Source: Wenzhouxiangella marina
GTDB taxonomy: Bacteria; Pseudomonadota; Gammaproteobacteria; Xanthomonadales; Wenzhouxiangellaceae
DNA length: 64,000 nucleotides
NCBI RefSeq assembly: GCF_001187785.1
Contig: NZ_CP012154.1
Location: forward strand, 862,501 to 926,500
Direction of reading: 5' to 3'
How positions within the stretch are numbered: the first letter of the stretch is position 1; the number at the start of each line of letters is the position of its first letter. Under the pieces are notes generated by a model, which worked only from the letters and a program-made list of their open reading frames with translations, was not told where the DNA came from and searched no databases. Below, one piece after another: positions 1 through 64,000 of this stretch. The position numbers and the translations under genes were made by a program.

Positions 1-1
1 C

Positions 2-1156
2 CTGTTGGTGCTGATCCTGTTGTCGATGTCTGCAGGGGCTGCAACGCCTGCTCTGACGGGCGCGGACTGGCTCGACCCGTCGGCGTCGCAGACCGGATCC
101 AGCGGCGCAGCACTCTTTCCGTATGCCGGCAGCGAGCAGGACGCCTGCGAGCTGTTGATGGAGCAGTTCGCGCGCGGTGTCGGTGATCTGATGCTGGCCA
201 TGGACAAGCTGCCCGATTCCCTCGTCGAGATCGGCTGGGAAGCCAGCCAGCGCATGCAGAGTACCGCGAGGGAGCAGGCCGCGCTGCTGTGCCAGGGCCT
301 GGACGATCCGGAGGCTCTGCGAACGAATTTCACGCAGCTTGCCCAGTCCTTCGCGGCCAACGGCCGCGCGAGAGGCTGCATCGAGAACGAAACCTACCTG
401 GCGATTTCCGGCGTACGCAGCATCCTGCTGGTCATTGGCGTGGCCATTCAGGCTTACTGCGACGGCACGTCCTGCCCATCCCCCTTCGAGACGGTTACGC
501 CCCAGTGCGGTATCGCCTGTCCGCTGGTCATTCCATTCAACATCAGCGCGGAGGTCATCTCCACGCGCATGGACATTGCCGACAAGTGCACGGACCTGGA
601 GCACGAGGAGGTGATGGCCAATTTGAGACGCAATACGCGTGCTTCGGTCAGTGGCCTGGGCCGGTTCGTTCTCAATGCGCTGGAACGAGCGCGATCGGCG
701 GCGGACAACGGTGGTGACGATGAAGCGGCCAGGCAGACCGCCAATCAGATCGAGGATGCCTTCGGCAACCTGGAGGCTCGAAGCTCCGACGCGATCGGGC
801 CGTCACTTCGCCAGCTGCAGGAGGCGGTGGCGTCGGGGCAGGCGACGCAACAGCAGTTCGAGCGGGAAGCCTTGCAGTCGCGTCTGGAGACAGCACTGGG
901 AACCGGCGTGACCCTCAGCCGCATGCTCAGACCCCGCGCCTTCGACGGCGTGCTCGAAGACGTTCGCGAACTGGTCGCGCGGCGCATTCAGGCAGTGCAG
1001 GCCAGCGGCGGTGACGTCGATGATGCTCTGGTTGAATTCCGAGCCGGGGATGACGCCTTCAACGAATCCGACTACCGGTTGGCGCTGCGCCATTACCGAA
1101 GCGCCTACATCGCCCTGATCCCGGGGCCCTACCGTGTTCGAGGTGAAGCATCATGA
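2..1156 (+). CDS. Exported Cys-containing protein, first paralogue (5' truncated)
   Basis: The frame is open to the window edge and begins inside a hydrophobic, signal-peptide-like stretch ending near Ala-Gly-Ala-Ala, so the true start probably lies upstream. The mature part holds about eight cysteines, including CDGTSC, and ends in a helical tail with a TPR-like look (DYRLALRHYRSAYIAL). The next gene repeats this plan: CDGTSC matches CDGLSC, and the tails align as FRAGDDAFNESDYRLALRHY against FLRAGDEFLNAGAYGDAF. Its stop overlaps the next start as ATGA, so the two are translationally coupled. I do not recognise a named family; an exported partner of the large surface protein two genes on is inference from the operon. 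Confidence 0.75.
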   Translation: MLVLILLSMSAGAATPALTGADWLDPSASQTGSSGAALFPYAGSEQDACELLMEQFARGVGDLMLAMDKLPDSLVEIGWEASQRMQSTAREQAALLCQGLDDPEALRTNFTQLAQSFAANGRARGCIENETYLAISGVRSILLVIGVAIQAYCDGTSCPSPFETVTPQCGIACPLVIPFNISAEVISTRMDIADKCTDLEHEEVMANLRRNTRASVSGLGRFVLNALERARSAADNGGDDEAARQTANQIEDAFGNLEARSSDAIGPSLRQLQEAVASGQATQQQFEREALQSRLETALGTGVTLSRMLRPRAFDGVLEDVRELVARRIQAVQASGGDVDDALVEFRAGDDAFNESDYRLALRHYRSAYIALIPGPYRVRGEAS

Positions 1157-2274
1157 GCCGATTCCTCTCTCTGCTGGCCCTGGGTGGGCTGTGCATCAGT
1201 TCTCTGGCCCATGCCGAGCGTTGTCCGGGTTTCGCCGATGAGCGCCTGATTTCATTGCTCGATGGCGTTGCGGGCATCGCCGAACAGGTCGATGCCGCCA
1301 CGCATCGCCGAATCAGTGGCTTGGCGCAGCAGGTGTCCACCCTGCGCCGGATGCTCTCCGATAGTGATCCGGCCGCGCTGGATGCGGCCTGCCGCGTCAT
1401 GCAGCAGTATCCTTCCATCGAAACGGGCCTGCAGGAAAGTCGACTTTTTCTGCAGGAGTCGGCCATTCAAGGCTGGTTGAATACCGTATCGCGTGGAGGT
1501 GCGGAAGGGCTTCGAGATCTGAATTGTCTCGATGATCGCTCCTACGAAGGCATTCGCGCCACGCTCTCGATTCTGACCATCACCGATGTCACCCTGCAGA
1601 GCGTCTGCGATGGTCTGTCCTGCTACCCCATTGCCTGTCGAGTCTGCAATGTCGTCGCCATCATCGCAGCTGTGCTCATCCCGCCCATCGAGACCGGTCT
1701 GGCGGTTGATGGCCTTTACTGCGATACGCAGCACATCAATGACATGGAGTCGCTATGCCCGGTGCTTGGCCCGGGTGTCTGCGACAGCGGGAGAGGGACG
1801 GGCGATTCGCTGGTCGAGATCGAGAGTCTCGTTGGCGGTGACTTGTTGACCGCCGTTTCCACGATCGATGAGCGCGGCGTCAAGCAGGAGACCCTCGATG
1901 ACACGCAGGCACTGCTGGAAGATCGAGTGCAGCGAACGCGGGAGCAACTGGATGGCCTGAGTTCGGCGATCGATGCCGACACGGCCCGCCGCGGCGATTT
2001 CCAGGCCGATCTACGCGCGCTGGCCATCGAAGCGGCCTTGTCCGGAGCCTCGACAACGGCGCCGATCGACCTTCAGCTCCCTGCCTCGGTGGGCGGGCGA
2101 TTGGAAGTGGTACGCGAGATCGTCGCCGATGCCATCGTCAACAGCAGCAATGCGGGTATCGATGTGGACGCCGCGCTGCCCTTCTTGCGAGCTGGTGATG
2201 AATTCCTCAACGCGGGTGCCTATGGCGATGCCTTCCGCAATTATCGGAACGCCTACAGGGAGTTGGTTCGATGA
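1153..2274 (+). CDS. Exported Cys-containing protein, second paralogue
   Basis: 373 residues with a clear signal peptide (MSRFLSLLALGGLCISSLAHA, cleavage near residue 21). A central Cys-rich stretch (CDGLSC, then CRVC) runs into a hydrophobic segment, followed by a charged helical region and a tail ending NYRNAYRELVR. It is a tandem paralogue of the gene before it, to which it is coupled by an ATGA overlap, and it overlaps the next gene in the same way, so three proteins come from one message. No catalytic motif is visible. Family unknown; probably periplasmic or surface-attached. Confidence 0.8.
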   Translation: MSRFLSLLALGGLCISSLAHAERCPGFADERLISLLDGVAGIAEQVDAATHRRISGLAQQVSTLRRMLSDSDPAALDAACRVMQQYPSIETGLQESRLFLQESAIQGWLNTVSRGGAEGLRDLNCLDDRSYEGIRATLSILTITDVTLQSVCDGLSCYPIACRVCNVVAIIAAVLIPPIETGLAVDGLYCDTQHINDMESLCPVLGPGVCDSGRGTGDSLVEIESLVGGDLLTAVSTIDERGVKQETLDDTQALLEDRVQRTREQLDGLSSAIDADTARRGDFQADLRALAIEAALSGASTTAPIDLQLPASVGGRLEVVREIVADAIVNSSNAGIDVDAALPFLRAGDEFLNAGAYGDAFRNYRNAYRELVR

Positions 2275-5200
2275 GTAAGGGTTTTTCTTTCGCGGCAATC
2301 ATTCTGTGGGCTTTGGCACTGAGCGTCCCGGCTTCTGCCGAGGTTCTTCCGAGGCTGGGGGACAATGCTGTCATCACCGACAGCCTTGCTGCCGATGAGA
2401 CTAGCTTCGGTGGCTTGTCCGGACTGACGCCGGAGGTGGTGGCGCTGGGACCGGCGGGTGCCCTGCCGCAGAACCGCCGTTTTGCAGCGGCATGGATCGA
2501 GCGGGTCGAGCAAGGCGGGGTGACGCATGAATATGTCCTGGCAGCGCTCGTCGATGGGGCTGGCAATGTCGTGACCGGGCCAAACCGTCTGGGGCGCTAT
2601 GAATTCGAACAATCGGTTTCGAATCCATCGATCACCGTCGATGAACGGGGGTTCTTCACCGTGATCTGGTCTGCGCTGGAGATCGTCAGCAACAGCGATT
2701 TCACGCAGGACGTCTATGCCAGAACCTTCTCTTTCAACGCCAGCGCCACCAATCAGCTCTGTCCTTCCGATGGGGGCGGCCTGCAAGAGCCGCTGGTCAA
2801 TCCGGCAGCCCTCTGGTCGAGCGAGGAAGTCCTTCCGACCACGACGGGCAACGCGATTCTGCAGCGTCCTCGCCTGCACATCGATGCGGATTCCGCCGCC
2901 TCGGGCCGCACGGTCATTCTGGTGGCCGACCATCGGGCCTCGCCCTATTGGGGGCTCTATGCGCTCAGTACCGAGCTCTTTGCGGGTACGCCACCGGCAG
3001 ACGAAGTGCAACGCTGCGAGGATCCTTATGCCTATCTCTCCCGAGACCCCTTGACGGGCTATGACGTCACGACCTTCGTGACGGGCAATGCAGAGGCCAA
3101 AGTCCGGGGGAGGGTGGCGATCAATGAAAACAACAACCGCTCGGTGGTGGTCTGGCGGGCTCAGGAAGGGGGGATCTTCGGTCAGCGTCTTACCCCCTCG
3201 GGTCAGCTCGAGGGTGGCGAACTGACCATCGTGGCGCCTTCGGCGAATGTACAGCAGAGCTTCCATGATCCAGATGTCGACTATGCGGTGGACGGTACCT
3301 TCCGCGTGGTCTGGGAGCGGCATCAGTACCAGATTGGCGGTGGCAATCCAGCCGTCAGCGAAATCCTCATGTCGAACTTCACCGAAGACGGAAACGCCAC
3401 GCAGGAGGCGGTGCTCGTGGATCAGGAGACGGCAGTGAACGGGCGCTTCATCCGATCGCTACGCTATCCCAGAGTCAACGCGTCTGACCTCGATGGTGAC
3501 TTTGCCGTCAGCTATTCGCGACAACAGCAGACTTGCCCGCATGACAACGAAAACGACTTCGGTAATTGGTTCCTCAGCACCTCCTGTGCCGGTGACGCCT
3601 CCGATATCGTTTTCGGGCCCAACGGGGGCAGCTGCTCCCTGAACCTGACCTATACGAACACGAGCTCGACGGGATCTCGCTGCCGTGCGCGCGTGAATGT
3701 CGTTCCCTTTGATGAGGATACGGCCTTCCAGGGCCTGCAGCTGAGCCCGGACTCTCCCTGGGCCTGGGATGACTTCGGCAGCTTCGTGCGCGCGGTCACC
3801 CTGCAAGCGACCCCCAATGACTTCAGTATCGAAGAGCGCTGTGCGCTGATTACCTACAGCTCGCCCTACAGCCAACGGACTCGCCTTGTCCGCCAGCCCT
3901 GCCAGAACGGCTCCGGAATACCCTGTCGCAGCTGCGAGGAACAGGCCCAGGAACTGGGTATCGTTTTGCCCACGGATGAACTGCCTCCCGAGACTGCGTC
4001 GGTCGATCGGTCTGACGAGACGACCGGCCTGCCGCCGACCAACGACGTCGACGTTCGCCTGCGCTGGTTCGAGGCCGGGTATGAAAGGGACTCGGCCACG
4101 CCAGTACCGCCGGTCACCGTCAATTCTCACCCAAGAAGCAACGGTTCGACGAGCCTGGCCCTGAGCCGTAGCGGCGAGATGATGCTGGCCTGGATGGCCG
4201 TGAATGTGCCGGTGCTTGATGCCGAAGGAGTGATGGTTGGCGTCGAGGCGCAGCCACTGGTGGTCCAGAGTCTGGAGTCGCCGGTGGAGTTGAGCATCAA
4301 TGACGTCGGTATTCTCGAGGGCCCCCTGGGCCGGGCGACGGCCAATTTCACGGTGTCGGCCAGCAAGCCTTATCCCTACCTTCCGACGGATTGTGCCGAT
4401 GACGGCGATCCGATGACGCCGCTGCCGAGCACCCCCCAACCCTCGGTGACCTTGTTGACCGCCAACGATACGGCGACCTTCCAGAGTGGTGACTACGAGC
4501 GAACGACCCGGACCCTGACCTTTGCCGATCAGTGTGACCCCGAGCAGGAATGGCAGAGCCAGCTGGCCTTCTCCGTGCCCGTCACGGATGATTTGGTGTA
4601 CGAGGATACGGAGTCCTTCTTCGTCGACATGTTCGATGAGACGAACGCGATCGTTGTTCGCCGCCAGGGCATCGGCGCCATTGTCGACAATGATCCTCCG
4701 GCCGTGGTCCAGCCACCCTCGGAGCAGGTGTTCATCTGCGAGGACGGCTCGCTGCCGAGCACGGCGGGCTCGCCACCGGGCGGTCCGCTGGTCTATTCCT
4801 GTGACGAGAACGCGGAGGCCACTGGCTTCGTTGAAATCCCCGTCGAGCTCTCGGTGGTCCAGGAGGTCGAAGGCTCGGTCGAGTTCACGACGGTCAACGG
4901 GGTTTCCTTCGGCACGATCGGAGGAGCGGAATCCGGCCTGCAGAACGACTACGAGCCCGTAATCGGTGAGCTCCAGTTCCTTCCAGGCAATGACAGGGCC
5001 TTCCTCTCCATCGACCTGGTGGACGATGGCTTTGCCGAATTGCAGGAGCAGTTCTTTGTCGAGTTGACCGGTTCGACCAACCTGACCTTGCCGGAGGGGG
5101 CCACACCAGAGGAAACCCTGGCCGCGCGCAGGATCACCGTGAACATCATCGACAACGACACCTGTTCGACACCGCCTCAGTGGGTGCTGGCCGATGGTGA

Positions 5201-6590
5201 TGGCACGCCGGGTGCCGCGCCGCCGAGGCTGCCCCAGGCCGGTACCGAGGAAGAGCGGACGGGATATTTCTGCGTGATCAATGACGCGGTAGGTGGCTTC
5301 GGCGAATGTCCCTGGGCCACCCGTCTGGACATCGACCCCGATGACTTCGATGCGATCTGGCTGGAGCGGAAGGACATTCCCTTCAGCCCGCCGGAGGATT
5401 ACCCATCTCCCCCGTCACAGCAGGAAATCGATGAGGGCGTGGCCGCCTGCGCTCAGGTGGCCGGCGCCACCGGTGCAATTCGTTACCGGGCCATCAGCGA
5501 CAACCTCCCGACCGAGAACAACGAGCAGCCCGCCTCGAGAAGCGAACGCATCATCTTCGCCAACGGGGACCCTGCAACCGTCCCGCGCACGATCGAACAG
5601 GCCGGTAGCGGTGCCTGCAGCGCCACCATCACCCCGGCGGTCATCAGCGTGCTCCCCGTGGGTGGCGAGGTGACCCTGGATGTCGATTTCGGAGGGGTTC
5701 CGGGCTGCGAATTCAATCAATGGACGGCGGAGGTCATTCAGGGCGCGCCCTGGTTGAGCATCGACGAGGTGAGCAGCGGCGCTGGCAACGGCACCGTGTC
5801 GGTTTCGATCCAGCCTTTCGTGCTCGATCAAACCCCCGTGGGTGGAGCGGAACCGCCGCGCCGGGGTCGGTTGACCATCGCCAGCATTCAGGTGCCCGTC
5901 GAGCAAGAAGCGCCCCTCTTCGACCATTTCGATGACGGCATCCCACCCTCGTCGTCTGCCTGGTTCTACACCGAGCCTTCGGCCTGGTCAGAGCCGCTGG
6001 ACGGTACCCAGCCGGGCAATGGAACGCATCTGATCGCGGATACGGACAGCATCGCGCGGCTGATCGCCGATCCGATCTTCGCGGGCTGCAGCCGCTGTCT
6101 GCTTGAATCGAGCGTCCGATTCGATCAGTTCAGCAAGGGCCGCATCACGATCTATCTCTGGTGGCAGGGAGAGGATGACCACCTCCGGCTGACCGTGGAC
6201 GAGTTCCGGGATGAGTGGACCTTGACGCAGCGCGTGGATGGCACGGACCACGAACTGAGGAGGTATCTGAGCGATGTTCAGGTGGGCATCGAGTATGCCG
6301 TTCGCATCGAGTTCAGGAACGAGCAGAGTGGCCCCCTGATTCTGGTCGATGTGAGCGGTCAGGGAATGTGCACGACGCCACAGGCCGGGCCGAACGTCTG
6401 TCTGCCCTACGATGCGGATCCTGACCCGGACCCGATCGCTGTCGACTACGTGATCGGCAGTGGCACGGTCGGCCTGGAGGTCGAAGCGACGCGAGCCAGC
6501 TTCAACCTGTTGCGAGTGATTCGAGCCGATGGTGAGACCCCGGTCCTGCATCGATTGTTCAATGACCGTTTCGAGGTTCCCAGCAACTGA
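2271..6590 (+). CDS. Giant exported Calx-beta/BACON multidomain protein with FxDRFE tail
   Basis: 1439 residues with an N-terminal signal peptide (cleavage after VPASA). The first ~650 residues look beta-rich and propeller-like (repeated VVWRAQEG- or RVVWERH-type strands). Two Calx-beta-like domains follow, near residues 670-808 and 850-963, each ending in a VDNDP/IDNDT strand typical of that fold. A BACON-like segment lies near 1115-1211 (WLSIDEVSSGAG) and a concanavalin/LamG-like domain near 1216-1366. The C terminus is LFNDRFEVPSN, matching tails of other exported proteins here. It is the last gene of a three-gene operon and is followed by an intrinsic terminator. Adhesin or matrix role is inferred from the domains only. 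Confidence 0.85.
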   Translation: MSKGFSFAAIILWALALSVPASAEVLPRLGDNAVITDSLAADETSFGGLSGLTPEVVALGPAGALPQNRRFAAAWIERVEQGGVTHEYVLAALVDGAGNVVTGPNRLGRYEFEQSVSNPSITVDERGFFTVIWSALEIVSNSDFTQDVYARTFSFNASATNQLCPSDGGGLQEPLVNPAALWSSEEVLPTTTGNAILQRPRLHIDADSAASGRTVILVADHRASPYWGLYALSTELFAGTPPADEVQRCEDPYAYLSRDPLTGYDVTTFVTGNAEAKVRGRVAINENNNRSVVVWRAQEGGIFGQRLTPSGQLEGGELTIVAPSANVQQSFHDPDVDYAVDGTFRVVWERHQYQIGGGNPAVSEILMSNFTEDGNATQEAVLVDQETAVNGRFIRSLRYPRVNASDLDGDFAVSYSRQQQTCPHDNENDFGNWFLSTSCAGDASDIVFGPNGGSCSLNLTYTNTSSTGSRCRARVNVVPFDEDTAFQGLQLSPDSPWAWDDFGSFVRAVTLQATPNDFSIEERCALITYSSPYSQRTRLVRQPCQNGSGIPCRSCEEQAQELGIVLPTDELPPETASVDRSDETTGLPPTNDVDVRLRWFEAGYERDSATPVPPVTVNSHPRSNGSTSLALSRSGEMMLAWMAVNVPVLDAEGVMVGVEAQPLVVQSLESPVELSINDVGILEGPLGRATANFTVSASKPYPYLPTDCADDGDPMTPLPSTPQPSVTLLTANDTATFQSGDYERTTRTLTFADQCDPEQEWQSQLAFSVPVTDDLVYEDTESFFVDMFDETNAIVVRRQGIGAIVDNDPPAVVQPPSEQVFICEDGSLPSTAGSPPGGPLVYSCDENAEATGFVEIPVELSVVQEVEGSVEFTTVNGVSFGTIGGAESGLQNDYEPVIGELQFLPGNDRAFLSIDLVDDGFAELQEQFFVELTGSTNLTLPEGATPEETLAARRITVNIIDNDTCSTPPQWVLADGDGTPGAAPPRLPQAGTEEERTGYFCVINDAVGGFGECPWATRLDIDPDDFDAIWLERKDIPFSPPEDYPSPPSQQEIDEGVAACAQVAGATGAIRYRAISDNLPTENNEQPASRSERIIFANGDPATVPRTIEQAGSGACSATITPAVISVLPVGGEVTLDVDFGGVPGCEFNQWTAEVIQGAPWLSIDEVSSGAGNGTVSVSIQPFVLDQTPVGGAEPPRRGRLTIASIQVPVEQEAPLFDHFDDGIPPSSSAWFYTEPSAWSEPLDGTQPGNGTHLIADTDSIARLIADPIFAGCSRCLLESSVRFDQFSKGRITIYLWWQGEDDHLRLTVDEFRDEWTLTQRVDGTDHELRRYLSDVQVGIEYAVRIEFRNEQSGPLILVDVSGQGMCTTPQAGPNVCLPYDADPDPDPIAVDYVIGSGTVGLEVEATRASFNLLRVIRADGETPVLHRLFNDRFEVPSN

Positions 6591-6644
6591 GCAACAGGCA
6601 GAAAGGGGAGCGAGCCGGCGACGGCTCACCGTGTACGACGACGT

Positions 6645-6675
6645 GGCGGCAGGCCGGTGGGTCTGCCGCCTTTTT
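6645..6675 (+). terminator. Intrinsic terminator of the first operon
   Basis: An 8-bp perfect stem (GGCGGCAG / CTGCCGCC) with a 10-nt loop is followed directly by five T residues, about 55 bases past the stop of the 1439-residue protein gene. Confidence 0.8.
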
Positions 6676-6718
6676 CATGGGTCTGTCTTCGGTGTTTCGC
6701 AGATGGTTTCGGACCAAT

Positions 6719-6746
6719 TGAAAACGGCCCGGAAGTCCGGGCCGTT
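6719..6746 (-). terminator. Intrinsic terminator of the ABM-like protein gene
   Basis: An 11-bp perfect inverted repeat (AACGGCCCGGA / TCCGGGCCGTT, two bases between) is flanked on its left by A residues, which read as a T run on the minus strand. It therefore ends the minus-strand gene that stops at 6782. Confidence 0.8.
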
Positions 6747-6781
6747 GTCGTGCGGGTCGGCATGTCAGCCGATGGCGGGGA

Positions 6782-7543
6782 TCAGTCCTCGCCGATGTTC
6801 ATGTCCAGGGAGGGAATGCGCGCCAGCAGTTCGCTGCGGTATTCCCAGTCCTCGTGAAGCGAGTCGCCGAAGGCGTCCCAGAGCTCGTCGGCCCGCTCTT
6901 CGCCAGCGGCATCGGCAACGCCTCGATAGGCACTCGGACGCTCCTCGTCCATGGCCGCGAAATCCGCGTAGCGTGACACCACGAAGTAGTTGGGCTGGTT
7001 GCTGCTGCTGTGAAGGTTGCGATACCAGGCGCCCATGTGGGGGTGATCGGCTTCCTTGAGGATGTTGGTGATCTCACCGACGGTCTCGCGGAACTCGCGA
7101 CCGTCCTCGACCCGGAACTGGTGCAGTTCCACCACCGTCGAGTCGCTGTATTCGCCGCTCCAGTCGGGCATGAAGCGCGCGTAGCGGGCTTCGAACTGAC
7201 TGATATGCGGCATGATCTGCTCTTCGGCCATCGGCCAGCATTCGCGGCTGGCCTCGTCCTGCTCGCCCATTTCGGCGTAGTTGTCCATGCGGCTGACCAG
7301 ATAGTAGTAGTCCCCGGCGCCGGTCACGTTCGACCAGACGCTCCAGCTGCTTTCGCCGCCGTTCTCGGTGTAGCAATCGTTGTAGGCGCGCATGGCTTCA
7401 CGAAAGGCGCTGGTGTGGCCGACCTTGACGTCCAGACGCACCATGCGAAGCATGTGAGCATTGTCTTCCTGCGCCAGCACCGAATTCGAACTGGCCAGCA
7501 GCATGCCGGCGCTGATGGCCAGGCAGAGTTTCTTGATCTTCAT
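6782..7543 (-). CDS. Exported protein with two ABM/NIPSNAP-like repeats
   Basis: 253 residues. A signal peptide (MKIKKLCLAISAGMLLASS..., cleavage near VLAQ) precedes two alpha/beta units of about 100 residues. Each begins with a strand of the form MVRLDVKVGH or ELHQFRVEDG and contains an aromatic-rich YYYLVSRM or NYFVVSRY strand, the pattern of dimeric alpha-beta barrel (antibiotic-biosynthesis-monooxygenase or NIPSNAP) folds. No cofactor residues can be assigned. It is a single gene between two terminators and a divergent promoter region. Function unknown; the fold assignment is moderate. Confidence 0.75.
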   Translation of the reverse strand: MKIKKLCLAISAGMLLASSNSVLAQEDNAHMLRMVRLDVKVGHTSAFREAMRAYNDCYTENGGESSWSVWSNVTGAGDYYYLVSRMDNYAEMGEQDEASRECWPMAEEQIMPHISQFEARYARFMPDWSGEYSDSTVVELHQFRVEDGREFRETVGEITNILKEADHPHMGAWYRNLHSSSNQPNYFVVSRYADFAAMDEERPSAYRGVADAAGEERADELWDAFGDSLHEDWEYRSELLARIPSLDMNIGED

Positions 7544-7700
7544 GTTCTTGACTCCCTCTGAATTGATGCCCGGCCGTGCCGTCGCGGCACGAAAATGCCA
7601 GGGCCCTGTTCAGTAATGCGCTTTCTGCGCTTGAAAGTCGTCAAGGGAGTGCCGATGGAGCAAGACGCCGGGAGCGACGCCTTGCACCGTCGGACAGGAT

Positions 7701-9203
7701 TCAGGGCAGGGCGGACTCGATGAATTCGACCAGGTCGTCGCGGTACTGGCGCAGGGATTCATCGTGGAGATACATCATGTGCCCGGCCGGATACAGATCG
7801 TAGCGGATGCGCTCGCGCGCCTCGGCCGGGATGTTCAGGTGGCGCAGGTAGTAATTGGTCGCGCCCACCGGCGTGGCCAGATCGTAGTAGCCCTGCTGGA
7901 TGTGCAGGCGAAGGCCCGGGTTCATGATCATCGCCCGGGACAGGTCCGGCAGCAGGTCGACGGCGGGCTGCTGGCGGCCATCGGGATCGACATGGCTCCA
8001 GTCCCAGTCCAGCGGCCAGGCGGTGGTCTTGTAGTCCTCGTCGCGGCCGAAGTCCAGCTCGTTGTGCAGGTAATCGAAGAAGGCTGCTGTGTAGGCCGGA
8101 CCGACCGCGGGAAAGAAGGGATCATAGTCCATGCGGTCGTTCAGGGCATTGATCGAAGGCCCGATGAAGCGCGAGTCGATGCGTCCGGCAATCAGGCGGT
8201 CATCGCGGGCGAGTTCCTGTACGAACTCCTGATGCGAGACGCGGAGATCGGCGCGCAGCCAGTAGTCGCTGCTGGTGCCCGTGTAGCGGGCCAGCTGCTC
8301 GGCGATGGCGCGCTTGCGGGCTTCGCTGATCGTGTAGCCGGCGGTGAGTGCAGGCAGGTACTCGTTCAGCGCGAACTCGTCCACTTCGGCCACGTAGGCG
8401 GCGAGGTCTTCCGGTCGATCTTCCAGCCGGTCGTGATACCAGGCCGTGGCCGCCAGGCCCGACAGGTAGAGCGCGTGCGGCAGGTCCAGGCTGCCGCCGT
8501 CCCGACCGGCCGAGGCCGACAGGAAGGGCGAGACCAGGATCACGCCGTTCAGGTTCATGCCGTGGCGGCTCTGCAGATGATGGGCCAGGCCGGCGCCACG
8601 GATTCCGCCGTAGCTCTCGCCGAGGATGAACTTGGGTGACGCCCAGCGGCCCTGTTCGGTGATGTACTGCTTGATGAAGGCCGCCACCGATTCGATGTCC
8701 TGATCCACGCCCCAGAAGCGGCTGCCTTCGGCCTCGCCGAGGGGCCGGCTGAAGCCCGTGCCGACCGGGTCGACCATGACCAGGTCGGCCACGTCGATGA
8801 TGCTGAACGCATTGTCCACGCGCCGGGCCGGCGGCGGTGCGGCATAGCCGGCGTCGTTGACCAGTACCCGCTGCGGGCCGAGCACGCCCATGTGCAGCCA
8901 CAGGGAGGAGGATCCTGGGCCGCCGTTGAAGGCGAACATGATGGGGCGTTCGGCCGCGGGTTGGTCGGTGTCCCGCAGGTAGGCGGTGTAACCGAAGCGG
9001 GCGATCGGCTCGCCCTCGTCTTCCATGATCAGCCAGCCGACGGTGGCGCTGTACTCGACCGTCTCGCCGTCGATGCGGATGCGGTGCTGGGTGGTCGATT
9101 GTCGAGGCTCGGCATTTGCCGGTTCGGACCTGTCGGCATGGTCGTCGGCGAAAGCGGAGGGTGTCAGCAGCAGGCTGAGCAGCAGAAGCAGGGCGCGTGG
9201 CAT
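7701..9203 (-). CDS. Exported serine carboxypeptidase, peptidase family S10
   Basis: 500 residues with a signal peptide ending near residue 19 (PSAFA-D). The S10 hallmarks are present: NGGPGSSS at 93-100 (oxyanion region), GESYGG at 195-200 with nucleophile Ser197, Asp441 in GYYDLATPV, and His475 in YPAGHMMYL. Length agrees with bacterial secreted S10 enzymes, which remove C-terminal residues from peptides. The exported location suggests periplasmic or extracellular peptide scavenging. It appears monocistronic, with 530 bases separating it from the divergent sigma-factor gene. Confidence 0.92.
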   Translation of the reverse strand: MPRALLLLLSLLLTPSAFADDHADRSEPANAEPRQSTTQHRIRIDGETVEYSATVGWLIMEDEGEPIARFGYTAYLRDTDQPAAERPIMFAFNGGPGSSSLWLHMGVLGPQRVLVNDAGYAAPPPARRVDNAFSIIDVADLVMVDPVGTGFSRPLGEAEGSRFWGVDQDIESVAAFIKQYITEQGRWASPKFILGESYGGIRGAGLAHHLQSRHGMNLNGVILVSPFLSASAGRDGGSLDLPHALYLSGLAATAWYHDRLEDRPEDLAAYVAEVDEFALNEYLPALTAGYTISEARKRAIAEQLARYTGTSSDYWLRADLRVSHQEFVQELARDDRLIAGRIDSRFIGPSINALNDRMDYDPFFPAVGPAYTAAFFDYLHNELDFGRDEDYKTTAWPLDWDWSHVDPDGRQQPAVDLLPDLSRAMIMNPGLRLHIQQGYYDLATPVGATNYYLRHLNIPAEARERIRYDLYPAGHMMYLHDESLRQYRDDLVEFIESALP

Positions 9204-9733
9204 GAGGGGCTCCGGAGGAATCGGGTTCGAGCTTCGATCTTAACTCAGAGCCATCGGATGCGCCGTCCGGGCTCCTTTGCTGCCCGCGCGAGGCGCGGTG
9301 AAAAAAGTTCGGACCGTCGGGAATAGATCGGGGCGCTCGAACGTCATCCAGGCAAGAACGACAACAACGAGCTTGAAGATGATGATGAAGAACCGGCGCC
9401 AACGAAGCAATCTTGCCCGGCTGACCGTCTGGAGAGGCGTCTGTCAGCTGCGGCATCGTTGCCGTCAGTGGCACCACACCTGGTGGCTCTGGCAAGCCGG
9501 GATTCGCCGTCTTTCCGCCCAATCGACCCTGGTTCTCGATTCGGATCCGCGAGATCATGACTGAGTCGAGCGCGCATCCGGCCTGGTCGTTCGCCGAACC
9601 TGGCGCCGCGCAGCCTTCGTGGCGCGCCGAGTCGGCCGCCGGATTCGGTAAGATGGAACGCCCGCGGGAGCCATCGGCCCCCGTGCGGGAGGGTTTAATC
9701 GGACACGAGGGGCAGACGACGAGTGGGTCGGCA
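9204..9733. other. Divergent intergenic region, S10 peptidase / ECF sigma
   Basis: About 530 bases between divergent genes. The plus frame stays open back to an ATG at 9557, but its first ~59 codons show no resemblance to a sigma factor and include a TAAGAT element at 9648-9653 that reads better as a promoter -10. I see no RNA gene or repeat here. Confidence 0.45.
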
Positions 9734-10231
9734 TTGAAGCACTCGAACAAGGTACTGAAAGGGCTCCTGGTCGAGCACCTCGACGCATTGCGCCGGTTCT
9801 GCTTCTCACTGACCGGCAGCGCGGCCGACGGCGATGATCTGGCCCAGGGCACGGTGGAATTGTTGCTCGAGAAGGGTGTTCCCGCCGACGCGCCCTTTCT
9901 GCCCTGGATGTTCCGGGTCTGCAAGAACCACTGGATCGATGGCCTGCGCTCTCGGTCACGCACACGGACCGCCACGGCCGACGAGCTCGAGCGCCACCAG
10001 GATGCACACGATGGACAGGCCGACGCCTTTCATCGGATTCAGGTCGGTGAGTTGCAGCGCGCGGTCGAGCAGCTCGATGCCGATCAACGCCTGGTGCTGG
10101 GCCTCGTATCCGTCCAGGGGTTCAGCTACCGCGAAGCGGCCGAGATTCTGGACATTCCCATTGGTACGGTCATGAGCCGACTGTCGCGCGCTCGCAAGCG
10201 CCTGCTGGAACTGACCGAGGAGAACAAATGA
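9734..10231 (+). CDS. RNA polymerase ECF-type sigma factor
   Basis: Region 2 is seen in LRRFCFSLTGSAADGDDLAQ and FLPWMFRVCKNHWIDGLRSR, and region 4 in LVSVQGFSYREAAEILDIP followed by IGTVMSRLSRARKRL. I chose the TTG at 9734 (GAGTGGG six bases upstream) because it gives 165 residues, normal for ECF factors. An upstream in-frame ATG at 9557 would add ~59 residues unlike the family. The stop overlaps the next gene (ATGA), which encodes a membrane anti-sigma, so the pair is a standard envelope-signalling switch. Certain as a sigma factor, uncertain at the start. Confidence 0.88.
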   Translation: MKHSNKVLKGLLVEHLDALRRFCFSLTGSAADGDDLAQGTVELLLEKGVPADAPFLPWMFRVCKNHWIDGLRSRSRTRTATADELERHQDAHDGQADAFHRIQVGELQRAVEQLDADQRLVLGLVSVQGFSYREAAEILDIPIGTVMSRLSRARKRLLELTEENK

Positions 10232-11010
10232 TGAACACCCAAGACCCGACCCGGTTCAGCATCGACGACGTCACCCTCTCGGCCTGGCTCGACGAAGAGC
10301 TCGATGCATCCGAAGCCCGTCAGGTGCAGGCGGCGGTGGACGCTCAGCCCGAACTGCAGCAGCGTGTGGCCCGGATGATGGTCAACGAGCGACGCCTGCG
10401 CGAGCACTACACGGACATGGCTCAGGCGCGCCCCATGCCAGAGGCCCTGACTGCCTTGCTGATGGATGACGAGCCGGCGCCCCGACCCTGGTTTCTCCGC
10501 CTGACCGACTGGAGCCTTCGAACACTGCCGCGTCCGGCCCTGGCGACGGCCGCGCTGGCTCTGGCCCTGGTCGTGGGAATCCAGCTGGGCGAGCAGGGTG
10601 ACAGCACGCCTGCCCTGTCCCTGCAGGAGCTGGCTCAGGTCGATCCGGGCCATGCCTGGTTCGAACTGCTGGAATCCGCGCCCGCGGGCCAGACCGTTTC
10701 CCTGGACGGAGCGCAGCGGGGGCAGGTGGCGCTGAGCTATCGTGATGCCGATGGTGACTGGTGCCGTCAGTTCGAAATCCAGTCACCGGCCGAAGGCTCG
10801 GCACTGGCGGCGGTCGCCTGTCGTGCGGCGGGTCGATGGCAGATCGGCCTGGCGCAACCGGTGCCACTTCGCCAACAGGACGAAGATGTCTTCCGCGCCG
10901 CCAGCGGTGATCAGGCCCCGGCCATCGATGCCTATATCATGGAGCACCTGGCCGGCGACCTGCTGCTGGGCGCGGACGAGACCGAAGTGATCGAGCAGGG
11001 CTGGCCATGA
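10228..11010 (+). CDS. Membrane-anchored anti-sigma factor
   Basis: 260 residues. The N-terminal ~80 residues (LSAWLDEELDASEARQVQ...) have the helical look of an RseA/anti-sigma domain without the zinc-binding HxxxCxxC. A single membrane segment lies near 105-122 (PALATAALALALVVGIQLG), followed by a periplasmic domain. It overlaps the sigma gene by four bases and the barrel gene by four bases, making a three-gene coupled operon. The expected role is to hold the sigma factor at the inner membrane until an envelope signal releases it. Alternative start at 10231, one codon on. Confidence 0.82.
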   Translation: MMNTQDPTRFSIDDVTLSAWLDEELDASEARQVQAAVDAQPELQQRVARMMVNERRLREHYTDMAQARPMPEALTALLMDDEPAPRPWFLRLTDWSLRTLPRPALATAALALALVVGIQLGEQGDSTPALSLQELAQVDPGHAWFELLESAPAGQTVSLDGAQRGQVALSYRDADGDWCRQFEIQSPAEGSALAAVACRAAGRWQIGLAQPVPLRQQDEDVFRAASGDQAPAIDAYIMEHLAGDLLLGADETEVIEQGWP

Positions 11011-12002
11011 CCCGAAACGCCCACTCCCCACCCACCATCCGGAGCTGCCTCATGCCCCACGATTCATCCGCGTTCCCTTTCGCCGGCCCCATGGCCGGCG
11101 TTCTGCTGTCGGCCTTCTCACTGGGCGTGTCCAGCACCGGGCTTGCTCAGGAGGACGGTGCAGCCTGGCCGATCGAGGTCACCGTCGCCGCCGGCCTCCA
11201 GTACGACGACCTGGTCACGGTCGAGGAGCTGGACCAGGTGCGCAATGTCGGGGATGCGGCGGCCGTGCTCGATCTCGACCTGGACTACGAAAGGAACTTC
11301 GATCAGGGCACGGATCTGAGCCTGGGCTACAGCCTGTCGCAGAAGAGCTACTTCGATGAGTCGGAGTTCGACCTCCAGATCCACAATCTGAGCTTCGGTC
11401 TCAAGCAGAACTTCGAGCACTTCGATCTGGGCATCGAGACCTACCATGTCCAGGCCAGGCTCGATGGCGACGAGTTGCTCAGCTTTACCCACCTCTCGCC
11501 CTACTTCACTCGCTTCCTGACCCGTCGCCTCTACCTTCGCGGTTCCTACTTCTATCGAGACAAGGACTTCCCGGAGAACCCCGGGCGTGACGGGAACGTC
11601 CATGCGGCGGATGCGGACCTGTACTTCTTCATCGATGGCACTCGGCACTATGTCGTTGCCGGCCTGCGATACGAGGACGAAGACACGCGTGATGCGGCCT
11701 TCGATTATCGGGGGCAGCAGCTGGAGCTGCGTTATTCACGGCGCTTCGATCTGTATGGTGAGCGACCCGTCCGACTGCGCCTGGACTGGCGCTATGAAGA
11801 CCGCGACTATCGCTCGGTCACGCCGTCCATCGGTCAACGCCGCGATGACCAGCGCCAGCGCTGGCGCGTTCGAGTGGACCTGCCGATCAGTCAGCGTCTG
11901 ACGGCCCTGCTCAGCTACCAGTACCGCGATCACGAGTCGGATCTTCCATCGGCGGACTTCAGCGACAACCGCTTCGAAGCCCAGCTGGAGATGTCTTTCT
12001 AG
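11007..12002 (+). CDS. Outer-membrane beta-barrel protein
   Basis: 331 residues (or 316 from the ATG at 11052, which follows a short non-hydrophobic leader and gives a neater signal peptide ending STGLAQ). The body is alternating amphipathic strands rich in Tyr, Arg and Asp (RLRLDWRYEDRDYRS, ALLSYQYRDHESD) and ends in Phe (LEMSF), the usual outer-membrane insertion signature. It is coupled by ATGA to the anti-sigma gene, so it may be a target or sensor of that switch. No substrate can be named. Confidence 0.8.
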   Translation: MTRNAHSPPTIRSCLMPHDSSAFPFAGPMAGVLLSAFSLGVSSTGLAQEDGAAWPIEVTVAAGLQYDDLVTVEELDQVRNVGDAAAVLDLDLDYERNFDQGTDLSLGYSLSQKSYFDESEFDLQIHNLSFGLKQNFEHFDLGIETYHVQARLDGDELLSFTHLSPYFTRFLTRRLYLRGSYFYRDKDFPENPGRDGNVHAADADLYFFIDGTRHYVVAGLRYEDEDTRDAAFDYRGQQLELRYSRRFDLYGERPVRLRLDWRYEDRDYRSVTPSIGQRRDDQRQRWRVRVDLPISQRLTALLSYQYRDHESDLPSADFSDNRFEAQLEMSF

Positions 12003-12041
12003 TAAACGCGTACCCCGTCGCTCGGGACCGGGTCGGGCGTC

Positions 12042-14066
12042 TCAGCGCTCCGAATCCTGGTCAGGCTCTCCGGCGCCGGCCAGCAGGCTGGCGCCGGCCA
12101 GTCCCCAGCCGTACACCGGATCGGGCCCGGGCTCACCCAGGTCGACCACGTCGTCCTGCATCCATTCGATCAACTGTGCCGGGCTCGCCTCCGGATGAGC
12201 CGATCGATAGTGCAGCACCAGAGCGGCCACGAAGGGCGCGGCGAACGATGTTCCGGATCGGTCTCGGTAGGCATCGATGGCCTGAGGGTCGGCCACCGAC
12301 AGGTTCACCCCGGGGGCCGCGAAGTCCAGGTGCTCGCCTCGCACCGCGCGCAGATAGACGCGATTGTTCCGGTCGACGGCGGTCACGGCGATCACGCCGG
12401 GGTAGGCGGCCGGGTAACGGGGGGCTGAGTTCGGGCCGTCATTGCCGGCCGCGGCGACGATCAGGATGCCTTCATCGGCCACCAGTTCGACTGCCCGCTC
12501 GAGCACCCGGTTGGCCGGCCCGGCCAGGCTCATGTTGATGACTCGCACGTCCTCGCCGCTCAGCCAGTCCATGGCCTGGACGAGCTGGTAGCTGGTGGAG
12601 ATCAGCCCGAGTTCGGGTGCTTCGAAGAAGGCTTCGGCCGCGACCAGTTCGATGTCGGGCGCGATCCCCTGCAGGGCTTCCGAATGCCCGATCAGCAGGG
12701 AGGCCACGGCCGTGCCATGGCTGAGCTCCGGCGCTTGTTCGTCGCTCAGGAATGATCGGCGCCGGATGTGGGTGCTGTCGAGTGCTTCGTGATTCTGCGC
12801 GATCCCGCTGTCGATGATCCCCAGGCGAACCGGGCCCGTTGGCAGTGCGGGGTAGCGGTCTCCGGCCAGCCGCCTGGCCGAGTGCTTGTCCGCTGCCGAC
12901 TCGGCCTGGCCCAGCTCGTAGCTGTGGTTGTAGTCGATGCTGGCCTCGGGCAGCAGTTGACGGACACGGTCCAGTGCGCTCTGAAGGTTCTGATCCCTGG
13001 GAACCAGCAGTCGAACCAGGGTGCTCTCGAAGCGGGGCAGGGCCTCGCGCTCCAGCTCTCGCCAGCCCGGCAGGCGATCCAGCTCGGGTAGATCCTCGTC
13101 GGCCGTCAGGATCAGCAGTTCGTTCCGAAGGATGGCTTCGCCTTCGTGGTCGAAGGCCATGTCGAAGACATCCTCGACCAGGCCATCGAGGGTGGCTTCG
13201 TCGAGCAGGGCTTCCGGTTCGGGCTCCGGTGTCTCGAGGCGATCGTCGGCCTCGTCCTCGGCCTCGTCATCGCTGCCTTCAGCATCGTCTTCGGCCTCAT
13301 CCTCTGCATCGTCCTCGGCGTCGTCCTCGGCGTCGTCCTCGGCGTCGTCCTCGGCGTCGTCCTCGGCGTCGTCCTCGGCATCGTCCTCGGCATCGTCCTC
13401 GGCATCGTCCTCGGCGTCGTCCTCGGCGTCGTCCTCGGCATCGTCCTCTGCGTCGTCCTCTGCGTCGTCCTCTGCGTCGTCCTCGGCGTCGTCTTCGGCA
13501 TCGTCCTCGGCGTCGTCCTCGGCGTCATCCTCGGCGTCATCCTCGGCGTCATCCTCGGCGTCGTCTTCGGCATCGTCCTCGGCATCATCCTCGGCATCGT
13601 CCTCTGCGTCGTCCTCTGCGTCGTCCTCTGCGTCATCCTCGGCGTCGTCCTCTGCGTCATCCTCGGCGTCGTCCTCGGCATCGTCCTCTGCGTCATCCTC
13701 TGCGTCGTCCTCGGCGTCGTCCTCTGCGTCATCCTCGGCGTCGTCCTCGGCATCGTCCTCGGCATCGTCCTCGGCGTCATCTTCGGCGTCATCTTCGGCG
13801 TCGTCCTCGGCATCGTCCTCGGCATCATCCTCAACGTCGTCTTCGACGTCGTCCTCAACGTCGTCTTCGACGTCGTCGTCAATGTCGTCCTCATTCAACA
13901 AATCGCCTTCGAAGGACAGGCCGAAGGTGCTGACGGTCAGGAATGCCCGGGCCGGGGCTGCCTTGACCGTCTGCCCGGCGACGAGGCCGAGGAAGGCCAG
14001 GCCCAGGGCCATCCATCGAATCGAGCTGCCCAGGCTTCGGGGCATTTTGTTCGCGCGCTTGTTCAT
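12042..14066 (-). CDS. Exported subtilisin-like serine peptidase (S8) with giant AEDD repeat
   Basis: I start at 14066 (MNKRANKMPRSLGSS..., signal peptide ending near VKAAPA), giving 674 residues. The longer frame back to 14219 would run through a terminator. After the signal peptide come ~45-50 copies of Ala-Glu-Asp-Asp (Val in place of Ala in the first few), an acidic linker, an S8 prodomain-like stretch, then the catalytic domain: Asp419 in GIIDSGIA, His450 in SHGTAVAS, Ser607 in SGTSFAAP. The triad is intact. The repeat would be strongly calcium-binding or a charged spacer; subtilases commonly need calcium, so this is plausible but unproven. Repeat length is likely unstable between strains. 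Confidence 0.9.
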   Translation of the reverse strand: MNKRANKMPRSLGSSIRWMALGLAFLGLVAGQTVKAAPARAFLTVSTFGLSFEGDLLNEDDIDDDVEDDVEDDVEDDVEDDAEDDAEDDAEDDAEDDAEDDAEDDAEDDAEDDAEDDAEDDAEDDAEDDAEDDAEDDAEDDAEDDAEDDAEDDAEDDAEDDAEDDAEDDAEDDAEDDAEDDAEDDAEDDAEDDAEDDAEDDAEDDAEDDAEDDAEDDAEDDAEDDAEDDAEDDAEDDAEDDAEDDAEDDAEDDAEDEAEDDAEGSDDEAEDEADDRLETPEPEPEALLDEATLDGLVEDVFDMAFDHEGEAILRNELLILTADEDLPELDRLPGWRELEREALPRFESTLVRLLVPRDQNLQSALDRVRQLLPEASIDYNHSYELGQAESAADKHSARRLAGDRYPALPTGPVRLGIIDSGIAQNHEALDSTHIRRRSFLSDEQAPELSHGTAVASLLIGHSEALQGIAPDIELVAAEAFFEAPELGLISTSYQLVQAMDWLSGEDVRVINMSLAGPANRVLERAVELVADEGILIVAAAGNDGPNSAPRYPAAYPGVIAVTAVDRNNRVYLRAVRGEHLDFAAPGVNLSVADPQAIDAYRDRSGTSFAAPFVAALVLHYRSAHPEASPAQLIEWMQDDVVDLGEPGPDPVYGWGLAGASLLAGAGEPDQDSER
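13285..13890. repeat. 12-bp tandem repeat array encoding (AEDD)n
   Basis: About 600 bases of a 12-bp unit (GTCCTCGGCGTC and third-position variants GCA, TGC, TTC) within the subtilase gene. Variation is almost wholly synonymous in the coding frame, so the protein repeat is preserved while the DNA diverges. No frame carries stops, which is why long false frames appear on both strands. Confidence 0.95.
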
Positions 14067-14137
14067 GGGGTGAGTATAGGCCTGCGGGACCGGTTCTTTC
14101 ATGCCTGCGCTGGCGCATCCAGGTCGGATGCCTCCAG

Positions 14138-14172
14138 CAAAAAAGCCCCGCCGGATCTGCTCGGGCGGGGCT
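14138..14172 (-). terminator. Intrinsic terminator of the acidic-tail protein gene
   Basis: AGCCCCGCC and GGCGGGGCT form a 9-bp stem; the left flank is a run of A (14139-14144), i.e. T on the minus strand. It sits just past the 14287 stop and upstream of the subtilase ATG, which fixes the subtilase start at 14066. Confidence 0.8.
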
Positions 14173-14286
14173 GTTCCGGGATGAGGTGGACAGGACCGGC
14201 GACCTCGGAGGTCTGGCACCCGGGGCGGAGGTGCTGGGAAGGGGAGCCCACCCGGTCCATGTCTCTCTCAAACGCTGGCTAGGACA

Positions 14287-15663
14287 TCAATCGTCGTCGC
14301 CGTCGTCATCCTCGTCATCGTCTTCGTCGTCCTCATCTTCATCCTCATCCTCGTCGTCTTCGTCCTCGTCGTCGTCATCATCGTCGTCATCGTCATCGTC
14401 GTCATTGTTGCCGTCGTCGTTGCCGTTGTCGTCGCTGCCCTCGTCGTCATCGTCATCGCCGACGCCAGGGGTGGACGGGAACTCTGCGCTGAGGAAGATG
14501 GTGCCGTTCTGCTCGATGGTGATCAGCTGGCCCAAGGGGTCGAAGTCAAGGAGCAGCTTGCCGGGTTCGACCGGGTTGCGGAACTCCACCTCGCCTTCCG
14601 TGCCGCCATCGACCTGGATCACTTCGATCTCGGCACGAAGCTCGCCACCGACCCAAAGTTCGTAACTGCCCAGATCCAGGTCTTCGATTTCGACGTCGAA
14701 CTCGACGCGCGAGGCATGCTGTTCCAGTTCCGCATCCCCGCTGGCGTCCGGGTCAGGACCGACGTTCGTCAGATTGATCTTGGTTTCCGAACTGCCGAAA
14801 CCGGGGGCGCCGGAATCGTCGTCATCATCATCGTCATCGCCAGGCGGGGCGAAGGCAGGATCGACGATGCCGCTGAACATGACGGTGCTGCCGTCCATGA
14901 TCTCGATCAGCGCGCCCAGCGGCTCGAAGTCGAGCAGCAGATCGCTGTCATCCTGCGGGCTGGAGAATTCGATTTCGCCTTCGGTACCGTCATCGCTGGC
15001 CTGGACCTGAATGGTGCCGCGTTCGACACCGTCGACCATCAGGGTGTAGTCACCCACCGGCACGTCCTCGACCTCTACGTCGAATTCGACACGGCCCGGG
15101 CGTGACTCGTAGTCCGCCTTGGCCTCGGCGCCGGCGATGCCCGAATCGTTGGTCAGCCAGACGCGGAAGTCCATCACCGGATCGGTGCCGCTGCGGTTGT
15201 CGGCCACGGAGGCCGTGCAGGACACGCCGGCGGAGGCGGTCAGTCGTTCCAGCGGCATGCTGCCCGAACCGAACTGGGCATCGTTGCTCTCCCAGCTGAC
15301 CGTGCCCTTGTTGCAGTCATCGAAGGTCAGCACCACCTGGCCGAAGGGCTGCAGGTTCACGTCGTTCGGGTCGAAGTTGGCGCCGAAGCGCGCGCCGACC
15401 GGACGCAGCATGTCCATCTCCAGACGGTTGCCCTTGATGTCGTTGTTGCCGATCAGCCAGACCTGGTTGCCGTCAGCGTCATAGGTGAACCAGAAAGCCA
15501 CGGCCTGACCGCCGGGCATGACCTGGAGCTGGAAGCCCTGGCCGCTGGTGTCGGCGTTGAACCAGTTGCCGGTGAAGCCGCCGGTAATCATGCCGCTCTG
15601 GGCGGCGGTGAATGACGCCACCGACATCAGGCCGGCCAGGGTCAGTGTCTTGATCAGTTTCAT
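14287..15663 (-). CDS. Exported protein with poly-Asp/Glu C-terminal tail
   Basis: 458 residues. Signal peptide MKLIKTLTLAGLMSVASFTAA; AGGAG ribosome site six bases before the ATG. Residues ~22-150 resemble the exported GNWFNADTSGQGFQLQV family seen in gammaproteobacteria. Two copies of a ~90-residue beta unit follow (SRPGRVEFDVEVEDVPVGDY and SRVEFDVEIEDLDLGSYELW), separated by a poly-Asp linker. The last ~60 residues are almost purely Asp/Glu with some Gly/Asn. It is followed by its own terminator, so it is a separate unit from the neighbouring AEDD subtilase. Function unknown; calcium or cation binding is inferred from charge. Confidence 0.85.
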   Translation of the reverse strand: MKLIKTLTLAGLMSVASFTAAQSGMITGGFTGNWFNADTSGQGFQLQVMPGGQAVAFWFTYDADGNQVWLIGNNDIKGNRLEMDMLRPVGARFGANFDPNDVNLQPFGQVVLTFDDCNKGTVSWESNDAQFGSGSMPLERLTASAGVSCTASVADNRSGTDPVMDFRVWLTNDSGIAGAEAKADYESRPGRVEFDVEVEDVPVGDYTLMVDGVERGTIQVQASDDGTEGEIEFSSPQDDSDLLLDFEPLGALIEIMDGSTVMFSGIVDPAFAPPGDDDDDDDDSGAPGFGSSETKINLTNVGPDPDASGDAELEQHASRVEFDVEIEDLDLGSYELWVGGELRAEIEVIQVDGGTEGEVEFRNPVEPGKLLLDFDPLGQLITIEQNGTIFLSAEFPSTPGVGDDDDDEGSDDNGNDDGNNDDDDDDDDDDDDEDEDDEDEDEDEDDEDDDEDDDGDDD

Positions 15664-15806
15664 TTCGATCTCCTCGTTGAATTGCGCGAAGGCTTTCGCC
15701 CGTTCCGGGTGCCTTGTTCATGTCCGGACGCTGGGTAAACGAGGGAGAGGCCGGATTTATTCCCGGTGGGCGCATAAAAATCGAAACGGTGAGCGCGGAC
15801 GGGCGC

Positions 15807-16367
15807 TCAGAGCAGCACGTGATCGATCCAGATGCTCAGGCCGATGCCGATCAGGATCAGGCCGCCGGCGATTTCGGCGCGCCGGCCCAGCAGGCGGCTG
15901 GCGACGGGGCCGAGCAGGAAGCCCAGGGTGCTCATGATGACCGAGGTGGTGCCGACGACCAGGGCGGCCCACGCCGGGCTGCCGGCCAGGTAGAGGGCAA
16001 CCCCGACCACGGCGGAATCGATGCTGGTACCGATCGCGGTCAGCAGGGTCAGGCCCAGTCCATCCGAGCGACGTCGTTCGTCGTCCTCCTCGTCGCTGAA
16101 GGCCTCATGGATCATCCGCCCGCCGATGAAGCCGAGCAACAGCAGGGCGATCCAGTGGTCGATGGCGCTGATCAGGGCGGCGAAGGTCGAGGCGAGCAGC
16201 CAGCCGAGCAGGCACATGGCGCCCTCCACGCCGCCGAAGATCACGCCGTTGCGCGTGGCCGGGGCCAGGCCGGGGCGGTGCGTGACGGCGCCGCGCGCCA
16301 GGGAGGCGGCGAAGGCATCGGCGGAGAGTCCCAGGGCCGTCAGGCCGAGTAATACGCCAGTCAACAT
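15807..16367 (-). CDS. mntP: Manganese efflux pump MntP
   Basis: 186 residues, six predicted membrane segments. The conserved acidic motifs of MntP are present in helix 1 (ALGLSADAFAASLARG) and the second repeat (GTSIDSAVVG). MntP exports Mn(II) across the inner membrane. I looked upstream for the yybP-ykoY manganese riboswitch often found before this gene and could not recognise one in the ~90 bases available. The neighbouring VIT1-type transporter, same strand, suggests a shared metal-homeostasis role. Confidence 0.92.
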   Translation of the reverse strand: MLTGVLLGLTALGLSADAFAASLARGAVTHRPGLAPATRNGVIFGGVEGAMCLLGWLLASTFAALISAIDHWIALLLLGFIGGRMIHEAFSDEEDDERRRSDGLGLTLLTAIGTSIDSAVVGVALYLAGSPAWAALVVGTTSVIMSTLGFLLGPVASRLLGRRAEIAGGLILIGIGLSIWIDHVLL

Positions 16368-16456
16368 CGATCAGAAACCAGGGAGGAGTGAGGCAGGGCG
16401 CAATGCGCCCGACGCGCATTCTATCGACAAGCGCCGGTCAACGCTCGGCCGTGGGC

Positions 16457-17146
16457 TCAGGCAACCACGCCGAAAACGCGGCCGACCGCCGCCGTCGCCA
16501 GCATGGCCAGGGCGCCCCAGAAGGTCACGCGGACCGCGGCGCGCAGGGGTGGAGCGCCACCCACCACCGCCGCCAGGCCGCCGAGGAGGGCCAGGAAGAA
16601 CAGCGAGGAAACGGCCACCGTCGGCATGATCCACTGCACCGGCACGAGCCAGGCGGCGGCGAGGGGGAGGGCGGCACCGACCGTGAAGGTCAGGGCCGAA
16701 GACACGGCGGCCTGGATCGGGCGGGCGCGAGCGACGTCGTTCAGGCCCAATTCATCACGGGCATGGGCGCCGAGGGCGTCGTGTTCCATCATCTGGCGCG
16801 CGACTTCTCTGGCGAGTTCCGCATTCAGGCCGCGGTCCCGATAGATCCCGGCCAGCTCTTCGAGCTCGACATCGTGGTTCTTCTCCAGTGCCACTGCTTC
16901 GACGGCCAGGTCGGCGGCCTCCGTGTCGGCCTGAGAGCTGACCGAGACGTACTCGCCCGCAGCCATGGACATGGCCCCCGCGATCCAGCCGGCCACGCCG
17001 GCCAGCAGAATGGCCGTTGCGTCGGGTCCGGCGGCGGCCACACCGATGATCAGGCTGGAGGTCGAGACGATGCCGTCGTTGGCGCCGAGCACGGCGGCAC
17101 GCAGCCAGCCGCTTCGATGGGAACGATGGGGCTTTTCATGAAACAT
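16457..17146 (-). CDS. VIT1/CCC1-family iron/manganese transporter
   Basis: 229 residues. N terminus LRAAVLGANDGIVSTSSLIIG is the signature of the VIT1/CCC1 (DUF125) family, followed by GEYVSVSSQADTE, a Glu-rich cytoplasmic helical domain (metal-binding in VIT1) and three C-terminal membrane helices. These proteins move Fe(II) or Mn(II) out of the cytoplasm. It lies directly upstream of mntP on the same strand (89 bases apart), which supports a common Mn/Fe detoxification function. Exact metal not determinable. Confidence 0.9.
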   Translation of the reverse strand: MFHEKPHRSHRSGWLRAAVLGANDGIVSTSSLIIGVAAAGPDATAILLAGVAGWIAGAMSMAAGEYVSVSSQADTEAADLAVEAVALEKNHDVELEELAGIYRDRGLNAELAREVARQMMEHDALGAHARDELGLNDVARARPIQAAVSSALTFTVGAALPLAAAWLVPVQWIMPTVAVSSLFFLALLGGLAAVVGGAPPLRAAVRVTFWGALAMLATAAVGRVFGVVA

Positions 17147-17169
17147 CGACCGAGGCCCTCTGCCGCATA

Positions 17170-18420
17170 CTAGGAACTGCCTTCCAGTAACCAGTCACGC
17201 AGCCGTGTATAGACTTCAGGGTGCTCGAGGAGTCCGAGGTGGTGGGTGTCTGCCACGATGAAGCGATCCGCCGAACTCAGCGCCAGTTCCTGGTCAGCGT
17301 CGTCATGCCGGCCCAGTGCGCTGGCGACGGGGACCAGACCGTCGCCCTTGAGTGAGCCGATCGGCGCGTCCGGGTTCGGGCTTCGAGTCGCCGCGATGCT
17401 CAGACAGCGTAGGCCCTCGGGCAGCGGCGTCGGGCGGCGGCTGTCGCGCCAGTGGCCATGGTCCACGCCCTGCCAGTCGGCCAGGGTCACGTTGCCGTAA
17501 CGAAGATCGCGGATGCCGGCGCTGCGCAGGCGGCCAAGCTGGGTGAAGGGTGCGCTGTAGGGGCTGAGTTCGAGCAGGCGGTCCAGGCCATTGCCGAGGC
17601 GCTCCAGCGGCGCGCCGTGGTGGGGCGAGCCGAGGAAGATGGCACCGTCCACGCGATCGAGCCAGTCCAGTTCATCCTGTCGTGCCTGCTCGAGTGCGCT
17701 GCGGATCACCAGTCCACCCATGCTGTGGCCGAGCAGGATGAGCGAATCGATCGGTTCCGGCCAGGCTTTCAGCAAGGCGTCGAGCTTCCGGGCGAACTCC
17801 TCCCCATTGGTCGAAATCCGGCGGCCCGTGTTGTAGTGCAGATGCAGGACACTGCAATCCAGATCACTGGCCAGGGCCCGGCCGTGATCATGCGTCTCGC
17901 GCTGCCACTGGCCATGATGCATGCACAGACCATGAACGAGCACGACCACCCGGCGCTTGTGCTGGCCGGAAAGCTGGCGCGCAAGGACGGCGGCGTTCAG
18001 CTCCAGAACCCGGCCCTCCGAGCGCAGGGACATCGGAATGGCCAGTGGGCTGCCGCTGGCCTCGAGACGATCGCCGAGCACGCCGTTGAGCTTGGCGATC
18101 AGGCCGACGCGCAGCGCTGAAGATTCATCGTCCAGATCGAGATCCGGCAGTGCCCGCTGCACGAAGTCGAGCCCGAAGCCAACGCCCCGGGTCACGGTCC
18201 GGATGCTTCGATAGACCTGAGCGGTCAGTCCGCGAGTCCGCTTGATCGCCGCCTTTCCGAATGGCGGCGCCACGGCAGCGATCGTGGCGTGCATGGACTC
18301 CACGATGTCGGTTACGCCCAGCACCGCATCGATGGTCAGGCGAGTAGCCGCTCGGACATCGGTGCCGCCAGTGCGTGCGTCATCGAGGTTTCTTGAAGCT
18401 GCTGTAGGGGTCATGGCCAT
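17170..18420 (-). CDS. Alpha/beta hydrolase, lipase/esterase-like
   Basis: 416 residues. A ~130-residue helical N-terminal part of unknown role precedes an alpha/beta-hydrolase domain with VVLVHGLCMHHGQW (oxyanion strand), the nucleophile elbow GHSMGG, a GSPHHGAPLE motif common in triacylglycerol-lipase-like and PGAP1-like enzymes, Asp in KGDGLVPVASA and His in VADTHHLGLLEH. No signal peptide, so it is probably cytoplasmic or peripheral. A second ATG two codons in is equally possible. Substrate unknown; lipid ester hydrolysis is the likeliest class. Confidence 0.85.
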   Translation of the reverse strand: MAMTPTAASRNLDDARTGGTDVRAATRLTIDAVLGVTDIVESMHATIAAVAPPFGKAAIKRTRGLTAQVYRSIRTVTRGVGFGLDFVQRALPDLDLDDESSALRVGLIAKLNGVLGDRLEASGSPLAIPMSLRSEGRVLELNAAVLARQLSGQHKRRVVVLVHGLCMHHGQWQRETHDHGRALASDLDCSVLHLHYNTGRRISTNGEEFARKLDALLKAWPEPIDSLILLGHSMGGLVIRSALEQARQDELDWLDRVDGAIFLGSPHHGAPLERLGNGLDRLLELSPYSAPFTQLGRLRSAGIRDLRYGNVTLADWQGVDHGHWRDSRRPTPLPEGLRCLSIAATRSPNPDAPIGSLKGDGLVPVASALGRHDDADQELALSSADRFIVADTHHLGLLEHPEVYTRLRDWLLEGSS

Positions 18421-18516
18421 ACTTTCGAGTCTACTCCTTTTCCGGCCTCCGGCCGCTCGGCGCGTCTACTGCCCGTATTGGGTACCATGAAAGGAGGCTT
18501 TGCAGAGGGCGCGCCC

Positions 18517-19851
18517 ATGAGCGATGGAACACGCTACGTCAGCCGACTGACCCGCGAGACCCAGGCCCTGGTCCTGGCCGGTGGACGCGGATCGCGCCTG
18601 AAGATGCTGACCGACTGGCGAGCCAAGCCGGCCGTGCCTTTCGGTGGCCAGTTCCGGATCATCGACTTCGCCCTGTCGAACTGCCTGCACTCGAACATCC
18701 GCCGAATCTCGGTGATGACCCAGTACAAGTCGCATTCCCTGATTCGCCACCTGATGCGCGGCTGGAACCGCTTGAACAACGACTATGGCGGCATCCTGGA
18801 CGTGATCCCGGCCCAGCAGTGGCTGGACGAGGAAAGCTGGTATTCGGGCACGGCGAACGCCGTCTACCAGGGCCTGGACATCCTCGAGGCCTATCACCAC
18901 AAGTACACCCTGATCCTCGCCGGCGATCACATCTACAAGATGGACTACGGCGAGATGCTCGGCGCGCATGCCCGCAAGCGCGCCCTGATCACCGTGGCCT
19001 GCAATGTCGTGCCGATCGAGGAGGCGCATCATTTCGGGGTCATCGAAGTCGATGACGACGATCGCATCATCGGCTTCGAGGAAAAGCCCGAGCGGCCGAA
19101 GTCCCTTCCGCACGATCCCGAGCGCGCCCTGGTCAGCATGGGCCTGTACGTGTTCTGTTCGCGCTTCCTGCACGATTCCCTGGAGCGCGATGCCAAGGAT
19201 CCGAACAGCAGCCATGACTTCGGCAAGGACATCATTCCCAATGCGGTGGCCTCGCGCGTGCCCGTGTTCGCCTTCCCCCTGCATCAAGCCACGCCCGGCA
19301 AGCCCTACTGGCGCGACGTCGGCACCATCGATGCCTTCTTCCAGGCGCATATGGAATTGCTCGAAGACGAACCGGTCATGGACATGAACGACCCGTCCTG
19401 GCCGATCTACACCAAACTGGTTCAATCGCCGCCGGCGCGCTTCACCGACCACGGGCCCGAAGGTGGCTGCAAGATCATCGACTCCATCGTCAGCAATGGC
19501 TGCGTCGTCTCGGACTCGCGCCTCGAGCAGACCTTGCTGTCCAGCGATTGCAGGGTGGCGCACAGCTGCCGTCTGGATCGGGTCGTGGCCCTGCCGGGCT
19601 GCGAAATCCGGGCCGGCTGTCGTCTGAACAATGTCCTCCTCGACAACGGCTGCATCCTGCCCGAGGGTACGGTCATCGGCATGGACCCGGACGAGGACGC
19701 CCGCCGCTTCCATCTCACCGACGGCGGAGTGGTGGTGGTCAATCGGGAGATGCTGGGCCAGGAACGTCGCTATCAGCCTGCCGACCTGAATCACATGCCG
19801 AACCTCGCCCGTAGACGGAGCAGCGGCGAGGAGGACGAGAACGACGACTGA
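18517..19851 (+). CDS. glgC: Glucose-1-phosphate adenylyltransferase
   Basis: 444 residues. All landmark motifs of GlgC are present: LAGGRGSRL and [10 protein letters not shown] (nucleotide/sugar site), [40 protein letters not shown], then the C-terminal beta-helix ([16 protein letters not shown]..., [16 protein letters not shown]). It makes ADP-glucose from ATP and glucose-1-phosphate. I start at 18517 (GAGGG seven bases upstream); an earlier ATG at 18487 overlaps a TACCAT promoter-like element. It faces, ten bases away, a convergent sucrose-synthase-like glycosyltransferase rather than glgA, so its ADP-glucose may feed sucrose-type synthesis. Confidence 0.95.
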
Positions 19852-19861
19852 TCGGGCGGGC

Positions 19862-21271
19862 TCAACGCATACCGAGCCAGCGCTCGATGCGCTCGCGGGC
19901 GTCGAGGGGCGCGGGCGCGTCGATCGCATCCCGTCCTGTCCGGATGCCGGCCTCGATCACTTCCAGATAACGCTCGGCGGTGCGATCCCAGGTGTAGCGA
20001 GGCACGATGCGTTCCAGCGCCCGCGCCTGCAGCTCGCCCTGTCGTTTCAGGGCTTCCTGGAGGACGGTCGCGATGTCGGCGGGGTCCTCCGGATCGAACA
20101 GCAATCCCTCGCCCTGGCCGAAGACTTCCGAGGGTCCACCGTTGCAGGTGGCGGCCACGGCCAATCCGCAGGCGGCCGCTTCGATCGGGGCCAGGCCGAA
20201 GGGTTCGACGAGGGAGGGCAGGGCGAACACCGAGCCCTTGGCCGCCAGCACTCGATAGGTCCTCGCCAGGGCCTGCTGCGAGCCGATGTTGAGAAAGCGC
20301 ACGCGATCTCGCAGTCCGGCCTCGTCGATCCGTGCCAGGATCGGTCCGAGCACGGCGCGTTCATCGTCGCCGAGACCGGCGAGCTGCGCCCAGGGGTCGT
20401 CGATGCCGCGGATGCAGATCACGAGACCGGCTCGCTCGGCCAGGCGCGGACTGCGGGCAAAGGCCTCGACGACGCCGGCGATGTTCTTCTTCGCGTCCAG
20501 GCGGCTGGAGACGATGACCTGCGGCCCGATCAGGCGTGAATTCAGGGCCTCGACCTCGTCGGGATCGTCCCGGCCCAGATCCGGGTGGAAGATCTGGCCG
20601 TTGATGCCCGGCGGGATCACGGCGAAGCCATCGAAGGCGCTCGGTGCCGCACCCCGGTAGAGCGGGTGGGCGTACTGTTCCTCGGCCTCGGCCCGGGTCG
20701 AAGTCACGACCCGGTCGGCCAGCTGCATGGCCAGGCGCTCGGCATCGATGCGCCGGGAGAACTGGAAGCGCGCGTCGAGCCTCGCCAGAGTGTCCGGCGA
20801 CACCTTGAGCTTGTCCATCTTCTGCGCGCCCAGGGAATGTCCGGTAAAGGTGAAGCCGAGACCGGTGACAGCACGCAGCAGCACCGCCGCATAGCCGCCG
20901 TCGGCGTAATGGGCGGTGAAGTAGTCGGGCAGGGTGTTGCCGTAGTGGGCGCGGATCGCTTCGACATAGTCGGGCAGCACCGGCCAGAGCGCTTCCTTGG
21001 CCAGGAAGCCCGGCCCGCCGAAGGGCAGGCGCAGGATGCGAACCTGCTCGCCGAGTTCGCCGAAGTCCTCGTCGCGGCCGGCGAACTCGGGCCAGTCCGG
21101 GTCGATGATCTGACGGGTCAGGATGTCGACGGTCACGCCCTGGCGGGCCATCGCCAGGGCCAGCTCGCGGACGTAGATCAGCTGTCCACCGAAGTCCGGG
21201 TGCTCGGTCAGGTGCGAGTTGTCGGCGTCGAAGTTGCCCTGCGGGTTGAGAAAGGCGATGCGAAGGCTCAT
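19862..21271 (-). CDS. GT4 glycosyltransferase, sucrose synthase / sucrose-phosphate synthase-like
   Basis: 469 residues with the two-domain GT-B architecture. N domain: FGGQLIYVRELALAMARQG, GHSLGAQKM; C domain: SRLDAKKNIAGVVEAF and PSLVEPFGLAPIEAAACG, the E-x7-E retaining GT4 motif. The GGQ...YV motif, GHSLG and length resemble the glycosyltransferase part of sucrose-phosphate synthase and related bacterial enzymes, which transfer glucose from NDP-glucose to fructose or fructose-6-P. The adjoining kinase gene overlaps its start by four bases. Acceptor not provable; other nucleoside-sugar acceptors are possible. Confidence 0.85.
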   Translation of the reverse strand: MSLRIAFLNPQGNFDADNSHLTEHPDFGGQLIYVRELALAMARQGVTVDILTRQIIDPDWPEFAGRDEDFGELGEQVRILRLPFGGPGFLAKEALWPVLPDYVEAIRAHYGNTLPDYFTAHYADGGYAAVLLRAVTGLGFTFTGHSLGAQKMDKLKVSPDTLARLDARFQFSRRIDAERLAMQLADRVVTSTRAEAEEQYAHPLYRGAAPSAFDGFAVIPPGINGQIFHPDLGRDDPDEVEALNSRLIGPQVIVSSRLDAKKNIAGVVEAFARSPRLAERAGLVICIRGIDDPWAQLAGLGDDERAVLGPILARIDEAGLRDRVRFLNIGSQQALARTYRVLAAKGSVFALPSLVEPFGLAPIEAAACGLAVAATCNGGPSEVFGQGEGLLFDPEDPADIATVLQEALKRQGELQARALERIVPRYTWDRTAERYLEVIEAGIRTGRDAIDAPAPLDARERIERWLGMR

Positions 21272-21927
21272 GCCCCGTCCTCCACGCAGCTGACCGAATA
21301 ATCGGCATGCACGATCAGATCGGCCCGATCGCGATGCTGGCGGATGATCTCGTGCTCGATGGCCAGCACCCGATCGATGAAGGGGTCGAGTTCCGAGTCA
21401 TGGCGCCGGCGTTTTTCTCGATGGGCGCGGGTCTGTTCGAGCGTGCGATCGATGAACACGCGCCAGTCGGCCTGTTCGAGCAGGCTGGTGTAGGTGCCTT
21501 CGGCGATGGCGATCCGGGCGCTCTCCAGCTTCAGGGTTTCCGAATCGATGCGATCCTCGGCGTAGATGACCAGGGGCTTGTCGATCTCGGCCTCGCCGCG
21601 CTTGAAGGCCGCCAGATGCTGATCGAGCAGGGCGAGGCGCACTTCGCCGGGGCCGACCCAGTCGATGTCCTGGCGTCGGGCCCGGTCATTGCTGTGCGGC
21701 GGATGCACGAAGTAATCGTCCTGCTGGAAGATCACTGCCTCGATGCCCTGATCGGCGAGGCAGTCGCGCAGCGCGGCGGCAGTCTCGGACTTGCCGCTGC
21801 CCGACTCGCCGGCGATGGTCAGGACCTGTTTACGATCGCCCTGGCTCAGCGCCGGGCCGAGCAGCGCAAGGATGCCTTCGGCGGCTTTGACGTGGTGGGC
21901 CTCGATGACCAGCTGATCTCCGTGCAT
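21268..21927 (-). CDS. Uridine-kinase-like P-loop kinase
   Basis: 219 residues from ATG 21927; the frame extends upstream to 22011 but that part crosses the promoter and the divergent gene. Walker A GESGSGKS lies near residue 40, followed by QQDDYFVHPPHSND (the acceptor-lid motif style of uridine/phosphoribulokinase relatives), RIAIAEGTYTSLL (Walker B area) and a Arg-rich lid (RTRAHREKRRRHD-like). It overlaps the glycosyltransferase gene by four bases, so the two are translationally coupled. Likely phosphorylates a nucleoside, sugar or polyol used by that enzyme; substrate is unknown. Confidence 0.82.
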   Translation of the reverse strand: MHGDQLVIEAHHVKAAEGILALLGPALSQGDRKQVLTIAGESGSGKSETAAALRDCLADQGIEAVIFQQDDYFVHPPHSNDRARRQDIDWVGPGEVRLALLDQHLAAFKRGEAEIDKPLVIYAEDRIDSETLKLESARIAIAEGTYTSLLEQADWRVFIDRTLEQTRAHREKRRRHDSELDPFIDRVLAIEHEIIRQHRDRADLIVHADYSVSCVEDGA

Positions 21928-21956
21928 GGCGACATGACCGGGAATGAGTGGAAGCC

Positions 21957-21968
21957 TCAGTATACTGA
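21957..21968. promoter_or_regulatory. Palindromic double -10 of two divergent genes
   Basis: TCAGTATACTGA is a perfect 12-bp palindrome and contains TATACT on both strands. Rightward, TATACT (21961-21966) ends seven bases before ATG 21974, so that message would be leaderless. Leftward, the mirrored TATACT would start transcription ~25 bases before ATG 21927. No clear -35 is seen. Confidence 0.6.
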
Positions 21969-21973
21969 CCGGC

Positions 21974-23011
21974 ATGAGCCCGGACGCCCACCCGCCGAAC
22001 GACGAGGCCAACTCGCTGGCCAGCTACGCCGAGCGCCAGGCGGAGCTGCAGGCCCTGCTCGAGCAGGAGCGGGCGAAGGGCGGGCTCGCTGCCGCACTGA
22101 TGGCCTTGTACCGTCAGCAACTCGACTGCGGTTTCATCCGTGATCCGCTCGATGAGGTCCGGCGCTTCAGCTTCGAAGGCCGGGCCTACGCGGCCGATCA
22201 CTTTCGCGTGCAGTTCAACCCCGCGCGGGCACGGCGTTTCGGTGGTGTCGGTCCGGCCCGGCCGCCGGAGGGCGTCGAGGTGATCAACGGGGGCTGCTTT
22301 CTGTGCCGGGAGAACATTCGCTGGCAGAGCCGTGGCCTGGAGATGGGCTATGCCCTTCCGAAGCCACTGGATCGCTACGTCGCCTGGATGAATCCCTTTC
22401 CGCTGGCCCCGGCGCATTGCATCCTGGCCAGTCACAGGCACGAGCCCCAGCACTGGCATGGCCAGGGCAAGGAGCTCGTGCAGCTGGCCGGTGAGCTGAT
22501 CGACCTGGTCGATCAGCTGCCGGGCTGGATCGGGTTCTACAACGGCGTCGGTGCGGGTGCGTCCATTCCCGGCCACCTGCACCATCATCTGATGCCCCGC
22601 CCGGGCGGGCAGGCGGCTTTCCCCATGGAACAGAGCTTTGCGGCCTTCGGTCGGGACGGCTGGACCAGCAAGGTCTACCCGATGGCCTTCATGCACTGGC
22701 ACGGCGAGGTCGCGTCGCTCAAGACCCGCCTCCGCCCATGGCTCATGGCCTGGCACGATCGGGTCGAGCGAGAGGCCACGGCGAACATCATCGTGCTCAA
22801 TCCGGGCGAGGGCGAGCCCCTGCAGGTGGTCTTCGTGCCGCGCCATCCCGCGCGTTCACGCGCCGAAGGCCTGGGCGGGATGGTCGGTGCCTTCGAAGCC
22901 CTGGGCGAAATCATCTGCTCCAGCCCCGAGGAATTCGATCGCATCGAGCGCGGCGAGATCGACTATTCGACGATTGCCGGCATGCTGTCCCAGGTTTCGA
23001 TCGCGCCCTAG
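21974..23011 (+). CDS. HIT-superfamily nucleotidylyltransferase/phosphorylase (DUF4922-like)
   Basis: 345 residues. A histidine-triad motif PGHLHHHLMPRP sits near residue 205, and the preceding CFLCRENI with further conserved residues resembles the DUF4922 / GDP-hexose phosphorylase / Ap4A phosphorylase group. Such enzymes use the middle histidine as a nucleophile to make a nucleotidyl-enzyme and exchange phosphate with nucleotide-linked sugars or dinucleoside polyphosphates. It is divergent from the kinase-glycosyltransferase pair, sharing a palindromic promoter, so a role in nucleotide-sugar turnover is likely. Start at 21974 fits a leaderless message; the frame extends ten codons further without support. 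Confidence 0.8.
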   Translation: MSPDAHPPNDEANSLASYAERQAELQALLEQERAKGGLAAALMALYRQQLDCGFIRDPLDEVRRFSFEGRAYAADHFRVQFNPARARRFGGVGPARPPEGVEVINGGCFLCRENIRWQSRGLEMGYALPKPLDRYVAWMNPFPLAPAHCILASHRHEPQHWHGQGKELVQLAGELIDLVDQLPGWIGFYNGVGAGASIPGHLHHHLMPRPGGQAAFPMEQSFAAFGRDGWTSKVYPMAFMHWHGEVASLKTRLRPWLMAWHDRVEREATANIIVLNPGEGEPLQVVFVPRHPARSRAEGLGGMVGAFEALGEIICSSPEEFDRIERGEIDYSTIAGMLSQVSIAP

Positions 23012-23021
23012 TTGTGCAGTC

Positions 23022-23447
23022 TCAAGCCCCCGTCCCCAGCAAACGCCAGGCGGCCATCAGGGTCAGGGCGAGCACGACCGCGAAGCCGACCAGGAACAAC
23101 GGCAGGCGGAAGCGGATGATGTTGCTGGTCGTGTGTACGAAGGCATGCAGGTAGCGCGAGACCACGAACACCCATGCCAGCACCAGCACGGTGGTCGTGA
23201 CCGCCTGCATCTGGTGGAAGATCAGGCAGAGAGCCAGGAACAGCACCGGCAGTTCGAACTGGTTGGTGATGTTGTTCGAGGCCTTGACCACCGATTCGGG
23301 CCAGGCCTTGGGGTCGAGGGCCGTGCGCTTCAGGTCCACGCCGCCCTTGCCCAGTTCCTGTCGCTTGCGCACGGACAGAACGACATAGACCAGCATCACC
23401 AGCACGATCTGCCCGAGCATCGGTAGAAAGATCAGTTCCTGTTTCAT
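23022..23447 (-). CDS. MAPEG-family membrane protein
   Basis: 141 residues, four hydrophobic segments (LPMLGQIVLVMLVYVVLS, QFELPVLFLALCLIFH, TTVLVLAWVFVVSRYLHA, FLVGFAVVLALTLMAAW). NNITNQFELPVLF and RYLHAFVHTTSNIIRFR match the MAPEG (membrane-associated eicosanoid/glutathione metabolism) family. I start at the ATG at 23447, preceded by GGAGGGA; the frame runs 12 codons upstream without a ribosome site. Family members are often glutathione-linked but the bacterial substrates are mostly unknown. Confidence 0.85.
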   Translation of the reverse strand: MKQELIFLPMLGQIVLVMLVYVVLSVRKRQELGKGGVDLKRTALDPKAWPESVVKASNNITNQFELPVLFLALCLIFHQMQAVTTTVLVLAWVFVVSRYLHAFVHTTSNIIRFRLPLFLVGFAVVLALTLMAAWRLLGTGA

Positions 23448-23561
23448 CGATCGGGGTCCCTCCCTGGAATCAGAGTGGAGCATAGTCGATCAGGACTCCT
23501 GCCGTGATGAGGCGCCGCCTCGCTATACTCAGCGCCTGTCGCCTCTCGCGAAGCCACGAAC

Positions 23562-24956
23562 ATGCTGTCATCCCTGGGCCATCTGCTGTCGCATCGACTC
23601 CGTCGCTGGATTCCCGAGCCCTTCGTCTTCGCCGTTGTCCTGACCCTGTTGGTGGGTGTGGTGGCGATGCTGGTGACCGAGGCCGGCTTCACCCAGGTCA
23701 CCCAGGACTGGTACCGCGGTTTCTGGATGCTATTGGAGTTCGGCATGCAGATGGTGCTGATCCTGGCCACGGGCTTTGCCATCGCCCTGTCGCCACCGGC
23801 TTCGGCCCTGATCGATCGCCTGGCCCGCCTGGCGCGCACGCCGGGCGCGGTCTACGTCGTCGTGCTCATCGCGGGTGGCCTGTTCAACCTGGTCAGCTGG
23901 GGCTGGACCGTGCTGGCCGCCGTGCTCGGTCGCGAGCTGGCGCGCCGCGTGCCCGGCGTGGACTACGCCTATCTGATCGCCTGCGTCTACATTTCCGGCC
24001 AGCCCTGGGTCGGCGGGGCGTCCAGCTCGATTCCTCTGCTCCTCAACACGGAAGGCAACTTCCTGATCGAGTCCGGCGTGCTGGCGAGCACCATCCCCAC
24101 GTCCGAGACCCTGGGCAGCAGCCTCAACCTGGCCTATGTGGCCATGTATTTCCTGACCCTGCCGCTGCTGATGTTTCTCATGCGCCCGCGCGGGGAGGGC
24201 GTGCGGACCCTGGACGAACTGCGCGATCCCGAACAGCGCGAGGCGGGCTCGGTGGCCCACGAGGCCGAGTCCATGTCCATCGACGGACGGAGCCTGGCCG
24301 ATCGCCTGAACAACGGCGCCTGGCTGCAGACCGCCATCGGCCTGATCGCGCTCTGGGTCGTGGCTCGGCACTTCTGGACCCAGGGCTTCAGCATCGATCT
24401 GAACATCATGATCTTCCTGTTCATCGCCTTGGGCCTGCTCGCCCACCGCAGCCCGATGCGTTACGGCCTGGCGATGAAGCGCGCCTGCGCGAACGCCTAC
24501 GGCATCGTCTTCCAGTACCCCTTCTACGCCGGCATCATGGGCATCATGATGTTCTCCGGCCTCGGTGCCCAGATCTCGCTCTGGCTCGCCGATGGCGCCA
24601 GCCTGGAGACCCTGCCACTGATCGCCCAGTTCGCCGGGGCGGTGGTCAACTTCGCCATTCCCTCGGCCGGCGGCGAATGGGCCGTGATCGGCCCCTCGCT
24701 GACCGAAACCGCGCTCAGCCTGAGTGCGCATCTGAGCGCAGAAGAGCAGCAGGCCTACGTGGCCCGCATCGCCCTGGCCGTGGCCTACGGCGAGACCTCG
24801 ACCAATCTGCTGCAGCCTTTCTTCCTGCTGGCCGTGCTGCCCGTGATGGGCGCCGGCGTGATCGTCCACGCCCGCGACGTGATGGGTTACCTGGTGTTGC
24901 CCTTCCTGCTGGTCTATTCACTGACAGCCCTGCTGGTCAGTGTCGTGCCGATCTAG
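23562..24956 (+). CDS. atoE: Short-chain fatty acid transporter, AtoE family
   Basis: 464 residues, about 10-12 membrane segments. IPEPFVFAVVLTLL near the N terminus, GFWMLLEFGMQMVLILATG, FNLVSWGWTVLAAVLGRELA and the C-terminal NFAIPSAGGEWAVIGPS are characteristic of AtoE. The family carries acetoacetate and short-chain fatty acids across the inner membrane. No atoDAB thiolase or CoA-transferase genes adjoin it, so it acts alone here. The following serine hydrolase starts 13 bases after its stop, suggesting one message. Confidence 0.93.
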   Translation: MLSSLGHLLSHRLRRWIPEPFVFAVVLTLLVGVVAMLVTEAGFTQVTQDWYRGFWMLLEFGMQMVLILATGFAIALSPPASALIDRLARLARTPGAVYVVVLIAGGLFNLVSWGWTVLAAVLGRELARRVPGVDYAYLIACVYISGQPWVGGASSSIPLLLNTEGNFLIESGVLASTIPTSETLGSSLNLAYVAMYFLTLPLLMFLMRPRGEGVRTLDELRDPEQREAGSVAHEAESMSIDGRSLADRLNNGAWLQTAIGLIALWVVARHFWTQGFSIDLNIMIFLFIALGLLAHRSPMRYGLAMKRACANAYGIVFQYPFYAGIMGIMMFSGLGAQISLWLADGASLETLPLIAQFAGAVVNFAIPSAGGEWAVIGPSLTETALSLSAHLSAEEQQAYVARIALAVAYGETSTNLLQPFFLLAVLPVMGAGVIVHARDVMGYLVLPFLLVYSLTALLVSVVPI

Positions 24957-24969
24957 GAGGCCGGGGACC

Positions 24970-25995
24970 TTGAGCTGCTCGACTTTGACCGCGACGGGCC
25001 TGGCGGCCTACTTCGATCCTCAGGGCCCTGGTGCCGCTCTGGCGGTGCTCGGTCCGGATGGGCAGTCCCGGATCGAATGCCGAGGACTGGCCGATCTGGA
25101 AACGCGCTGCCCGATTACCCCCGAAACCCTGTTCGACCTGGCCAGCGCGAGCAAGCCGTTCACCGCCCTGGCCACGCTCCGCCTGGTCGACGCCGGCTGC
25201 CTCGACCTCGACGCTGCGATCGTCGATTACCTGCCCGCGCTTTCTCCGAACCCGACCGCACGCCCCATCCGGGTTCGGGATCTGCTCCAGCACAGTTCCG
25301 ATCTGCCGGACTACCTGGCCTCCGGACTGAACACGCCGCCCGAGGAGCGACGCCTGACCTTCCTTCATGCCCAGCTGGAGGCATGGTGTCGAAATGCCAG
25401 GCCGGGTCAGCGTCATGAGTACGCCAATACCAACTACGTGGTGCTAGCGCTGATCATCGAGGCGGTCACCGGCAAGCGTTGGGCCCAGCATCTTTCGGAA
25501 ACGCTGATCGAGCCGCTGGGTTTGAGGAATACCTTTGCTGGTGGGCCGCCCCGGGGTCAGGTCCTGGCCCGGGGAATCCATAACTTCGGCCATGGTCTGG
25601 GTCGCTTCCATTCGGGCGAGTCCATTGCGCTCGATACGGTCGGAGATGGCGGGGTGTACAGCAGCTTGAACGACATGATCCGCTGGCAGGCTGCCCTGTG
25701 GCGCGGTGAACTGCTCGAACCGGGGCCCCTGGCCTGGATGCTCGAGCCCGGCCGTCTCGACGATGGCGAGCGCTTCGACTACGGCCTGGGGATGCAGATC
25801 GAGTCGGGCAAGGATGGGTGCATCTGGCAAGGTCACGGCGGAAGTTGGACCGACTCGACGGTGATGTTCGGTCGCTATCTGCCGGCGCAGATCTCGGTCA
25901 TCATCCTGTCGAACGAGTTCATGGCGCCTGTGGAGCGAATGTCCCAGTGCCTGTGGCAGAACCTTGTGGCCAGTGCAGCGAGCGAAGAGGGGTAA
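24970..25995 (+). CDS. Serine hydrolase of the beta-lactamase/class C PBP family
   Basis: 341 residues from a TTG start at 24970, chosen because AGGAGG lies eight bases upstream; the frame's earlier part overlaps atoE. Active-site motifs are in order: SASK (Ser-x-x-Lys), YAN (YANTNYVVL) and HGG near the C terminus (WQGHGGSWTD). This is the beta-lactamase (PF00144) fold, used by esterases and D-amino-acid peptidases as well as class C beta-lactamases. No signal peptide is visible, which argues against a periplasmic lactamase and for a cytoplasmic esterase. Probably co-transcribed with atoE. Confidence 0.88.
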   Translation: MSCSTLTATGLAAYFDPQGPGAALAVLGPDGQSRIECRGLADLETRCPITPETLFDLASASKPFTALATLRLVDAGCLDLDAAIVDYLPALSPNPTARPIRVRDLLQHSSDLPDYLASGLNTPPEERRLTFLHAQLEAWCRNARPGQRHEYANTNYVVLALIIEAVTGKRWAQHLSETLIEPLGLRNTFAGGPPRGQVLARGIHNFGHGLGRFHSGESIALDTVGDGGVYSSLNDMIRWQAALWRGELLEPGPLAWMLEPGRLDDGERFDYGLGMQIESGKDGCIWQGHGGSWTDSTVMFGRYLPAQISVIILSNEFMAPVERMSQCLWQNLVASAASEEG

Positions 25996-26006
25996 CTGAG
26001 GATTCC

Positions 26007-27071
26007 ATGAACGATCGAGCGGTCGAGGCCTCGTTGTCGGTTGTCGAGCTGGGTTGGCGCCCCTGCTTCCAGCAGCAACTGGGCCTCGATGAACTCGAAT
26101 TCCTGCGACCCGCGAGGGTCATCGAACAGCACCGCGACGCGGTCGTCGTCGCCGATGGCGAGGCGGTTTTCCGGATCGAACTGAATTCATCGATGGTGGA
26201 TCTGGTGGTCGGTGACTGGATCCTGATCGACCCCGAGCAGCGCTTCCAGCGTTGCTTGGAACGCAGCAGCTGCTTTCAGCGCAAGGCCGCCGGCACGGGT
26301 CGAGCCACCCAGCGCATTGCCGCCAATGTCGATACGGCCTTCATCCTCAGTTCCATGAACGAGGACTTCAGCCTGAACCGCATCGAACGGTACCTGGCCC
26401 TGGTTCATGAGGCCGGGGCCGAACCGGTGGTGGTGCTGACCAAGCTTGACCAGGCCGAATCCCCTGACGCCGCGGCGGAACTGAGCGCCCGATTGCACCG
26501 CATCGACCCCCTGCTGGCCGTCGAAGCCATCAACGGCCTGGATGCAAGCAGTGCCGCGCAGCTGTCGCCCTGGCTCCGCGCCGGCGAAACGATCGTGCTC
26601 CTGGGCAGCTCCGGCGTCGGCAAGTCCACCCTCACCAACACCCTGATGCAGGCCGAAGTACAGTCCACCGGGGGCATTCGCGAAGACGATGCCAAGGGAC
26701 GTCACACCACGACCCGGCGCTCGCTGATGGCCCTCCCGTCCGGAGCCCTGATCCTCGACACGCCGGGCATGCGCGAAATCCAGCTGGCCGATTGTCGCGA
26801 TGGCCTGGCCTCCACCTTCGCCGACATCGAAGCCCTGGCCGAAGGCTGTCGCTTCAAGGATTGTCAGCACCTCGCCGAGCCCGCTTGCCGGGTCCGCGCC
26901 GCACTGGCCGCGGGTGAACTCGACGAACGTCGCCTGGCGAACTACCAGAAGCTGTTGCGAGAAGAGGCCCTGAACGCCGCCAGCCTGGCGGAACGGCGGG
27001 CGGAGAACCGGGCCCAGGGCAGGTTCTACAAGCAGGCCAAGGCCGAGTCGAAGCGCTTCAAGGGTCGGTAA
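26007..27071 (+). CDS. rsgA: Ribosome small-subunit-dependent GTPase A
   Basis: 354 residues. Circularly permuted GTPase: an OB-fold N domain, then G4 (VVLTKLDQAE), G1 P-loop GSSGVGKSTLTN near residue 202, G2 (GRHTTTRR) and G3 (DTPGMRE), with a C-terminal zinc-type segment CRFKDCQHLAEPAC and basic tail. RsgA checks late 30S subunit maturation. I start at 26007 and not at an upstream frame that overlaps the preceding gene. No functional tie to its neighbours. Confidence 0.95.
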   Translation: MNDRAVEASLSVVELGWRPCFQQQLGLDELEFLRPARVIEQHRDAVVVADGEAVFRIELNSSMVDLVVGDWILIDPEQRFQRCLERSSCFQRKAAGTGRATQRIAANVDTAFILSSMNEDFSLNRIERYLALVHEAGAEPVVVLTKLDQAESPDAAAELSARLHRIDPLLAVEAINGLDASSAAQLSPWLRAGETIVLLGSSGVGKSTLTNTLMQAEVQSTGGIREDDAKGRHTTTRRSLMALPSGALILDTPGMREIQLADCRDGLASTFADIEALAEGCRFKDCQHLAEPACRVRAALAAGELDERRLANYQKLLREEALNAASLAERRAENRAQGRFYKQAKAESKRFKGR

Positions 27072-27121
27072 CCGGCCCCTTGCCACCTTTTCTGACGAAC
27101 ATCCTCATGCCCGATCGTCGC

Positions 27122-27182
27122 GTGGCAGCTGCCACCCGCGGCGAGGGCTGGGTTGACAAAAGGTTGCGGGCGGGCGACGATA
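27122..27182 (+). promoter_or_regulatory. Promoter and palindromic operator of the Xre-RES pair
   Basis: A perfect 14-bp palindrome GTGGCAGCTGCCAC (27122-27135) lies just upstream of TTGACA (27153-27158); a weak -10 (GACGAT / ACGATA) sits 17-18 bases on. A self-binding site for the Xre antitoxin is the natural reading but is inference. Confidence 0.6.
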
Positions 27183-27211
27183 GGACTCGCATCTATCTGT
27201 CTGGACGACCC

Positions 27212-27634
27212 ATGCGCGATCCTCACCAGCTGGCCGTCGAACTCGCCGCCGAAGCGCCGGACCCGGCCTGGTTGCGGGCCCTGACCGATGATCTGGATCG
27301 CCAGCTTCGCCGCAGCCCACTGGAGCGTCTCCAGCGCCTCTGGGGGTTGTCGGCGGCCGAGGCCGCGAGCCTTTTCGGCGTCTCCCGCCAGGCCTATTCG
27401 AAATGGTTGCGTGGCGGCGTGCCCTCCGAGCGCGCGGCAGCACTGGCCGATCTGTCGGTCGCCACGGAACTGCTCGATCGTTACCTCAAGCGCGAGCGCA
27501 TCCCGGCGGTCGTCCGGCGTCCGGCTGCCCTGCTGGGCAATCGTTCGTTGATCGAACTGGCGCGCAGTGGTGACCATGCCGCCGTTCGTCAGGCCGTGGC
27601 GGACATGTTCGAGCTGCGTCGCGTCCAGCCATGA
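27212..27634 (+). CDS. Xre-family antitoxin of a RES-Xre toxin-antitoxin system
   Basis: 140 residues from ATG 27212. A helix-turn-helix is visible (LSAAEAASLFGVSRQAYSKW), followed by the helical C-terminal part of the antitoxin Xre/MbcA/ParS-like family. Its stop overlaps the RES toxin start (ATGA), the standard arrangement. It should bind the toxin and repress its own promoter, probably through the palindrome upstream. The frame extends to 27080 but that part runs across the promoter. Confidence 0.85.
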   Translation: MRDPHQLAVELAAEAPDPAWLRALTDDLDRQLRRSPLERLQRLWGLSAAEAASLFGVSRQAYSKWLRGGVPSERAAALADLSVATELLDRYLKRERIPAVVRRPAALLGNRSLIELARSGDHAAVRQAVADMFELRRVQP

Positions 27635-28221
27635 GGCCTCGTCGGGTGCGGCTGCCCGACGGCCGGGTCTGGCTGCGGGTGGCCGATCCGGACTGGAAAG
27701 ACCCCCTCGACCCATCCTGGGCCAGGGCGCAGGGCGGCCGTTGGAACCCGCCCGGTAGTCATTCGACCCTGTACCTGAACGCCGATCCACGGACCTGCCG
27801 CCTGCAGCTCGAGCGCCTGCTCGCCGGCTCGCCGGTGAGCGTCGATGACCTCGACGACGAAGCCTACGATCTGGTCGCCGTGACCCTGCCTGGTGGGCAG
27901 GTCTGTGCCGATGCGGTGACCGTCGAGGGCCTGAATGCCCTGGGCCTGTCCGATCGCTATCCCCTCGACGCCAGAGGCAACCCCGTGCCTCGGTCGCGCT
28001 GCCAGCCCCTGGGCCAGGCGATCCAGGCGGCGACTTTGCGCGGTGTCTGGTGCCGCTCGGCGGCCTCCAATGATGGCCTCGGGCGAGAACTGGCCTGGTT
28101 TCCGGCGCGGGCCAGTTCGCTAGCGCGAGCAGTCTGGCCCGTTCCGAAATCCCTGGGCGTCTGGCGCCATGCGGAAGACTGGTCGGCCCTGGGCCTGCTC
28201 GATCAAGCCGAGCCCGGATGA
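27631..28221 (+). CDS. RES-domain toxin (NAD-degrading family)
   Basis: 196 residues. The RES motifs are visible: WLRVADPDW with the conserved Arg, GGRWNPPGSHSTLYLN (the R-x-N-x-x-G...Y block), and a C-terminal region with a Trp/Arg pattern (GVWCRSAASNDG). Characterised RES toxins consume NAD+ (phosphorolysis or ADP-ribosyl transfer). It is coupled by ATGA to the Xre antitoxin. Whether it is toxic here is not shown; the motifs look intact. Confidence 0.87.
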   Translation: MRPRRVRLPDGRVWLRVADPDWKDPLDPSWARAQGGRWNPPGSHSTLYLNADPRTCRLQLERLLAGSPVSVDDLDDEAYDLVAVTLPGGQVCADAVTVEGLNALGLSDRYPLDARGNPVPRSRCQPLGQAIQAATLRGVWCRSAASNDGLGRELAWFPARASSLARAVWPVPKSLGVWRHAEDWSALGLLDQAEPG

Positions 28222-28255
28222 TAGGCTGATGCCTTTGTCGCGAGGAGTCACCCCG

Positions 28256-28861
28256 ATGCGGATTCGATGGCCAGCGGCGCTGCTGCTGCTGATTGTGACT
28301 GGCGTGAGTGCCGAGCGTCCTGCTGGTGCCACGCCCTGTGTGTTTCCCGACGTGGCCGGGATGACGCCCGTGCCTCTGCAGGCCGGTGCATCGGCGCCGG
28401 CGGGTATCGGCGGCGATCTGCCTGGCGGACGCTGGGAGTTGATCACGCTGCGCTATACGCCATCGATCCCGCTCACGATCGTCGGCGAGGGAATCAGCGC
28501 CATCGAGCTCGACGCCGTCGACGGCAGTTCCGGTATCAGTGCGGCGGTCCTGGATTTCGAGATCACCTCGCCCACGGCCACCACCCTGCAGCAGACGGGC
28601 GCCGGGCCTTACCTGGCCACCGGCGTCAACCTGGCTTTCACCAATGACTGCGGCGATGCGCTGGCGCTGGGTGGGTCGGAGTACAGCGTGGAAACCGACG
28701 GTCCGGACCCCATCCTGCGGCTCTGGGGTGCCTTCGACGTCCAGTTGACCGATCCCATCCCGATCACGGTGACCATTCAGCTGGAGGCGGTGTTCGAACT
28801 GGTCGAGCCACAGATCATCGAGGATCCGGTCTTCGAGGATCGCTTCGAGCAGCTGCCCTGA
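28256..28861 (+). CDS. Small exported protein with FxDRFE tail
   Basis: 201 residues, start at 28256 (GAGGAG upstream). Signal peptide MRIRWPAALLLLIVTGVSAE; beta-rich mature part with one Cys pair candidate, ending VFEDRFEQLP. The tail is shared with other exported proteins in the window. No family recognised for the body. It stands alone on the plus strand between the RES toxin and a convergent hydrolase. Confidence 0.8.
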   Translation: MRIRWPAALLLLIVTGVSAERPAGATPCVFPDVAGMTPVPLQAGASAPAGIGGDLPGGRWELITLRYTPSIPLTIVGEGISAIELDAVDGSSGISAAVLDFEITSPTATTLQQTGAGPYLATGVNLAFTNDCGDALALGGSEYSVETDGPDPILRLWGAFDVQLTDPIPITVTIQLEAVFELVEPQIIEDPVFEDRFEQLP

Positions 28862-28868
28862 AGCCGAA

Positions 28869-29672
28869 TCACAGGATCGAGTCGTAGAACTCGCACAGCG
28901 CCCGGTTGACGGATTCGGGCTGTTCGGCCGTGGTCATGTGCCCGCTGTCCTCGATCATCACCAGCCGTGAACCCTCGATGCGCTCGTGCATGTGGCGGGC
29001 ACGGGCCTGAGAAGTGGCCCGGTCCTCGTCGGCGGTGAGGATCAGGGTCGGCAGGCGGATCGCTGCGATTCGATCCAGAATCGAGGTCCTCGACACCACT
29101 CCCTTGACTGCCCGGCTGGCGCCGATCTTGTCGTTGGCCGTCACCATCGCCAGCCAGCGCTCGCGCTCTTCGGCGCAGGCCGGGTCGTGGATGAAGCGAT
29201 CGGAGAACAGCAGATCGAGAATCTTCGGCGCCACCGGCTTCAGGCCGAACAGGCGCGCCATCAGGTTCAACAGGGCGAAGCGCGGACGCTTGCTTTTCCG
29301 CTCGGCTTCGGCCGAGGTGTTCATCAGCACCAGGGATTTCAACAGCTCGGGCCGCTTCAGGGCCACGCGCTGGCCGACCATGCCGCCCATCGAGAAGCCG
29401 AGCAGATGGACCGGTGCGGCGTCCAGGGATTCGATCAGGGCAATGACATCGTCGGCGAGCGTGTCCAGGTCGTAGCCCGAGCGCGTCACTTCGCTCTCGC
29501 CCTGGCCGCGGAAATCCATCCGCACGCAGCGAAAGCGCGATTGCAGTGCCTCCACCTGGGCATCGAACATCCTGTGGGAGAACAGCAGGCCGTGCAGCAG
29601 CACGAGGGTTTCGGGGCCGTCGCCGCTTTCGATGACGTTCAGTTGGGCACCGTTGATCGGGCGTTGGGGCAT
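28869..29672 (-). CDS. Alpha/beta-fold hydrolase
   Basis: 267 residues from ATG 29672 (CAGGAG upstream); the long upstream frame to 30575 overlaps chrA and is ignored. Motifs: LVLLHGLLFSHRMFD (oxyanion), DFRGQGESE, nucleophile elbow GFSMGG, Asp in TLILTADEDRAT, His in IEDSGHMTTAEQPE. The whole resembles 3-oxoadipate enol-lactonase / haloperoxidase-like esterases. Cytoplasmic. Substrate unknown; its stop is seven bases from the convergent FxDRFE gene. Confidence 0.88.
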   Translation of the reverse strand: MPQRPINGAQLNVIESGDGPETLVLLHGLLFSHRMFDAQVEALQSRFRCVRMDFRGQGESEVTRSGYDLDTLADDVIALIESLDAAPVHLLGFSMGGMVGQRVALKRPELLKSLVLMNTSAEAERKSKRPRFALLNLMARLFGLKPVAPKILDLLFSDRFIHDPACAEERERWLAMVTANDKIGASRAVKGVVSRTSILDRIAAIRLPTLILTADEDRATSQARARHMHERIEGSRLVMIEDSGHMTTAEQPESVNRALCEFYDSIL

Positions 29673-29831
29673 GACGGCTCCTGGGTAAGCGTGCCAGGCG
29701 AGTGTACCCGCAAGCGCAGCCTGGCCGCTGCCCCGGGCCGTGCTGGCGGCGGGTAGACTATTCGCCGGGGCCATTGACCCGGCACGCATGACCGGGCGGG
29801 CTGCCTCGCCAATAGATCCGAGGGCCAGTCC

Positions 29832-31046
29832 TTGACCAGAGCACCTGCAACGCCCACGGCCACTGGAAGCGCGGCCGAGGTCTTCCTCGTCTTCCTCAAA
29901 CTTGGCTTGACCGCCTTCGGTGGGCCCGTCGCGCACATGGGGTATTTCCGCGCCGAACTGGTCGAGCGCCGGACCTGGCTCAGTGATGCGCAGTTCGGGC
30001 AGCTGCTGGCCATCAGCCAGCTCCTGCCCGGGCCCGCCAGCAGCCAGCTCGGCTTCTGCCTTGGCCTGTTGCGGGCGGGCTGGCCCGGTGCCGTCGCTGC
30101 CTTTGTTGCCTTCACTCTCCCTTCGGCGCTGCTGCTGATTGCCTTTGCCTACGCCCTGCCGCTGGCCTCCGGGCCCGTGGCCGGGGCCGTCCTCGCGGGC
30201 CTGAAGCTGGTGGCCGTCGCCGTGGTGGCTGCGGCCGTCTACAGCATGTGGACGAGCCTCTGCACCCAGGCGCGCACACGCGCCATCGCCGTGCTGTCGA
30301 CGGCGGCCCTGTTGCTGTTGCCCGCGGCCTGGCTCCCGCTGCTGATCATCCCGATCTCGGCCGTCCTCGGTAGCCTGGTCCTTCGCGATCCAGCGTCGGC
30401 CGATCGGCGCTCGCGGATCACCTCGGGTCATGGCCGCCGAACGGCGGCGGTGCTGCTGGCGCTGTTCCTCGTGCTGCTGCTGGGCCTGCCGCTGCTGGCG
30501 AGTGGCCAGCCGGATCCCCTGTCGGTGGCCGATGCCTTCTATCGCGCCGGTGCCCTGGTCTTCGGGGGCGGCCATGTGGTGCTGCCCCTGCTCGAAGATT
30601 CGATGGTCTCGACGGGCTGGGTCCGCATCGAGGATTTCCTGGCCGGCTATGGCGCAGCCCAGGCGGTGCCCGGCCCGCTGTTCTCCTTCTCGGCCTACCT
30701 CGGTACCCTGCTGGGGGCCGGCGAGCCGCCGCTGCTGATGGCCGGTCTGGCGCTGATCTTCATGTTTCTGCCGGGCTTTCTGCTGGTGGCCGGTGTGCTG
30801 CCTTTCTGGGCGGCACTATCGGACCGGCCCCTCATGCGCCGGGCCATCGCCGGCGTCAACGCGGCGGTGGTCGGTCTGCTCGCCGCCGCCCTCGTCGATC
30901 CGGTGTTCACCAGTGCCGTGAGCGGGCTCCCGGACCTGCTGATTGCCTTGCTGGGCTTCCTGGCCCTGGTCTTCGGGCGGCTTTCACCCTTGCTCGTGGT
31001 GATCGGCTGCGTCCTCGCCCGGGTCGCGCTGCTCGGCTTGCCTTGA
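29832..31046 (+). CDS. chrA: Chromate transporter ChrA
   Basis: 404 residues, two homologous membrane halves. First half FLKLGLTAFGGPVAHMGYF then LLPGPASSQLGFCLG; second half AGALVFGGGHVVLPLLE and QAVPGPLFSFSAYLG: the twin signatures of the long-chain ChrA (CHR) family, which exports chromate or takes up sulfate-like anions. TTG start at 29832, no strong ribosome site. About 135 bases of this gene (near 30177-30311) reappear, decayed, at 38170-38298 after the TonB receptor. Confidence 0.93.
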   Translation: MTRAPATPTATGSAAEVFLVFLKLGLTAFGGPVAHMGYFRAELVERRTWLSDAQFGQLLAISQLLPGPASSQLGFCLGLLRAGWPGAVAAFVAFTLPSALLLIAFAYALPLASGPVAGAVLAGLKLVAVAVVAAAVYSMWTSLCTQARTRAIAVLSTAALLLLPAAWLPLLIIPISAVLGSLVLRDPASADRRSRITSGHGRRTAAVLLALFLVLLLGLPLLASGQPDPLSVADAFYRAGALVFGGGHVVLPLLEDSMVSTGWVRIEDFLAGYGAAQAVPGPLFSFSAYLGTLLGAGEPPLLMAGLALIFMFLPGFLLVAGVLPFWAALSDRPLMRRAIAGVNAAVVGLLAAALVDPVFTSAVSGLPDLLIALLGFLALVFGRLSPLLVVIGCVLARVALLGLP

Positions 31047-31231
31047 TCCAGCGCTCCGCGCTGTGTCCCGGGGCACAAAAGCCGGCGCCTCTGGCGTACA
31101 ATCGAAGCCGCGCCGCTCGTGCGCGAATTCCCCTCGACATCGAACGGCAGGCGCCTCATCGGTACCTGTCGGCGGCCTTGCAGCGCAAAGTCTTCGGTGA
31201 CGTAACGACCCCTGAGCAAAGGTGTGGAACC

Positions 31232-31645
31232 ATGACCATCAGACCTGAAATCATGATCTCGTCCCTGGACGAGGATCGCCTGTACAAACTGCTCGAATCC
31301 CTGCCCGCCGAACACGCGGCTGCCGCGGATGAGCTGGAGGAGGAGCTGAGCCGCGCCAGGGTGGTCGAGCCACGAGACCTGCCGCCCGGCCGGGTGTCGA
31401 TGAATTCCACCGTGAAGTTCAGTATCGATTCCACCCGGCAGGACTTCGAGCTGACCCTGGTCTACCCGAAGGATGTCGACCCGGGCGGCACGACCGTCTC
31501 GATTCTGGCGCCCGTCGGTAGCGCTTTGCTCGGGCTGTCGGTCGGGGATGAAATCGAATGGCCGAAACCGGGCGGCGGCACCGTGAAAGTGAGGATCACC
31601 GAGGTGGTCTATCAACCCGAGCGAGCCGGCGACCTGCAACGCTGA
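31232..31645 (+). CDS. rnk: Regulator of nucleoside diphosphate kinase, GreA-like
   Basis: 137 residues from ATG 31232. An N-terminal coiled-coil pair (LYKLLESLPAEHAAAADELEEELSR) and a GreA/GreB C-terminal FKBP-like domain (VSILAPVGSALLGLSVGDEIEW) match Rnk, which binds RNA polymerase like a short Gre factor and was named from a link to Ndk. A TACAAT -10 (31097-31102) precedes it by ~130 bases. The frame is open further upstream but without support. Confidence 0.9.
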   Translation: MTIRPEIMISSLDEDRLYKLLESLPAEHAAAADELEEELSRARVVEPRDLPPGRVSMNSTVKFSIDSTRQDFELTLVYPKDVDPGGTTVSILAPVGSALLGLSVGDEIEWPKPGGGTVKVRITEVVYQPERAGDLQR

Positions 31646-31774
31646 TTCAGTTGATGGGCCTCCGGGTCCTGTTGCCGGTGTCCGTCAAGGTGACTTGGCG
31701 GGCGCTGGTGTATGCTGATCCGCTAATGTGGCTTTGCGCGACATGATTCGAGCCTCTGGAGACCCGCGTCCCTC

Positions 31775-32245
31775 ATGCGTCTGACCCAATTCACCGACTA
31801 CTCCTTGCGCGTTCTGATCTACCTGGCGCTCAACCCGGAACGACGTTGTCGGATCCGTGACATCGCTTCGGCCTACGGTGTGTCGCACAATCATCTGATG
31901 AAGGTCGTGCAGAAGCTGGTGGCCAGTGGCTATGTCGATACGGTCCGGGGCGCGGGTGGCGGACTGATGCTGCGGAAGTCGCCCGACAAGATCAATCTGG
32001 CGGAGTTGGTCGAGGCCATGGAACCGGACTTCGGCCTGGTTGAATGCCTTCGACCGGACAACCAGTGCATCATCACCGGGCCCTGCCGCCTGCCCGGCCT
32101 TCTGCGCCGTGCGACGGAGGCGTTCCTGGACGTGCTCCGCACCCAGTCCCTTGCCGATTTCCTCGCCGAGCCCGAGCGCAAGCGCATGACCGAGGCGCTT
32201 CGAGCCGGTGCGGGCACGATCGATCTGAAACTCCAGGTCGACTGA
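31775..32245 (+). CDS. nsrR: Rrf2-family nitric-oxide-sensing repressor NsrR
   Basis: 156 residues. N-terminal winged helix (RLTQFTDYSLRVLIYLAL, IASAYGVSHNHLMKVVQKL) and three cysteines in CLRPDNQC...GPC, spaced C-x6-C-x5-C, the [4Fe-4S] ligand block of NsrR. NO damages the cluster and lifts repression. The next promoter carries a site close to the NsrR consensus and drives a porin; a NirS gene follows. Regulation of NO-linked genes from this locus is therefore strongly supported. Confidence 0.92.
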   Translation: MRLTQFTDYSLRVLIYLALNPERRCRIRDIASAYGVSHNHLMKVVQKLVASGYVDTVRGAGGGLMLRKSPDKINLAELVEAMEPDFGLVECLRPDNQCIITGPCRLPGLLRRATEAFLDVLRTQSLADFLAEPERKRMTEALRAGAGTIDLKLQVD

Positions 32246-32278
32246 GCGCGACGCTCGTCTGGATCCCCGATGTGGAAT

Positions 32279-32326
32279 TTGACATGCATCAATCGCCTGA
32301 TAAGATGCATATGAAATGCTTCATCT
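32279..32326 (+). promoter_or_regulatory. Promoter with NsrR-like site
   Basis: TTGACA (32279-32284) and TAAGAT (32301-32306) are 16 bases apart. The -10 is part of AAGATGCAT (32302-32310) followed by a second imperfect half (AAATGCTTCAT), giving an 11+1+11 pattern like the NsrR consensus of paired AAGATGCAT-type half sites. A further inverted pair, ATGCATC (32284-32290) and GATGCAT (32304-32310), is also present. NsrR bound here would block the promoter. Confidence 0.75.
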
Positions 32327-32347
32327 GTCTCCGGTCGAGGGTCGAAC

Positions 32348-35804
<3,457 letters not shown>

Positions 35805-35822
35805 GCTGAACCCTTGGCTCAG

Positions 35823-35858
35823 CCCGGCAGGACAGATCGTCCTGCCGGGTTTTCTTTT
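35823..35858 (+). terminator. Intrinsic terminator after nirS
   Basis: An 11-bp perfect stem (CCCGGCAGGAC / GTCCTGCCGGG) with a 5-base loop, then TTTTCTTTT. One of the strongest terminators in the window. Confidence 0.92.
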
Positions 35859-35909
35859 CCATTGTCCCGATCCGGAAATGGCCATGACCCGACGCGAGGA
35901 ATCGATTCG

Positions 35910-38093
35910 ATGAGATCTGCAATGCTGCTGGGAATGACCCTGCTGCTGAGCGCGATCCCGACCACCACGGTCCGGGCCCAGCACAGCGACAGCTCGGAAG
36001 AGGAAGCGCTGGCCCTCGATGCCCTGACCGTGGTGGCCCATCGTCAGCCGCGCAGCCTGTCCGAGGTCGCCGGTACGGTGACGGTCATCGGTGCGAGCCG
36101 GATCGAGCAGGAGCTGGCCTTCGACGTCCGCGACCTGGTCCGCTACGAACCCGGCGTCGAGGTCGACGGCGGCGGCACGCGCTTCGGAGCCGGCGGCTTC
36201 CGCATCCGCGGCGTCGGCGGCAACCGCACGGCGGTGGTCGTCGACGGCGTGCCCCTTTCCAATCGATTCGCGGTCGGCAACTACGCCGATTCCGGACGAG
36301 GCCTGCTGGAGCTGGGTCTGGTCGAGCGGGTCGAGCTCCTGCGCGGCCCGGCCTCGACCCTGTACGGCAGCAAGGCTCTGGGCGGTGTCGTCAGCCTGAA
36401 CCTCCTCGACGCCGAGGACCTGCTCTACGGCGAGGACCAGGCGATGCGCTACGAGCTCGCCGGCAGCAGCGCCGATGATCGCTGGCGAAGCACGGCCGCG
36501 CTGGCGGCTCGTCGCGGCGATGTCAGCGGCCTGCTGGCCGCCACCCATCAACAGGCCCGGCAGATCGAAGTGGCCGCTCGACCGGTCACTGTGCCCGAAG
36601 ATCGCCTCGATCGGACCCAGCAGTCCGTGCTGCTGCGCCTGGCCGGGGACTTCGACGCCGGCCGCCTGCGACTGAGCTTCGATGCCCTCAGGGACGAGCG
36701 CGACAGCGACCTGCGCGCGCTGCTGGGCCAGGGCCGCTTCCGGACCACGACCGAACTCTTCGGCGACGACCGCAACGAGCGCTGGCGTCTGTTGCTCGAC
36801 CAGGATCTCGCGCCGGGTCCGGTCTGGGAGCGCGGCCAGTGGCGCCTCTGGCACCAGGTGTCGGACATCCGGCAGGACAGCTTCGAGGCACGGCCCCTGG
36901 CCCGCACGCCCGTCGATCTGTTCCGCCGCTTCGATTTCCGCGAGACGAGCCAGGGCGCGGCCATCGACCTCGAGACGTCATTCGACCTGTTCGGTCTCGA
37001 TCAACGCCTGGGCTACGGCATGGAGCTGATCCGGTCCGATCTGCGCCAGTCCCGCGATGCCCTGGAGACCGTCATCGCGACCGGAGAGAGCCGTCCGGTC
37101 GTGCTCGGCGAGCACTTTCCGCTACGCGATTTTCCGCTCACCGAACTGACCGAGTTCGGTGCCTACCTGCACGACGAGATCCGCCTGTGGCGCGGTGGGC
37201 CGACGCTGAGCCCGGGCCTGCGCTTCGAGTACTACGAGCTCGATAGCCAGGGCGATCCGGTCTACGAGCAGGCCTTCCCGGACACCCCACTGACCGATCT
37301 GGACAGCACCGCCTGGACGCCCAAACTGGGCCTGGTCTGGCCGCTCGGCTCGGGCGCCGAAGTCTTCGCCCAGTACGCCCGCGGCTTTCGGTCACCGCCG
37401 TTCTCGGACGTCAACATCGGCCTCGATATTCCGCAGTTCGGCATTCGCGCGATCCCCAACCCCGATCTGGAGCCCGAGCGCGGCCGAACGCTCGAAGCCG
37501 GCGTTCGCTGGCGGGGCGCCTCCACGCGCCTGGATCTGGCCGTGTTCCGTAACCAGTACCAGGACTTCATCTCCACCCGGGCCCTGGTCGGCGTCGACCC
37601 CGATGGCATCCTGCTGTTCCAGTCCATCAATCGCGACCGGGTCCGCATCGAAGGCGCCGAGCTGCGCGCCCGGCAGCAGATCGGCGACGATTTCGGCCTC
37701 AGTCTGGCCGCCGAGTGGATGCGCGGCGAAGATCAGTCCGACGGCCGTTCCCTGCCGGACCTGAGCCCGCCCCAGGCGATCGTGTCGCTGGACTACACGC
37801 CGAGCCCGGTCTGGCGTTTCCTGCTGGCCGGGACCTTCACCCGCGATCAGCGTCGGTTGCTGGATGAAGCGGGCGATCCCCTGTTCGCGGCCCCGGCCTC
37901 GGCCGTGTTCGATCTGCTGGGGCAGTGGTCGCCCTGGCCGGATCTATCGATCAGCGCCGGCCTGTTCAACATCGACGATCGTCAGACCTGGACCCACGCC
38001 AACGTCCTGGGCCGACCGGCTGACGACCCGACCCTGCCGCTGCTCGCCGACCCCGGCCGGCACGCGCGGCTCATGCTACGCTGGCTGCACTGA
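35910..38093 (+). CDS. TonB-dependent heme/hemoglobin receptor-like protein
   Basis: 727 residues from ATG 35910 (GAGGA upstream). Signal peptide ends VRAQ. Plug: DALTVVAHRQPRSLSEVAG (TonB box region), DLVRYEPGVEVDGGG, GFRIRGVGGNRTAVVVDGVP, LRGPASTLYGSKALGG. The barrel carries FRSPPFSDVNIG and IPNPDLEPERGRTLEAG, in the positions of the FRAP and NPNL boxes of HemR-type receptors. Heme supply would suit a neighbour that needs hemes c and d1, but the strong terminator means it is transcribed apart from nirS. Confidence 0.9.
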   Translation: MRSAMLLGMTLLLSAIPTTTVRAQHSDSSEEEALALDALTVVAHRQPRSLSEVAGTVTVIGASRIEQELAFDVRDLVRYEPGVEVDGGGTRFGAGGFRIRGVGGNRTAVVVDGVPLSNRFAVGNYADSGRGLLELGLVERVELLRGPASTLYGSKALGGVVSLNLLDAEDLLYGEDQAMRYELAGSSADDRWRSTAALAARRGDVSGLLAATHQQARQIEVAARPVTVPEDRLDRTQQSVLLRLAGDFDAGRLRLSFDALRDERDSDLRALLGQGRFRTTTELFGDDRNERWRLLLDQDLAPGPVWERGQWRLWHQVSDIRQDSFEARPLARTPVDLFRRFDFRETSQGAAIDLETSFDLFGLDQRLGYGMELIRSDLRQSRDALETVIATGESRPVVLGEHFPLRDFPLTELTEFGAYLHDEIRLWRGGPTLSPGLRFEYYELDSQGDPVYEQAFPDTPLTDLDSTAWTPKLGLVWPLGSGAEVFAQYARGFRSPPFSDVNIGLDIPQFGIRAIPNPDLEPERGRTLEAGVRWRGASTRLDLAVFRNQYQDFISTRALVGVDPDGILLFQSINRDRVRIEGAELRARQQIGDDFGLSLAAEWMRGEDQSDGRSLPDLSPPQAIVSLDYTPSPVWRFLLAGTFTRDQRRLLDEAGDPLFAAPASAVFDLLGQWSPWPDLSISAGLFNIDDRQTWTHANVLGRPADDPTLPLLADPGRHARLMLRWLH

Positions 38094-38169
38094 GCGAGCG
38101 CGGCCGGTCACTCGATCCGCAAGGGGACCCACCGCTGTCCGAACCGCCCGAGCATGCAACGAGCCGGTT

Positions 38170-38298
38170 GCCGAGGCGGCCCTCGCCGGTCTGAAGCTGG
38201 TCGCCGTCGCAGTGGTTGCCGCGGCGGTCTACAGCATGTGGATCAGCCTGTGTACGAACCCGCGCAGCCGGGCCATCGCGCTGCTCTCGGCCGCCCTG
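38170..38298 (+). pseudogene. Decayed chrA fragment
   Basis: The frame reads AEAALAGLKLVAVAVVAA then AVYSMWISLCTNPRSRAIAL, nearly identical to residues ~116-160 of the ChrA at 29832 (AGAVLAGLKLVAVAVVAA, AVYSMWTSLCTQARTRAIAV). No other ChrA sequence lies on either side and no start or stop fits, so it is a remnant: a partial duplication or the leftover of a deleted chrA. Confidence 0.85.
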
Positions 38299-38349
38299 CG
38301 TCGACAGCCGGGTGGTCGATCTGCGCCTGGCTCTCTCCGGCCCAGGCCA

Positions 38350-38378
38350 TTGACCGCCTGGTGCGCCGGGTGTATGTT
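38350..38378 (+). promoter_or_regulatory. Sigma70-type promoter of the ASH-domain protein
   Basis: TTGACC (38350-38355) and TATGTT (38373-38378) are separated by exactly 17 bases, about 80 bases before ATG 38456. Confidence 0.7.
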
Positions 38379-38455
38379 CGAGCCACTAAAGGGGCCAACC
38401 GGCCGGTTGGCGGCCCTGGTGCCGTGTCCGGCCTACTGCCTTGGAGGGCGTGGTC

Positions 38456-39562
38456 ATGGACTCGATTGCGCTGACCGTCGATCGGGCGTGTTGCATCGTC
38501 CTGGTGCTCTGTCTGTCCTGTGCTGCCGCATCGGTGACGGCGCAGGTGTCGGTTTTTCCCTCGAGCCTGAATTTCGGCACCGTCGAGGTCGGTCAGAGCT
38601 CGGTTGCTCAGACGGTCAACGTCGAAAACACCTCCGGTAGCCCGCTGGCCATCACTTTCGTCGAAGCCGCCGTCGCGCCCTTCGCTCTGGTCAACAGCAG
38701 CTGCCCGACCCTGCCCATCACCCTGCAGCCTTTTGATGAATGCAGCTTCAGCTACAGCTTTTCACCCGCCTCGCAGGGGAGCTTCACCGAAGCCCTTGAC
38801 GTTTTCTGGCAGGCCGGGCCCGGTCAGTCAGGCTCGGTCCAGATCAATCTGAGCGGGCAGGGTGTCGAACCCACCCTGATCGTGCTGCCGGCCTCCGGCG
38901 CGCTGAACTTCGGCGATGTCGCGATCGGCCAGACCAGTCCGGTCCAGACCTTCACCCTCGACAACGCCAGCACCCCGGACGTGCATGTCAGTGCCATCCA
39001 GCACCCCGGCTCGCCGTTTGCGCACGTTGGCGGCAGCTGCCCCCTGCCGCCGTTCACGCTGACCTCGATCCAGTCCTGCACGCTGGATTACCGGTTCGCG
39101 CCGACCCAGGCCGGCCTGCAGACGGACTCGGTGCTGGTCGCCGCCAATATTCCGGCCGGCTCGCTCAATCTCCTGGTCAGTGGCAACGGCCTAGCCGGAA
39201 CGGCTCCCGAACTGTCGATCGTTCCCGGCCTGGTCGATTTCGGCCCGGTTCAGATCGGAGCGGTGAGTTCGGCGATCGTCGTGGATTTCGAGAACATCGG
39301 CACGGCCAATCTCAACGTGGCATTGATCGATTCGGTCAATCCACCCTTCTTCATCCTGAGCAATGGCTGCGGCGGCCCGCCCTTCGATCTGGCTCCGGGC
39401 AGCAGCTGCCAGATCAGCTACACCTTCGCGCCGGCCAGCGGCGGACCCGCCAGCCAGGTGCTGAGTGTCGCCTCCAACGACCCCGCGCCGGGCGGCCACA
39501 CCTTGACCCTGAGCGGGCTTGCAGTGACCGATGCCCTGTTCTCAGATCGATTCGAGTTCTGA
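38456..39562 (+). CDS. Exported protein of three ASH/choice-of-anchor-D domains with FxDRFE tail
   Basis: 368 residues from ATG 38456 (GGAGGG eight bases upstream). Signal peptide ends ASVTAQ. Three repeats of ~100-110 residues, each starting with a strand like LNFGTVEVGQSS, LNFGDVAIGQTS or VDFGPVQIGAVS and containing a CSFSYSFSP-, CTLDYRFAP- or CQISYTFAP-type strand: the immunoglobulin-like ASPM-SPD-2-Hydin fold. Ends ALFSDRFEF. Its last 21 bases overlap the convergent dioxygenase gene. Surface or periplasmic binding role inferred. Confidence 0.88.
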   Translation: MDSIALTVDRACCIVLVLCLSCAAASVTAQVSVFPSSLNFGTVEVGQSSVAQTVNVENTSGSPLAITFVEAAVAPFALVNSSCPTLPITLQPFDECSFSYSFSPASQGSFTEALDVFWQAGPGQSGSVQINLSGQGVEPTLIVLPASGALNFGDVAIGQTSPVQTFTLDNASTPDVHVSAIQHPGSPFAHVGGSCPLPPFTLTSIQSCTLDYRFAPTQAGLQTDSVLVAANIPAGSLNLLVSGNGLAGTAPELSIVPGLVDFGPVQIGAVSSAIVVDFENIGTANLNVALIDSVNPPFFILSNGCGGPPFDLAPGSSCQISYTFAPASGGPASQVLSVASNDPAPGGHTLTLSGLAVTDALFSDRFEF

Positions 39563-40342
39563 GGGCGGCAGCCGACCGAACACGAAGGCATCCATGCTCA
39601 ATACCCGATGCGTCATTCCTCCATCCAGCAGGGTGCCGGGGCCGTTCTGCCCCGCTGCCGCCGCCACCACCAGCGGCCAGTAGTGCTCTGGCGTCGGGTG
39701 TGCGCGCTGCGCCTGCGGGGCCATGATCAGTGCATCGCGCAGGGCATCCCGGTCGCCCCGCGCCACCGCGGCCCGGATCCAGTCCGTGAATTCCTTGGCG
39801 TAGGCGAACTTCTGCGTACCCAGAAACACGTCGCGCAGATTGTGGGTCAGGCTGCCCGAGCCGATGATCAGGATATTGTCATCGGCCAGTGGGGCCAGGA
39901 GAAGTCCCAGGGCTTCGGCGCCGGGCCCGTCCAGATCATGGGGCAGGGAGACCTGGACCACGGGCACATCGGCGTCGGCGTACAGGTGCAGCAGTGGCAC
40001 CCAGGCGCCGTGGTCCAGGCCACGGTGCGGGTCGAGGCGGGTCGGCCAGCCGGCCCCATTCAGCTGCTCGACGATCTGCCGCGCCAGCGCAGGCTCACCC
40101 GGCGCGGGGTAGCGCAGTTCGTAGAGCGCATCGTCGAAACCGCGAAAGTCATGGATCGTCTCGGGCCGCGCCGCGCCGGTCACCCGAACGCCCTGGCTCT
40201 GCCAGTGCGCCGAAACCATGACGATGGCGCGCGGGCGGGGCAGGGTCTGGCCCAGCTGTCTCAGCAGCGGGCCGACCTGGCCGGCTTCCAGAGCGAAGGT
40301 CGGGGCGCCGTGGGAAACGAACAGGCTGGGTAGCGTGCGCAT
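39542..40342 (-). CDS. DODA-type class III extradiol ring-cleavage dioxygenase
   Basis: 266 residues. MRTLPSLFVSHGAPTFALE begins the LigB/DODA domain; metal ligands are expected at His11, at His in VMVSAHWQSQGVRVT and in LDHGAWVPLLHLY. SGSLTHNL is another conserved block. Relatives (YgiD) open catechol-type rings such as L-DOPA with Fe(II) or Zn(II). It lies downstream of a DoxX gene and opposite a LysR regulator, a common grouping in gammaproteobacteria. Natural substrate unknown. Confidence 0.92.
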   Translation of the reverse strand: MRTLPSLFVSHGAPTFALEAGQVGPLLRQLGQTLPRPRAIVMVSAHWQSQGVRVTGAARPETIHDFRGFDDALYELRYPAPGEPALARQIVEQLNGAGWPTRLDPHRGLDHGAWVPLLHLYADADVPVVQVSLPHDLDGPGAEALGLLLAPLADDNILIIGSGSLTHNLRDVFLGTQKFAYAKEFTDWIRAAVARGDRDALRDALIMAPQAQRAHPTPEHYWPLVVAAAAGQNGPGTLLDGGMTHRVLSMDAFVFGRLPPSELESI

Positions 40343-40417
40343 GAGGTGCTCCTTGAGCGACGAAAATGAAGGGGCCGGGGCGAGGGGCCGCCCCGGCCGG
40401 TTGGCCTCGATGGTCTG

Positions 40418-40861
40418 TCAGGCCTCGCGGCTGAGCTGTCGGTCGATGGAGGCCGCGCCGCCGCCGCTGATGACCAGGGCCACCATCATGGCGAACAGGG
40501 CCAGGGCGAATTCGTAGCCGTTGTTCGACATGAACAGGCCGTTCTGGAAGTGCACCGTAAAGATCGCGACGAGCATGGTGATGGCCAGGCCGAAGGCGGC
40601 CGGGCGGACCAGGACGCCCAGGATCAGGGCGATGCCGCCGAAGAACTCGGCGCCGCCGGCGAGGGCGGCCATGAGCACGCCCGGCGACAGGCCGATCGAG
40701 TCCATCCAGCCGCCCGTGCCTTCCAGGCCGTAGCCGCCGAACCAGCCGAACAGTTTCTGTGCGCCATGGGCGAAGAAGATGATGCCGGCGACCAGGCGCA
40801 GGGCCAGCGGGGCCCAGCTGGGCGGGGTGCTGAGTACGTTCTTGACGATCGAGTTTTTCAT
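40418..40861 (-). CDS. DoxX-family membrane protein
   Basis: 147 residues, four membrane segments. LALRLVAGIIFFAHGAQKLFGWFGG is the DoxX hallmark, followed by EFFGGIALILGVLVRPAAFGLA. AAGGAG precedes the ATG. It precedes the dioxygenase on the same strand (75 bases between) and probably shares its message. DoxX proteins are linked to redox stress and thiol metabolism without a settled reaction. Confidence 0.9.
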   Translation of the reverse strand: MKNSIVKNVLSTPPSWAPLALRLVAGIIFFAHGAQKLFGWFGGYGLEGTGGWMDSIGLSPGVLMAALAGGAEFFGGIALILGVLVRPAAFGLAITMLVAIFTVHFQNGLFMSNNGYEFALALFAMMVALVISGGGAASIDRQLSREA

Positions 40862-40947
40862 GGAGTGCTCCTTGAGAGGTTGATTGAAAGCGGTCTACCG
40901 ATGTGTCGAGGATCATCGTATGGATTCCCCTCTTCGGGATAAATGGC

Positions 40948-40976
40948 TTGAAACGGCATTGACTGTTTCGTAAATT
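40948..40976 (+). promoter_or_regulatory. lysR promoter and possible LysR operator
   Basis: TTGAAA (40948-40953) and TAAATT (40971-40976) are 17 bases apart and the -10 ends six bases before ATG 40983, predicting a leaderless message. GAAAC-N10-GTTTC (40950-40969), an inverted pair in the spacer, could be the regulator's own binding site. Confidence 0.7.
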
Positions 40977-40982
40977 GCAACA

Positions 40983-41876
40983 ATGGACCGATTCCAGCAG
41001 ATGCAGGTGTTCTCCACCGTGGTCGAGGTCGGCAGCTTCGCCGGCGCGGCCGAGGCCCTCGAGCTTTCGCCCGCCGCCGTCTCCCGCCAGATCGCTGCCC
41101 TGGAAACGCGTCTGGGTGTCCGGCTGCTCCAGCGCACCACCCGCCGCCTGTCCCTGACCCCCGAAGGCGAAGTCTTCCTGGAACGCGCCCGCCAGCTCCT
41201 CGAATCCCTGTCCGAAGCCGAGGCCGAGATCAGCGAGCACAGCGTCGAAGTCATGGGCCGCCTGCGCATCAACGCGCCGGTCAGTTACGGCCTGACCCAT
41301 CTGGCCCCACTCTGGGGCGGTTTCCTCGAACAGCATCCCCGGTTGAAGCTGGATATCACCCTGTCCGACCGCAGCGTCGATCTGGTCGAGGAGGGCTACG
41401 ACCTGGCCATCCGCATCGGCAAGCTCGGCGACTCGAGCCTGATCGCCAGGCGCCTGGCGACCACGCGCCTGGTGTTGTGCGCCTCACCGGACTATCTGCA
41501 ACGCCATGGGCGTCCCGAAGCGCCAAAGGACCTGGTCGAGCATCGGATCTGGTCCTACAGCTATTTCCGCCTCGGCGACGAGTGGCGCTTCGACGGGCCG
41601 GAGGGAGAGGTGAGCGTCCGATTGCGACCGGTGCTGCATTCGAACAATGGCGATACCTGTCGAATGGGGGCCGTGCAGGGGCATGCGGTGGTGCTGCAGC
41701 CCGGGTTTCTGGTGGAGGGCGATTTGAAGGAAGGGCGCCTGGTGGAGTTGTTGCCGGACTACAGGGCGGGGGAGCTGGGGGTGTTTGCCTTGTATCCGTC
41801 CAGGCGGCATGTAGCGCCGAAGCTGCGGTTGATGGTGGAGTACCTGACGGGGGCATTGGGCGGCCGGGTGTGCTGA
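40983..41876 (+). CDS. LysR-type transcriptional regulator
   Basis: 297 residues. N-terminal winged helix-turn-helix MDRFQQMQVFSTVVEVGSFA...AAVSRQIAALETRLGVRLLQRTTRR, then the periplasmic-binding-like effector domain. The resemblance is to the CrgA/AaeR branch of LTTRs. Divergent from the doxX-dioxygenase pair, 121 bases away, which are its likely targets. Effector unknown. Confidence 0.93.
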   Translation: MDRFQQMQVFSTVVEVGSFAGAAEALELSPAAVSRQIAALETRLGVRLLQRTTRRLSLTPEGEVFLERARQLLESLSEAEAEISEHSVEVMGRLRINAPVSYGLTHLAPLWGGFLEQHPRLKLDITLSDRSVDLVEEGYDLAIRIGKLGDSSLIARRLATTRLVLCASPDYLQRHGRPEAPKDLVEHRIWSYSYFRLGDEWRFDGPEGEVSVRLRPVLHSNNGDTCRMGAVQGHAVVLQPGFLVEGDLKEGRLVELLPDYRAGELGVFALYPSRRHVAPKLRLMVEYLTGALGGRVC

Positions 41877-41881
41877 TGGGC

Positions 41882-41907
41882 GTCCCTGGCCGTTGTCCCT
41901 GGCCGTT
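41882..41907. repeat. Perfect 13-bp tandem duplication
   Basis: GTCCCTGGCCGTT occurs twice head to tail (41882-41894, 41895-41907), followed by a degenerate third copy, just past the lysR stop. A similar 13-bp doublet occurs at 62189-62214 with a different sequence. Confidence 0.7.
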
Positions 41908-41930
41908 CATCCCTGGCTGGTATGGCTTCA

Positions 41931-41958
41931 CAAGAAAGAAGCCCCGCAATCGCGGGGC
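41931..41958 (-). terminator. Intrinsic terminator of the Cys-repeat protein gene
   Basis: GCCCCGC-AATC-GCGGGGC (41941-41958) with an A-rich left flank, which reads as a T-rich tail on the minus strand. It lies 31 bases past the stop at 41989. Confidence 0.8.
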
Positions 41959-41988
41959 CTCCGAAGGCTCTTGAATCTGCTGAAGCGA

Positions 41989-42435
41989 TTACCGATGTTG
42001 CTCGGCGGGCGTCAGGATGAATTCGTCCACCCATGCTTCGAAAGAAGATCGGGCTGGATCGAAGCTGCCAATCTGGCCGATGTCTCCCTGAAGGAACGAC
42101 ATGACCGAGCAGGCTTCAGCATCACAAGTGGCGACCGTGCATTCGGTTTCTCCGCAGTTCATGGTTCCCCGGCTGAAAAGCGGCCGATTGGACGAGGCCG
42201 CGGAGTCAAGGCGAGCTTGGTCGTCCCGAACGCTGTTCACTTCGCTTTCGGAGTAGAAGCCAACCAGGGTGCAGCCGCCTTCACGGCAGTAGTAAACGAC
42301 GCACTGCGTAGCGTTGCAGGTTTCGATCGTGCAACCTGCCGTGCAGTCCAATCCAGTCTCGGCGCCAGCCTGTCCCGAAAGCAAGGGCGCTATCGAAAAG
42401 AGTGCGGCTGTAAAGTGCGGCTTCAATAAGTCCAT
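41989..42435 (-). CDS. Small exported Cys-repeat protein
   Basis: 148 residues from ATG 42435, preceded by CAGGA. Signal peptide MDLLKPHFTAALFSIAPLLS ends near QAGAE. Two copies of a Cys unit: CTAGCTIETCNATQC and CGETECTVATCDAEAC, a pattern C-x3-C-T-[IV]-x-T-C-[ND]-A-x-x-C. This suggests disulfides or metal binding outside the cytoplasm. No family recognised. It has its own terminator. An overlapping plus-strand frame (41893-42429) has no signal, motif or ribosome site and is discarded. Confidence 0.75.
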   Translation of the reverse strand: MDLLKPHFTAALFSIAPLLSGQAGAETGLDCTAGCTIETCNATQCVVYYCREGGCTLVGFYSESEVNSVRDDQARLDSAASSNRPLFSRGTMNCGETECTVATCDAEACSVMSFLQGDIGQIGSFDPARSSFEAWVDEFILTPAEQHR

Positions 42436-42716
42436 CAATTCCTGCTCCTGTCCTTGGGTCTGAGCAGCCAAAAGTCCTGAATAGTTAATTTCCTAATAGA
42501 TATTTACGAAAATAAACACATCAAGGAATGCGACAAAAGTCGATCGAGCGTTGCCACAAAGAAACGGAGGCATCCGCTCTCGAACGAGGGCCGCGATGCC
42601 GGTGCGGTTATTGCCTTTGGTGGTAAGCTTGGGCGGGTTGGCGCTTGACTGGGAGAGATGGCCGATTGCTTGGCCTCGAGCGCCATTGGTTCGATCTGAA
42701 TCTCGGGAGCGCTTCA
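42436..42716. other. AT-rich divergent intergenic region
   Basis: About 280 bases between divergent small genes, visibly more AT-rich at 42480-42540 than its surroundings. It presumably holds promoters both ways. The minus frame 42493-42717 shows no coding signs. Confidence 0.5.
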
Positions 42717-42962
42717 ATGGAAATTCTTGGAATGATCATCGTGGTTGCCGGTGGCCTGTTGCTGCTGGTGGCCGCCATCTGGTTTCTGGTCGTGGCCTTC
42801 CAGGAGCACATCCTGTGGGGGTTGGGCTGTCTGCTTCTTCCCTTCGTGTCGCTGGTCTTTCTGGTGATGCATTGGGACAAGGCCGGCCGACCGTTTCTCT
42901 ATCAACTGGCCGGTTGGGCGATCCTTCTGCTTGGCTCGTTTCTGGCCGGGCCAGAGCTCTGA
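42717..42962 (+). CDS. Small membrane protein
   Basis: 81 residues from ATG 42717 (GGGAG upstream). Three hydrophobic segments: MIIVVAGGLLLLVAAIWFLV, GLGCLLLPFVSLVFLVM and LAGWAILLLGSFLAG. No conserved charged motif. Hypothetical inner-membrane protein; the start was chosen because the preceding 24 codons are not hydrophobic and do not resemble coding sequence. Confidence 0.7.
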   Translation: MEILGMIIVVAGGLLLLVAAIWFLVVAFQEHILWGLGCLLLPFVSLVFLVMHWDKAGRPFLYQLAGWAILLLGSFLAGPEL

Positions 42963-43306
42963 TCGATGAGAACCATGTCCAGAAGCCCCAGGTGCTTGTC
43001 GGGATTTTGAACAGGGGGCAAGCGCAGTCCCCCGACGAGCAGGTGCTCGGGCGTTCTCCTTGTCGCGCACGGATGTGATGGCCCACGTGGAGTCCGAGTA
43101 CGGAGCCGACCCGGCACGACGCAGCTATTTCGGTTATTCGGTCAGCAGCACCTTCGGTAGCTACTGGAGTTCGTGTGGATCGAATCCGCCGACCATGGCT
43201 TCGCCTTTCCGAAGTCGGAAATACATGGTCTGTACTGGTGGGTCGGGGTCGAGAATGATTGAACTTTTGCCGTCCGGAGGCGCTGATTCTTCAGTGCGTG
43301 CCAAGC
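42963..43306. other. Gene-free stretch with a possible remnant frame
   Basis: 344 bases with no convincing gene. On the minus strand a 47-codon frame (43161-43304, TTG start) reads like coding sequence: LDPDPPVQTMYFRLRKGEAM. It lacks a ribosome site and could be a small gene, a remnant, or chance. Confidence 0.35.
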
Positions 43307-43828
43307 ATGGCGACCTGGATGGCTAAGGTCGCTGTTCGACGGTTCGACGGCGGCGATTGGCGACTGTACCGTGCTCTGAGGCTTCGCTCGCTGCGGGAAG
43401 CGCCAGACGTCTTCGGCTCTACCTTCAAACGGGAGGCGGGCTTGTCCGACGCGGACTGGCGGTCCCGCCTCGAGAAAGCCTCGCCATCTCTGGACTTGCC
43501 CCTGGTGGCCGAACGGGAAGGCAAGCCCGTTGGCCTGGCCTGGGGCAAGGTGTTTCCTGGCGAGAAGGATCGAGCGTATCTGTTCCAGATGTGGGTGGCA
43601 GCCGAATTCCGCGGACAGGGTATCGGTCGCCGGCTTCTCCAGTACGTTCTGAGCTGGGCTGCCGATCTTCGCGTTGAATGGGTCGAGTTGACCGTGATGA
43701 TCGGCAACGCGCCGGCCACCCGGCTGTACCATGACCTGGGCTTCCGACCCGAGGGTGATCTCGAGCCCCTTCGAGAAGGTTCGGACCAACGGGTCCAGCG
43801 CCTGTGTCTGCCACTGGGGAATCCCTGA
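43307..43828 (+). CDS. GNAT-family N-acetyltransferase
   Basis: 173 residues from ATG 43307 (or 169 from ATG 43319; neither has a clear ribosome site). Acetyl-CoA-binding motif A is seen in LFQMWVAAEFRGQGIGRRLL (V-x-x-x-x-R-G-x-G-I-G), followed by motif B in NAPATRLYHDLGFRPEG. GNATs acetylate amines; the acceptor is not predictable. Precedes two unrelated small genes on the same strand. Confidence 0.88.
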   Translation: MATWMAKVAVRRFDGGDWRLYRALRLRSLREAPDVFGSTFKREAGLSDADWRSRLEKASPSLDLPLVAEREGKPVGLAWGKVFPGEKDRAYLFQMWVAAEFRGQGIGRRLLQYVLSWAADLRVEWVELTVMIGNAPATRLYHDLGFRPEGDLEPLREGSDQRVQRLCLPLGNP

Positions 43829-43905
43829 CGCCGTTCTGACCGCGCAGGACAGAAGGGTAGTCGCTTCGTTGCCCGATCAATCCCAACAGACGAGGGGGAA
43901 AGCGA

Positions 43906-44226
43906 ATGTTCATTGCTGTCTATGAATTCGACGTCAAGGAAGGCCGCGAATCTGCCTTTCGAGCCGCCTGGGTGGAAGTCACCGAGGCGATCTACGCCCA
44001 GTGCGGCAGCCTGGGCTCCAGGCTTCACAGCACGAATAGACCGAACATCTTCGTCGGCTACGCCCAGTGGCCCAGCCGGGCGCAGTGGGAAAAGGACCAT
44101 GTGCTGCTTGGCGAAGGCTACGAGCGGGCTCGCGCCACCATGCGCGACTGCCTCGTGTCGTCGAAGACGATTCACGAGCTGGAGGTCTGTGATGACTACC
44201 TGCAGTCGGAAGCGGCGGAGCGCTGA
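43906..44226 (+). CDS. Antibiotic-biosynthesis-monooxygenase-like (ABM) protein
   Basis: 106 residues. MFIAVYEFDVKEGRESAFRAAW and the HSTNRPNIFVGYAQWPSRAQW strand are typical of the dimeric alpha-beta barrel ABM family, used by small oxygenases and heme-degrading enzymes. No clear active-site residue. Stops three bases before the LysE gene, so the two are probably co-transcribed. Confidence 0.8.
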   Translation: MFIAVYEFDVKEGRESAFRAAWVEVTEAIYAQCGSLGSRLHSTNRPNIFVGYAQWPSRAQWEKDHVLLGEGYERARATMRDCLVSSKTIHELEVCDDYLQSEAAER

Positions 44227-44229
44227 TCC

Positions 44230-44829
44230 ATGGCCGAAGCCGTCCTGGCCCTGATTTCGGCGACCGCCCTGCTGCTGGGGTCGCCCGGCCCGGCGCCGCT
44301 GGCCCTCGCCGGCACCAGTGCGGCCTTCGGGGTTCGGCGAGGGCTGCCGTTCCTGTTCGGCATCCTGGTCGGGCTTTCCGTCGCTATCCTGGGTGCGAGC
44401 CTGGGGCTCGCTGCCTTGTTTCAGGCCTATCCGCCTGCCCGCCAGATCGTGCAGGGCCTGGGTGCCGCCTACATCGCCTACGTCGCCTTCAAGATCGCCA
44501 CGGCGCCCGTGGTGCAGGGCGATGACGGCCGGGAGAATGCCGCGCCGCGCTTTATCGACGGCTTCATTCTCAACCTGCTCAATCCCAAGGCCTACGCAGC
44601 CTTTCTCGCCCTCTTCTCCCAGTTCCTGCTGCCGCTCGCGGAGCCAGGTACCGCCTTCTTGGCCACAGCGATCGTCTGCCTGCTCGTGGCCACCGTCGTC
44701 GATGTCGCCTGGCTGCTCCTTGGGGGAATCATTGGCCCTCTGTTGAAGCGACCCAGGTCTGCGCGGATGCTGCGGGTGCTGTTCGCGGTGCTGATGGTGG
44801 CGGCGTTGCTTTGGGCCATCCTGCAGTGA
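44230..44829 (+). CDS. LysE/RhtB-family exporter
   Basis: 199 residues, six membrane segments. N terminus LLLGSPGPAPLALAGTSAAFG carries the SPGP signature of the LysE/RhtB family; GAAYIAYVAFKIAT and FILNLLNPKAYAAFLALFSQ are also typical. The family exports amino acids or their analogues. Substrate unknown. Likely in one message with the ABM gene. Confidence 0.92.
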   Translation: MAEAVLALISATALLLGSPGPAPLALAGTSAAFGVRRGLPFLFGILVGLSVAILGASLGLAALFQAYPPARQIVQGLGAAYIAYVAFKIATAPVVQGDDGRENAAPRFIDGFILNLLNPKAYAAFLALFSQFLLPLAEPGTAFLATAIVCLLVATVVDVAWLLLGGIIGPLLKRPRSARMLRVLFAVLMVAALLWAILQ

Positions 44830-44988
44830 AGTCAGGAGCAGGAATGATCACTGAGAAGCCTGCCTACTGCGTACTCGGGCAGGGCGCCCGAAAGCTGACG
44901 GACTGTCAGGTATTCGAGCAGTGCGTGCCCAGGTGGCAATACGCTAAGGTAGAGGCGTTGGTGTCACGAAGCCTATGGAGGGATTTTG

Positions 44989-45432
44989 ATGAACAGGAAA
45001 CTGTTGATGTTTTCGTGCTTGCTGGCACTGGTGGCCTGCGCGCCGGCACCCAGCAACACTCGCGAGCCGTCTGCTGCTGCAAGTGCAGAATTTTCCGTCA
45101 CCGGTGCCGAAGAACTGGTCCTGGCGGTGGTGATGAGCAAGGTCGAAGTCCTGGACGTCTCGGAGACAGACGCTGCCGGTGAGGGCACGTTGAGCTTCTC
45201 GATGAGCGAAATGGATGGCAGGGGCATCATGATGTCCATCCAGAGCCAGCTCCCGCAGACCGTCAAGTTCGATCTCTACATGGTGGACGCTCAGGGGAAG
45301 CGGCACTACACCAGCAGCTGTCCCGTGATGGCCGGCGGCGGGCTGTATGAAATGTGGCCGCATCCCATTCCCCGAATCATCGTGACCAATCTTCGAGTGC
45401 TGGAGGACGGCGAAAGCATGGTCTGCAGGTAG
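44989..45432 (+). CDS. Putative lipoprotein
   Basis: 147 residues from ATG 44989, with GGAGGG upstream. MNRKLLMFSCLLALVACAPA is a lipoprotein signal with lipobox LVAC (Cys18 lipidated). The mature part is beta-rich with a Cys pair candidate (SSCPV, VCR) and no recognised domain. Envelope protein of unknown role. Confidence 0.8.
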   Translation: MNRKLLMFSCLLALVACAPAPSNTREPSAAASAEFSVTGAEELVLAVVMSKVEVLDVSETDAAGEGTLSFSMSEMDGRGIMMSIQSQLPQTVKFDLYMVDAQGKRHYTSSCPVMAGGGLYEMWPHPIPRIIVTNLRVLEDGESMVCR

Positions 45433-45523
45433 CAGGTCGGCTCGGCGAGGACGGTCGGATCCTCGACACCGAAGCGTTCATTCCTTTTGCTATGCTGCAA
45501 GCCCGTTCAGCGGAGATTTCACC

Positions 45524-45799
45524 ATGAAAAGGCGCTCTGATCGATCCATCGGCATGAAGTTGCTCAACGCAATGATGGCCCTGCTGCTGCTGGGCTCCGC
45601 CTGCTTCATGCTGATCGTGGGCCTGCACGTCATCGCGATCAGCGCCCTGCTGGTGTCCGTCGCCGGTCTGGCCACGCCGGTCATCCTGTCCGGCGAGGGC
45701 ATCGTCGACATGATTTCAGGCTTCTTCGAAGCGATCCTGGAAGGCCTGCTGGCGATCGTCGAAGGCATCACCGAGTTCTTCTCCGGGCTGTTCTCCTGA
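45524..45799 (+). CDS. Small membrane protein
   Basis: 91 residues. Two strong hydrophobic segments (LLNAMMALLLLGSACFMLIVGLHVIA as one, SALLVSVAGLATPVIL as another) followed by an amphipathic, Phe-rich C-terminal helix (FFEAILEGLLAIVEGITEFF). A TATGCT -10 lies ~30 bases upstream. No family recognised. Confidence 0.7.
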   Translation: MKRRSDRSIGMKLLNAMMALLLLGSACFMLIVGLHVIAISALLVSVAGLATPVILSGEGIVDMISGFFEAILEGLLAIVEGITEFFSGLFS

Positions 45800-45823
45800 T
45801 CGTCACCCAGATCCAAGTCCGAC

Positions 45824-46114
45824 ATGAGTGACTCGAAACCCCTGATGGTCAACTGTGGGGAGCACGGCGAGCGCCTTGCGGCCGTGCTCTGTCGGCACCT
45901 GCTGCTTCGGGATGCCGGCCCCCTGGGCTTTATCGAGAACAGCAGCGACCCGGAGGACCTGCAGGCCTGGTGCTACGACTGCGAGGATGTTTTCGAGCGC
46001 GAAGGCGGCATGACCGAGGCCTTTCAGGATTTCAATGACCTCGCCATCGTCTGCGTTGACTGCTACGCAGCCGCCAAGCGACGTCACACGATGGGCCAGG
46101 AGACCCTGAATTGA
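45824..46114 (+). CDS. Small protein with zinc-type Cys motifs
   Basis: 96 residues. NCGEHGE...VLCRHLL, then WCYDCEDVF and VCVDCYAAAKRR: several Cys-x2-Cys pairs plus His, suggesting a small structural zinc site. Cytoplasmic by appearance. I cannot name the family. The GNAT gene starts four bases after its stop, so they are probably co-transcribed. Confidence 0.75.
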   Translation: MSDSKPLMVNCGEHGERLAAVLCRHLLLRDAGPLGFIENSSDPEDLQAWCYDCEDVFEREGGMTEAFQDFNDLAIVCVDCYAAAKRRHTMGQETLN

Positions 46115-46118
46115 TCCC

Positions 46119-46664
46119 ATGGCATCGGACCGAAGTCCTTCTCCGCCGCGCGTCCTGATTGACCCTACGCCTCGTTACGAGGCGAGTTACCTGCGCTACC
46201 TCGACGAACTCGGGCAAGAGGAGCGCTACCCGTTTCCGCTGGATTTCGACGCCTCGGATTTTTCGGCCCTCCTGGTGCGTCTGGACGATCTACGCGCGGG
46301 GCGAAATCTGCCCGAGGGTCGAGTGCCGAGCTCCACCTACTGGCTGGTCGAGGGCGACGAGATCATCGGCGTGTCCAACCTGCGCCATGCGCTGAACGAG
46401 GCCATTCGCGAGGTCGGTGGCCACATCGGCCTGGGCGTTCGCCCGTCACGACGGGGCGAGGGTCTGGGTTCGGAGCTGATGGCGCTGACCATCGGCCGGG
46501 CCTGGCAGCGAGGCATGGCGGAGCTGTACATCCACTGCTATCGGGACAATGCGGCTTCAGCGCGCATGATTCGGGCCAACGGCGGTCAACTGCATTCGGA
46601 GATTGAAGTGGGCCAGCCCCCACGGATCGTTCAGCGCTATCGAGTGGGTAAGGGGTGTGGCTGA
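46119..46664 (+). CDS. GNAT-family N-acetyltransferase
   Basis: 181 residues. Motif A GHIGLGVRPSRRGEGLGSEL (R-R-G-E-G-L-G) and motif B NAASARMIRANGGQLHSE match a GNAT of the Rim/streptothricin-like group. Close behind the zinc-type small gene. Acceptor unknown. Confidence 0.88.
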   Translation: MASDRSPSPPRVLIDPTPRYEASYLRYLDELGQEERYPFPLDFDASDFSALLVRLDDLRAGRNLPEGRVPSSTYWLVEGDEIIGVSNLRHALNEAIREVGGHIGLGVRPSRRGEGLGSELMALTIGRAWQRGMAELYIHCYRDNAASARMIRANGGQLHSEIEVGQPPRIVQRYRVGKGCG

Positions 46665-46676
46665 GCCCGCCCGGGA

Positions 46677-47102
46677 TCAGGCTCGACCAGGGTCTTGCAG
46701 CGGCTCCTGCGGCGGAAGCAGGAAACGACACAGGGGCCCGCTCGCCTTCGCCAGTCGCCGGTCCAGCGTGGCCAACTCGCAGTCAAGCGCTTCGGCCAGG
46801 GCCACGTAATTGGCATCGTAAGCGGTCAGATTGTGGCGCAGAGCCCAGACCCGGTCTGCCAGGGGTTCGTAGTCGAACAGGGTCATGGGGAGCGCGCAGA
46901 GCGTATGGTGGGCCAGGGAGGCTGCCGTCGCGTCCAGGTCGCCGGCCAGCTCCGCCCGGCGCAGAATGTTGGCGGTTTCCACCGGGAGAATCTGCGGGCC
47001 GCAGAGGCTGGCGCTGCTCAATAGTTGCTCGGCCCATTGTCCTGCGGGGCCGCTGTCGACCAGGGCGGCGACCAGCACGCTGGCGTCGAGAACGCGCTTC
47101 AA
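46677..47102 (-). CDS. vapC: VapC-type PIN-domain ribonuclease toxin
   Basis: 141 residues. The acidic PIN triad is visible: Asp6 in VLDASVLVAALVDS, Glu in PVETANILRR, Asp in TAYDANYVALAEAL, with a further Asp in LATLDRRLAKA. These bind Mg2+/Mn2+ for RNA cleavage. Overlaps the antitoxin gene by four bases, the usual vapBC layout. Confidence 0.93.
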   Translation of the reverse strand: MKRVLDASVLVAALVDSGPAGQWAEQLLSSASLCGPQILPVETANILRRAELAGDLDATAASLAHHTLCALPMTLFDYEPLADRVWALRHNLTAYDANYVALAEALDCELATLDRRLAKASGPLCRFLLPPQEPLQDPGRA

Positions 47103-47335
47103 CGTCGATCCTGGTCGCGTAACTCGATGATGCGCTCTGCGTCCAGCTGAATCGGGTTGGCTCGCTTGCGCTCATGAATCTGCCGCAGCAGGTCGCTCCG
47201 GTCGGGGCGATCGGCCAGTTCGATCAGCCGCGCTCTGAGATAGCTCTGCAGGGACTGGCCGGCGCTGGCCGCGCGGGCCGCCAGCCGATCGCGGGCTTGC
47301 TCGGGGACGTCTCGAATGGTGATGTTCTTGCTCAT
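47099..47335 (-). CDS. vapB: VapB/FitA-type ribbon-helix-helix antitoxin
   Basis: 78 residues. N-terminal ribbon-helix-helix MSKNITIRDVPEQARDRLAA...SLQSYLRARL, then a charged toxin-binding tail (RSDLLRQIHERKRANP). It neutralises VapC and should repress the operon through the palindrome that abuts its start codon. Translationally coupled to vapC. Confidence 0.9.
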   Translation of the reverse strand: MSKNITIRDVPEQARDRLAARAASAGQSLQSYLRARLIELADRPDRSDLLRQIHERKRANPIQLDAERIIELRDQDRR

Positions 47336-47370
47336 GACCGCAATATGCGGTCACTGCATGCGAAATGCAA
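47335..47370 (-). promoter_or_regulatory. vapBC promoter and operator
   Basis: On the minus strand TTGCAT and CATATT are 17 bases apart (plus-strand 47365-47370 and 47342-47347). The perfect inverted repeat TGACCGCA-ATA-TGCGGTCA (47335-47353) covers the -10 and touches the vapB start codon. Transcription would begin at or next to the ATG. Confidence 0.78.
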
Positions 47371-47404
47371 GCGTTCGCCGGCGGACGGTGAGCGGGCGAC
47401 CGGG

Positions 47405-49696
47405 TCAGTTCCCTCTGCCCAGCTGCCACTGCAAGGACATGCCGATCACATGAACGGTTTCGTCGGGGCTGGCTTCGCCGGGCAGGAGGATGTTGGCCAG
47501 CTGGTCGACGGCGACGCCGTCGATGGCCCAGTCGCGGCTGGCGAAGTCCTCGCGCCAGTAGCGCAGACGTCCGATCAGTCGCGGCGTGAAGGTCCAGCTC
47601 GCTTGCAGGGCGAGGGTGCTCAGTCGGGTGCGCAGTTCCGGCAGGGCTTCGGCGCTCAGGGCGGCGCCGACCACGGTGTCGATGGTGCCGCTGGAGCGGG
47701 CTAGGACCCAGTCGGCCTTGAGCTGCAGACGGTCCTGTAGCCAGCGATGTTCGGCGCTGAGGCCGGCGACCCGGGCTCGATCGTCGTGCTCGACCTGCCA
47801 GGCTCGCCCCGGGTCGGCCAGATCGGCTTCGGTGAAGATCGACCCCCGGAAGCTGAAGCCGGACTGCTCGAGGCGCTGACGGTCCCAGCTGGCGAAGGCG
47901 CTGAGTGCGGTGGCCGGGGTGAATTGCCAGCGCAGGTGGCCGTGCAGCTGGTCGACGCGGGCTTCGCGCAGGCCGAACTCACCACCGTGGAAGTCCTGCA
48001 CCCGCCGTGCCGCCTCGAAGCCCAGGGTCCAGGCGCTGGCCGGCTGCAGCTGAAGGGTCGCCGCCAGGCGATGTTCGCGGCGGTCGGCCAGGTGGTACTG
48101 GCGCAGCGTGGGCAGGTTTTCCCAGACCCGGCTCTGCGATTCCAGCCAGGCCGGGTCGTGGCTGGCAATGAAACCGGCACCGCCCTCGTAGGCGGACCCG
48201 CCGCGATCGGACCAGGTCATGCTCAGTGACCCTTCGGCCCGCGGTCCCAGTGTCTGTCGGAGCAGGGCTTCGAGGTCGATCCGCTCGGTTCGCGCGCGCG
48301 CGGTCAGGCTGCGCTCGGTTCGCCTCAGTCGGGCGCCCAGGCGGCTGCGGGTGGTGGAGTTCCAGCGACTGTCGAGTTTCAGACCCAGCGACAGGTCCCG
48401 ATAGTCGTAGGGCAGGTTGAAGCGTGTGGCGCTGGAGACCGGGTCGGGGTCCTGACGCTCGGAATCCCCGCCGATGCCGACCAGGCGCAGGCGTGGCGTG
48501 TGATTGTCGCGGTCGTCGAGACGGCCGCTGGCGCTCCAGCGATGGCGCTCGCCCAGGCGGCCGTTGAGCCGCAGATTGAGCGTGGTGGTATCGACCCGGC
48601 CGTCCAGGCTGGCTCGCGGCAGCGGCTGGGTGATGGACTCGGCCAGTACCGGGTTGGCCGTGTAGGGCAGAAAGGGTTCGTCCTGGCTCATGCGGCCGAC
48701 GCCCAGGTCGGCCAGCAGGTCGACCTGGCCGGGCAGGCGCCAGCGCGTGGCTAGGCGGAGCTGATGGAACTGGTTATCGGGTGGACCGGCGAGCTCGCCG
48801 CGCCCGGTCGGATAGCCCGAGCCTTCGGCCCAGCCGCCGATCGTCGAGAACGGGTTGTCGAAGGCGATGCCCGGCTGGTCGTTGCTGAACAGGGAGGCGT
48901 GGTAGCCGAGCAGCCACTGGCGGCCGGGTCGGCTCCAGCTGGCCTCGGCGTCGACGCTGTGGGTGCGGTAGTCGATCGGCGCCGGCAGGAAGGCGGCGCG
49001 GGGGTTGCCGCCGCTGTTGCCGAACAGTCCGGCCACGGTTCCCAGGCCCTCGCGTCGCTCTTCCCGGACGCCGGCGCTGAGCTGCCAGCCGCGATCGAGC
49101 TGCAGGCGACCGCTCAGGGACCGACGATCGCGGGTCTGATGGGGATCGATCGCCTGCAGGCTGGGCAGCAGCTGGCTGAAGGTGTCGGTGGTGGTGCCGG
49201 CCTGCCAGTCCGGCGGCAGCACCAGGCGGTCCCCGTCGCGGCGATGGATGCTCTGGAGCGGTGCTCGCCGGTCACTGAATCGGCGCTGATCGAACTGCAG
49301 GCGAACGCGGCCGGGCTGGCTCAGGCGGGCCGAGATCAGGCGTTGGCCGCGACCGCTCTCCAGGCTGCCATCGATGATCAGCAGGGCGCTGGTCCAGCCG
49401 TCGTCAGCGCCGGCTGCCGGGCGCCTGAGCCAGTCCAGGCCAAGCAGGCCGAACAGCCCGTCATCGTCCAGGCCCCGGTAGCGCCCGAAGCGCGAATCCT
49501 CGTCGCTGACATGGCCCAGGCCGACTTCGATGATGGCGCTGCCGGTGTCGTCGGCCTGGCCGGCGGGTCGGTCGGCGCCGACGGCCGTTGCCGTGCCGAC
49601 GATCAGGGTGGCGGTCAAGGCCAGCCGGGCAAGCCCTTGGCCCGCTGGGCTTGCGGCGCGTGGGCGGAGGACGATAGGGGTCACGATGCGCATCAT
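47405..49696 (-). CDS. mtrB: MtrB/PioB-family outer-membrane porin for extracellular electron transfer
   Basis: 763 residues from ATG 49696. Signal peptide region LALTATLIVGTATAVGAD. The rest is a large beta-barrel (many RWR/QLSAGVREER-type alternating strands), matching the MtrB/PioB family that sheathes a decaheme cytochrome across the outer membrane. The N-terminal CxxC of Shewanella MtrB is not seen. The decaheme gene stops six bases upstream, and the three genes before it belong to one operon. Ends QWQLGRGN. Confidence 0.9.
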   Translation of the reverse strand: MMRIVTPIVLRPRAASPAGQGLARLALTATLIVGTATAVGADRPAGQADDTGSAIIEVGLGHVSDEDSRFGRYRGLDDDGLFGLLGLDWLRRPAAGADDGWTSALLIIDGSLESGRGQRLISARLSQPGRVRLQFDQRRFSDRRAPLQSIHRRDGDRLVLPPDWQAGTTTDTFSQLLPSLQAIDPHQTRDRRSLSGRLQLDRGWQLSAGVREERREGLGTVAGLFGNSGGNPRAAFLPAPIDYRTHSVDAEASWSRPGRQWLLGYHASLFSNDQPGIAFDNPFSTIGGWAEGSGYPTGRGELAGPPDNQFHQLRLATRWRLPGQVDLLADLGVGRMSQDEPFLPYTANPVLAESITQPLPRASLDGRVDTTTLNLRLNGRLGERHRWSASGRLDDRDNHTPRLRLVGIGGDSERQDPDPVSSATRFNLPYDYRDLSLGLKLDSRWNSTTRSRLGARLRRTERSLTARARTERIDLEALLRQTLGPRAEGSLSMTWSDRGGSAYEGGAGFIASHDPAWLESQSRVWENLPTLRQYHLADRREHRLAATLQLQPASAWTLGFEAARRVQDFHGGEFGLREARVDQLHGHLRWQFTPATALSAFASWDRQRLEQSGFSFRGSIFTEADLADPGRAWQVEHDDRARVAGLSAEHRWLQDRLQLKADWVLARSSGTIDTVVGAALSAEALPELRTRLSTLALQASWTFTPRLIGRLRYWREDFASRDWAIDGVAVDQLANILLPGEASPDETVHVIGMSLQWQLGRGN

Positions 49697-49702
49697 CGCC
49701 AC

Positions 49703-50674
49703 TCAGCGGGTCTGGCCGACGCCGGACGGGTGGTTCGAGCCATGCACCTGGACGTGGCAGTTCATGCAGTCCCGACCCAGTAGCGATTGACTGCCGGACG
49801 GACGCGTTTCCCCCGGCAGGCCGCTGCCGCTGAGCGCCGTCGAGGGATGGAATTGCGCCATGTGGCAGTTCTGGCAGAGAAAGGGCGTGCGCTGGGTCAG
49901 AAGGCCGCGGTGCAGCGCCCCGTGCGGTTCGTGGCACAGGCCGCAGTCTTCCTGCACCGGTTGGTGCTCCCAGAGGAAAGGGCCGCGCTTTTCCGCATGG
50001 CAGTCATAGCAGGTCTCGTTGGCGGTGAAGCGGTGCAGATCCGCCGGTCCGGTGCCGCCGTGCGGGTTGTGACAGTCGCTGCACAGCAGCTGACCCTCGC
50101 GCACGGGGTGGACGAAGGGGCGGTGGATCTCCGCGCGCTGCTCCGTATGACAGCTCAAGCACTGTTCGACCTGCAGGCGCGGGTCCAGGGCGGCATCGCG
50201 AATCGTATGGGCCTGGTGGCAGCTGGCACAGGACAACTCGGATCGATGATGCGGGCTGCCCGACCAGTGGAACAGCGCCGACTCGGCGTGGCAGCTGCTG
50301 CAGACGCGATTCTGCTCATCGGCCGGCGCGGCCGCCGAGCCGCTGAAAACGATGTCCGGATGCGCGCCACCGATCGAGGCCGGCAGGCGCGCGTGTTCGA
50401 GGCTGGCGCCATGGCAGGCGATGCAAGCATCCGAACCGCTGCCGCTCAGGCTGGCGTGCGCGCCGTGCTGAACGTCGAGCAGCGGGTCGTCCGGGCGGCC
50501 ATGGCAGATCAGGCAATTCGCGGTCTCGGCTGACTGCGCGCCGCCGGGTGCAGCGGTTGCCGTGGCGCTGTCCTGGTCCTGACCGGCCAGGTCGGGCAGT
50601 GCGAACAGCAGCAGGCCGACCACGGCCAGCTGGCAGGCGGTCGCGATCCGATGTCCGACCCGGCGCGCCCTCAT
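49703..50674 (-). CDS. mtrA: Decaheme c-type cytochrome, MtrA/PioA family
   Basis: 323 residues from ATG 50674, which overlaps the stop of the b5-like gene (ATGA). Exactly ten CxxCH motifs are present: CLICH, CIACH, CSSCH, CASCH, CLSCH, CSDCH, CYDCH, CGLCH, CQNCH, CMNCH, after a signal-peptide-like start (ATACQLAVVGLLLFALPDL). It carries electrons through the MtrB barrel. A longer frame upstream overlaps the previous genes and is not used. No MtrC-type outer-surface cytochrome follows. Confidence 0.95.
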   Translation of the reverse strand: MRARRVGHRIATACQLAVVGLLLFALPDLAGQDQDSATATAAPGGAQSAETANCLICHGRPDDPLLDVQHGAHASLSGSGSDACIACHGASLEHARLPASIGGAHPDIVFSGSAAAPADEQNRVCSSCHAESALFHWSGSPHHRSELSCASCHQAHTIRDAALDPRLQVEQCLSCHTEQRAEIHRPFVHPVREGQLLCSDCHNPHGGTGPADLHRFTANETCYDCHAEKRGPFLWEHQPVQEDCGLCHEPHGALHRGLLTQRTPFLCQNCHMAQFHPSTALSGSGLPGETRPSGSQSLLGRDCMNCHVQVHGSNHPSGVGQTR

Positions 50675-51039
50675 TCTGCCAGACGCCCGATCCGATAGCG
50701 TTCGGCCAGGGTCCAGGCGGCCTCCGAGTGATCGCGGCCGTAGCCCTTGGTGCGCATGCCTTCGGTGGCTTCCCGGCCGCACCAGGGCGCCAGCACCGTC
50801 GGCGGGGTCGGATGGGCGGGCACGTAGTCGGTGAAGTCGTAGACCACACCCTCGATGGCCATCCAGCAATCGTCCAGGCTCGCGTGCTCGGCCACCTCGG
50901 CGAGGGTGTAGGTCGCTTCGGACGCCGCCGGGTCCGACTCGGCCTCTGTCGACTCGCCGCCGTCCAGTGCGGCCAGTGCCGCGATGGTGCCGGCGCTGGC
51001 CCAGAAGGCGATGAACAGGGCAAAGGTGAGCTTCTTCAT
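50671..51039 (-). CDS. Exported cytochrome b5-like protein
   Basis: 122 residues. An N-terminal signal or anchor (LTFALFIAFWASAGTIAAL) and a b5 domain, YTLAEVAEHASLDDCWMAIEGVVYDFTDYVPAHPTPP, with heme ligands at His of AHPTP and of GRDHSEAAW. The usual HPGG is altered to HPTP. It overlaps both neighbours by four bases and sits between a flavocytochrome and the decaheme MtrA, so a periplasmic relay is its likely job. Confidence 0.88.
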   Translation of the reverse strand: MKKLTFALFIAFWASAGTIAALAALDGGESTEAESDPAASEATYTLAEVAEHASLDDCWMAIEGVVYDFTDYVPAHPTPPTVLAPWCGREATEGMRTKGYGRDHSEAAWTLAERYRIGRLAE

Positions 51040-52349
51040 AGCAGTTCGAACTCCTCGGTGTGGATTCGGGCGCGGTCGATGCCGGCATCGCGCAGATGGG
51101 ATTGGACCAGGTGATTGAGGGGCAGCGGCCCGCAGATCCAGGCCTCGCGTCGGGCCAGATCGGGGACTTGCCGGTTCAGGAACTCGCGGCTGATCGGGCC
51201 TTCGCGATAGAACATGTGGACCACCAGCCGAACGCCCTCGAGGCGCTGGGCCAGGGCTTCGAGTTCGGCCTTGAACAGCATGCGCGTATCGTCCTGCACC
51301 GCGAACACCAGCACGACGTCGACGTCGGCATTCTGACGATCGAGGTGGCGCAAGCGGGCAAGGAAGGGCGTGATGCCGATGCCTCCGGCCACCCAGAGTT
51401 GTGGTTCATGATCCGGTGTCCGCGGGTCGAAGAAACGGCCGTAGGGGCCTTCGATGCTGACTTCGCTGCCGGGTGTGATCGTCTGGATGGCGTGGCTGGC
51501 GTCGCCGAGGTCCTTGATGGCGATGCGCAGCTCGTGCTCCAGCGGCGAGGAGGAGAGCGTGTAGGGGTGTTCCTCGTTGCAGCCGGCGGCCAGGTCCGGA
51601 TCGTGTGGGGTCAGGTAGACGAAATTGCCGGCCTGGTAGCGAAGCCGTCGCTGCAACGGCTTCAGGGTCAGTTCCACCACATTGTTCGAGACCGGCTCGA
51701 CCAGTTCGACGCGGTGACGAAGGCGCGCGCGGCGACGGGAGAACAGAAAGCGCCATAGCAGGCCGGACACCGCCAGCAGCGATAGCCCTCCCCAGATGAC
51801 GAGGTCACTGGAGCCCGGCAGACTGCGGCTGAACAGGGCCGTGTGGACCAGGGCCAGGACGATCGCCGGGCCGGCCAGCGCGTGCACACGCTTCCAGCGC
51901 TCGTAGCGCGGCCGCCCGAAGAAGGCGAAGCTCGGCGCCAGGAAGACCATCATCAGAGCCAGCGCCAGCCATCCGGCCCAGCTCGCCAGATCGCCCAGCG
52001 GCGGGAACAACAGCGCTGCAGCGAATTCGACGCCGAAGGGGCCCCGGGCCAGGGCCAGAAGGATCGGGTGGGCCAGCAGCAGCATCAGGCTGGCCGCGCC
52101 CAGCAGGTGATGCGTATGCCACAGCTTGGTCAGGCCGCCGAAGGGCTGGTCGAAGCCCGGCACCCGCGCGCTCAGCGCACCGGCCAGCAGCAGAAACACC
52201 AGGCCCAGCACGCCGGCGAGTCGTCCGAAGAGGTTGAGCACGGCTGCCGGGCTGGCCAGGTCGGACGTGCCGATGCCGGCGACGAACAACGCCAGGGGCA
52301 GCAACGCCAGTCCCCAGACCCCGGTCCTGGCGGCACGCGCACTGATCAT
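51036..52349 (-). CDS. Ferric-reductase-like flavocytochrome (heme b membrane domain + FAD/NAD reductase)
   Basis: 437 residues from ATG 52349 (GGGAG eight bases upstream). Six membrane segments with paired histidines (LWHTHHLLGAASLMLLLAH, RVHALAGPAIVLALVH) for heme b; then a ferredoxin-reductase module with FAD motif HPYTLSSSP, NAD(P) motif GGIGITPFLARL and a C-terminal CGP. Such proteins move electrons from cytosolic NAD(P)H across the inner membrane. It is the first gene of the operon with b5, MtrA and MtrB. Confidence 0.88.
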   Translation of the reverse strand: MISARAARTGVWGLALLPLALFVAGIGTSDLASPAAVLNLFGRLAGVLGLVFLLLAGALSARVPGFDQPFGGLTKLWHTHHLLGAASLMLLLAHPILLALARGPFGVEFAAALLFPPLGDLASWAGWLALALMMVFLAPSFAFFGRPRYERWKRVHALAGPAIVLALVHTALFSRSLPGSSDLVIWGGLSLLAVSGLLWRFLFSRRRARLRHRVELVEPVSNNVVELTLKPLQRRLRYQAGNFVYLTPHDPDLAAGCNEEHPYTLSSSPLEHELRIAIKDLGDASHAIQTITPGSEVSIEGPYGRFFDPRTPDHEPQLWVAGGIGITPFLARLRHLDRQNADVDVVLVFAVQDDTRMLFKAELEALAQRLEGVRLVVHMFYREGPISREFLNRQVPDLARREAWICGPLPLNHLVQSHLRDAGIDRARIHTEEFELL

Positions 52350-52381
52350 TCGGAAAGACTCCCAAGCTGGCCCCTGCAGGG

Positions 52382-52409
52382 AATATAGCAAATCCCATAT
52401 TCGTTTCAA
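52382..52409 (-). promoter_or_regulatory. Promoter of the electron-transfer operon
   Basis: On the minus strand TTGAAA and TATATT are 16 bases apart (plus-strand 52404-52409 and 52382-52387), about 30 bases before the start codon at 52349. A second TTGACA-like element lies further upstream. No FNR or NsrR site recognised. Confidence 0.65.
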
Positions 52410-52701
52410 CTGATGCAACGCCCGCCACGGGCGACCTTGTCAACCCGAGCCGATCGCCTGCTTGCTCGCCGCTTGCGCCCCCTCCGACACGGCTTCCAGT
52501 TCGCTGGCGGAGCGCACGCCGCCGAAGCCGTCGACCTGCCGGCTTATCGGCTGCAGCGCTGAGGCGTTGCTGGTATGGACAGGGCTCGGAGTCTTCGCGT
52601 CTCGCTGCCCGAAGCTTTCCTGGCCACCCAGCCTTCGCGGGTGGCCAGGCTGCCAGCGGTCTTGATAGGCTGATACTCGAATTCGAAGGATCGAGTCTTG
52701 A
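52410..52701. other. Intergenic region with a strong hairpin
   Basis: Between the electron-transfer operon and the M23-like gene. CCTGGCCACCC (52619-52629) and GGGTGGCCAGG (52639-52649) form a perfect 11-bp stem with a 9-base loop, without a T-run on either side. A minus-strand frame (52440-52727) has a coding-like C-terminal half but no start signal or family. Confidence 0.45.
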
Positions 52702-53331
52702 ATGGAACTCAGCGTGGGCACGCTCATCGGTCAAGCCCTGAAGTATCCGGTTCTGGTGCTCTGCATGGTCGGTGCCATTCCGGCACTGCATGCCGATCCG
52801 ATCGAATCGGTCCTCGCCCATCCGCCGGTGGATGCCATCTTCACCTGCAGCGAGCACTTCGATGGCCAGTTCCAGAGCCTGGGGGATGCCTTGGGCGCCG
52901 ATTGCATCGTCATGCGACTGGAGACCGAGGATGAGCGTACCTGGGTGAGGCCCTATCGAGATCAGGGGCTCGAGAACGAGGACTGGTATGGCTGGCGCCA
53001 GCCCCTGTTCTCGCCTTGCGATTGCACGGTCACGGCGGTGCATATCAACGAGACGACGAATGTGCCGGGCCGGATGACGCCCGGGCGCGCGAGCTCGATC
53101 CGCCTTCAGACCGACAATGGCACGAACTTCGTGCTGGCGCACCTCCGGGAAGTCGAGGTCGAGGTGGGCGATCGTGTCCAGGCCGGCCAGGTGATTGCCC
53201 GAATCGGGAATAACGGCTACAGCCGGAGTCCGCATCTGCATATCGGAGCGTGGCGGGGCGAAACGCCCCTGCAGATCCGCTTCGACCAGCGCAAGATGCG
53301 ACTCCCACCGGAGTTCCGCGAGCAGGACTGA
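52702..53331 (+). CDS. Exported M23-like (LytM-type) protein, possibly inactive
   Basis: 209 residues. Signal peptide ends ALHADP. The C-terminal half has the lysostaphin-like fold: FVLAHLREVEVEVGDRVQAG followed by IGNNGYSRSPHLHIG with the HxH of M23 peptidases. The upstream zinc ligands (His-x3-Asp) are not where expected: the region before PLFSPCDCTVTAV has no such motif. It may therefore be a non-catalytic LytM protein acting as an amidase activator. Start at 52702 with a weak ribosome site. Confidence 0.78.
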   Translation: MELSVGTLIGQALKYPVLVLCMVGAIPALHADPIESVLAHPPVDAIFTCSEHFDGQFQSLGDALGADCIVMRLETEDERTWVRPYRDQGLENEDWYGWRQPLFSPCDCTVTAVHINETTNVPGRMTPGRASSIRLQTDNGTNFVLAHLREVEVEVGDRVQAGQVIARIGNNGYSRSPHLHIGAWRGETPLQIRFDQRKMRLPPEFREQD

Positions 53332-53447
53332 GGTCGAGCTTTCGTCCCTTCCTCCTGCTGCGGTGTGGAGCATCGGGGCGGCTTTGGCCCAGGGATCACT
53401 TCGCGCGGCCATAATGTCTGTTCACTCCCGCCGAGGTTGACTGCCCC

Positions 53448-54119
53448 ATGATCACCGTACATCATCTGGAACACTCCCGCTCGCAGCGCGTGCTGTGGAT
53501 GCTCGAAGAGCTCGGCGCCGAGTACGAAATCAAGCGCTACGAGCGTGATCCGGAGACCCGGCTGGCGCCGCCATCGCTGAAGAAGGTGCATCCGCTCGGC
53601 AAGTCGCCGGTGGTGGTTGACGACGGTCGTGTCGTGGCAGAGTCGGGCACCATCCTCGAGTACCTCGCGCGCAAACACGGCAAGGGCCGCTGGGCACCGG
53701 CGGCGACGTCGGACGCCTACTGGGACTTCAGCTACTGGATGCACTACGCCGAAGGCTCCCTGATGCCGCCGCTGTTGCTGCGCCTGGTCTTCGACATGGT
53801 CAGCACCAGGTCACCCCTGCTCATCAAACCCCTGGCCAAGGGCATCTCCGCCCAGGTCGGCAAGGCCTTCATCAACCCGCAGATCCGCACGCATCTCGAT
53901 TTCGTGGAATCCCACCTCGACGGCCGCGATTGGTTCGTCGGCGACCGGATCAGCGCCGCCGACGTGCAGATGTGCTTCCCCCTGGAAGCCGCCAATGCCC
54001 GTGGTCTGATCGGCGAGCAGCGCCCGAACATCCGCGCCTTCGTCGATCGCTGCCATTCGCGTCCGGCCTATCTTCGAGCGCTGGAAGCGGGTGGGCCCTA
54101 CGACTACGGGCCAGCCTGA
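53448..54119 (+). CDS. Glutathione S-transferase
   Basis: 223 residues. Thioredoxin-like N domain MITVHHLEHSRSQRVLWMLE and the conserved GKSPVVVDDGRVVAESGTIL (cis-Pro and Glu-Ser that bind glutathione), then an all-helical C domain (WFVGDRISAADVQMCFPLEA). The first-domain Ser of HSRSQR is the likely catalytic residue. Probably conjugation or reduction of electrophiles; no biosynthetic neighbours. Confidence 0.93.
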   Translation: MITVHHLEHSRSQRVLWMLEELGAEYEIKRYERDPETRLAPPSLKKVHPLGKSPVVVDDGRVVAESGTILEYLARKHGKGRWAPAATSDAYWDFSYWMHYAEGSLMPPLLLRLVFDMVSTRSPLLIKPLAKGISAQVGKAFINPQIRTHLDFVESHLDGRDWFVGDRISAADVQMCFPLEAANARGLIGEQRPNIRAFVDRCHSRPAYLRALEAGGPYDYGPA

Positions 54120-54207
54120 GCTTCCCCGGGATCGGTCTTCCGGGGTCGGTTCTGGCAGGGGGCCATTCAGGCTTGACCTCGAACGGCCGGCCGCAGAGGA
54201 TGTGCGC

Positions 54208-55287
54208 ATGATTCAGTCGGATGACGACACGCGCTGGCGACTGTTCGAAACGGGCGATGCGCGCTTTCCGTTCCGCCTTGCCCTGGTTCGGTCCGGGCGC
54301 GAGGTGCTGGTCCTTCGCACCCAGTCGAAGTGGCCCGGTCCGGGGAGTCAGGTCTTCTGCCTGCGCGAAAGCGAAGCGCCCGATGCGCTGGGGCCGCCGA
54401 TCGAAGACGTTCGCGTGGCCCATATCCGCCGCTTCGGTCGGAAACTGTCGCTGGTGCTCGATCGCAACCGACAGAAGCGCTGTGATTTTCTCTTTCTCAG
54501 GAAGCCGTACCGCAATCAGCCGGGTGACTACGAGCAGATCTTCTTCCGCACCCAGCAGAGCCTGCGTCAGCACAAGAGCCGGGGGCGCACCAATCTGTTC
54601 GGCGATCGGGAGCTCGAGGTCGTCATCGACGCCAACGAACGCTACCCCTGGAAGTTCGCCAGCGCCGAAACCCGCCGTTCATCGCTGCCGGTCGGCGACT
54701 ATGCCTTGATCCACGACGATCAGACCGTGGCCGTGGTCGAACGCAAGACCTTCGAGAACTTCCTGCGTGATGTCGGCGATCTCCAGATCCTGCACCAGCA
54801 GTTCGCCGAACTGGCGGCTTGGCCGAATGCGGCGGTGGTGATCGAGGCGCAGTACGCGGATTTCATGCAACCCAAGCGAACCGGTGCCTGGTCCGTGACC
54901 CATCTCGGTCGCGTCCTGGCCGAGCTGAGCACCCTGCATGCAAACCTGCCGATGATCTTTGCCGGCAACCGAAAATTCGCCAACCAATGGACTCAGGGCT
55001 TCTTCGAGGCCGTCTCTCGCAAGCTGGCGGAGCCGGCGACGGAAACCATCGCCGAAGTGGCCGGAACGTACAAGCCCGGCCGGCCCAGCGGTGGCGACGA
55101 ACAGCAGCTGCGCTACCTGGTGTTTCAGGAGCTGCCGCCGAGCTTTTCGATCGCCGAACTGCAGGCGCGCATGCCCGATGCGACGAGGGAACGACTGCGC
55201 AGCCTGCTCGGTCGGTTGCGCGACGAAGGGCGGCTGGAGTGCACCGGCCGCGGGCGGGCGGCGCGCTGGCAGCGAGTCGACCCCTGA
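54208..55287 (+). CDS. ERCC4-domain (XPF/Mus81-like) nuclease
   Basis: 359 residues from ATG 54208 (AGAGGA upstream). Middle domain: ELEVVIDANERYPWKF, LPVGDYALI and VVERKTFENFLRD give the ERCC4 active-site pattern (D...ER...GDY...ERK-x-x-x-D). Tail has a basic, winged-helix-like segment (RYLVFQELPPSFSIAELQAR). Eukaryotic and archaeal ERCC4 nucleases cut branched DNA; bacterial copies are less common and their role is not established. The N-terminal ~130 residues are of unknown fold. Confidence 0.88.
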   Translation: MIQSDDDTRWRLFETGDARFPFRLALVRSGREVLVLRTQSKWPGPGSQVFCLRESEAPDALGPPIEDVRVAHIRRFGRKLSLVLDRNRQKRCDFLFLRKPYRNQPGDYEQIFFRTQQSLRQHKSRGRTNLFGDRELEVVIDANERYPWKFASAETRRSSLPVGDYALIHDDQTVAVVERKTFENFLRDVGDLQILHQQFAELAAWPNAAVVIEAQYADFMQPKRTGAWSVTHLGRVLAELSTLHANLPMIFAGNRKFANQWTQGFFEAVSRKLAEPATETIAEVAGTYKPGRPSGGDEQQLRYLVFQELPPSFSIAELQARMPDATRERLRSLLGRLRDEGRLECTGRGRAARWQRVDP

Positions 55288-55371
55288 TGCAGGCCAGGGG
55301 CCGGCGAACCAATGAGGCAATACTTACGGTGGGACTAGAATAGTGGTCGGGCCGTCATCGAAGTCGATATC

Positions 55372-55941
55372 GTGCTGGACGAACCGAAACAACTGACGAA
55401 ACTGGTCCGCAACTGGAGCGCCGGCGACCCGGACGCCCGCGAGTCCTTGATGACCCAGCTGTATGCGCGTCTGCGACGCCTGGCCCGACGGCAGATCGCC
55501 GCCCAGCCGGGCCGCTCCAGTCTGCAGACCACGGCCCTGGTCAACGAGGCCTTCCTGAAGCTCGACGGGGCCGACATCGAGGTCGAGCATCGGCGCCACT
55601 TCTACGCGTTGGTCGCGCGCGTGATGCGCCAGGTGCTGGTCGATCACGCCCGGGCCCTGGCCCGGGAGAAGCGCGGCGGCGATCTGCTGAACGTCACCCT
55701 GGACGAATCCCGAGCCGCCGCGGTTCCGATCGACAGTGAGCTGCTGGACCTCGATCGCTGCCTCGAGCGCCTGGAGCGGCACCACCAGCGCGCCGCCCGG
55801 GCCATCGAGTTGAGCTACTTCGGCGGCTACGATCAGGCCACGGTCGCGGAGCTGATGCAGACCTCGCTTCGTACCGTCGAGCGCGAACTCCGCTTCGGTC
55901 GCGCCTGGCTGAGGAACCAGCTGGAACCGCTGCGCGAATGA
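55372..55941 (+). CDS. ECF-type sigma factor (TIGR02999/Sig-70_X6-like)
   Basis: 189 residues, GTG start at 55372; TAGAAT at 55336-55341 is a likely -10. Region 2 is seen in LYARLRRLARRQIA and FLKLDGADIEVEHRRHFYALVARVMR, region 4 in LSYFGGYDQATVAELMQTSLRTVERELRF. This branch is common next to Ser/Thr kinases. It overlaps the kinase gene (ATGA), so sigma factor and kinase are made together; regulation by phosphorylation is plausible but unproven. Confidence 0.9.
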   Translation: MLDEPKQLTKLVRNWSAGDPDARESLMTQLYARLRRLARRQIAAQPGRSSLQTTALVNEAFLKLDGADIEVEHRRHFYALVARVMRQVLVDHARALAREKRGGDLLNVTLDESRAAAVPIDSELLDLDRCLERLERHHQRAARAIELSYFGGYDQATVAELMQTSLRTVERELRFGRAWLRNQLEPLRE

Positions 55942-58673
55942 ACCGGGAACGGCGCATCCACGAACTCTTTCTGGCCGCGCTCGATCGGCCCGCGGAGGAC
56001 CGGCAGGACTGGCTCGCCGAGGCGGCGGGTGACGATCCGGCGGTACTGACCGAAGTGCTGGCTCTGCTCGATGCGGACGCGGCCGCTACCGGCGAACAGG
56101 ATGCGATCGGCCGCATCATCCGCGACGGGGCCCGCGCGCTCGACGAGGCGTCCGACGACCCCGAGGGCGGCCGGATCGGCCAGGCGCTCGGAGCGTGGCG
56201 GCTCGAGCGGCATGTCGCGTCCGGCGGCATGGGTCGGGTCTTCCTGGCCCGGCGGGCCGACGGCGAGTACCAGGCGCTGGCCGCGATCAAGCTACTGCGT
56301 GGCTTTCCGGACGACGAGGCGCTGGCCCGACTGCGTCGTGAACGACAGATCCTGGCCGATCTCGATCATCCCAACATCGCCGGCCTGCTCGACGGCGGCA
56401 GTACCGAGGACGGCCAGCCGTGGCTGGCGATCGAATGGATCGATGGTCGGACGATCGACGCCTGGTGCAGCGACCGCGACCTCGACGATCGGCAGCGCGT
56501 CGCACTCGTGATCAAGGTCTGTGCGGCCGTCGAGGCGGCACACCAGCGCCTGGTGGTGCATCGGGACATCAAGCCCGGCAATGTCCTGGTGGGCAAGGAC
56601 GGCGAGCCGAAGCTGCTCGATTTCGGCATCGCCAAGCTCGTCGACGATTCCTCCGCTGGTACCGCCACGCGGGTACGCTACTACACGCCGGATTTCTCCA
56701 GCCCCGAACAGGTCGAAGGGCGCGCCATGACTACGCTGTCCGACGTCTACAGCCTCGGCCGCCTGCTCGCGGCCGTGCTCGAGGCCGGTCGCCCGGGATA
56801 CCGTCTTCCGTCCGAACTCGGCGCCATTGTCGAGCGTGCGACCGAAGCGGAGCCAGCGCAGCGCTACCCCGGGGCGCGGGCGCTGGCCGACGACCTCGAA
56901 AACTGGCTCGCCGATCGGCCGGTGCAGGCCGCAGCCATCGGCACGCTGCGGCGGCTGGCCAAGTTCGCGCGCAGGCATCGCGCCGCGTTCGCTACGGGCA
57001 CCGCCGCGATGCTGCTGCTGCTGGCCGCCGGTGTCTGGATCGTCCTCGAAAACGCTCGTGCGCGCGCCGCCGAAACCGAGGCGCGCCGGGCGGCGGCGCA
57101 GGCCGAACAGGTGTTGACGATGATGACCGGGATGATCGAGGCCTCGCGACCCGGCGCGGCGGGCGGGCGCGATCTGACGGTGGCCGAGATGCTCGAGGCC
57201 GGCGAACGGCAACAGCGATCCATCGCCATCGACGACCCGGCCCTGGACTCGCGCCTGCAGCTGGCCCTGGGCGAAGCCTGGAAGGCACTGGAGGAATTCG
57301 ACCCCGCGATCGAACGGCTGGCCGAAGCGGCGGCACAGGCACGGGAAGCGGGTGACGCGAGCACCGCGGTCCGGGCGCTGGCCGCGCAGGCGATCGTGCT
57401 GACCTGGAACGGTCGGCAGGAGGAGGCGGGCGCCGTGCTCGAAAGCGCATTTGCGGACCTCGAGGATGGACCGGCGATCGAGCCATCGCTGCGCGCAGAA
57501 TTGCTGAACGCCCGGGGTGTCTGGGCGATCGAAGACGGCCGGCCCGACGAGGCCCGCCGCGACCTCGAGGCCGCGCTCGAAATTCGTCAGAGCATCGAGC
57601 CGGATTCCACCGCCGTTGCCGCCACGCTGCATACGCTGGGCATCGCCGCCGATCGGCACGGCCAGCCCGAGCGCGCGCTCGCTTTCCTCGACCGCGCTCT
57701 CGCTCTCAAGCTCGGCCTGCGGGGACGCCTCGATGTGAGCTACGCCAACACCCAGCACGTTCGAGGCATGGTGCTGCGCCGTCTCGGCCGCTTCGACGAG
57801 GCGGCCGAGGCCATGCGCGACATGATCGCGATTCGGCAGGCGCTGTTCGGCGACGATGATCCACTCGGCAACGTCAATGCGAACGAAATGGCCAACCTGC
57901 TGCACGACCGCGGTGACTATGGGCAGGCGATCGACTTCTATCGTCGTGCCATCACAGCCGACCGGCGTAATCAGGACGATGCGCCGGGCGATAGCGAATG
58001 GATCTACCTGAACAATCTGGCCGCCGCGCACGAGGATCGGGGGGATTTCCGGACCGCTGTGGGACTGCTGGAGCAATCGATCGCACTTCGCGCGGCGAAG
58101 TTCGGCGATGAGCACCTCAACACCGTGCGTGCACAGGACAATCTGAGCCGGGTACTGATCTCCCTGGGTGAGTTCGAACGTGCCGAATCATTGAACGGCA
58201 GGGTCGTCGATCAGCGGCGGCAGCAGCTCGGCCCCGATCACCCCGACGTCAGGATCGCCCGGCTGCGCGGTCTGCGGATCGCGGCCGAACGGCAGCCCAC
58301 CGACGCCGCAGCGGTGCGCGCCTATGTCGGCGCGGTCGAGGCCTGGCTGTCCGACCAGCCGGCCACCGGATCGCGCGCGCTGGCCCAGCGCGGCCATGCC
58401 GGGCGGCTGTTGATCGGCATCGGCGAGCTCGACAGGGCCCGGGGCCATCTGCGCGCCGCCAGCTCGGGCTACCGTTCCGCCCTGGCCGAGGACCACCCCA
58501 GGGCCGCCGAGCTGGAACTACACCTGGCGCGCATCGACCGGCTCGAGGGCCGCCGGGAAGCGGCCGAAGCCCGCCTGGCTGCGGCGCGGCCGATCCTGCA
58601 GCAGCGCCTGGCAGCGACCGCCCCGGCGCTCGACCTGCTCGCGTCCCTCGAGGGTTCCGACGCCGGCGATTGA
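55938..58673 (+). CDS. Membrane Ser/Thr protein kinase with C-terminal TPR repeats
   Basis: 911 residues. Pkn-type kinase domain near residues 88-340: glycine loop GGMGRVFLARR, Lys in AAIKLL, catalytic HRDIKPGN near residue 208, LLDFGIAKL near 226, activation-segment TPDFSSPEQ. One membrane segment near 353-373 (GTAAMLLLLAAGVWIVL). About ten TPR-like repeats follow outside the membrane or in the periplasm. No PASTA repeats. Coupled to the ECF gene upstream; a FG-GAP protein follows, 97 bases on. Confidence 0.93.
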   Translation: MNRERRIHELFLAALDRPAEDRQDWLAEAAGDDPAVLTEVLALLDADAAATGEQDAIGRIIRDGARALDEASDDPEGGRIGQALGAWRLERHVASGGMGRVFLARRADGEYQALAAIKLLRGFPDDEALARLRRERQILADLDHPNIAGLLDGGSTEDGQPWLAIEWIDGRTIDAWCSDRDLDDRQRVALVIKVCAAVEAAHQRLVVHRDIKPGNVLVGKDGEPKLLDFGIAKLVDDSSAGTATRVRYYTPDFSSPEQVEGRAMTTLSDVYSLGRLLAAVLEAGRPGYRLPSELGAIVERATEAEPAQRYPGARALADDLENWLADRPVQAAAIGTLRRLAKFARRHRAAFATGTAAMLLLLAAGVWIVLENARARAAETEARRAAAQAEQVLTMMTGMIEASRPGAAGGRDLTVAEMLEAGERQQRSIAIDDPALDSRLQLALGEAWKALEEFDPAIERLAEAAAQAREAGDASTAVRALAAQAIVLTWNGRQEEAGAVLESAFADLEDGPAIEPSLRAELLNARGVWAIEDGRPDEARRDLEAALEIRQSIEPDSTAVAATLHTLGIAADRHGQPERALAFLDRALALKLGLRGRLDVSYANTQHVRGMVLRRLGRFDEAAEAMRDMIAIRQALFGDDDPLGNVNANEMANLLHDRGDYGQAIDFYRRAITADRRNQDDAPGDSEWIYLNNLAAAHEDRGDFRTAVGLLEQSIALRAAKFGDEHLNTVRAQDNLSRVLISLGEFERAESLNGRVVDQRRQQLGPDHPDVRIARLRGLRIAAERQPTDAAAVRAYVGAVEAWLSDQPATGSRALAQRGHAGRLLIGIGELDRARGHLRAASSGYRSALAEDHPRAAELELHLARIDRLEGRREAAEARLAAARPILQQRLAATAPALDLLASLEGSDAGD

Positions 58674-58770
58674 TCCCCAGCTTCCGCCGGGGGAAGAAAT
58701 CTGGCGGGTTCGCCGCGGCCGCGTCGTATCCCCTCACGACACTGCCAATCTTCGTGCCAGGAGACCAGCC

Positions 58771-60888
58771 ATGAGACTGCACCGCCCCCGCCCTGCCTGC
58801 CGGCCGACATTCGCCGACACAGCCTTTGCCGCACAGCACACCCTGCGGCACGTGCTGGCATCGCTGATCCTGCCGCTGGTGCTGTTGTCCCTGCCCGTGC
58901 TGGTCGCCTGGGCAGAGACCGCGCCGTCCGACCCGTCCCCGTCTGCTGCACCGGTGAGACTGCCCTCGGGTCTTGACGTGAACGACTGGCAGGCGATCCG
59001 GGCCGGCATCGAAGCGCATCGCCAGTCCGAGGCCATCCGTGCCGTGTCCGGTAGCGCTGCCGGGGCCCATACGGCGACCCACCCGCGGACCGTCAACCTC
59101 ACCTTCGCACAGCAGGCCTACCTCAAGGCGTCCAACACCGGCCAGAACGATGCCCTTGGTTACTCCGTCGCGATCAGCGGCGACACGGTGGTGGTCGGGG
59201 CCTTTCTCGAGCGCAGCGGCGCCACCGGGGTCGGCGGCGATCAGGACGACGACTCGGCGACGGCCGCCGGCGCGGCCTACGTGTTCGTGCGCGACGAGGA
59301 CCAGACCTGGACCCAGCAGGCCTATCTCAAGGCGTCCAATGCCGAGCTGGGCGATCAGTTCGGCTGGTCGGTCGCGATCAGCGGCGACACGATCGCGGTC
59401 GGGGCCAACGCCGAGAGCAGCAGCGCCCGGGGCGTTAACGGCGATCAGGACGACAACGCGGCTCCCGCCTCCGGCGCGGTCTATGTGTTCGTGCGCGACG
59501 GCACGAGCTGGAGCCAGCAGGCCTACCTCAAGGCCTCGAACACCGACCCGCTCGACCGCTTCGGCCACTCGGTCGCGATCAGCGGGGACAGGCTGGTGGT
59601 CGGCGCCCCGTTCGAGGACAGCCCGTTCACCCGGCCGGATATAACCAACGATCTCATCAACAAGCAATGGAACAGGGCGCCGGACCACGACGCCGGCGCG
59701 GTCTACGTCTTTGTCCGCAATGAAGGCAGCTGGACGCAGCAGGTCTACCTCAAGCCCTCCTGGAACTCTTCCGACGACCGGTTCGGCCACTCGGTCGCGA
59801 TCAGCGGCGATACGGTCGTCGTCGGCTCGCCGAACGAGGACAGCAGCGGGACCGGTGTCGAACCCGGCAATGGCGATAGCTTCGCCCCCGTGGATTCTCC
59901 GCAGCGGGACGATTCCGCCCCCCAGGCCGGCGCGGTGTGGGTGTTCCTGCACGACCCCGACTTCTTTCGCTGGAATGGCTGGAAACCCCAGGCCTACGTG
60001 AAGGCCTCCAACACCGACGCGGGCGATGCATTCGGTTCCGCGATCGCCATCAGCGGCGATACCCTCGTCATCGGCGCGCCCGGCGAAGACAGCGAGGCGA
60101 CCGGCCTCGATGGCGAGCAGGGCAACAATTCGGCCAACGGCGCCGGCGCGACCTACGTGTTCCAGCGCAGCGAAATCGACAACGAAACGGTCTGGCAGCA
60201 GCAGGCCTACCTCAAGGCGTCCAATACCGGGCAGGGCGATCAGTTCGGCTGGTCGGTCGCGATCAGCGGCGACATGCTGGTGGTCGCAGCCGAGCGCGAG
60301 GACTCCGGCGCCACCGGCGTCGATGGCGCTCAGGACGACGACTCGGCGGTCGATTCGGGCGCGGCCTACCTGTTCCGGCGCAGCGGTGCTGGCTGGCAGC
60401 AACAGGCCTACCTCAAGGCGTCCAATACCGGCCCGTTCGATGCCTTCGGCCTGTCGGCGGCGGTCAGCGGCACGACGGCGGTGGTCGGTGCGCCGGCCGA
60501 GGGCAGCGCAGCCACCGGCGTCAACGGGGACGGCAGCGACGATTCGGCCCCGTACTCCGGCGCCGCCTACGTCTTCGATCTGGCCCGCTACCTGATCGGC
60601 GGCACGGTTTCCGGCCTGGGCGGCACTGGCCTGGTACTGCAGAACAACGGCGGTGACGATCTGGAGATCAGCGCCAACGGGGCCTTCGCCTTTCCGACGA
60701 CGGTGCTCGATGGCAACAGCTATTCCGTCACCGTGGCCAGTCAGCCCACCGATCCCGACCGGGCCTGCACCGTGACGAACGGTCAGGGTGTGCTGAACGG
60801 CGCGGACATCACCGATGTGCAGGTGACCTGTCGCCCGGATGCCGTATTTGCCGACCGCTTCGCGTCGCCGGCCCCGGACGATCCCTAA
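58771..60888 (+). CDS. Exported seven-repeat FG-GAP beta-propeller protein with FxDRFA tail
   Basis: 705 residues with a signal peptide ending LVAWAE. Seven copies of a repeat beginning QQAYLKASN and continuing AFG-type then VAISGDTVVVGA strands: an integrin-alpha-like propeller with seven blades. A small Ig-like domain follows (YLIGGTVSGLGGTGL... VQVTC). The tail VFADRFASPAPDDP is a variant of the FxDRFE ending found on other exported proteins here. Third gene after the ECF-kinase pair. Binding role inferred. Confidence 0.9.
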   Translation: MRLHRPRPACRPTFADTAFAAQHTLRHVLASLILPLVLLSLPVLVAWAETAPSDPSPSAAPVRLPSGLDVNDWQAIRAGIEAHRQSEAIRAVSGSAAGAHTATHPRTVNLTFAQQAYLKASNTGQNDALGYSVAISGDTVVVGAFLERSGATGVGGDQDDDSATAAGAAYVFVRDEDQTWTQQAYLKASNAELGDQFGWSVAISGDTIAVGANAESSSARGVNGDQDDNAAPASGAVYVFVRDGTSWSQQAYLKASNTDPLDRFGHSVAISGDRLVVGAPFEDSPFTRPDITNDLINKQWNRAPDHDAGAVYVFVRNEGSWTQQVYLKPSWNSSDDRFGHSVAISGDTVVVGSPNEDSSGTGVEPGNGDSFAPVDSPQRDDSAPQAGAVWVFLHDPDFFRWNGWKPQAYVKASNTDAGDAFGSAIAISGDTLVIGAPGEDSEATGLDGEQGNNSANGAGATYVFQRSEIDNETVWQQQAYLKASNTGQGDQFGWSVAISGDMLVVAAEREDSGATGVDGAQDDDSAVDSGAAYLFRRSGAGWQQQAYLKASNTGPFDAFGLSAAVSGTTAVVGAPAEGSAATGVNGDGSDDSAPYSGAAYVFDLARYLIGGTVSGLGGTGLVLQNNGGDDLEISANGAFAFPTTVLDGNSYSVTVASQPTDPDRACTVTNGQGVLNGADITDVQVTCRPDAVFADRFASPAPDDP

Positions 60889-60949
60889 TCGCGGCCTCCG
60901 TTTGCACTTCTGCCTAGTGTCCTGATCCTTTCGCTGATGATCGCCTGCG

Positions 60950-60978
60950 GTGACATCAGGACGTCATGACGCTAGAAT
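60950..60978 (+). promoter_or_regulatory. relBE-like promoter and operator
   Basis: GTGACA (60950-60955) and TAGAAT (60973-60978), 17 bases apart. The spacer contains the perfect palindrome CGTCATGACG (60962-60971), a likely site for the antitoxin. An outer inverted pair, GTCCTGAT (60919-60926) and ATCAGGAC (60955-60962), overlaps the -35. Confidence 0.72.
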
Positions 60979-61014
60979 GTCCACTTTGCTCTCGGCTACC
61001 CGTGGAGAATTGCG

Positions 61015-61248
61015 ATGGGCGATGCAACCAAACGCTCGACGGTGTACTTCGATCCTGGCCTTCATGCTGCCCTGCGGCTCAAGGCTGCACACACCCAGCG
61101 GTCGATTTCCGACCTGGTCAACGATGCTGTGCGCGCTGCGTTGGCCGAAGACCAGGAAGACCTGGCCGCTTTTGCTGACCGAGTCGGCGAGCCGACGATG
61201 AGCTACGAGGCGCTGCTCGATGATCTGAAAGCGCATGGCAAGCTATAG
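61015..61248 (+). CDS. RelB-like ribbon-helix-helix antitoxin
   Basis: 77 residues. N-terminal RHH (KRSTVYFDPGLHAALRLKAA, RSISDLVNDAVRAAL) and an acidic C-terminal tail (YEALLDDLKAHGKL) that should bind the toxin. Overlaps the toxin gene by 14 bases. Likely represses its own promoter at the CGTCATGACG palindrome. Confidence 0.88.
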   Translation: MGDATKRSTVYFDPGLHAALRLKAAHTQRSISDLVNDAVRAALAEDQEDLAAFADRVGEPTMSYEALLDDLKAHGKL

Positions 61249-61498
61249 GCTGGAATTCAAGCGCTCGGTCGCCAGGGACCTCCGCGCCATTCCGAAAAAG
61301 GACGTCCGGAAAATCCTCGATCGCATCGAAGCGCTGCCCGGCAATCCACGTCCGGCCGGCTGCGAAAAGCTCTCGGGTCTCGAGCGCTACCGGATTCGCC
61401 AGGGGCGTTACCGGATTCTCTACGAGATCATCGACGACAGATTGCTCATCACCGTCGTCAAGATCGGTCATCGCCGATCCGTCTACAGGAACGCGTAA
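61235..61498 (+). CDS. RelE/ParE-family toxin
   Basis: 87 residues. YRLEFKRSVARDLRAIPKKD, GCEKLSGLERYRIRQGRYRI and VVKIGHRRSVYRNA are the three conserved blocks of RelE-fold toxins, with the basic C-terminal strand that contacts ribosomal mRNA in RelE. Co-transcribed with the RHH antitoxin. Ribosome-dependent RNase is likeliest; ParE-type gyrase action cannot be excluded. Confidence 0.9.
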   Translation: MASYRLEFKRSVARDLRAIPKKDVRKILDRIEALPGNPRPAGCEKLSGLERYRIRQGRYRILYEIIDDRLLITVVKIGHRRSVYRNA

Positions 61499-61534
61499 GG
61501 CGAATCGACGCCGCCGCCTGCCGGGTTTCCTCCG

Positions 61535-61834
61535 TCAGAAGCCGAGGAACAGCGTATCCAGCGCTGCCGCGATCTCGTCTCGCTTCGCCTCGAGGCTGTC
61601 GAATGCAGTGCGCAATTCGCTCTGTGGAACTGCGGCCATGAACTGCGTCGCCATCACCACTTCCTGATCCTGGATGATAAAGACGGGATTGAGGTGCTCG
61701 GCAGCTGCCGGGCCTGAAGACCTGGGCAGCAGCGGCACGACGACTCGTGTATTTAGGCCGCTCAGGAGCTCTGACTGGACGTCGAGCAAATAGTCCTCTT
61801 CGTTTTCGTTCCTGAACAGATCAGAGCGGGCCAT
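61535..61834 (-). CDS. ccdB: CcdB-family toxin
   Basis: 99 residues, close to the 101 of plasmid CcdB. LLDVQSELLSGLNTRVVVPL and FIIQDQEVVMATQFMAAVP align with VDVQSDIIDTPGRRMVIPL and the MTTDMASVP strand. CcdB blocks DNA gyrase. The final residues are FLGF, whereas plasmid F CcdB ends FWGI; the Trp there is needed for gyrase poisoning, so activity is uncertain. Overlaps ccdA by one base (TGATG). Confidence 0.88.
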   Translation of the reverse strand: MARSDLFRNENEEDYLLDVQSELLSGLNTRVVVPLLPRSSGPAAAEHLNPVFIIQDQEVVMATQFMAAVPQSELRTAFDSLEAKRDEIAAALDTLFLGF

Positions 61835-62079
61835 CAGAACTGCCGGTAGCGGGACAGCGGCAAACCATTCGCTTCGACGTATTCGTTCGAACTCGCGAGA
61901 GCGCTGGCGTTTTCTCGTAGCCACCGCGCCCTCTTGTGCTGCTTCACAGCCTCGGCGATGCCTGCCTCCGCTGACCGGGAAATATTGATCCCGAGGGCTC
62001 TGGCCTCTTCCAGCAGCGCGCTGTCAAGCGACAGATTGGCAGCTTTACGGCTGGATTCTTTCCTTTTGGTAGCTTGCAT
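61834..62079 (-). CDS. ccdA: CcdA-family antitoxin
   Basis: 81 residues from ATG 62079 (MQATKRKESSRKAANLSLDS); the frame extends 19 codons upstream with no support. The N-terminal RHH and the C-terminal arm (NEYVEANGLPLSRYRQF) match CcdA, whose tail strips CcdB from gyrase. First gene of the minus-strand pair; its promoter lies in the 236-base region shared with the divergent HTH gene. Confidence 0.88.
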   Translation of the reverse strand: MQATKRKESSRKAANLSLDSALLEEARALGINISRSAEAGIAEAVKQHKRARWLRENASALASSNEYVEANGLPLSRYRQF

Positions 62080-62157
62080 GGCGCGGTCCCGGCACAAACA
62101 TGTGTGGAACATATGCGCACAACTGATGCGCATCAAGTTCGTCTCCCTGGGTTCCAG

Positions 62158-62214
62158 GGATCAGGTCCTGGCGGATCAGGTCCTGGCTGTCCTGAATTGC
62201 CGTCCTGAATTGCC
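62158..62214. repeat. Two adjacent perfect tandem doublets between ccdA and the HTH gene
   Basis: A 15-bp unit (GGATCAGGTCCTGGC) occurs twice at 62158-62187, followed directly by a 13-bp unit (GTCCTGAATTGCC) twice at 62189-62214. They lie in the divergent promoter region of two toxin-antitoxin operons and could be binding sites or recent slippage products. Confidence 0.75.
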
Positions 62215-62280
62215 GTCCCGTCAGTCGCTGTCCTGGATTGCCAGCCCATCCATGTATTTCCATGACTCGATCTTTCCTTT

Positions 62281-62310
62281 TTGCAAATATACGCATTGGA
62301 TGCGTAGAAT
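62281..62310 (+). promoter_or_regulatory. Promoter and operator of the HTH-nucleotidyltransferase pair
   Basis: TTGCAA (62281-62286) and TAGAAT (62305-62310), 18 bases apart. The perfect inverted repeat TACGCATTGGATGCGTA (62290-62306) runs into the -10. The -10 ends five bases before ATG 62316, so the message is probably leaderless. Confidence 0.75.
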
Positions 62311-62315
62311 GCCGT

Positions 62316-62915
62316 ATGGACTGCAACGCACAATTGGAAGAACTGATGATTCGCTACGCCCTGCGCCGCCGGGATGTGGCGCGATTATTGGGCAAGCCCT
62401 TGAATTCGGCCGAGGGTTACAGCAACTCGACCGTTGATCGCTGGCTGAGCGGCGACAACCCGGTGCCGGAAATGGCGCTGGAGTTGCTGACGATGAAGCT
62501 AGAGGGCCGGGAAGAGCGCTCCGACCACTGGCAGTGCCTGATCCGGCAACCGCTGGGATACCGCGATCAGCGGGCACTGGAGGTCGATCTCGCGGCCGTG
62601 ATGGCGCAGATCGAGCGTGGAAATCTCCCGCGCACCGGACGCACTTCGAGACCAGAAGCACTGCAGCGAGCTGGCTACCTGCTTGAATTGATCGCTCAGC
62701 TTGGGGGGCCGCGGTTTCAGCCGCATCGGGAAAAGCTCCTGAAGGAAGCCGCGCGGTTGCGGGCCCGGCTTGGTGAGCGTCGGCAATCGGTGCCGTTGCG
62801 GGCCAACGAAGCGGTCCATAGCGAAACCATGGATGACCTGGCCCGCAAATGGGGCCTGAGCCGAGGGGCCGACATTCGGCGATTCCGCCAGCTTGCCCTG
62901 AGCGGCCACGTCTGA
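62316..62915 (+). CDS. HTH protein, probable antitoxin/regulator partner of a nucleotidyltransferase
   Basis: 199 residues from ATG 62316. An HTH-like N terminus (MIRYALRRRDVARLLGKP... STVDRWLSGDNPVPEMALELL) precedes a central helical part and a C-terminal basic helix pair ending WGLSRGADIRRFRQLALSG. Its stop overlaps the next start (TGATG). This gene order, regulator then nucleotidyltransferase, resembles AbiEi/AbiEii-type pairs but the sequence is not one I can name. It probably binds the palindrome in its own promoter. Confidence 0.75.
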   Translation: MDCNAQLEELMIRYALRRRDVARLLGKPLNSAEGYSNSTVDRWLSGDNPVPEMALELLTMKLEGREERSDHWQCLIRQPLGYRDQRALEVDLAAVMAQIERGNLPRTGRTSRPEALQRAGYLLELIAQLGGPRFQPHREKLLKEAARLRARLGERRQSVPLRANEAVHSETMDDLARKWGLSRGADIRRFRQLALSGHV

Positions 62916-63502
62916 TGCAGGACAGTCTGCAGCAGGCGCTCCAGGAGCTCGTCGATCGGATCGCCCGCCAGGTCAGAGCTGACCAGGTGGTCGACGCCTT
63001 TCTGGCCGGCGGTGTCGCCACCTACATGCACCTCCAGAAAGCCGGCGGATCCGCTGCTGAATCAGCAAGGTACTCCGAGGATGCGGATCTGCACTTCGGT
63101 CGATCCCTGATTCTCGAAGACCTCCCGGTGGTGGCCTACAAGGATCGGGATGGCGATGAGCGAATGCTGGCTTTGGATGGCAGCTACACGATCGATATCG
63201 GCTTGCGCCATCCCGACTGTTTCGACGACGCAGAATTCCTCTTTTCCAGTGCCAACGGACGTGTGCGCTTGTTTCTCTTGAACCCTATGGACCTTGCGGT
63301 CACCAAGACCGGCCGCTTTCAGGACCATGACAGGGCAGACATCGAATCGCTCGCGAGGGCCGGGCTGCTCGAAGCGGAAGCGTTTCGTGAACGGGCTACA
63401 GAGGCCCTGGATTACCTGGCAACCGACCCAGCAATGGTGCGCATCCATATCGACGAAGCGGCCGAGTTGATTGCGGCGTCATCTTCTTCCGCTCCCGAAT
63501 GA
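62915..63502 (+). CDS. Nucleotidyltransferase-fold protein (DUF6036-like), putative toxin
   Basis: 195 residues. FLAGGVATYMHLQKAGGSAA and RYSEDADLHFGR give the GG...(S)xDxD signature of the minimal nucleotidyltransferase fold; the acidic pair would bind metal. The C-terminal half is helical (FRERATEALDYLATDPAM). Coupled to the HTH gene by TGATG. Relatives include AbiEii and MenT-like enzymes that act on tRNA or nucleotides; whether this one is toxic is inference. A start further upstream at 62849 overlaps the HTH gene and is rejected. Confidence 0.82.
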   Translation: MQDSLQQALQELVDRIARQVRADQVVDAFLAGGVATYMHLQKAGGSAAESARYSEDADLHFGRSLILEDLPVVAYKDRDGDERMLALDGSYTIDIGLRHPDCFDDAEFLFSSANGRVRLFLLNPMDLAVTKTGRFQDHDRADIESLARAGLLEAEAFRERATEALDYLATDPAMVRIHIDEAAELIAASSSSAPE

Positions 63503-63576
63503 ATGTAGATCGTAGTCATTGCTGGAACCCGGACGTATTCCGTTGCTCATTACCTGGATGTCCAAGGGCCGTTATT

Positions 63577-64000
63577 TCATTCATTTTCATTGTCATCGGA
63601 TGGCTTTGCAGCAAGCAACCGGAAGTTAATTGTCGGTAGCATGACAGAGCCCCAGGGCGCTCTTGAAGTGAACAGCGAGACGAATTCACGCATGGCGGAG
63701 TAGAGGACCGAAGAGCCATTGACTCGGATCAGATGTTCGATGTTGTCGTGCTTGAAATCTTCGTCCACAACGAAAAATCCGACTGCGGTGAAGCGAAGTT
63801 CATAGGGTGAAGGAGCCGGATAGTCGCCGCTGGTTCGAAGGTCTACGCTGACCTGCCACTGGTGCTCCGCTTCTGGATTGGTTGCAAGTTCGACGGTCAA
63901 CTGGAAACGACTGCTGTCCGCCTCGTGCCAGGCCCTCACATCCTCGAATTCGATGTCGGACTTCGCGAGGCAGTGCATGCGCTCGAAGAAGTAGTGCTCA
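63577..64000 (-). CDS. SecB-like chaperone, 5' end outside the window
   Basis: An ATG lies at 63978, but the same frame continues to the window edge as EHYFFER, matching the usual N-terminal LEEYFF-type start of SecB-like proteins, so the gene begins past 64000. Visible residues show the SecB core: YELRFTAVGFFVV, NGSSVLYSAMREFVSLFTSR and GSVMLPTINFRLL. SecB binds unfolded exported proteins. Standing beside several toxin-antitoxin pairs, it may be a TAC-type (toxin-antitoxin-chaperone) SecB, but its partner would lie outside the window. Confidence 0.85.
   Translation of the reverse strand, partial: EHYFFERMHCLAKSDIEFEDVRAWHEADSSRFQLTVELATNPEAEHQWQVSVDLRTSGDYPAPSPYELRFTAVGFFVVDEDFKHDNIEHLIRVNGSSVLYSAMREFVSLFTSRAPWGSVMLPTINFRLLAAKPSDDNENE

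Follow-up and report, generated by a model that had tools for sequence, protein, structure and literature searches.

In a 64,000-nucleotide stretch of Wenzhouxiangella marina DNA (the window), we found a four-gene operon that, judged from its sequence, probably encodes a quinone-independent extracellular electron conduit running outward from NAD(P)H through a cytochrome b5 to an MtrAB-type module, a reading that we favor with some reserve. The operon unites a NOX/ferric-reductase-type flavocytochrome (FNR), a cytochrome b5, a decaheme cytochrome and an outer-membrane barrel, with their cofactor motifs and with an association that is conserved in other genomes, and the W. marina genome gave no match to CymA/NapC, MtrC or NrfD. 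The genes were located as follows.

51036..52349, minus strand: FNR, NOX/ferric-reductase-type flavocytochrome of 437 aa (Pfam, 9-sequence alignment, PDB match)
50671..51039, minus strand: cytochrome b5 of 122 aa, probably facing the periplasm (Pfam, alignment, hydropathy, PDB match)
49703..50674, minus strand: 323-aa c-type decaheme cytochrome, MtrA/DmsE family (Pfam, NCBIfam, 10 CxxCH, PDB match)
47405..49702, minus strand: MtrB/PioB outer-membrane barrel of 765 aa, cysteine-free (Pfam, NCBIfam, cysteine count)

All four open reading frames were intact and lay on the same strand. The FNR and b5 genes overlapped by 4 nt (ATGA), the b5 and decaheme genes likewise by 4 nt (ATGA), and the barrel gene began with GTG directly after the decaheme stop (0 nt overlap), so the preliminary description of four overlapping or closely spaced genes held at every junction. 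The operon was flanked by a FitA/PIN pair and by GNAT, LysE, M23 peptidase and GST genes, and no DmsA/DmsB-like gene was present among the flanking genes examined.

Pfam assigned the domains Ferric_reduct, FAD_binding_8 and NAD_binding_1 to FNR (E 1.0e-9 to 1.4e-9). The probable diheme-b ligands in the transmembrane domain were H80/H94 (HX13H) and H156/H169 (HX12H), and a His-spacing check recovered HX13H and HX12H in 33/33 core FNR sequences. C-terminal of this domain came the FAD motif HPYTL, which stood in place of the literal H[PSA]F[TS] in 9/9 aligned sequences, and then the NAD(P) motif GGIGITP. With four histidines in two HX12-14H pairs together with FAD and NAD(P) domains, FNR belongs to the NOX/FRE superfamily, in agreement with the heme-b/FAD ferric-reductase-like protein initially proposed. 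Its best PDB match was 8qt6 (E 5e-29), which we take to be a SpNOX structure. In the FNR tree, the 33 members formed a clade of their own (100/100), separate from 17 other flavocytochromes, which removes the early concern that FNR might group with unrelated stand-alone reductases.

The b5 protein matched Pfam Cyt-b5 (E 3.7e-18) and, in the PDB, the cytochrome b5 1cxy best (E 2.9e-30). Its probable heme ligands, H76 and H104, were invariant in 10 aligned sequences. Because the N-terminus consists of MKK followed by a single hydrophobic stretch (residues 7-25, hydropathy), the protein is probably exported or anchored in the membrane facing the periplasm, with topology and cleavage predicted from the sequence. 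The earlier designation of b5 as exported fits this N-terminal membrane stretch, as does anchoring.

The decaheme protein matched Paired_CXXCH_1 (E 1.7e-29) and scored 260.5 bits against the DmsE-family model TIGR03508 (cut-off 192.2). It carried 10 CxxCH motifs, compared with an average of 0.12 and a maximum of 2 in 2000 shuffles of the same protein. Across the whole genome, counting the CxxCH pattern was not informative, with 101 forward and 72 reverse matches where the reversed-pattern control gave 65 and 75. The PDB match of the decaheme was 6r2q chain A (E 3.8e-101), labeled cystathionine beta-synthase in the PDB, which we take to be an MtrCAB structure. The barrel covered profile positions 2-634 of 635 in PF11854 (MtrB_PioB; E 6.3e-102, 342.6 bits vs 23) and scored 291 bits against TIGR03509 (MtrB/PioB; cut-off 240.05). 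An MtrB/PioB barrel above curated cut-offs therefore adjoins a ten-heme MtrA/DmsE cytochrome, as is typical of an MtrAB-type conduit, and both assignments agreed with those first made from the letters of the DNA. We also considered whether these two genes were merely the MtrAB part of the MtrCAB found in the genus, and rejected this, as 10/12 MtrCAB decahemes fell in one clade (98/95) with the W. marina decaheme outside it. The decaheme tree was unrooted and left out pieces shorter than 220 aa or with E >1e-25 (which dropped the interrupted L031 copy), and long branches make its deeper nodes unreliable.

The whole W. marina genome gave 0 matches to TIGR03507 (MtrC), a model that scored above cut-off in 9/35 genomes of the same search, and the absence of MtrC, first noted for the operon, thus extends genome-wide. 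No match to the NapC/NirT family (PF03264), which covers CymA/NapC, was found in the whole genome, with a positive E. coli control, and NrfD likewise had no match in the genome. The earlier statement that the usual donors are missing accordingly stands for CymA/NapC and NrfD, the donor families searched. Within the genus, CymA/NapC was present in 2/12 genomes with an MtrC-less MtrAB (10/12 without a match) and in 6/6 genomes with MtrCAB (p 0.0015), and it was also present in 19/26 other MtrB-bearing genomes of the class, which served as the control. CymA/NapC-family genes were carried by G019 and G022. G055 had the four-gene order together with a separate MtrCAB with CymA and was therefore left out of the MtrC-less set, and the CymA/MtrC tests did not extend to the genomes of the linked loci L042 and L064.

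FNR and b5 form a stable pair. The b5 gene adjoined FNR in 31/33 core loci, the contigs of the other two ending first, and in a class sample of 369 genomes the b5 family occurred in exactly the same 5 genomes as core FNR. A weaker FNR-like match in G020 (2.9e-22) was kept outside the core count, and G009 had b5, decaheme and barrel on a contig ending at the expected FNR position. The pair lay near decaheme or barrel genes in 17/28 scorable genomes, in the layouts FNR-b5-decaheme(-barrel), decaheme-barrel-FNR-b5, convergent with barrel-decaheme, and convergent with, or <=8 kb from, MtrBAC. The doubt first raised, that relatives might lack the arrangement, was thus not borne out. Linkage states were set by hand, with 5/33 FNR loci (L043, L044, L051, L059 and L139) unscored because their contigs end too near, and the state changed at least 4 times on the FNR tree. 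Confinement of FNR to this operon was rejected, since no decaheme lay around the pair in 11/28 scored genomes within the flanks read (1.4 to 10 kb a side).

An MtrB-family barrel was present in 28/33 FNR genomes. Within the genus, 17 genomes had both FNR and MtrB, 2 FNR only, 1 MtrB only and 5 neither (p 0.002); among the 12 that were >=90% complete and <=5% contaminated, 9 had both and 3 had neither. In the class sample the association was marginal (MtrB in 2/5 FNR genomes vs 26/364 others, p 0.048), and FNR stood beside MtrB in only 2/28 MtrB genomes. Most distribution data came from one genus and are thus non-independent, and absence calls are weak in several genomes because these are drafts of 65-89% completeness. 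The remaining 5/33 FNR genomes (G001, G002, G176, G417 and G422) gave no match to MtrB or to a decaheme of the MtrA/DmsE family, and G417 and G422 are 99% complete. In seven genomes (G005, G013, G014, G015, G018, G045 and G048), the pair was unlinked from an MtrCAB-type cluster located elsewhere. As the pair can be found without MtrB or unlinked, FNR-b5 is a plug-in module rather than a fixed part of the conduit. A Haliea MAG with the isolate name Biocath_Gamma_022 also carried FNR-b5, with its MtrCAB-type cluster not near.

In the proposed mechanism, cytosolic NAD(P)H, more likely NADH, would reduce the FAD of the flavocytochrome, and electrons would traverse the inner membrane via its two stacked b hemes and pass to b5 on the periplasmic face. 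SpNOX is able to reduce cytochrome c, according to passages of PMC5676040. From b5, electrons may move on to the MtrA-type decaheme, seated inside the MtrB/PioB barrel, whose outer hemes, as MtrC is missing, would be exposed directly to external acceptors. The topology, each transfer step, the direction and the acceptor are what we infer in this scheme. Outward flow would conserve no energy by itself; its role would therefore more likely lie in reducing metals at the cell surface, in redox overflow or in acquiring iron than in energy-conserving respiration. Literature searches limited to open-licence PMC articles (preprints and supplements excluded) turned up no cluster of the FNR-b5-MtrAB type.

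Carrying electrons uphill, with Fe(II) as donor and NAD(P)+ as acceptor, requires energy. By established energetics, the preliminary description's option of reverse flow from Fe(II), in which the flavocytochrome would reduce NAD(P)+, is implausible, as such transfer would run against the membrane potential in a chain with no evident energy supply. FRE and NOX enzymes are also described, in passages of PMC3591440, as moving electrons outward from cytosolic NADPH. We hold inward flow, whether from Fe(II), an electrode or some other donor outside the cell, to be very improbable, even with PioAB and MtoAB working or implicated in that direction and Shewanella MtrCAB being reversible (parts of PMC8805035), and with FNR-b5 present in the Haliea MAG, albeit apart from its MtrCAB-type cluster. 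Hardly more probable is genuine NADPH oxidase activity of the flavocytochrome, making periplasmic superoxide that b5 and MtrAB would scavenge or relay. The closest solved structure of FNR is 8qt6, and SpNOX is reported to produce superoxide (passages of PMC5676040). However, His-119 of NOX2, four residues past the distal TM3 heme ligand and conserved in NADPH oxidases as opposed to metal reductases (parts of PMC3591440), corresponds to Leu (L98) in 9/9 aligned FNR sequences, which also lack the literal FAD motif H[PSA]F[TS] looked for in a superoxide-producing NOX, and the constant b5 partner suggests a protein acceptor.

We regard as possible, but rather unlikely, that FNR-b5 works on its own as an NAD(P)H-to-periplasmic-b5 module for another acceptor, such as a repair reductase, cytochrome c, or iron or heme reduction, with MtrAB only co-regulated and fed by an unrecognized donor. 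The five FNR genomes without MtrB or the decaheme family and the seven with an unlinked pair favor this, as does the precedent of MsrQ-MsrP, in which a NOX-like protein feeds a periplasmic enzyme (passages of PMC5676040). Against it, the pair is repeatedly close to MtrAB in several layouts, most FNR genomes have an MtrB-family barrel, and CymA/NapC is mostly missing from genomes in which the pair is linked to a conduit without MtrC. The outward NAD(P)H-b5-MtrAB conduit is the reading we retain; the genomes with the pair alone or unlinked speak against it, as do the CymA/NapC-family genes of G019 and G022, the marginal association in the class sample and the few MtrB genomes there with FNR alongside.

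Among known systems, MtrCAB (Shewanella/Vibrio; Baker Group 3 Wenzhouxiangella) likewise has an MtrA-type decaheme adjoining an MtrB-type barrel, whereas the W. marina operon lacks MtrC and a CymA-type gene and has FNR-b5 in place. MtrCAB itself occurs in some genomes of this genus. PioAB and MtoAB combine a decaheme and a barrel without an MtrC partner, as in W. marina. They differ in having PioC and MtoD/CymA-type partners instead of a flavocytochrome and b5, and in an opposite expected direction; both are named as MtrAB homologues in passages of PMC8805035. With DmsEFAB the operon shares a decaheme that TIGR03508 places in the DmsE family, but DmsA/DmsB-like genes are lacking among the flanks examined. 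SpNOX and MsrQ share with FNR an FRD with two heme-binding His pairs and fused FAD/NAD(P) domains, and passages of PMC5676040 propose periplasmic partners, and acceptors besides O2, for bacterial NOX; FNR differs in its constant b5 partner, the outer-membrane conduit present in most genomes, the lack of His-119 and the HPYTL motif. In PCC3/PCC4 of Fe(II) oxidizers, a porin-cytochrome cluster similarly includes an inner-membrane protein that resembles FRD and has four His, described in parts of He et al. 2017 (PMC5566968) as five-helix and modeled as quinone-active, whereas FNR has fused FAD/NAD domains and an added b5. In the source passages used here, the named inner-membrane partners of MtrAB-type modules (CymA, NetBCD, MtoC and the PCC3/PCC4 proteins) are quinone-linked.

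If the proposed conduit is real, NAD(P)H-fed extracellular reduction would be uncoupled from respiration, and its gain to bacteria would shift to iron acquisition, redox balancing or surface chemistry. A compact set of four genes would then be available for coupling an electrode to cytosolic NAD(P)H, and bacterial NOX-like enzymes would gain a protein partner. There is about an even chance that the operon belongs to a wider class of conduits wiring MtrAB to cytosolic NAD(P)H via NOX-family flavocytochromes, which would bypass the quinone pool, would have arisen at least 2 times and could replace the CymA route. Its two origins would be FNR-b5 with MtrAB (Wenzhouxiangella, Marinimicrobium, Haliea and others) and a separate NOX clade without b5 (G029 and G037). 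This second clade, seen in a different bacterial family, stands in an operon with MtrAB and without b5; in G029, which had no CymA/NapC match, the order was decaheme-barrel-NOX with a 4-nt overlap.

The genes form one operon in a genome assembled as a single contig of 3.68 Mb:

52349 to 47405, minus strand: operon of FNR, b5, decaheme and barrel, with successive overlaps of 4, 4 and 0 nt
gene 1, minus strand: FNR (NOX/ferric-reductase-type flavocytochrome), 437 aa, domains Ferric_reduct, FAD and NAD
gene 2, minus strand: b5 (cytochrome b5), 122 aa, N-terminal MKK and one hydrophobic stretch
gene 3, minus strand: decaheme cytochrome of the DmsE/MtrA family, 323 aa, ten CxxCH
gene 4, minus strand: MtrB/PioB barrel, covering profile positions 2-634 of 635

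By PDB sequence comparison, the nearest solved structure for FNR was 8qt6 (E 5e-29), whose PDB label is generic and which we take to be SpNOX; for b5 it was 1cxy, presumably the Ectothiorhodospira b558. FNR has two histidine pairs, His80/His94 (HX13H) and His156/His169 (HX12H), and both are common to all 33 core FNR homologues. Directly downstream of the operon, at 46677-47335 on the minus strand, lie a FitA-like ribbon-helix-helix antitoxin and a PIN-domain toxin.

Same-strand b5 adjoined FNR in 31 of the 33 core loci, and in the other two (L044 and L051) the contig ended within about 65 bases of FNR. Of 369 genomes sampled evenly across the class, five had core FNR (E<1e-100), and the b5 family (E<=1e-15) was restricted to the same five, adjoining FNR directly in every one. 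A grouping of FNR with unrelated stand-alone reductases, named in the preliminary description as evidence against the proposed arrangement, was not seen: in a 50-sequence tree the 33 core members formed one clade (100/100), with 17 other flavocytochromes outside. The adjacency, the co-occurrence and the separate clade indicate that the FNR-b5 pair is a stable module.

An MtrB/PioB-family barrel was held by 28 of the 33 core-FNR genomes, a count in which the genome of L064 was judged from its locus alone and the G010 barrel is a contig-end fragment (24.5 bits against a cut-off of 23). The pair lay near a decaheme gene in 17 of 28 genomes scorable for linkage. The four-gene order, for which relatives were to be searched, was present in 11 of these 17, including two broken by a contig end inside the decaheme gene (L042, L048), one with an interrupted decaheme gene (L031) and one with very divergent decaheme and barrel (L063). 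In the draft genome G016 (L031, 6670-7722), the decaheme frame is broken into pieces with 7 and 3 CxxCH, possibly by assembly error. In the remaining linked genomes, the order was decaheme-barrel-FNR-b5 in Marinimicrobium alkaliphilum (L061), the pair was convergent with barrel-decaheme in three and with a complete MtrBAC cluster in one (L022/L055), and an MtrBAC cluster began about 5 kb from the pair in one (L060). The linkage state changed at least four times on the FNR tree. Within the genus sample (n=25), 17 genomes had FNR and MtrB, two FNR alone (65% and 89% complete), one MtrB alone (its contig ends at b5) and five neither (Fisher p 0.002). Requiring completeness of at least 90% and contamination of no more than 5% left 12 genomes, nine with both and three with neither, without exception (p 0.0045). 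Both tests take no account of relatedness.

We also searched for two quinol-linked donor families, PF03264 (CymA/NapC/NrfH) and NrfD. Twelve genus genomes had MtrAB and no MtrC-family match over the cut-off; PF03264 was without a match in 10 of them, the window's genome included, and lay apart from the operon in the other two (G019, G022). Of the six genomes in this set with completeness of at least 90%, five lacked PF03264. In contrast, it was present in all six genus genomes with MtrCAB (p 0.0015), counting G005, whose MtrC is a contig-end fragment below the cut-off. NrfD had no match across the 12. Outside the genus, three linked MtrC-less genomes were searched: G343 and G054 lacked PF03264, and G053 had it on another contig. 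G052, which has MtrCAB near the pair, lacks PF03264 as well. Among 26 other MtrB-bearing class genomes, 19 had PF03264 over the cut-off, 16 at E<1e-30; against these controls, the 3 of 15 genomes with PF03264 gave p 0.0014, or p 0.021 when set against the 16 strong matches.

Superfamily descriptions of NOX/FRE proteins imply transfer from cytosolic NAD(P)H through FAD and the inner heme to the outer heme (PMC3591440, PMC5676040), and SpNOX is described as reducing cytochrome c directly (PMC5676040). FNR would follow the same path, b5 would ferry the electrons to the decaheme, and the barrel-sheathed decaheme would reduce external acceptors without MtrC. Alignment with the solved relative places VQD in FNR where the SpNOX-like sequence has FRG, which tentatively suggests a preference for NADH. 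Because outward transfer by this route would dissipate NAD(P)H without proton pumping, we favor overflow, surface metal reduction or iron acquisition as its role. On established energetics, inward electron flow to NAD(P)+ would be strongly uphill.

Five FNR genomes (G001, G002, G176, G417, G422) lacked both an MtrB match and any decaheme of the window's family. In seven others (G005, G013, G014, G015, G018, G045, G048; MtrC of G045 assigned by position and ten CxxCH) the pair was unlinked, within the contigs seen, from an MtrCAB-type cluster elsewhere. FNR-MtrB co-occurrence at class level was marginal (p 0.048), and FNR adjoined MtrB in just 2 of 28 class-sample MtrB genomes (E<=1e-30). The pair is thus of some use where MtrAB is missing, and the majority of MtrAB systems operate without it. 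Where unlinked, the pair adjoins one same gene, presumably arginine-deiminase-like, in eight loci (L040, L045, L046, L049, L056, L057, L125, L129). A Haliea MAG, isolate Biocath_Gamma_022 (L054, L120), has the pair and a separate cluster of tetraheme, nine-heme, decaheme, barrel and MtrC-family genes.

Baker et al. reported MtrCAB in Wenzhouxiangella spp. (Group 3) and pdsA in most Group 3 Gammaproteobacteria, with no mention of cytochrome b, flavin, NADH or ferredoxin in the main text (PMC8805035). For other porin-cytochrome clusters, FRD-like and quinone-active proteins were proposed in the text of He et al. (PMC5566968). No description of an FNR-b5-MtrAB cluster was found in searches of open-licence PMC articles.

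A second NOX occurs beside MtrAB in G029, a single-contig genome from another family of the order, as a compact decaheme-barrel-NOX operon with a 4-nt overlap (L116, 6108-10461) and no CymA/NapC match in the genome. G037 has a related NOX gene oriented divergently from decaheme-barrel, and a NapC-family gene on a separate contig. The two NOX sequences cluster together (99/98) outside the core FNR clade, and the stretches around them hold no b5 of the window's family. Three relatives in their subclade adjoin c cytochrome genes:

L161, 7923-9812: NOX-like flavocytochrome and monoheme c cytochrome (PF00034)
L164, 7650-9433: NOX-like flavocytochrome and monoheme c cytochrome (PF00034)
L165, 4807-6597: NOX-like flavocytochrome and small tetraheme c cytochrome

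With NOX beside decaheme, monoheme or tetraheme cytochromes, electron delivery to a periplasmic heme protein may therefore be common in this group. L165 also holds a 530-aa open frame with 20 CxxCH that reaches the end of the stretch (13411-15000), and L116 a tandem pair of 453-aa ORFs identical over residues 1-60 (12365-15187).
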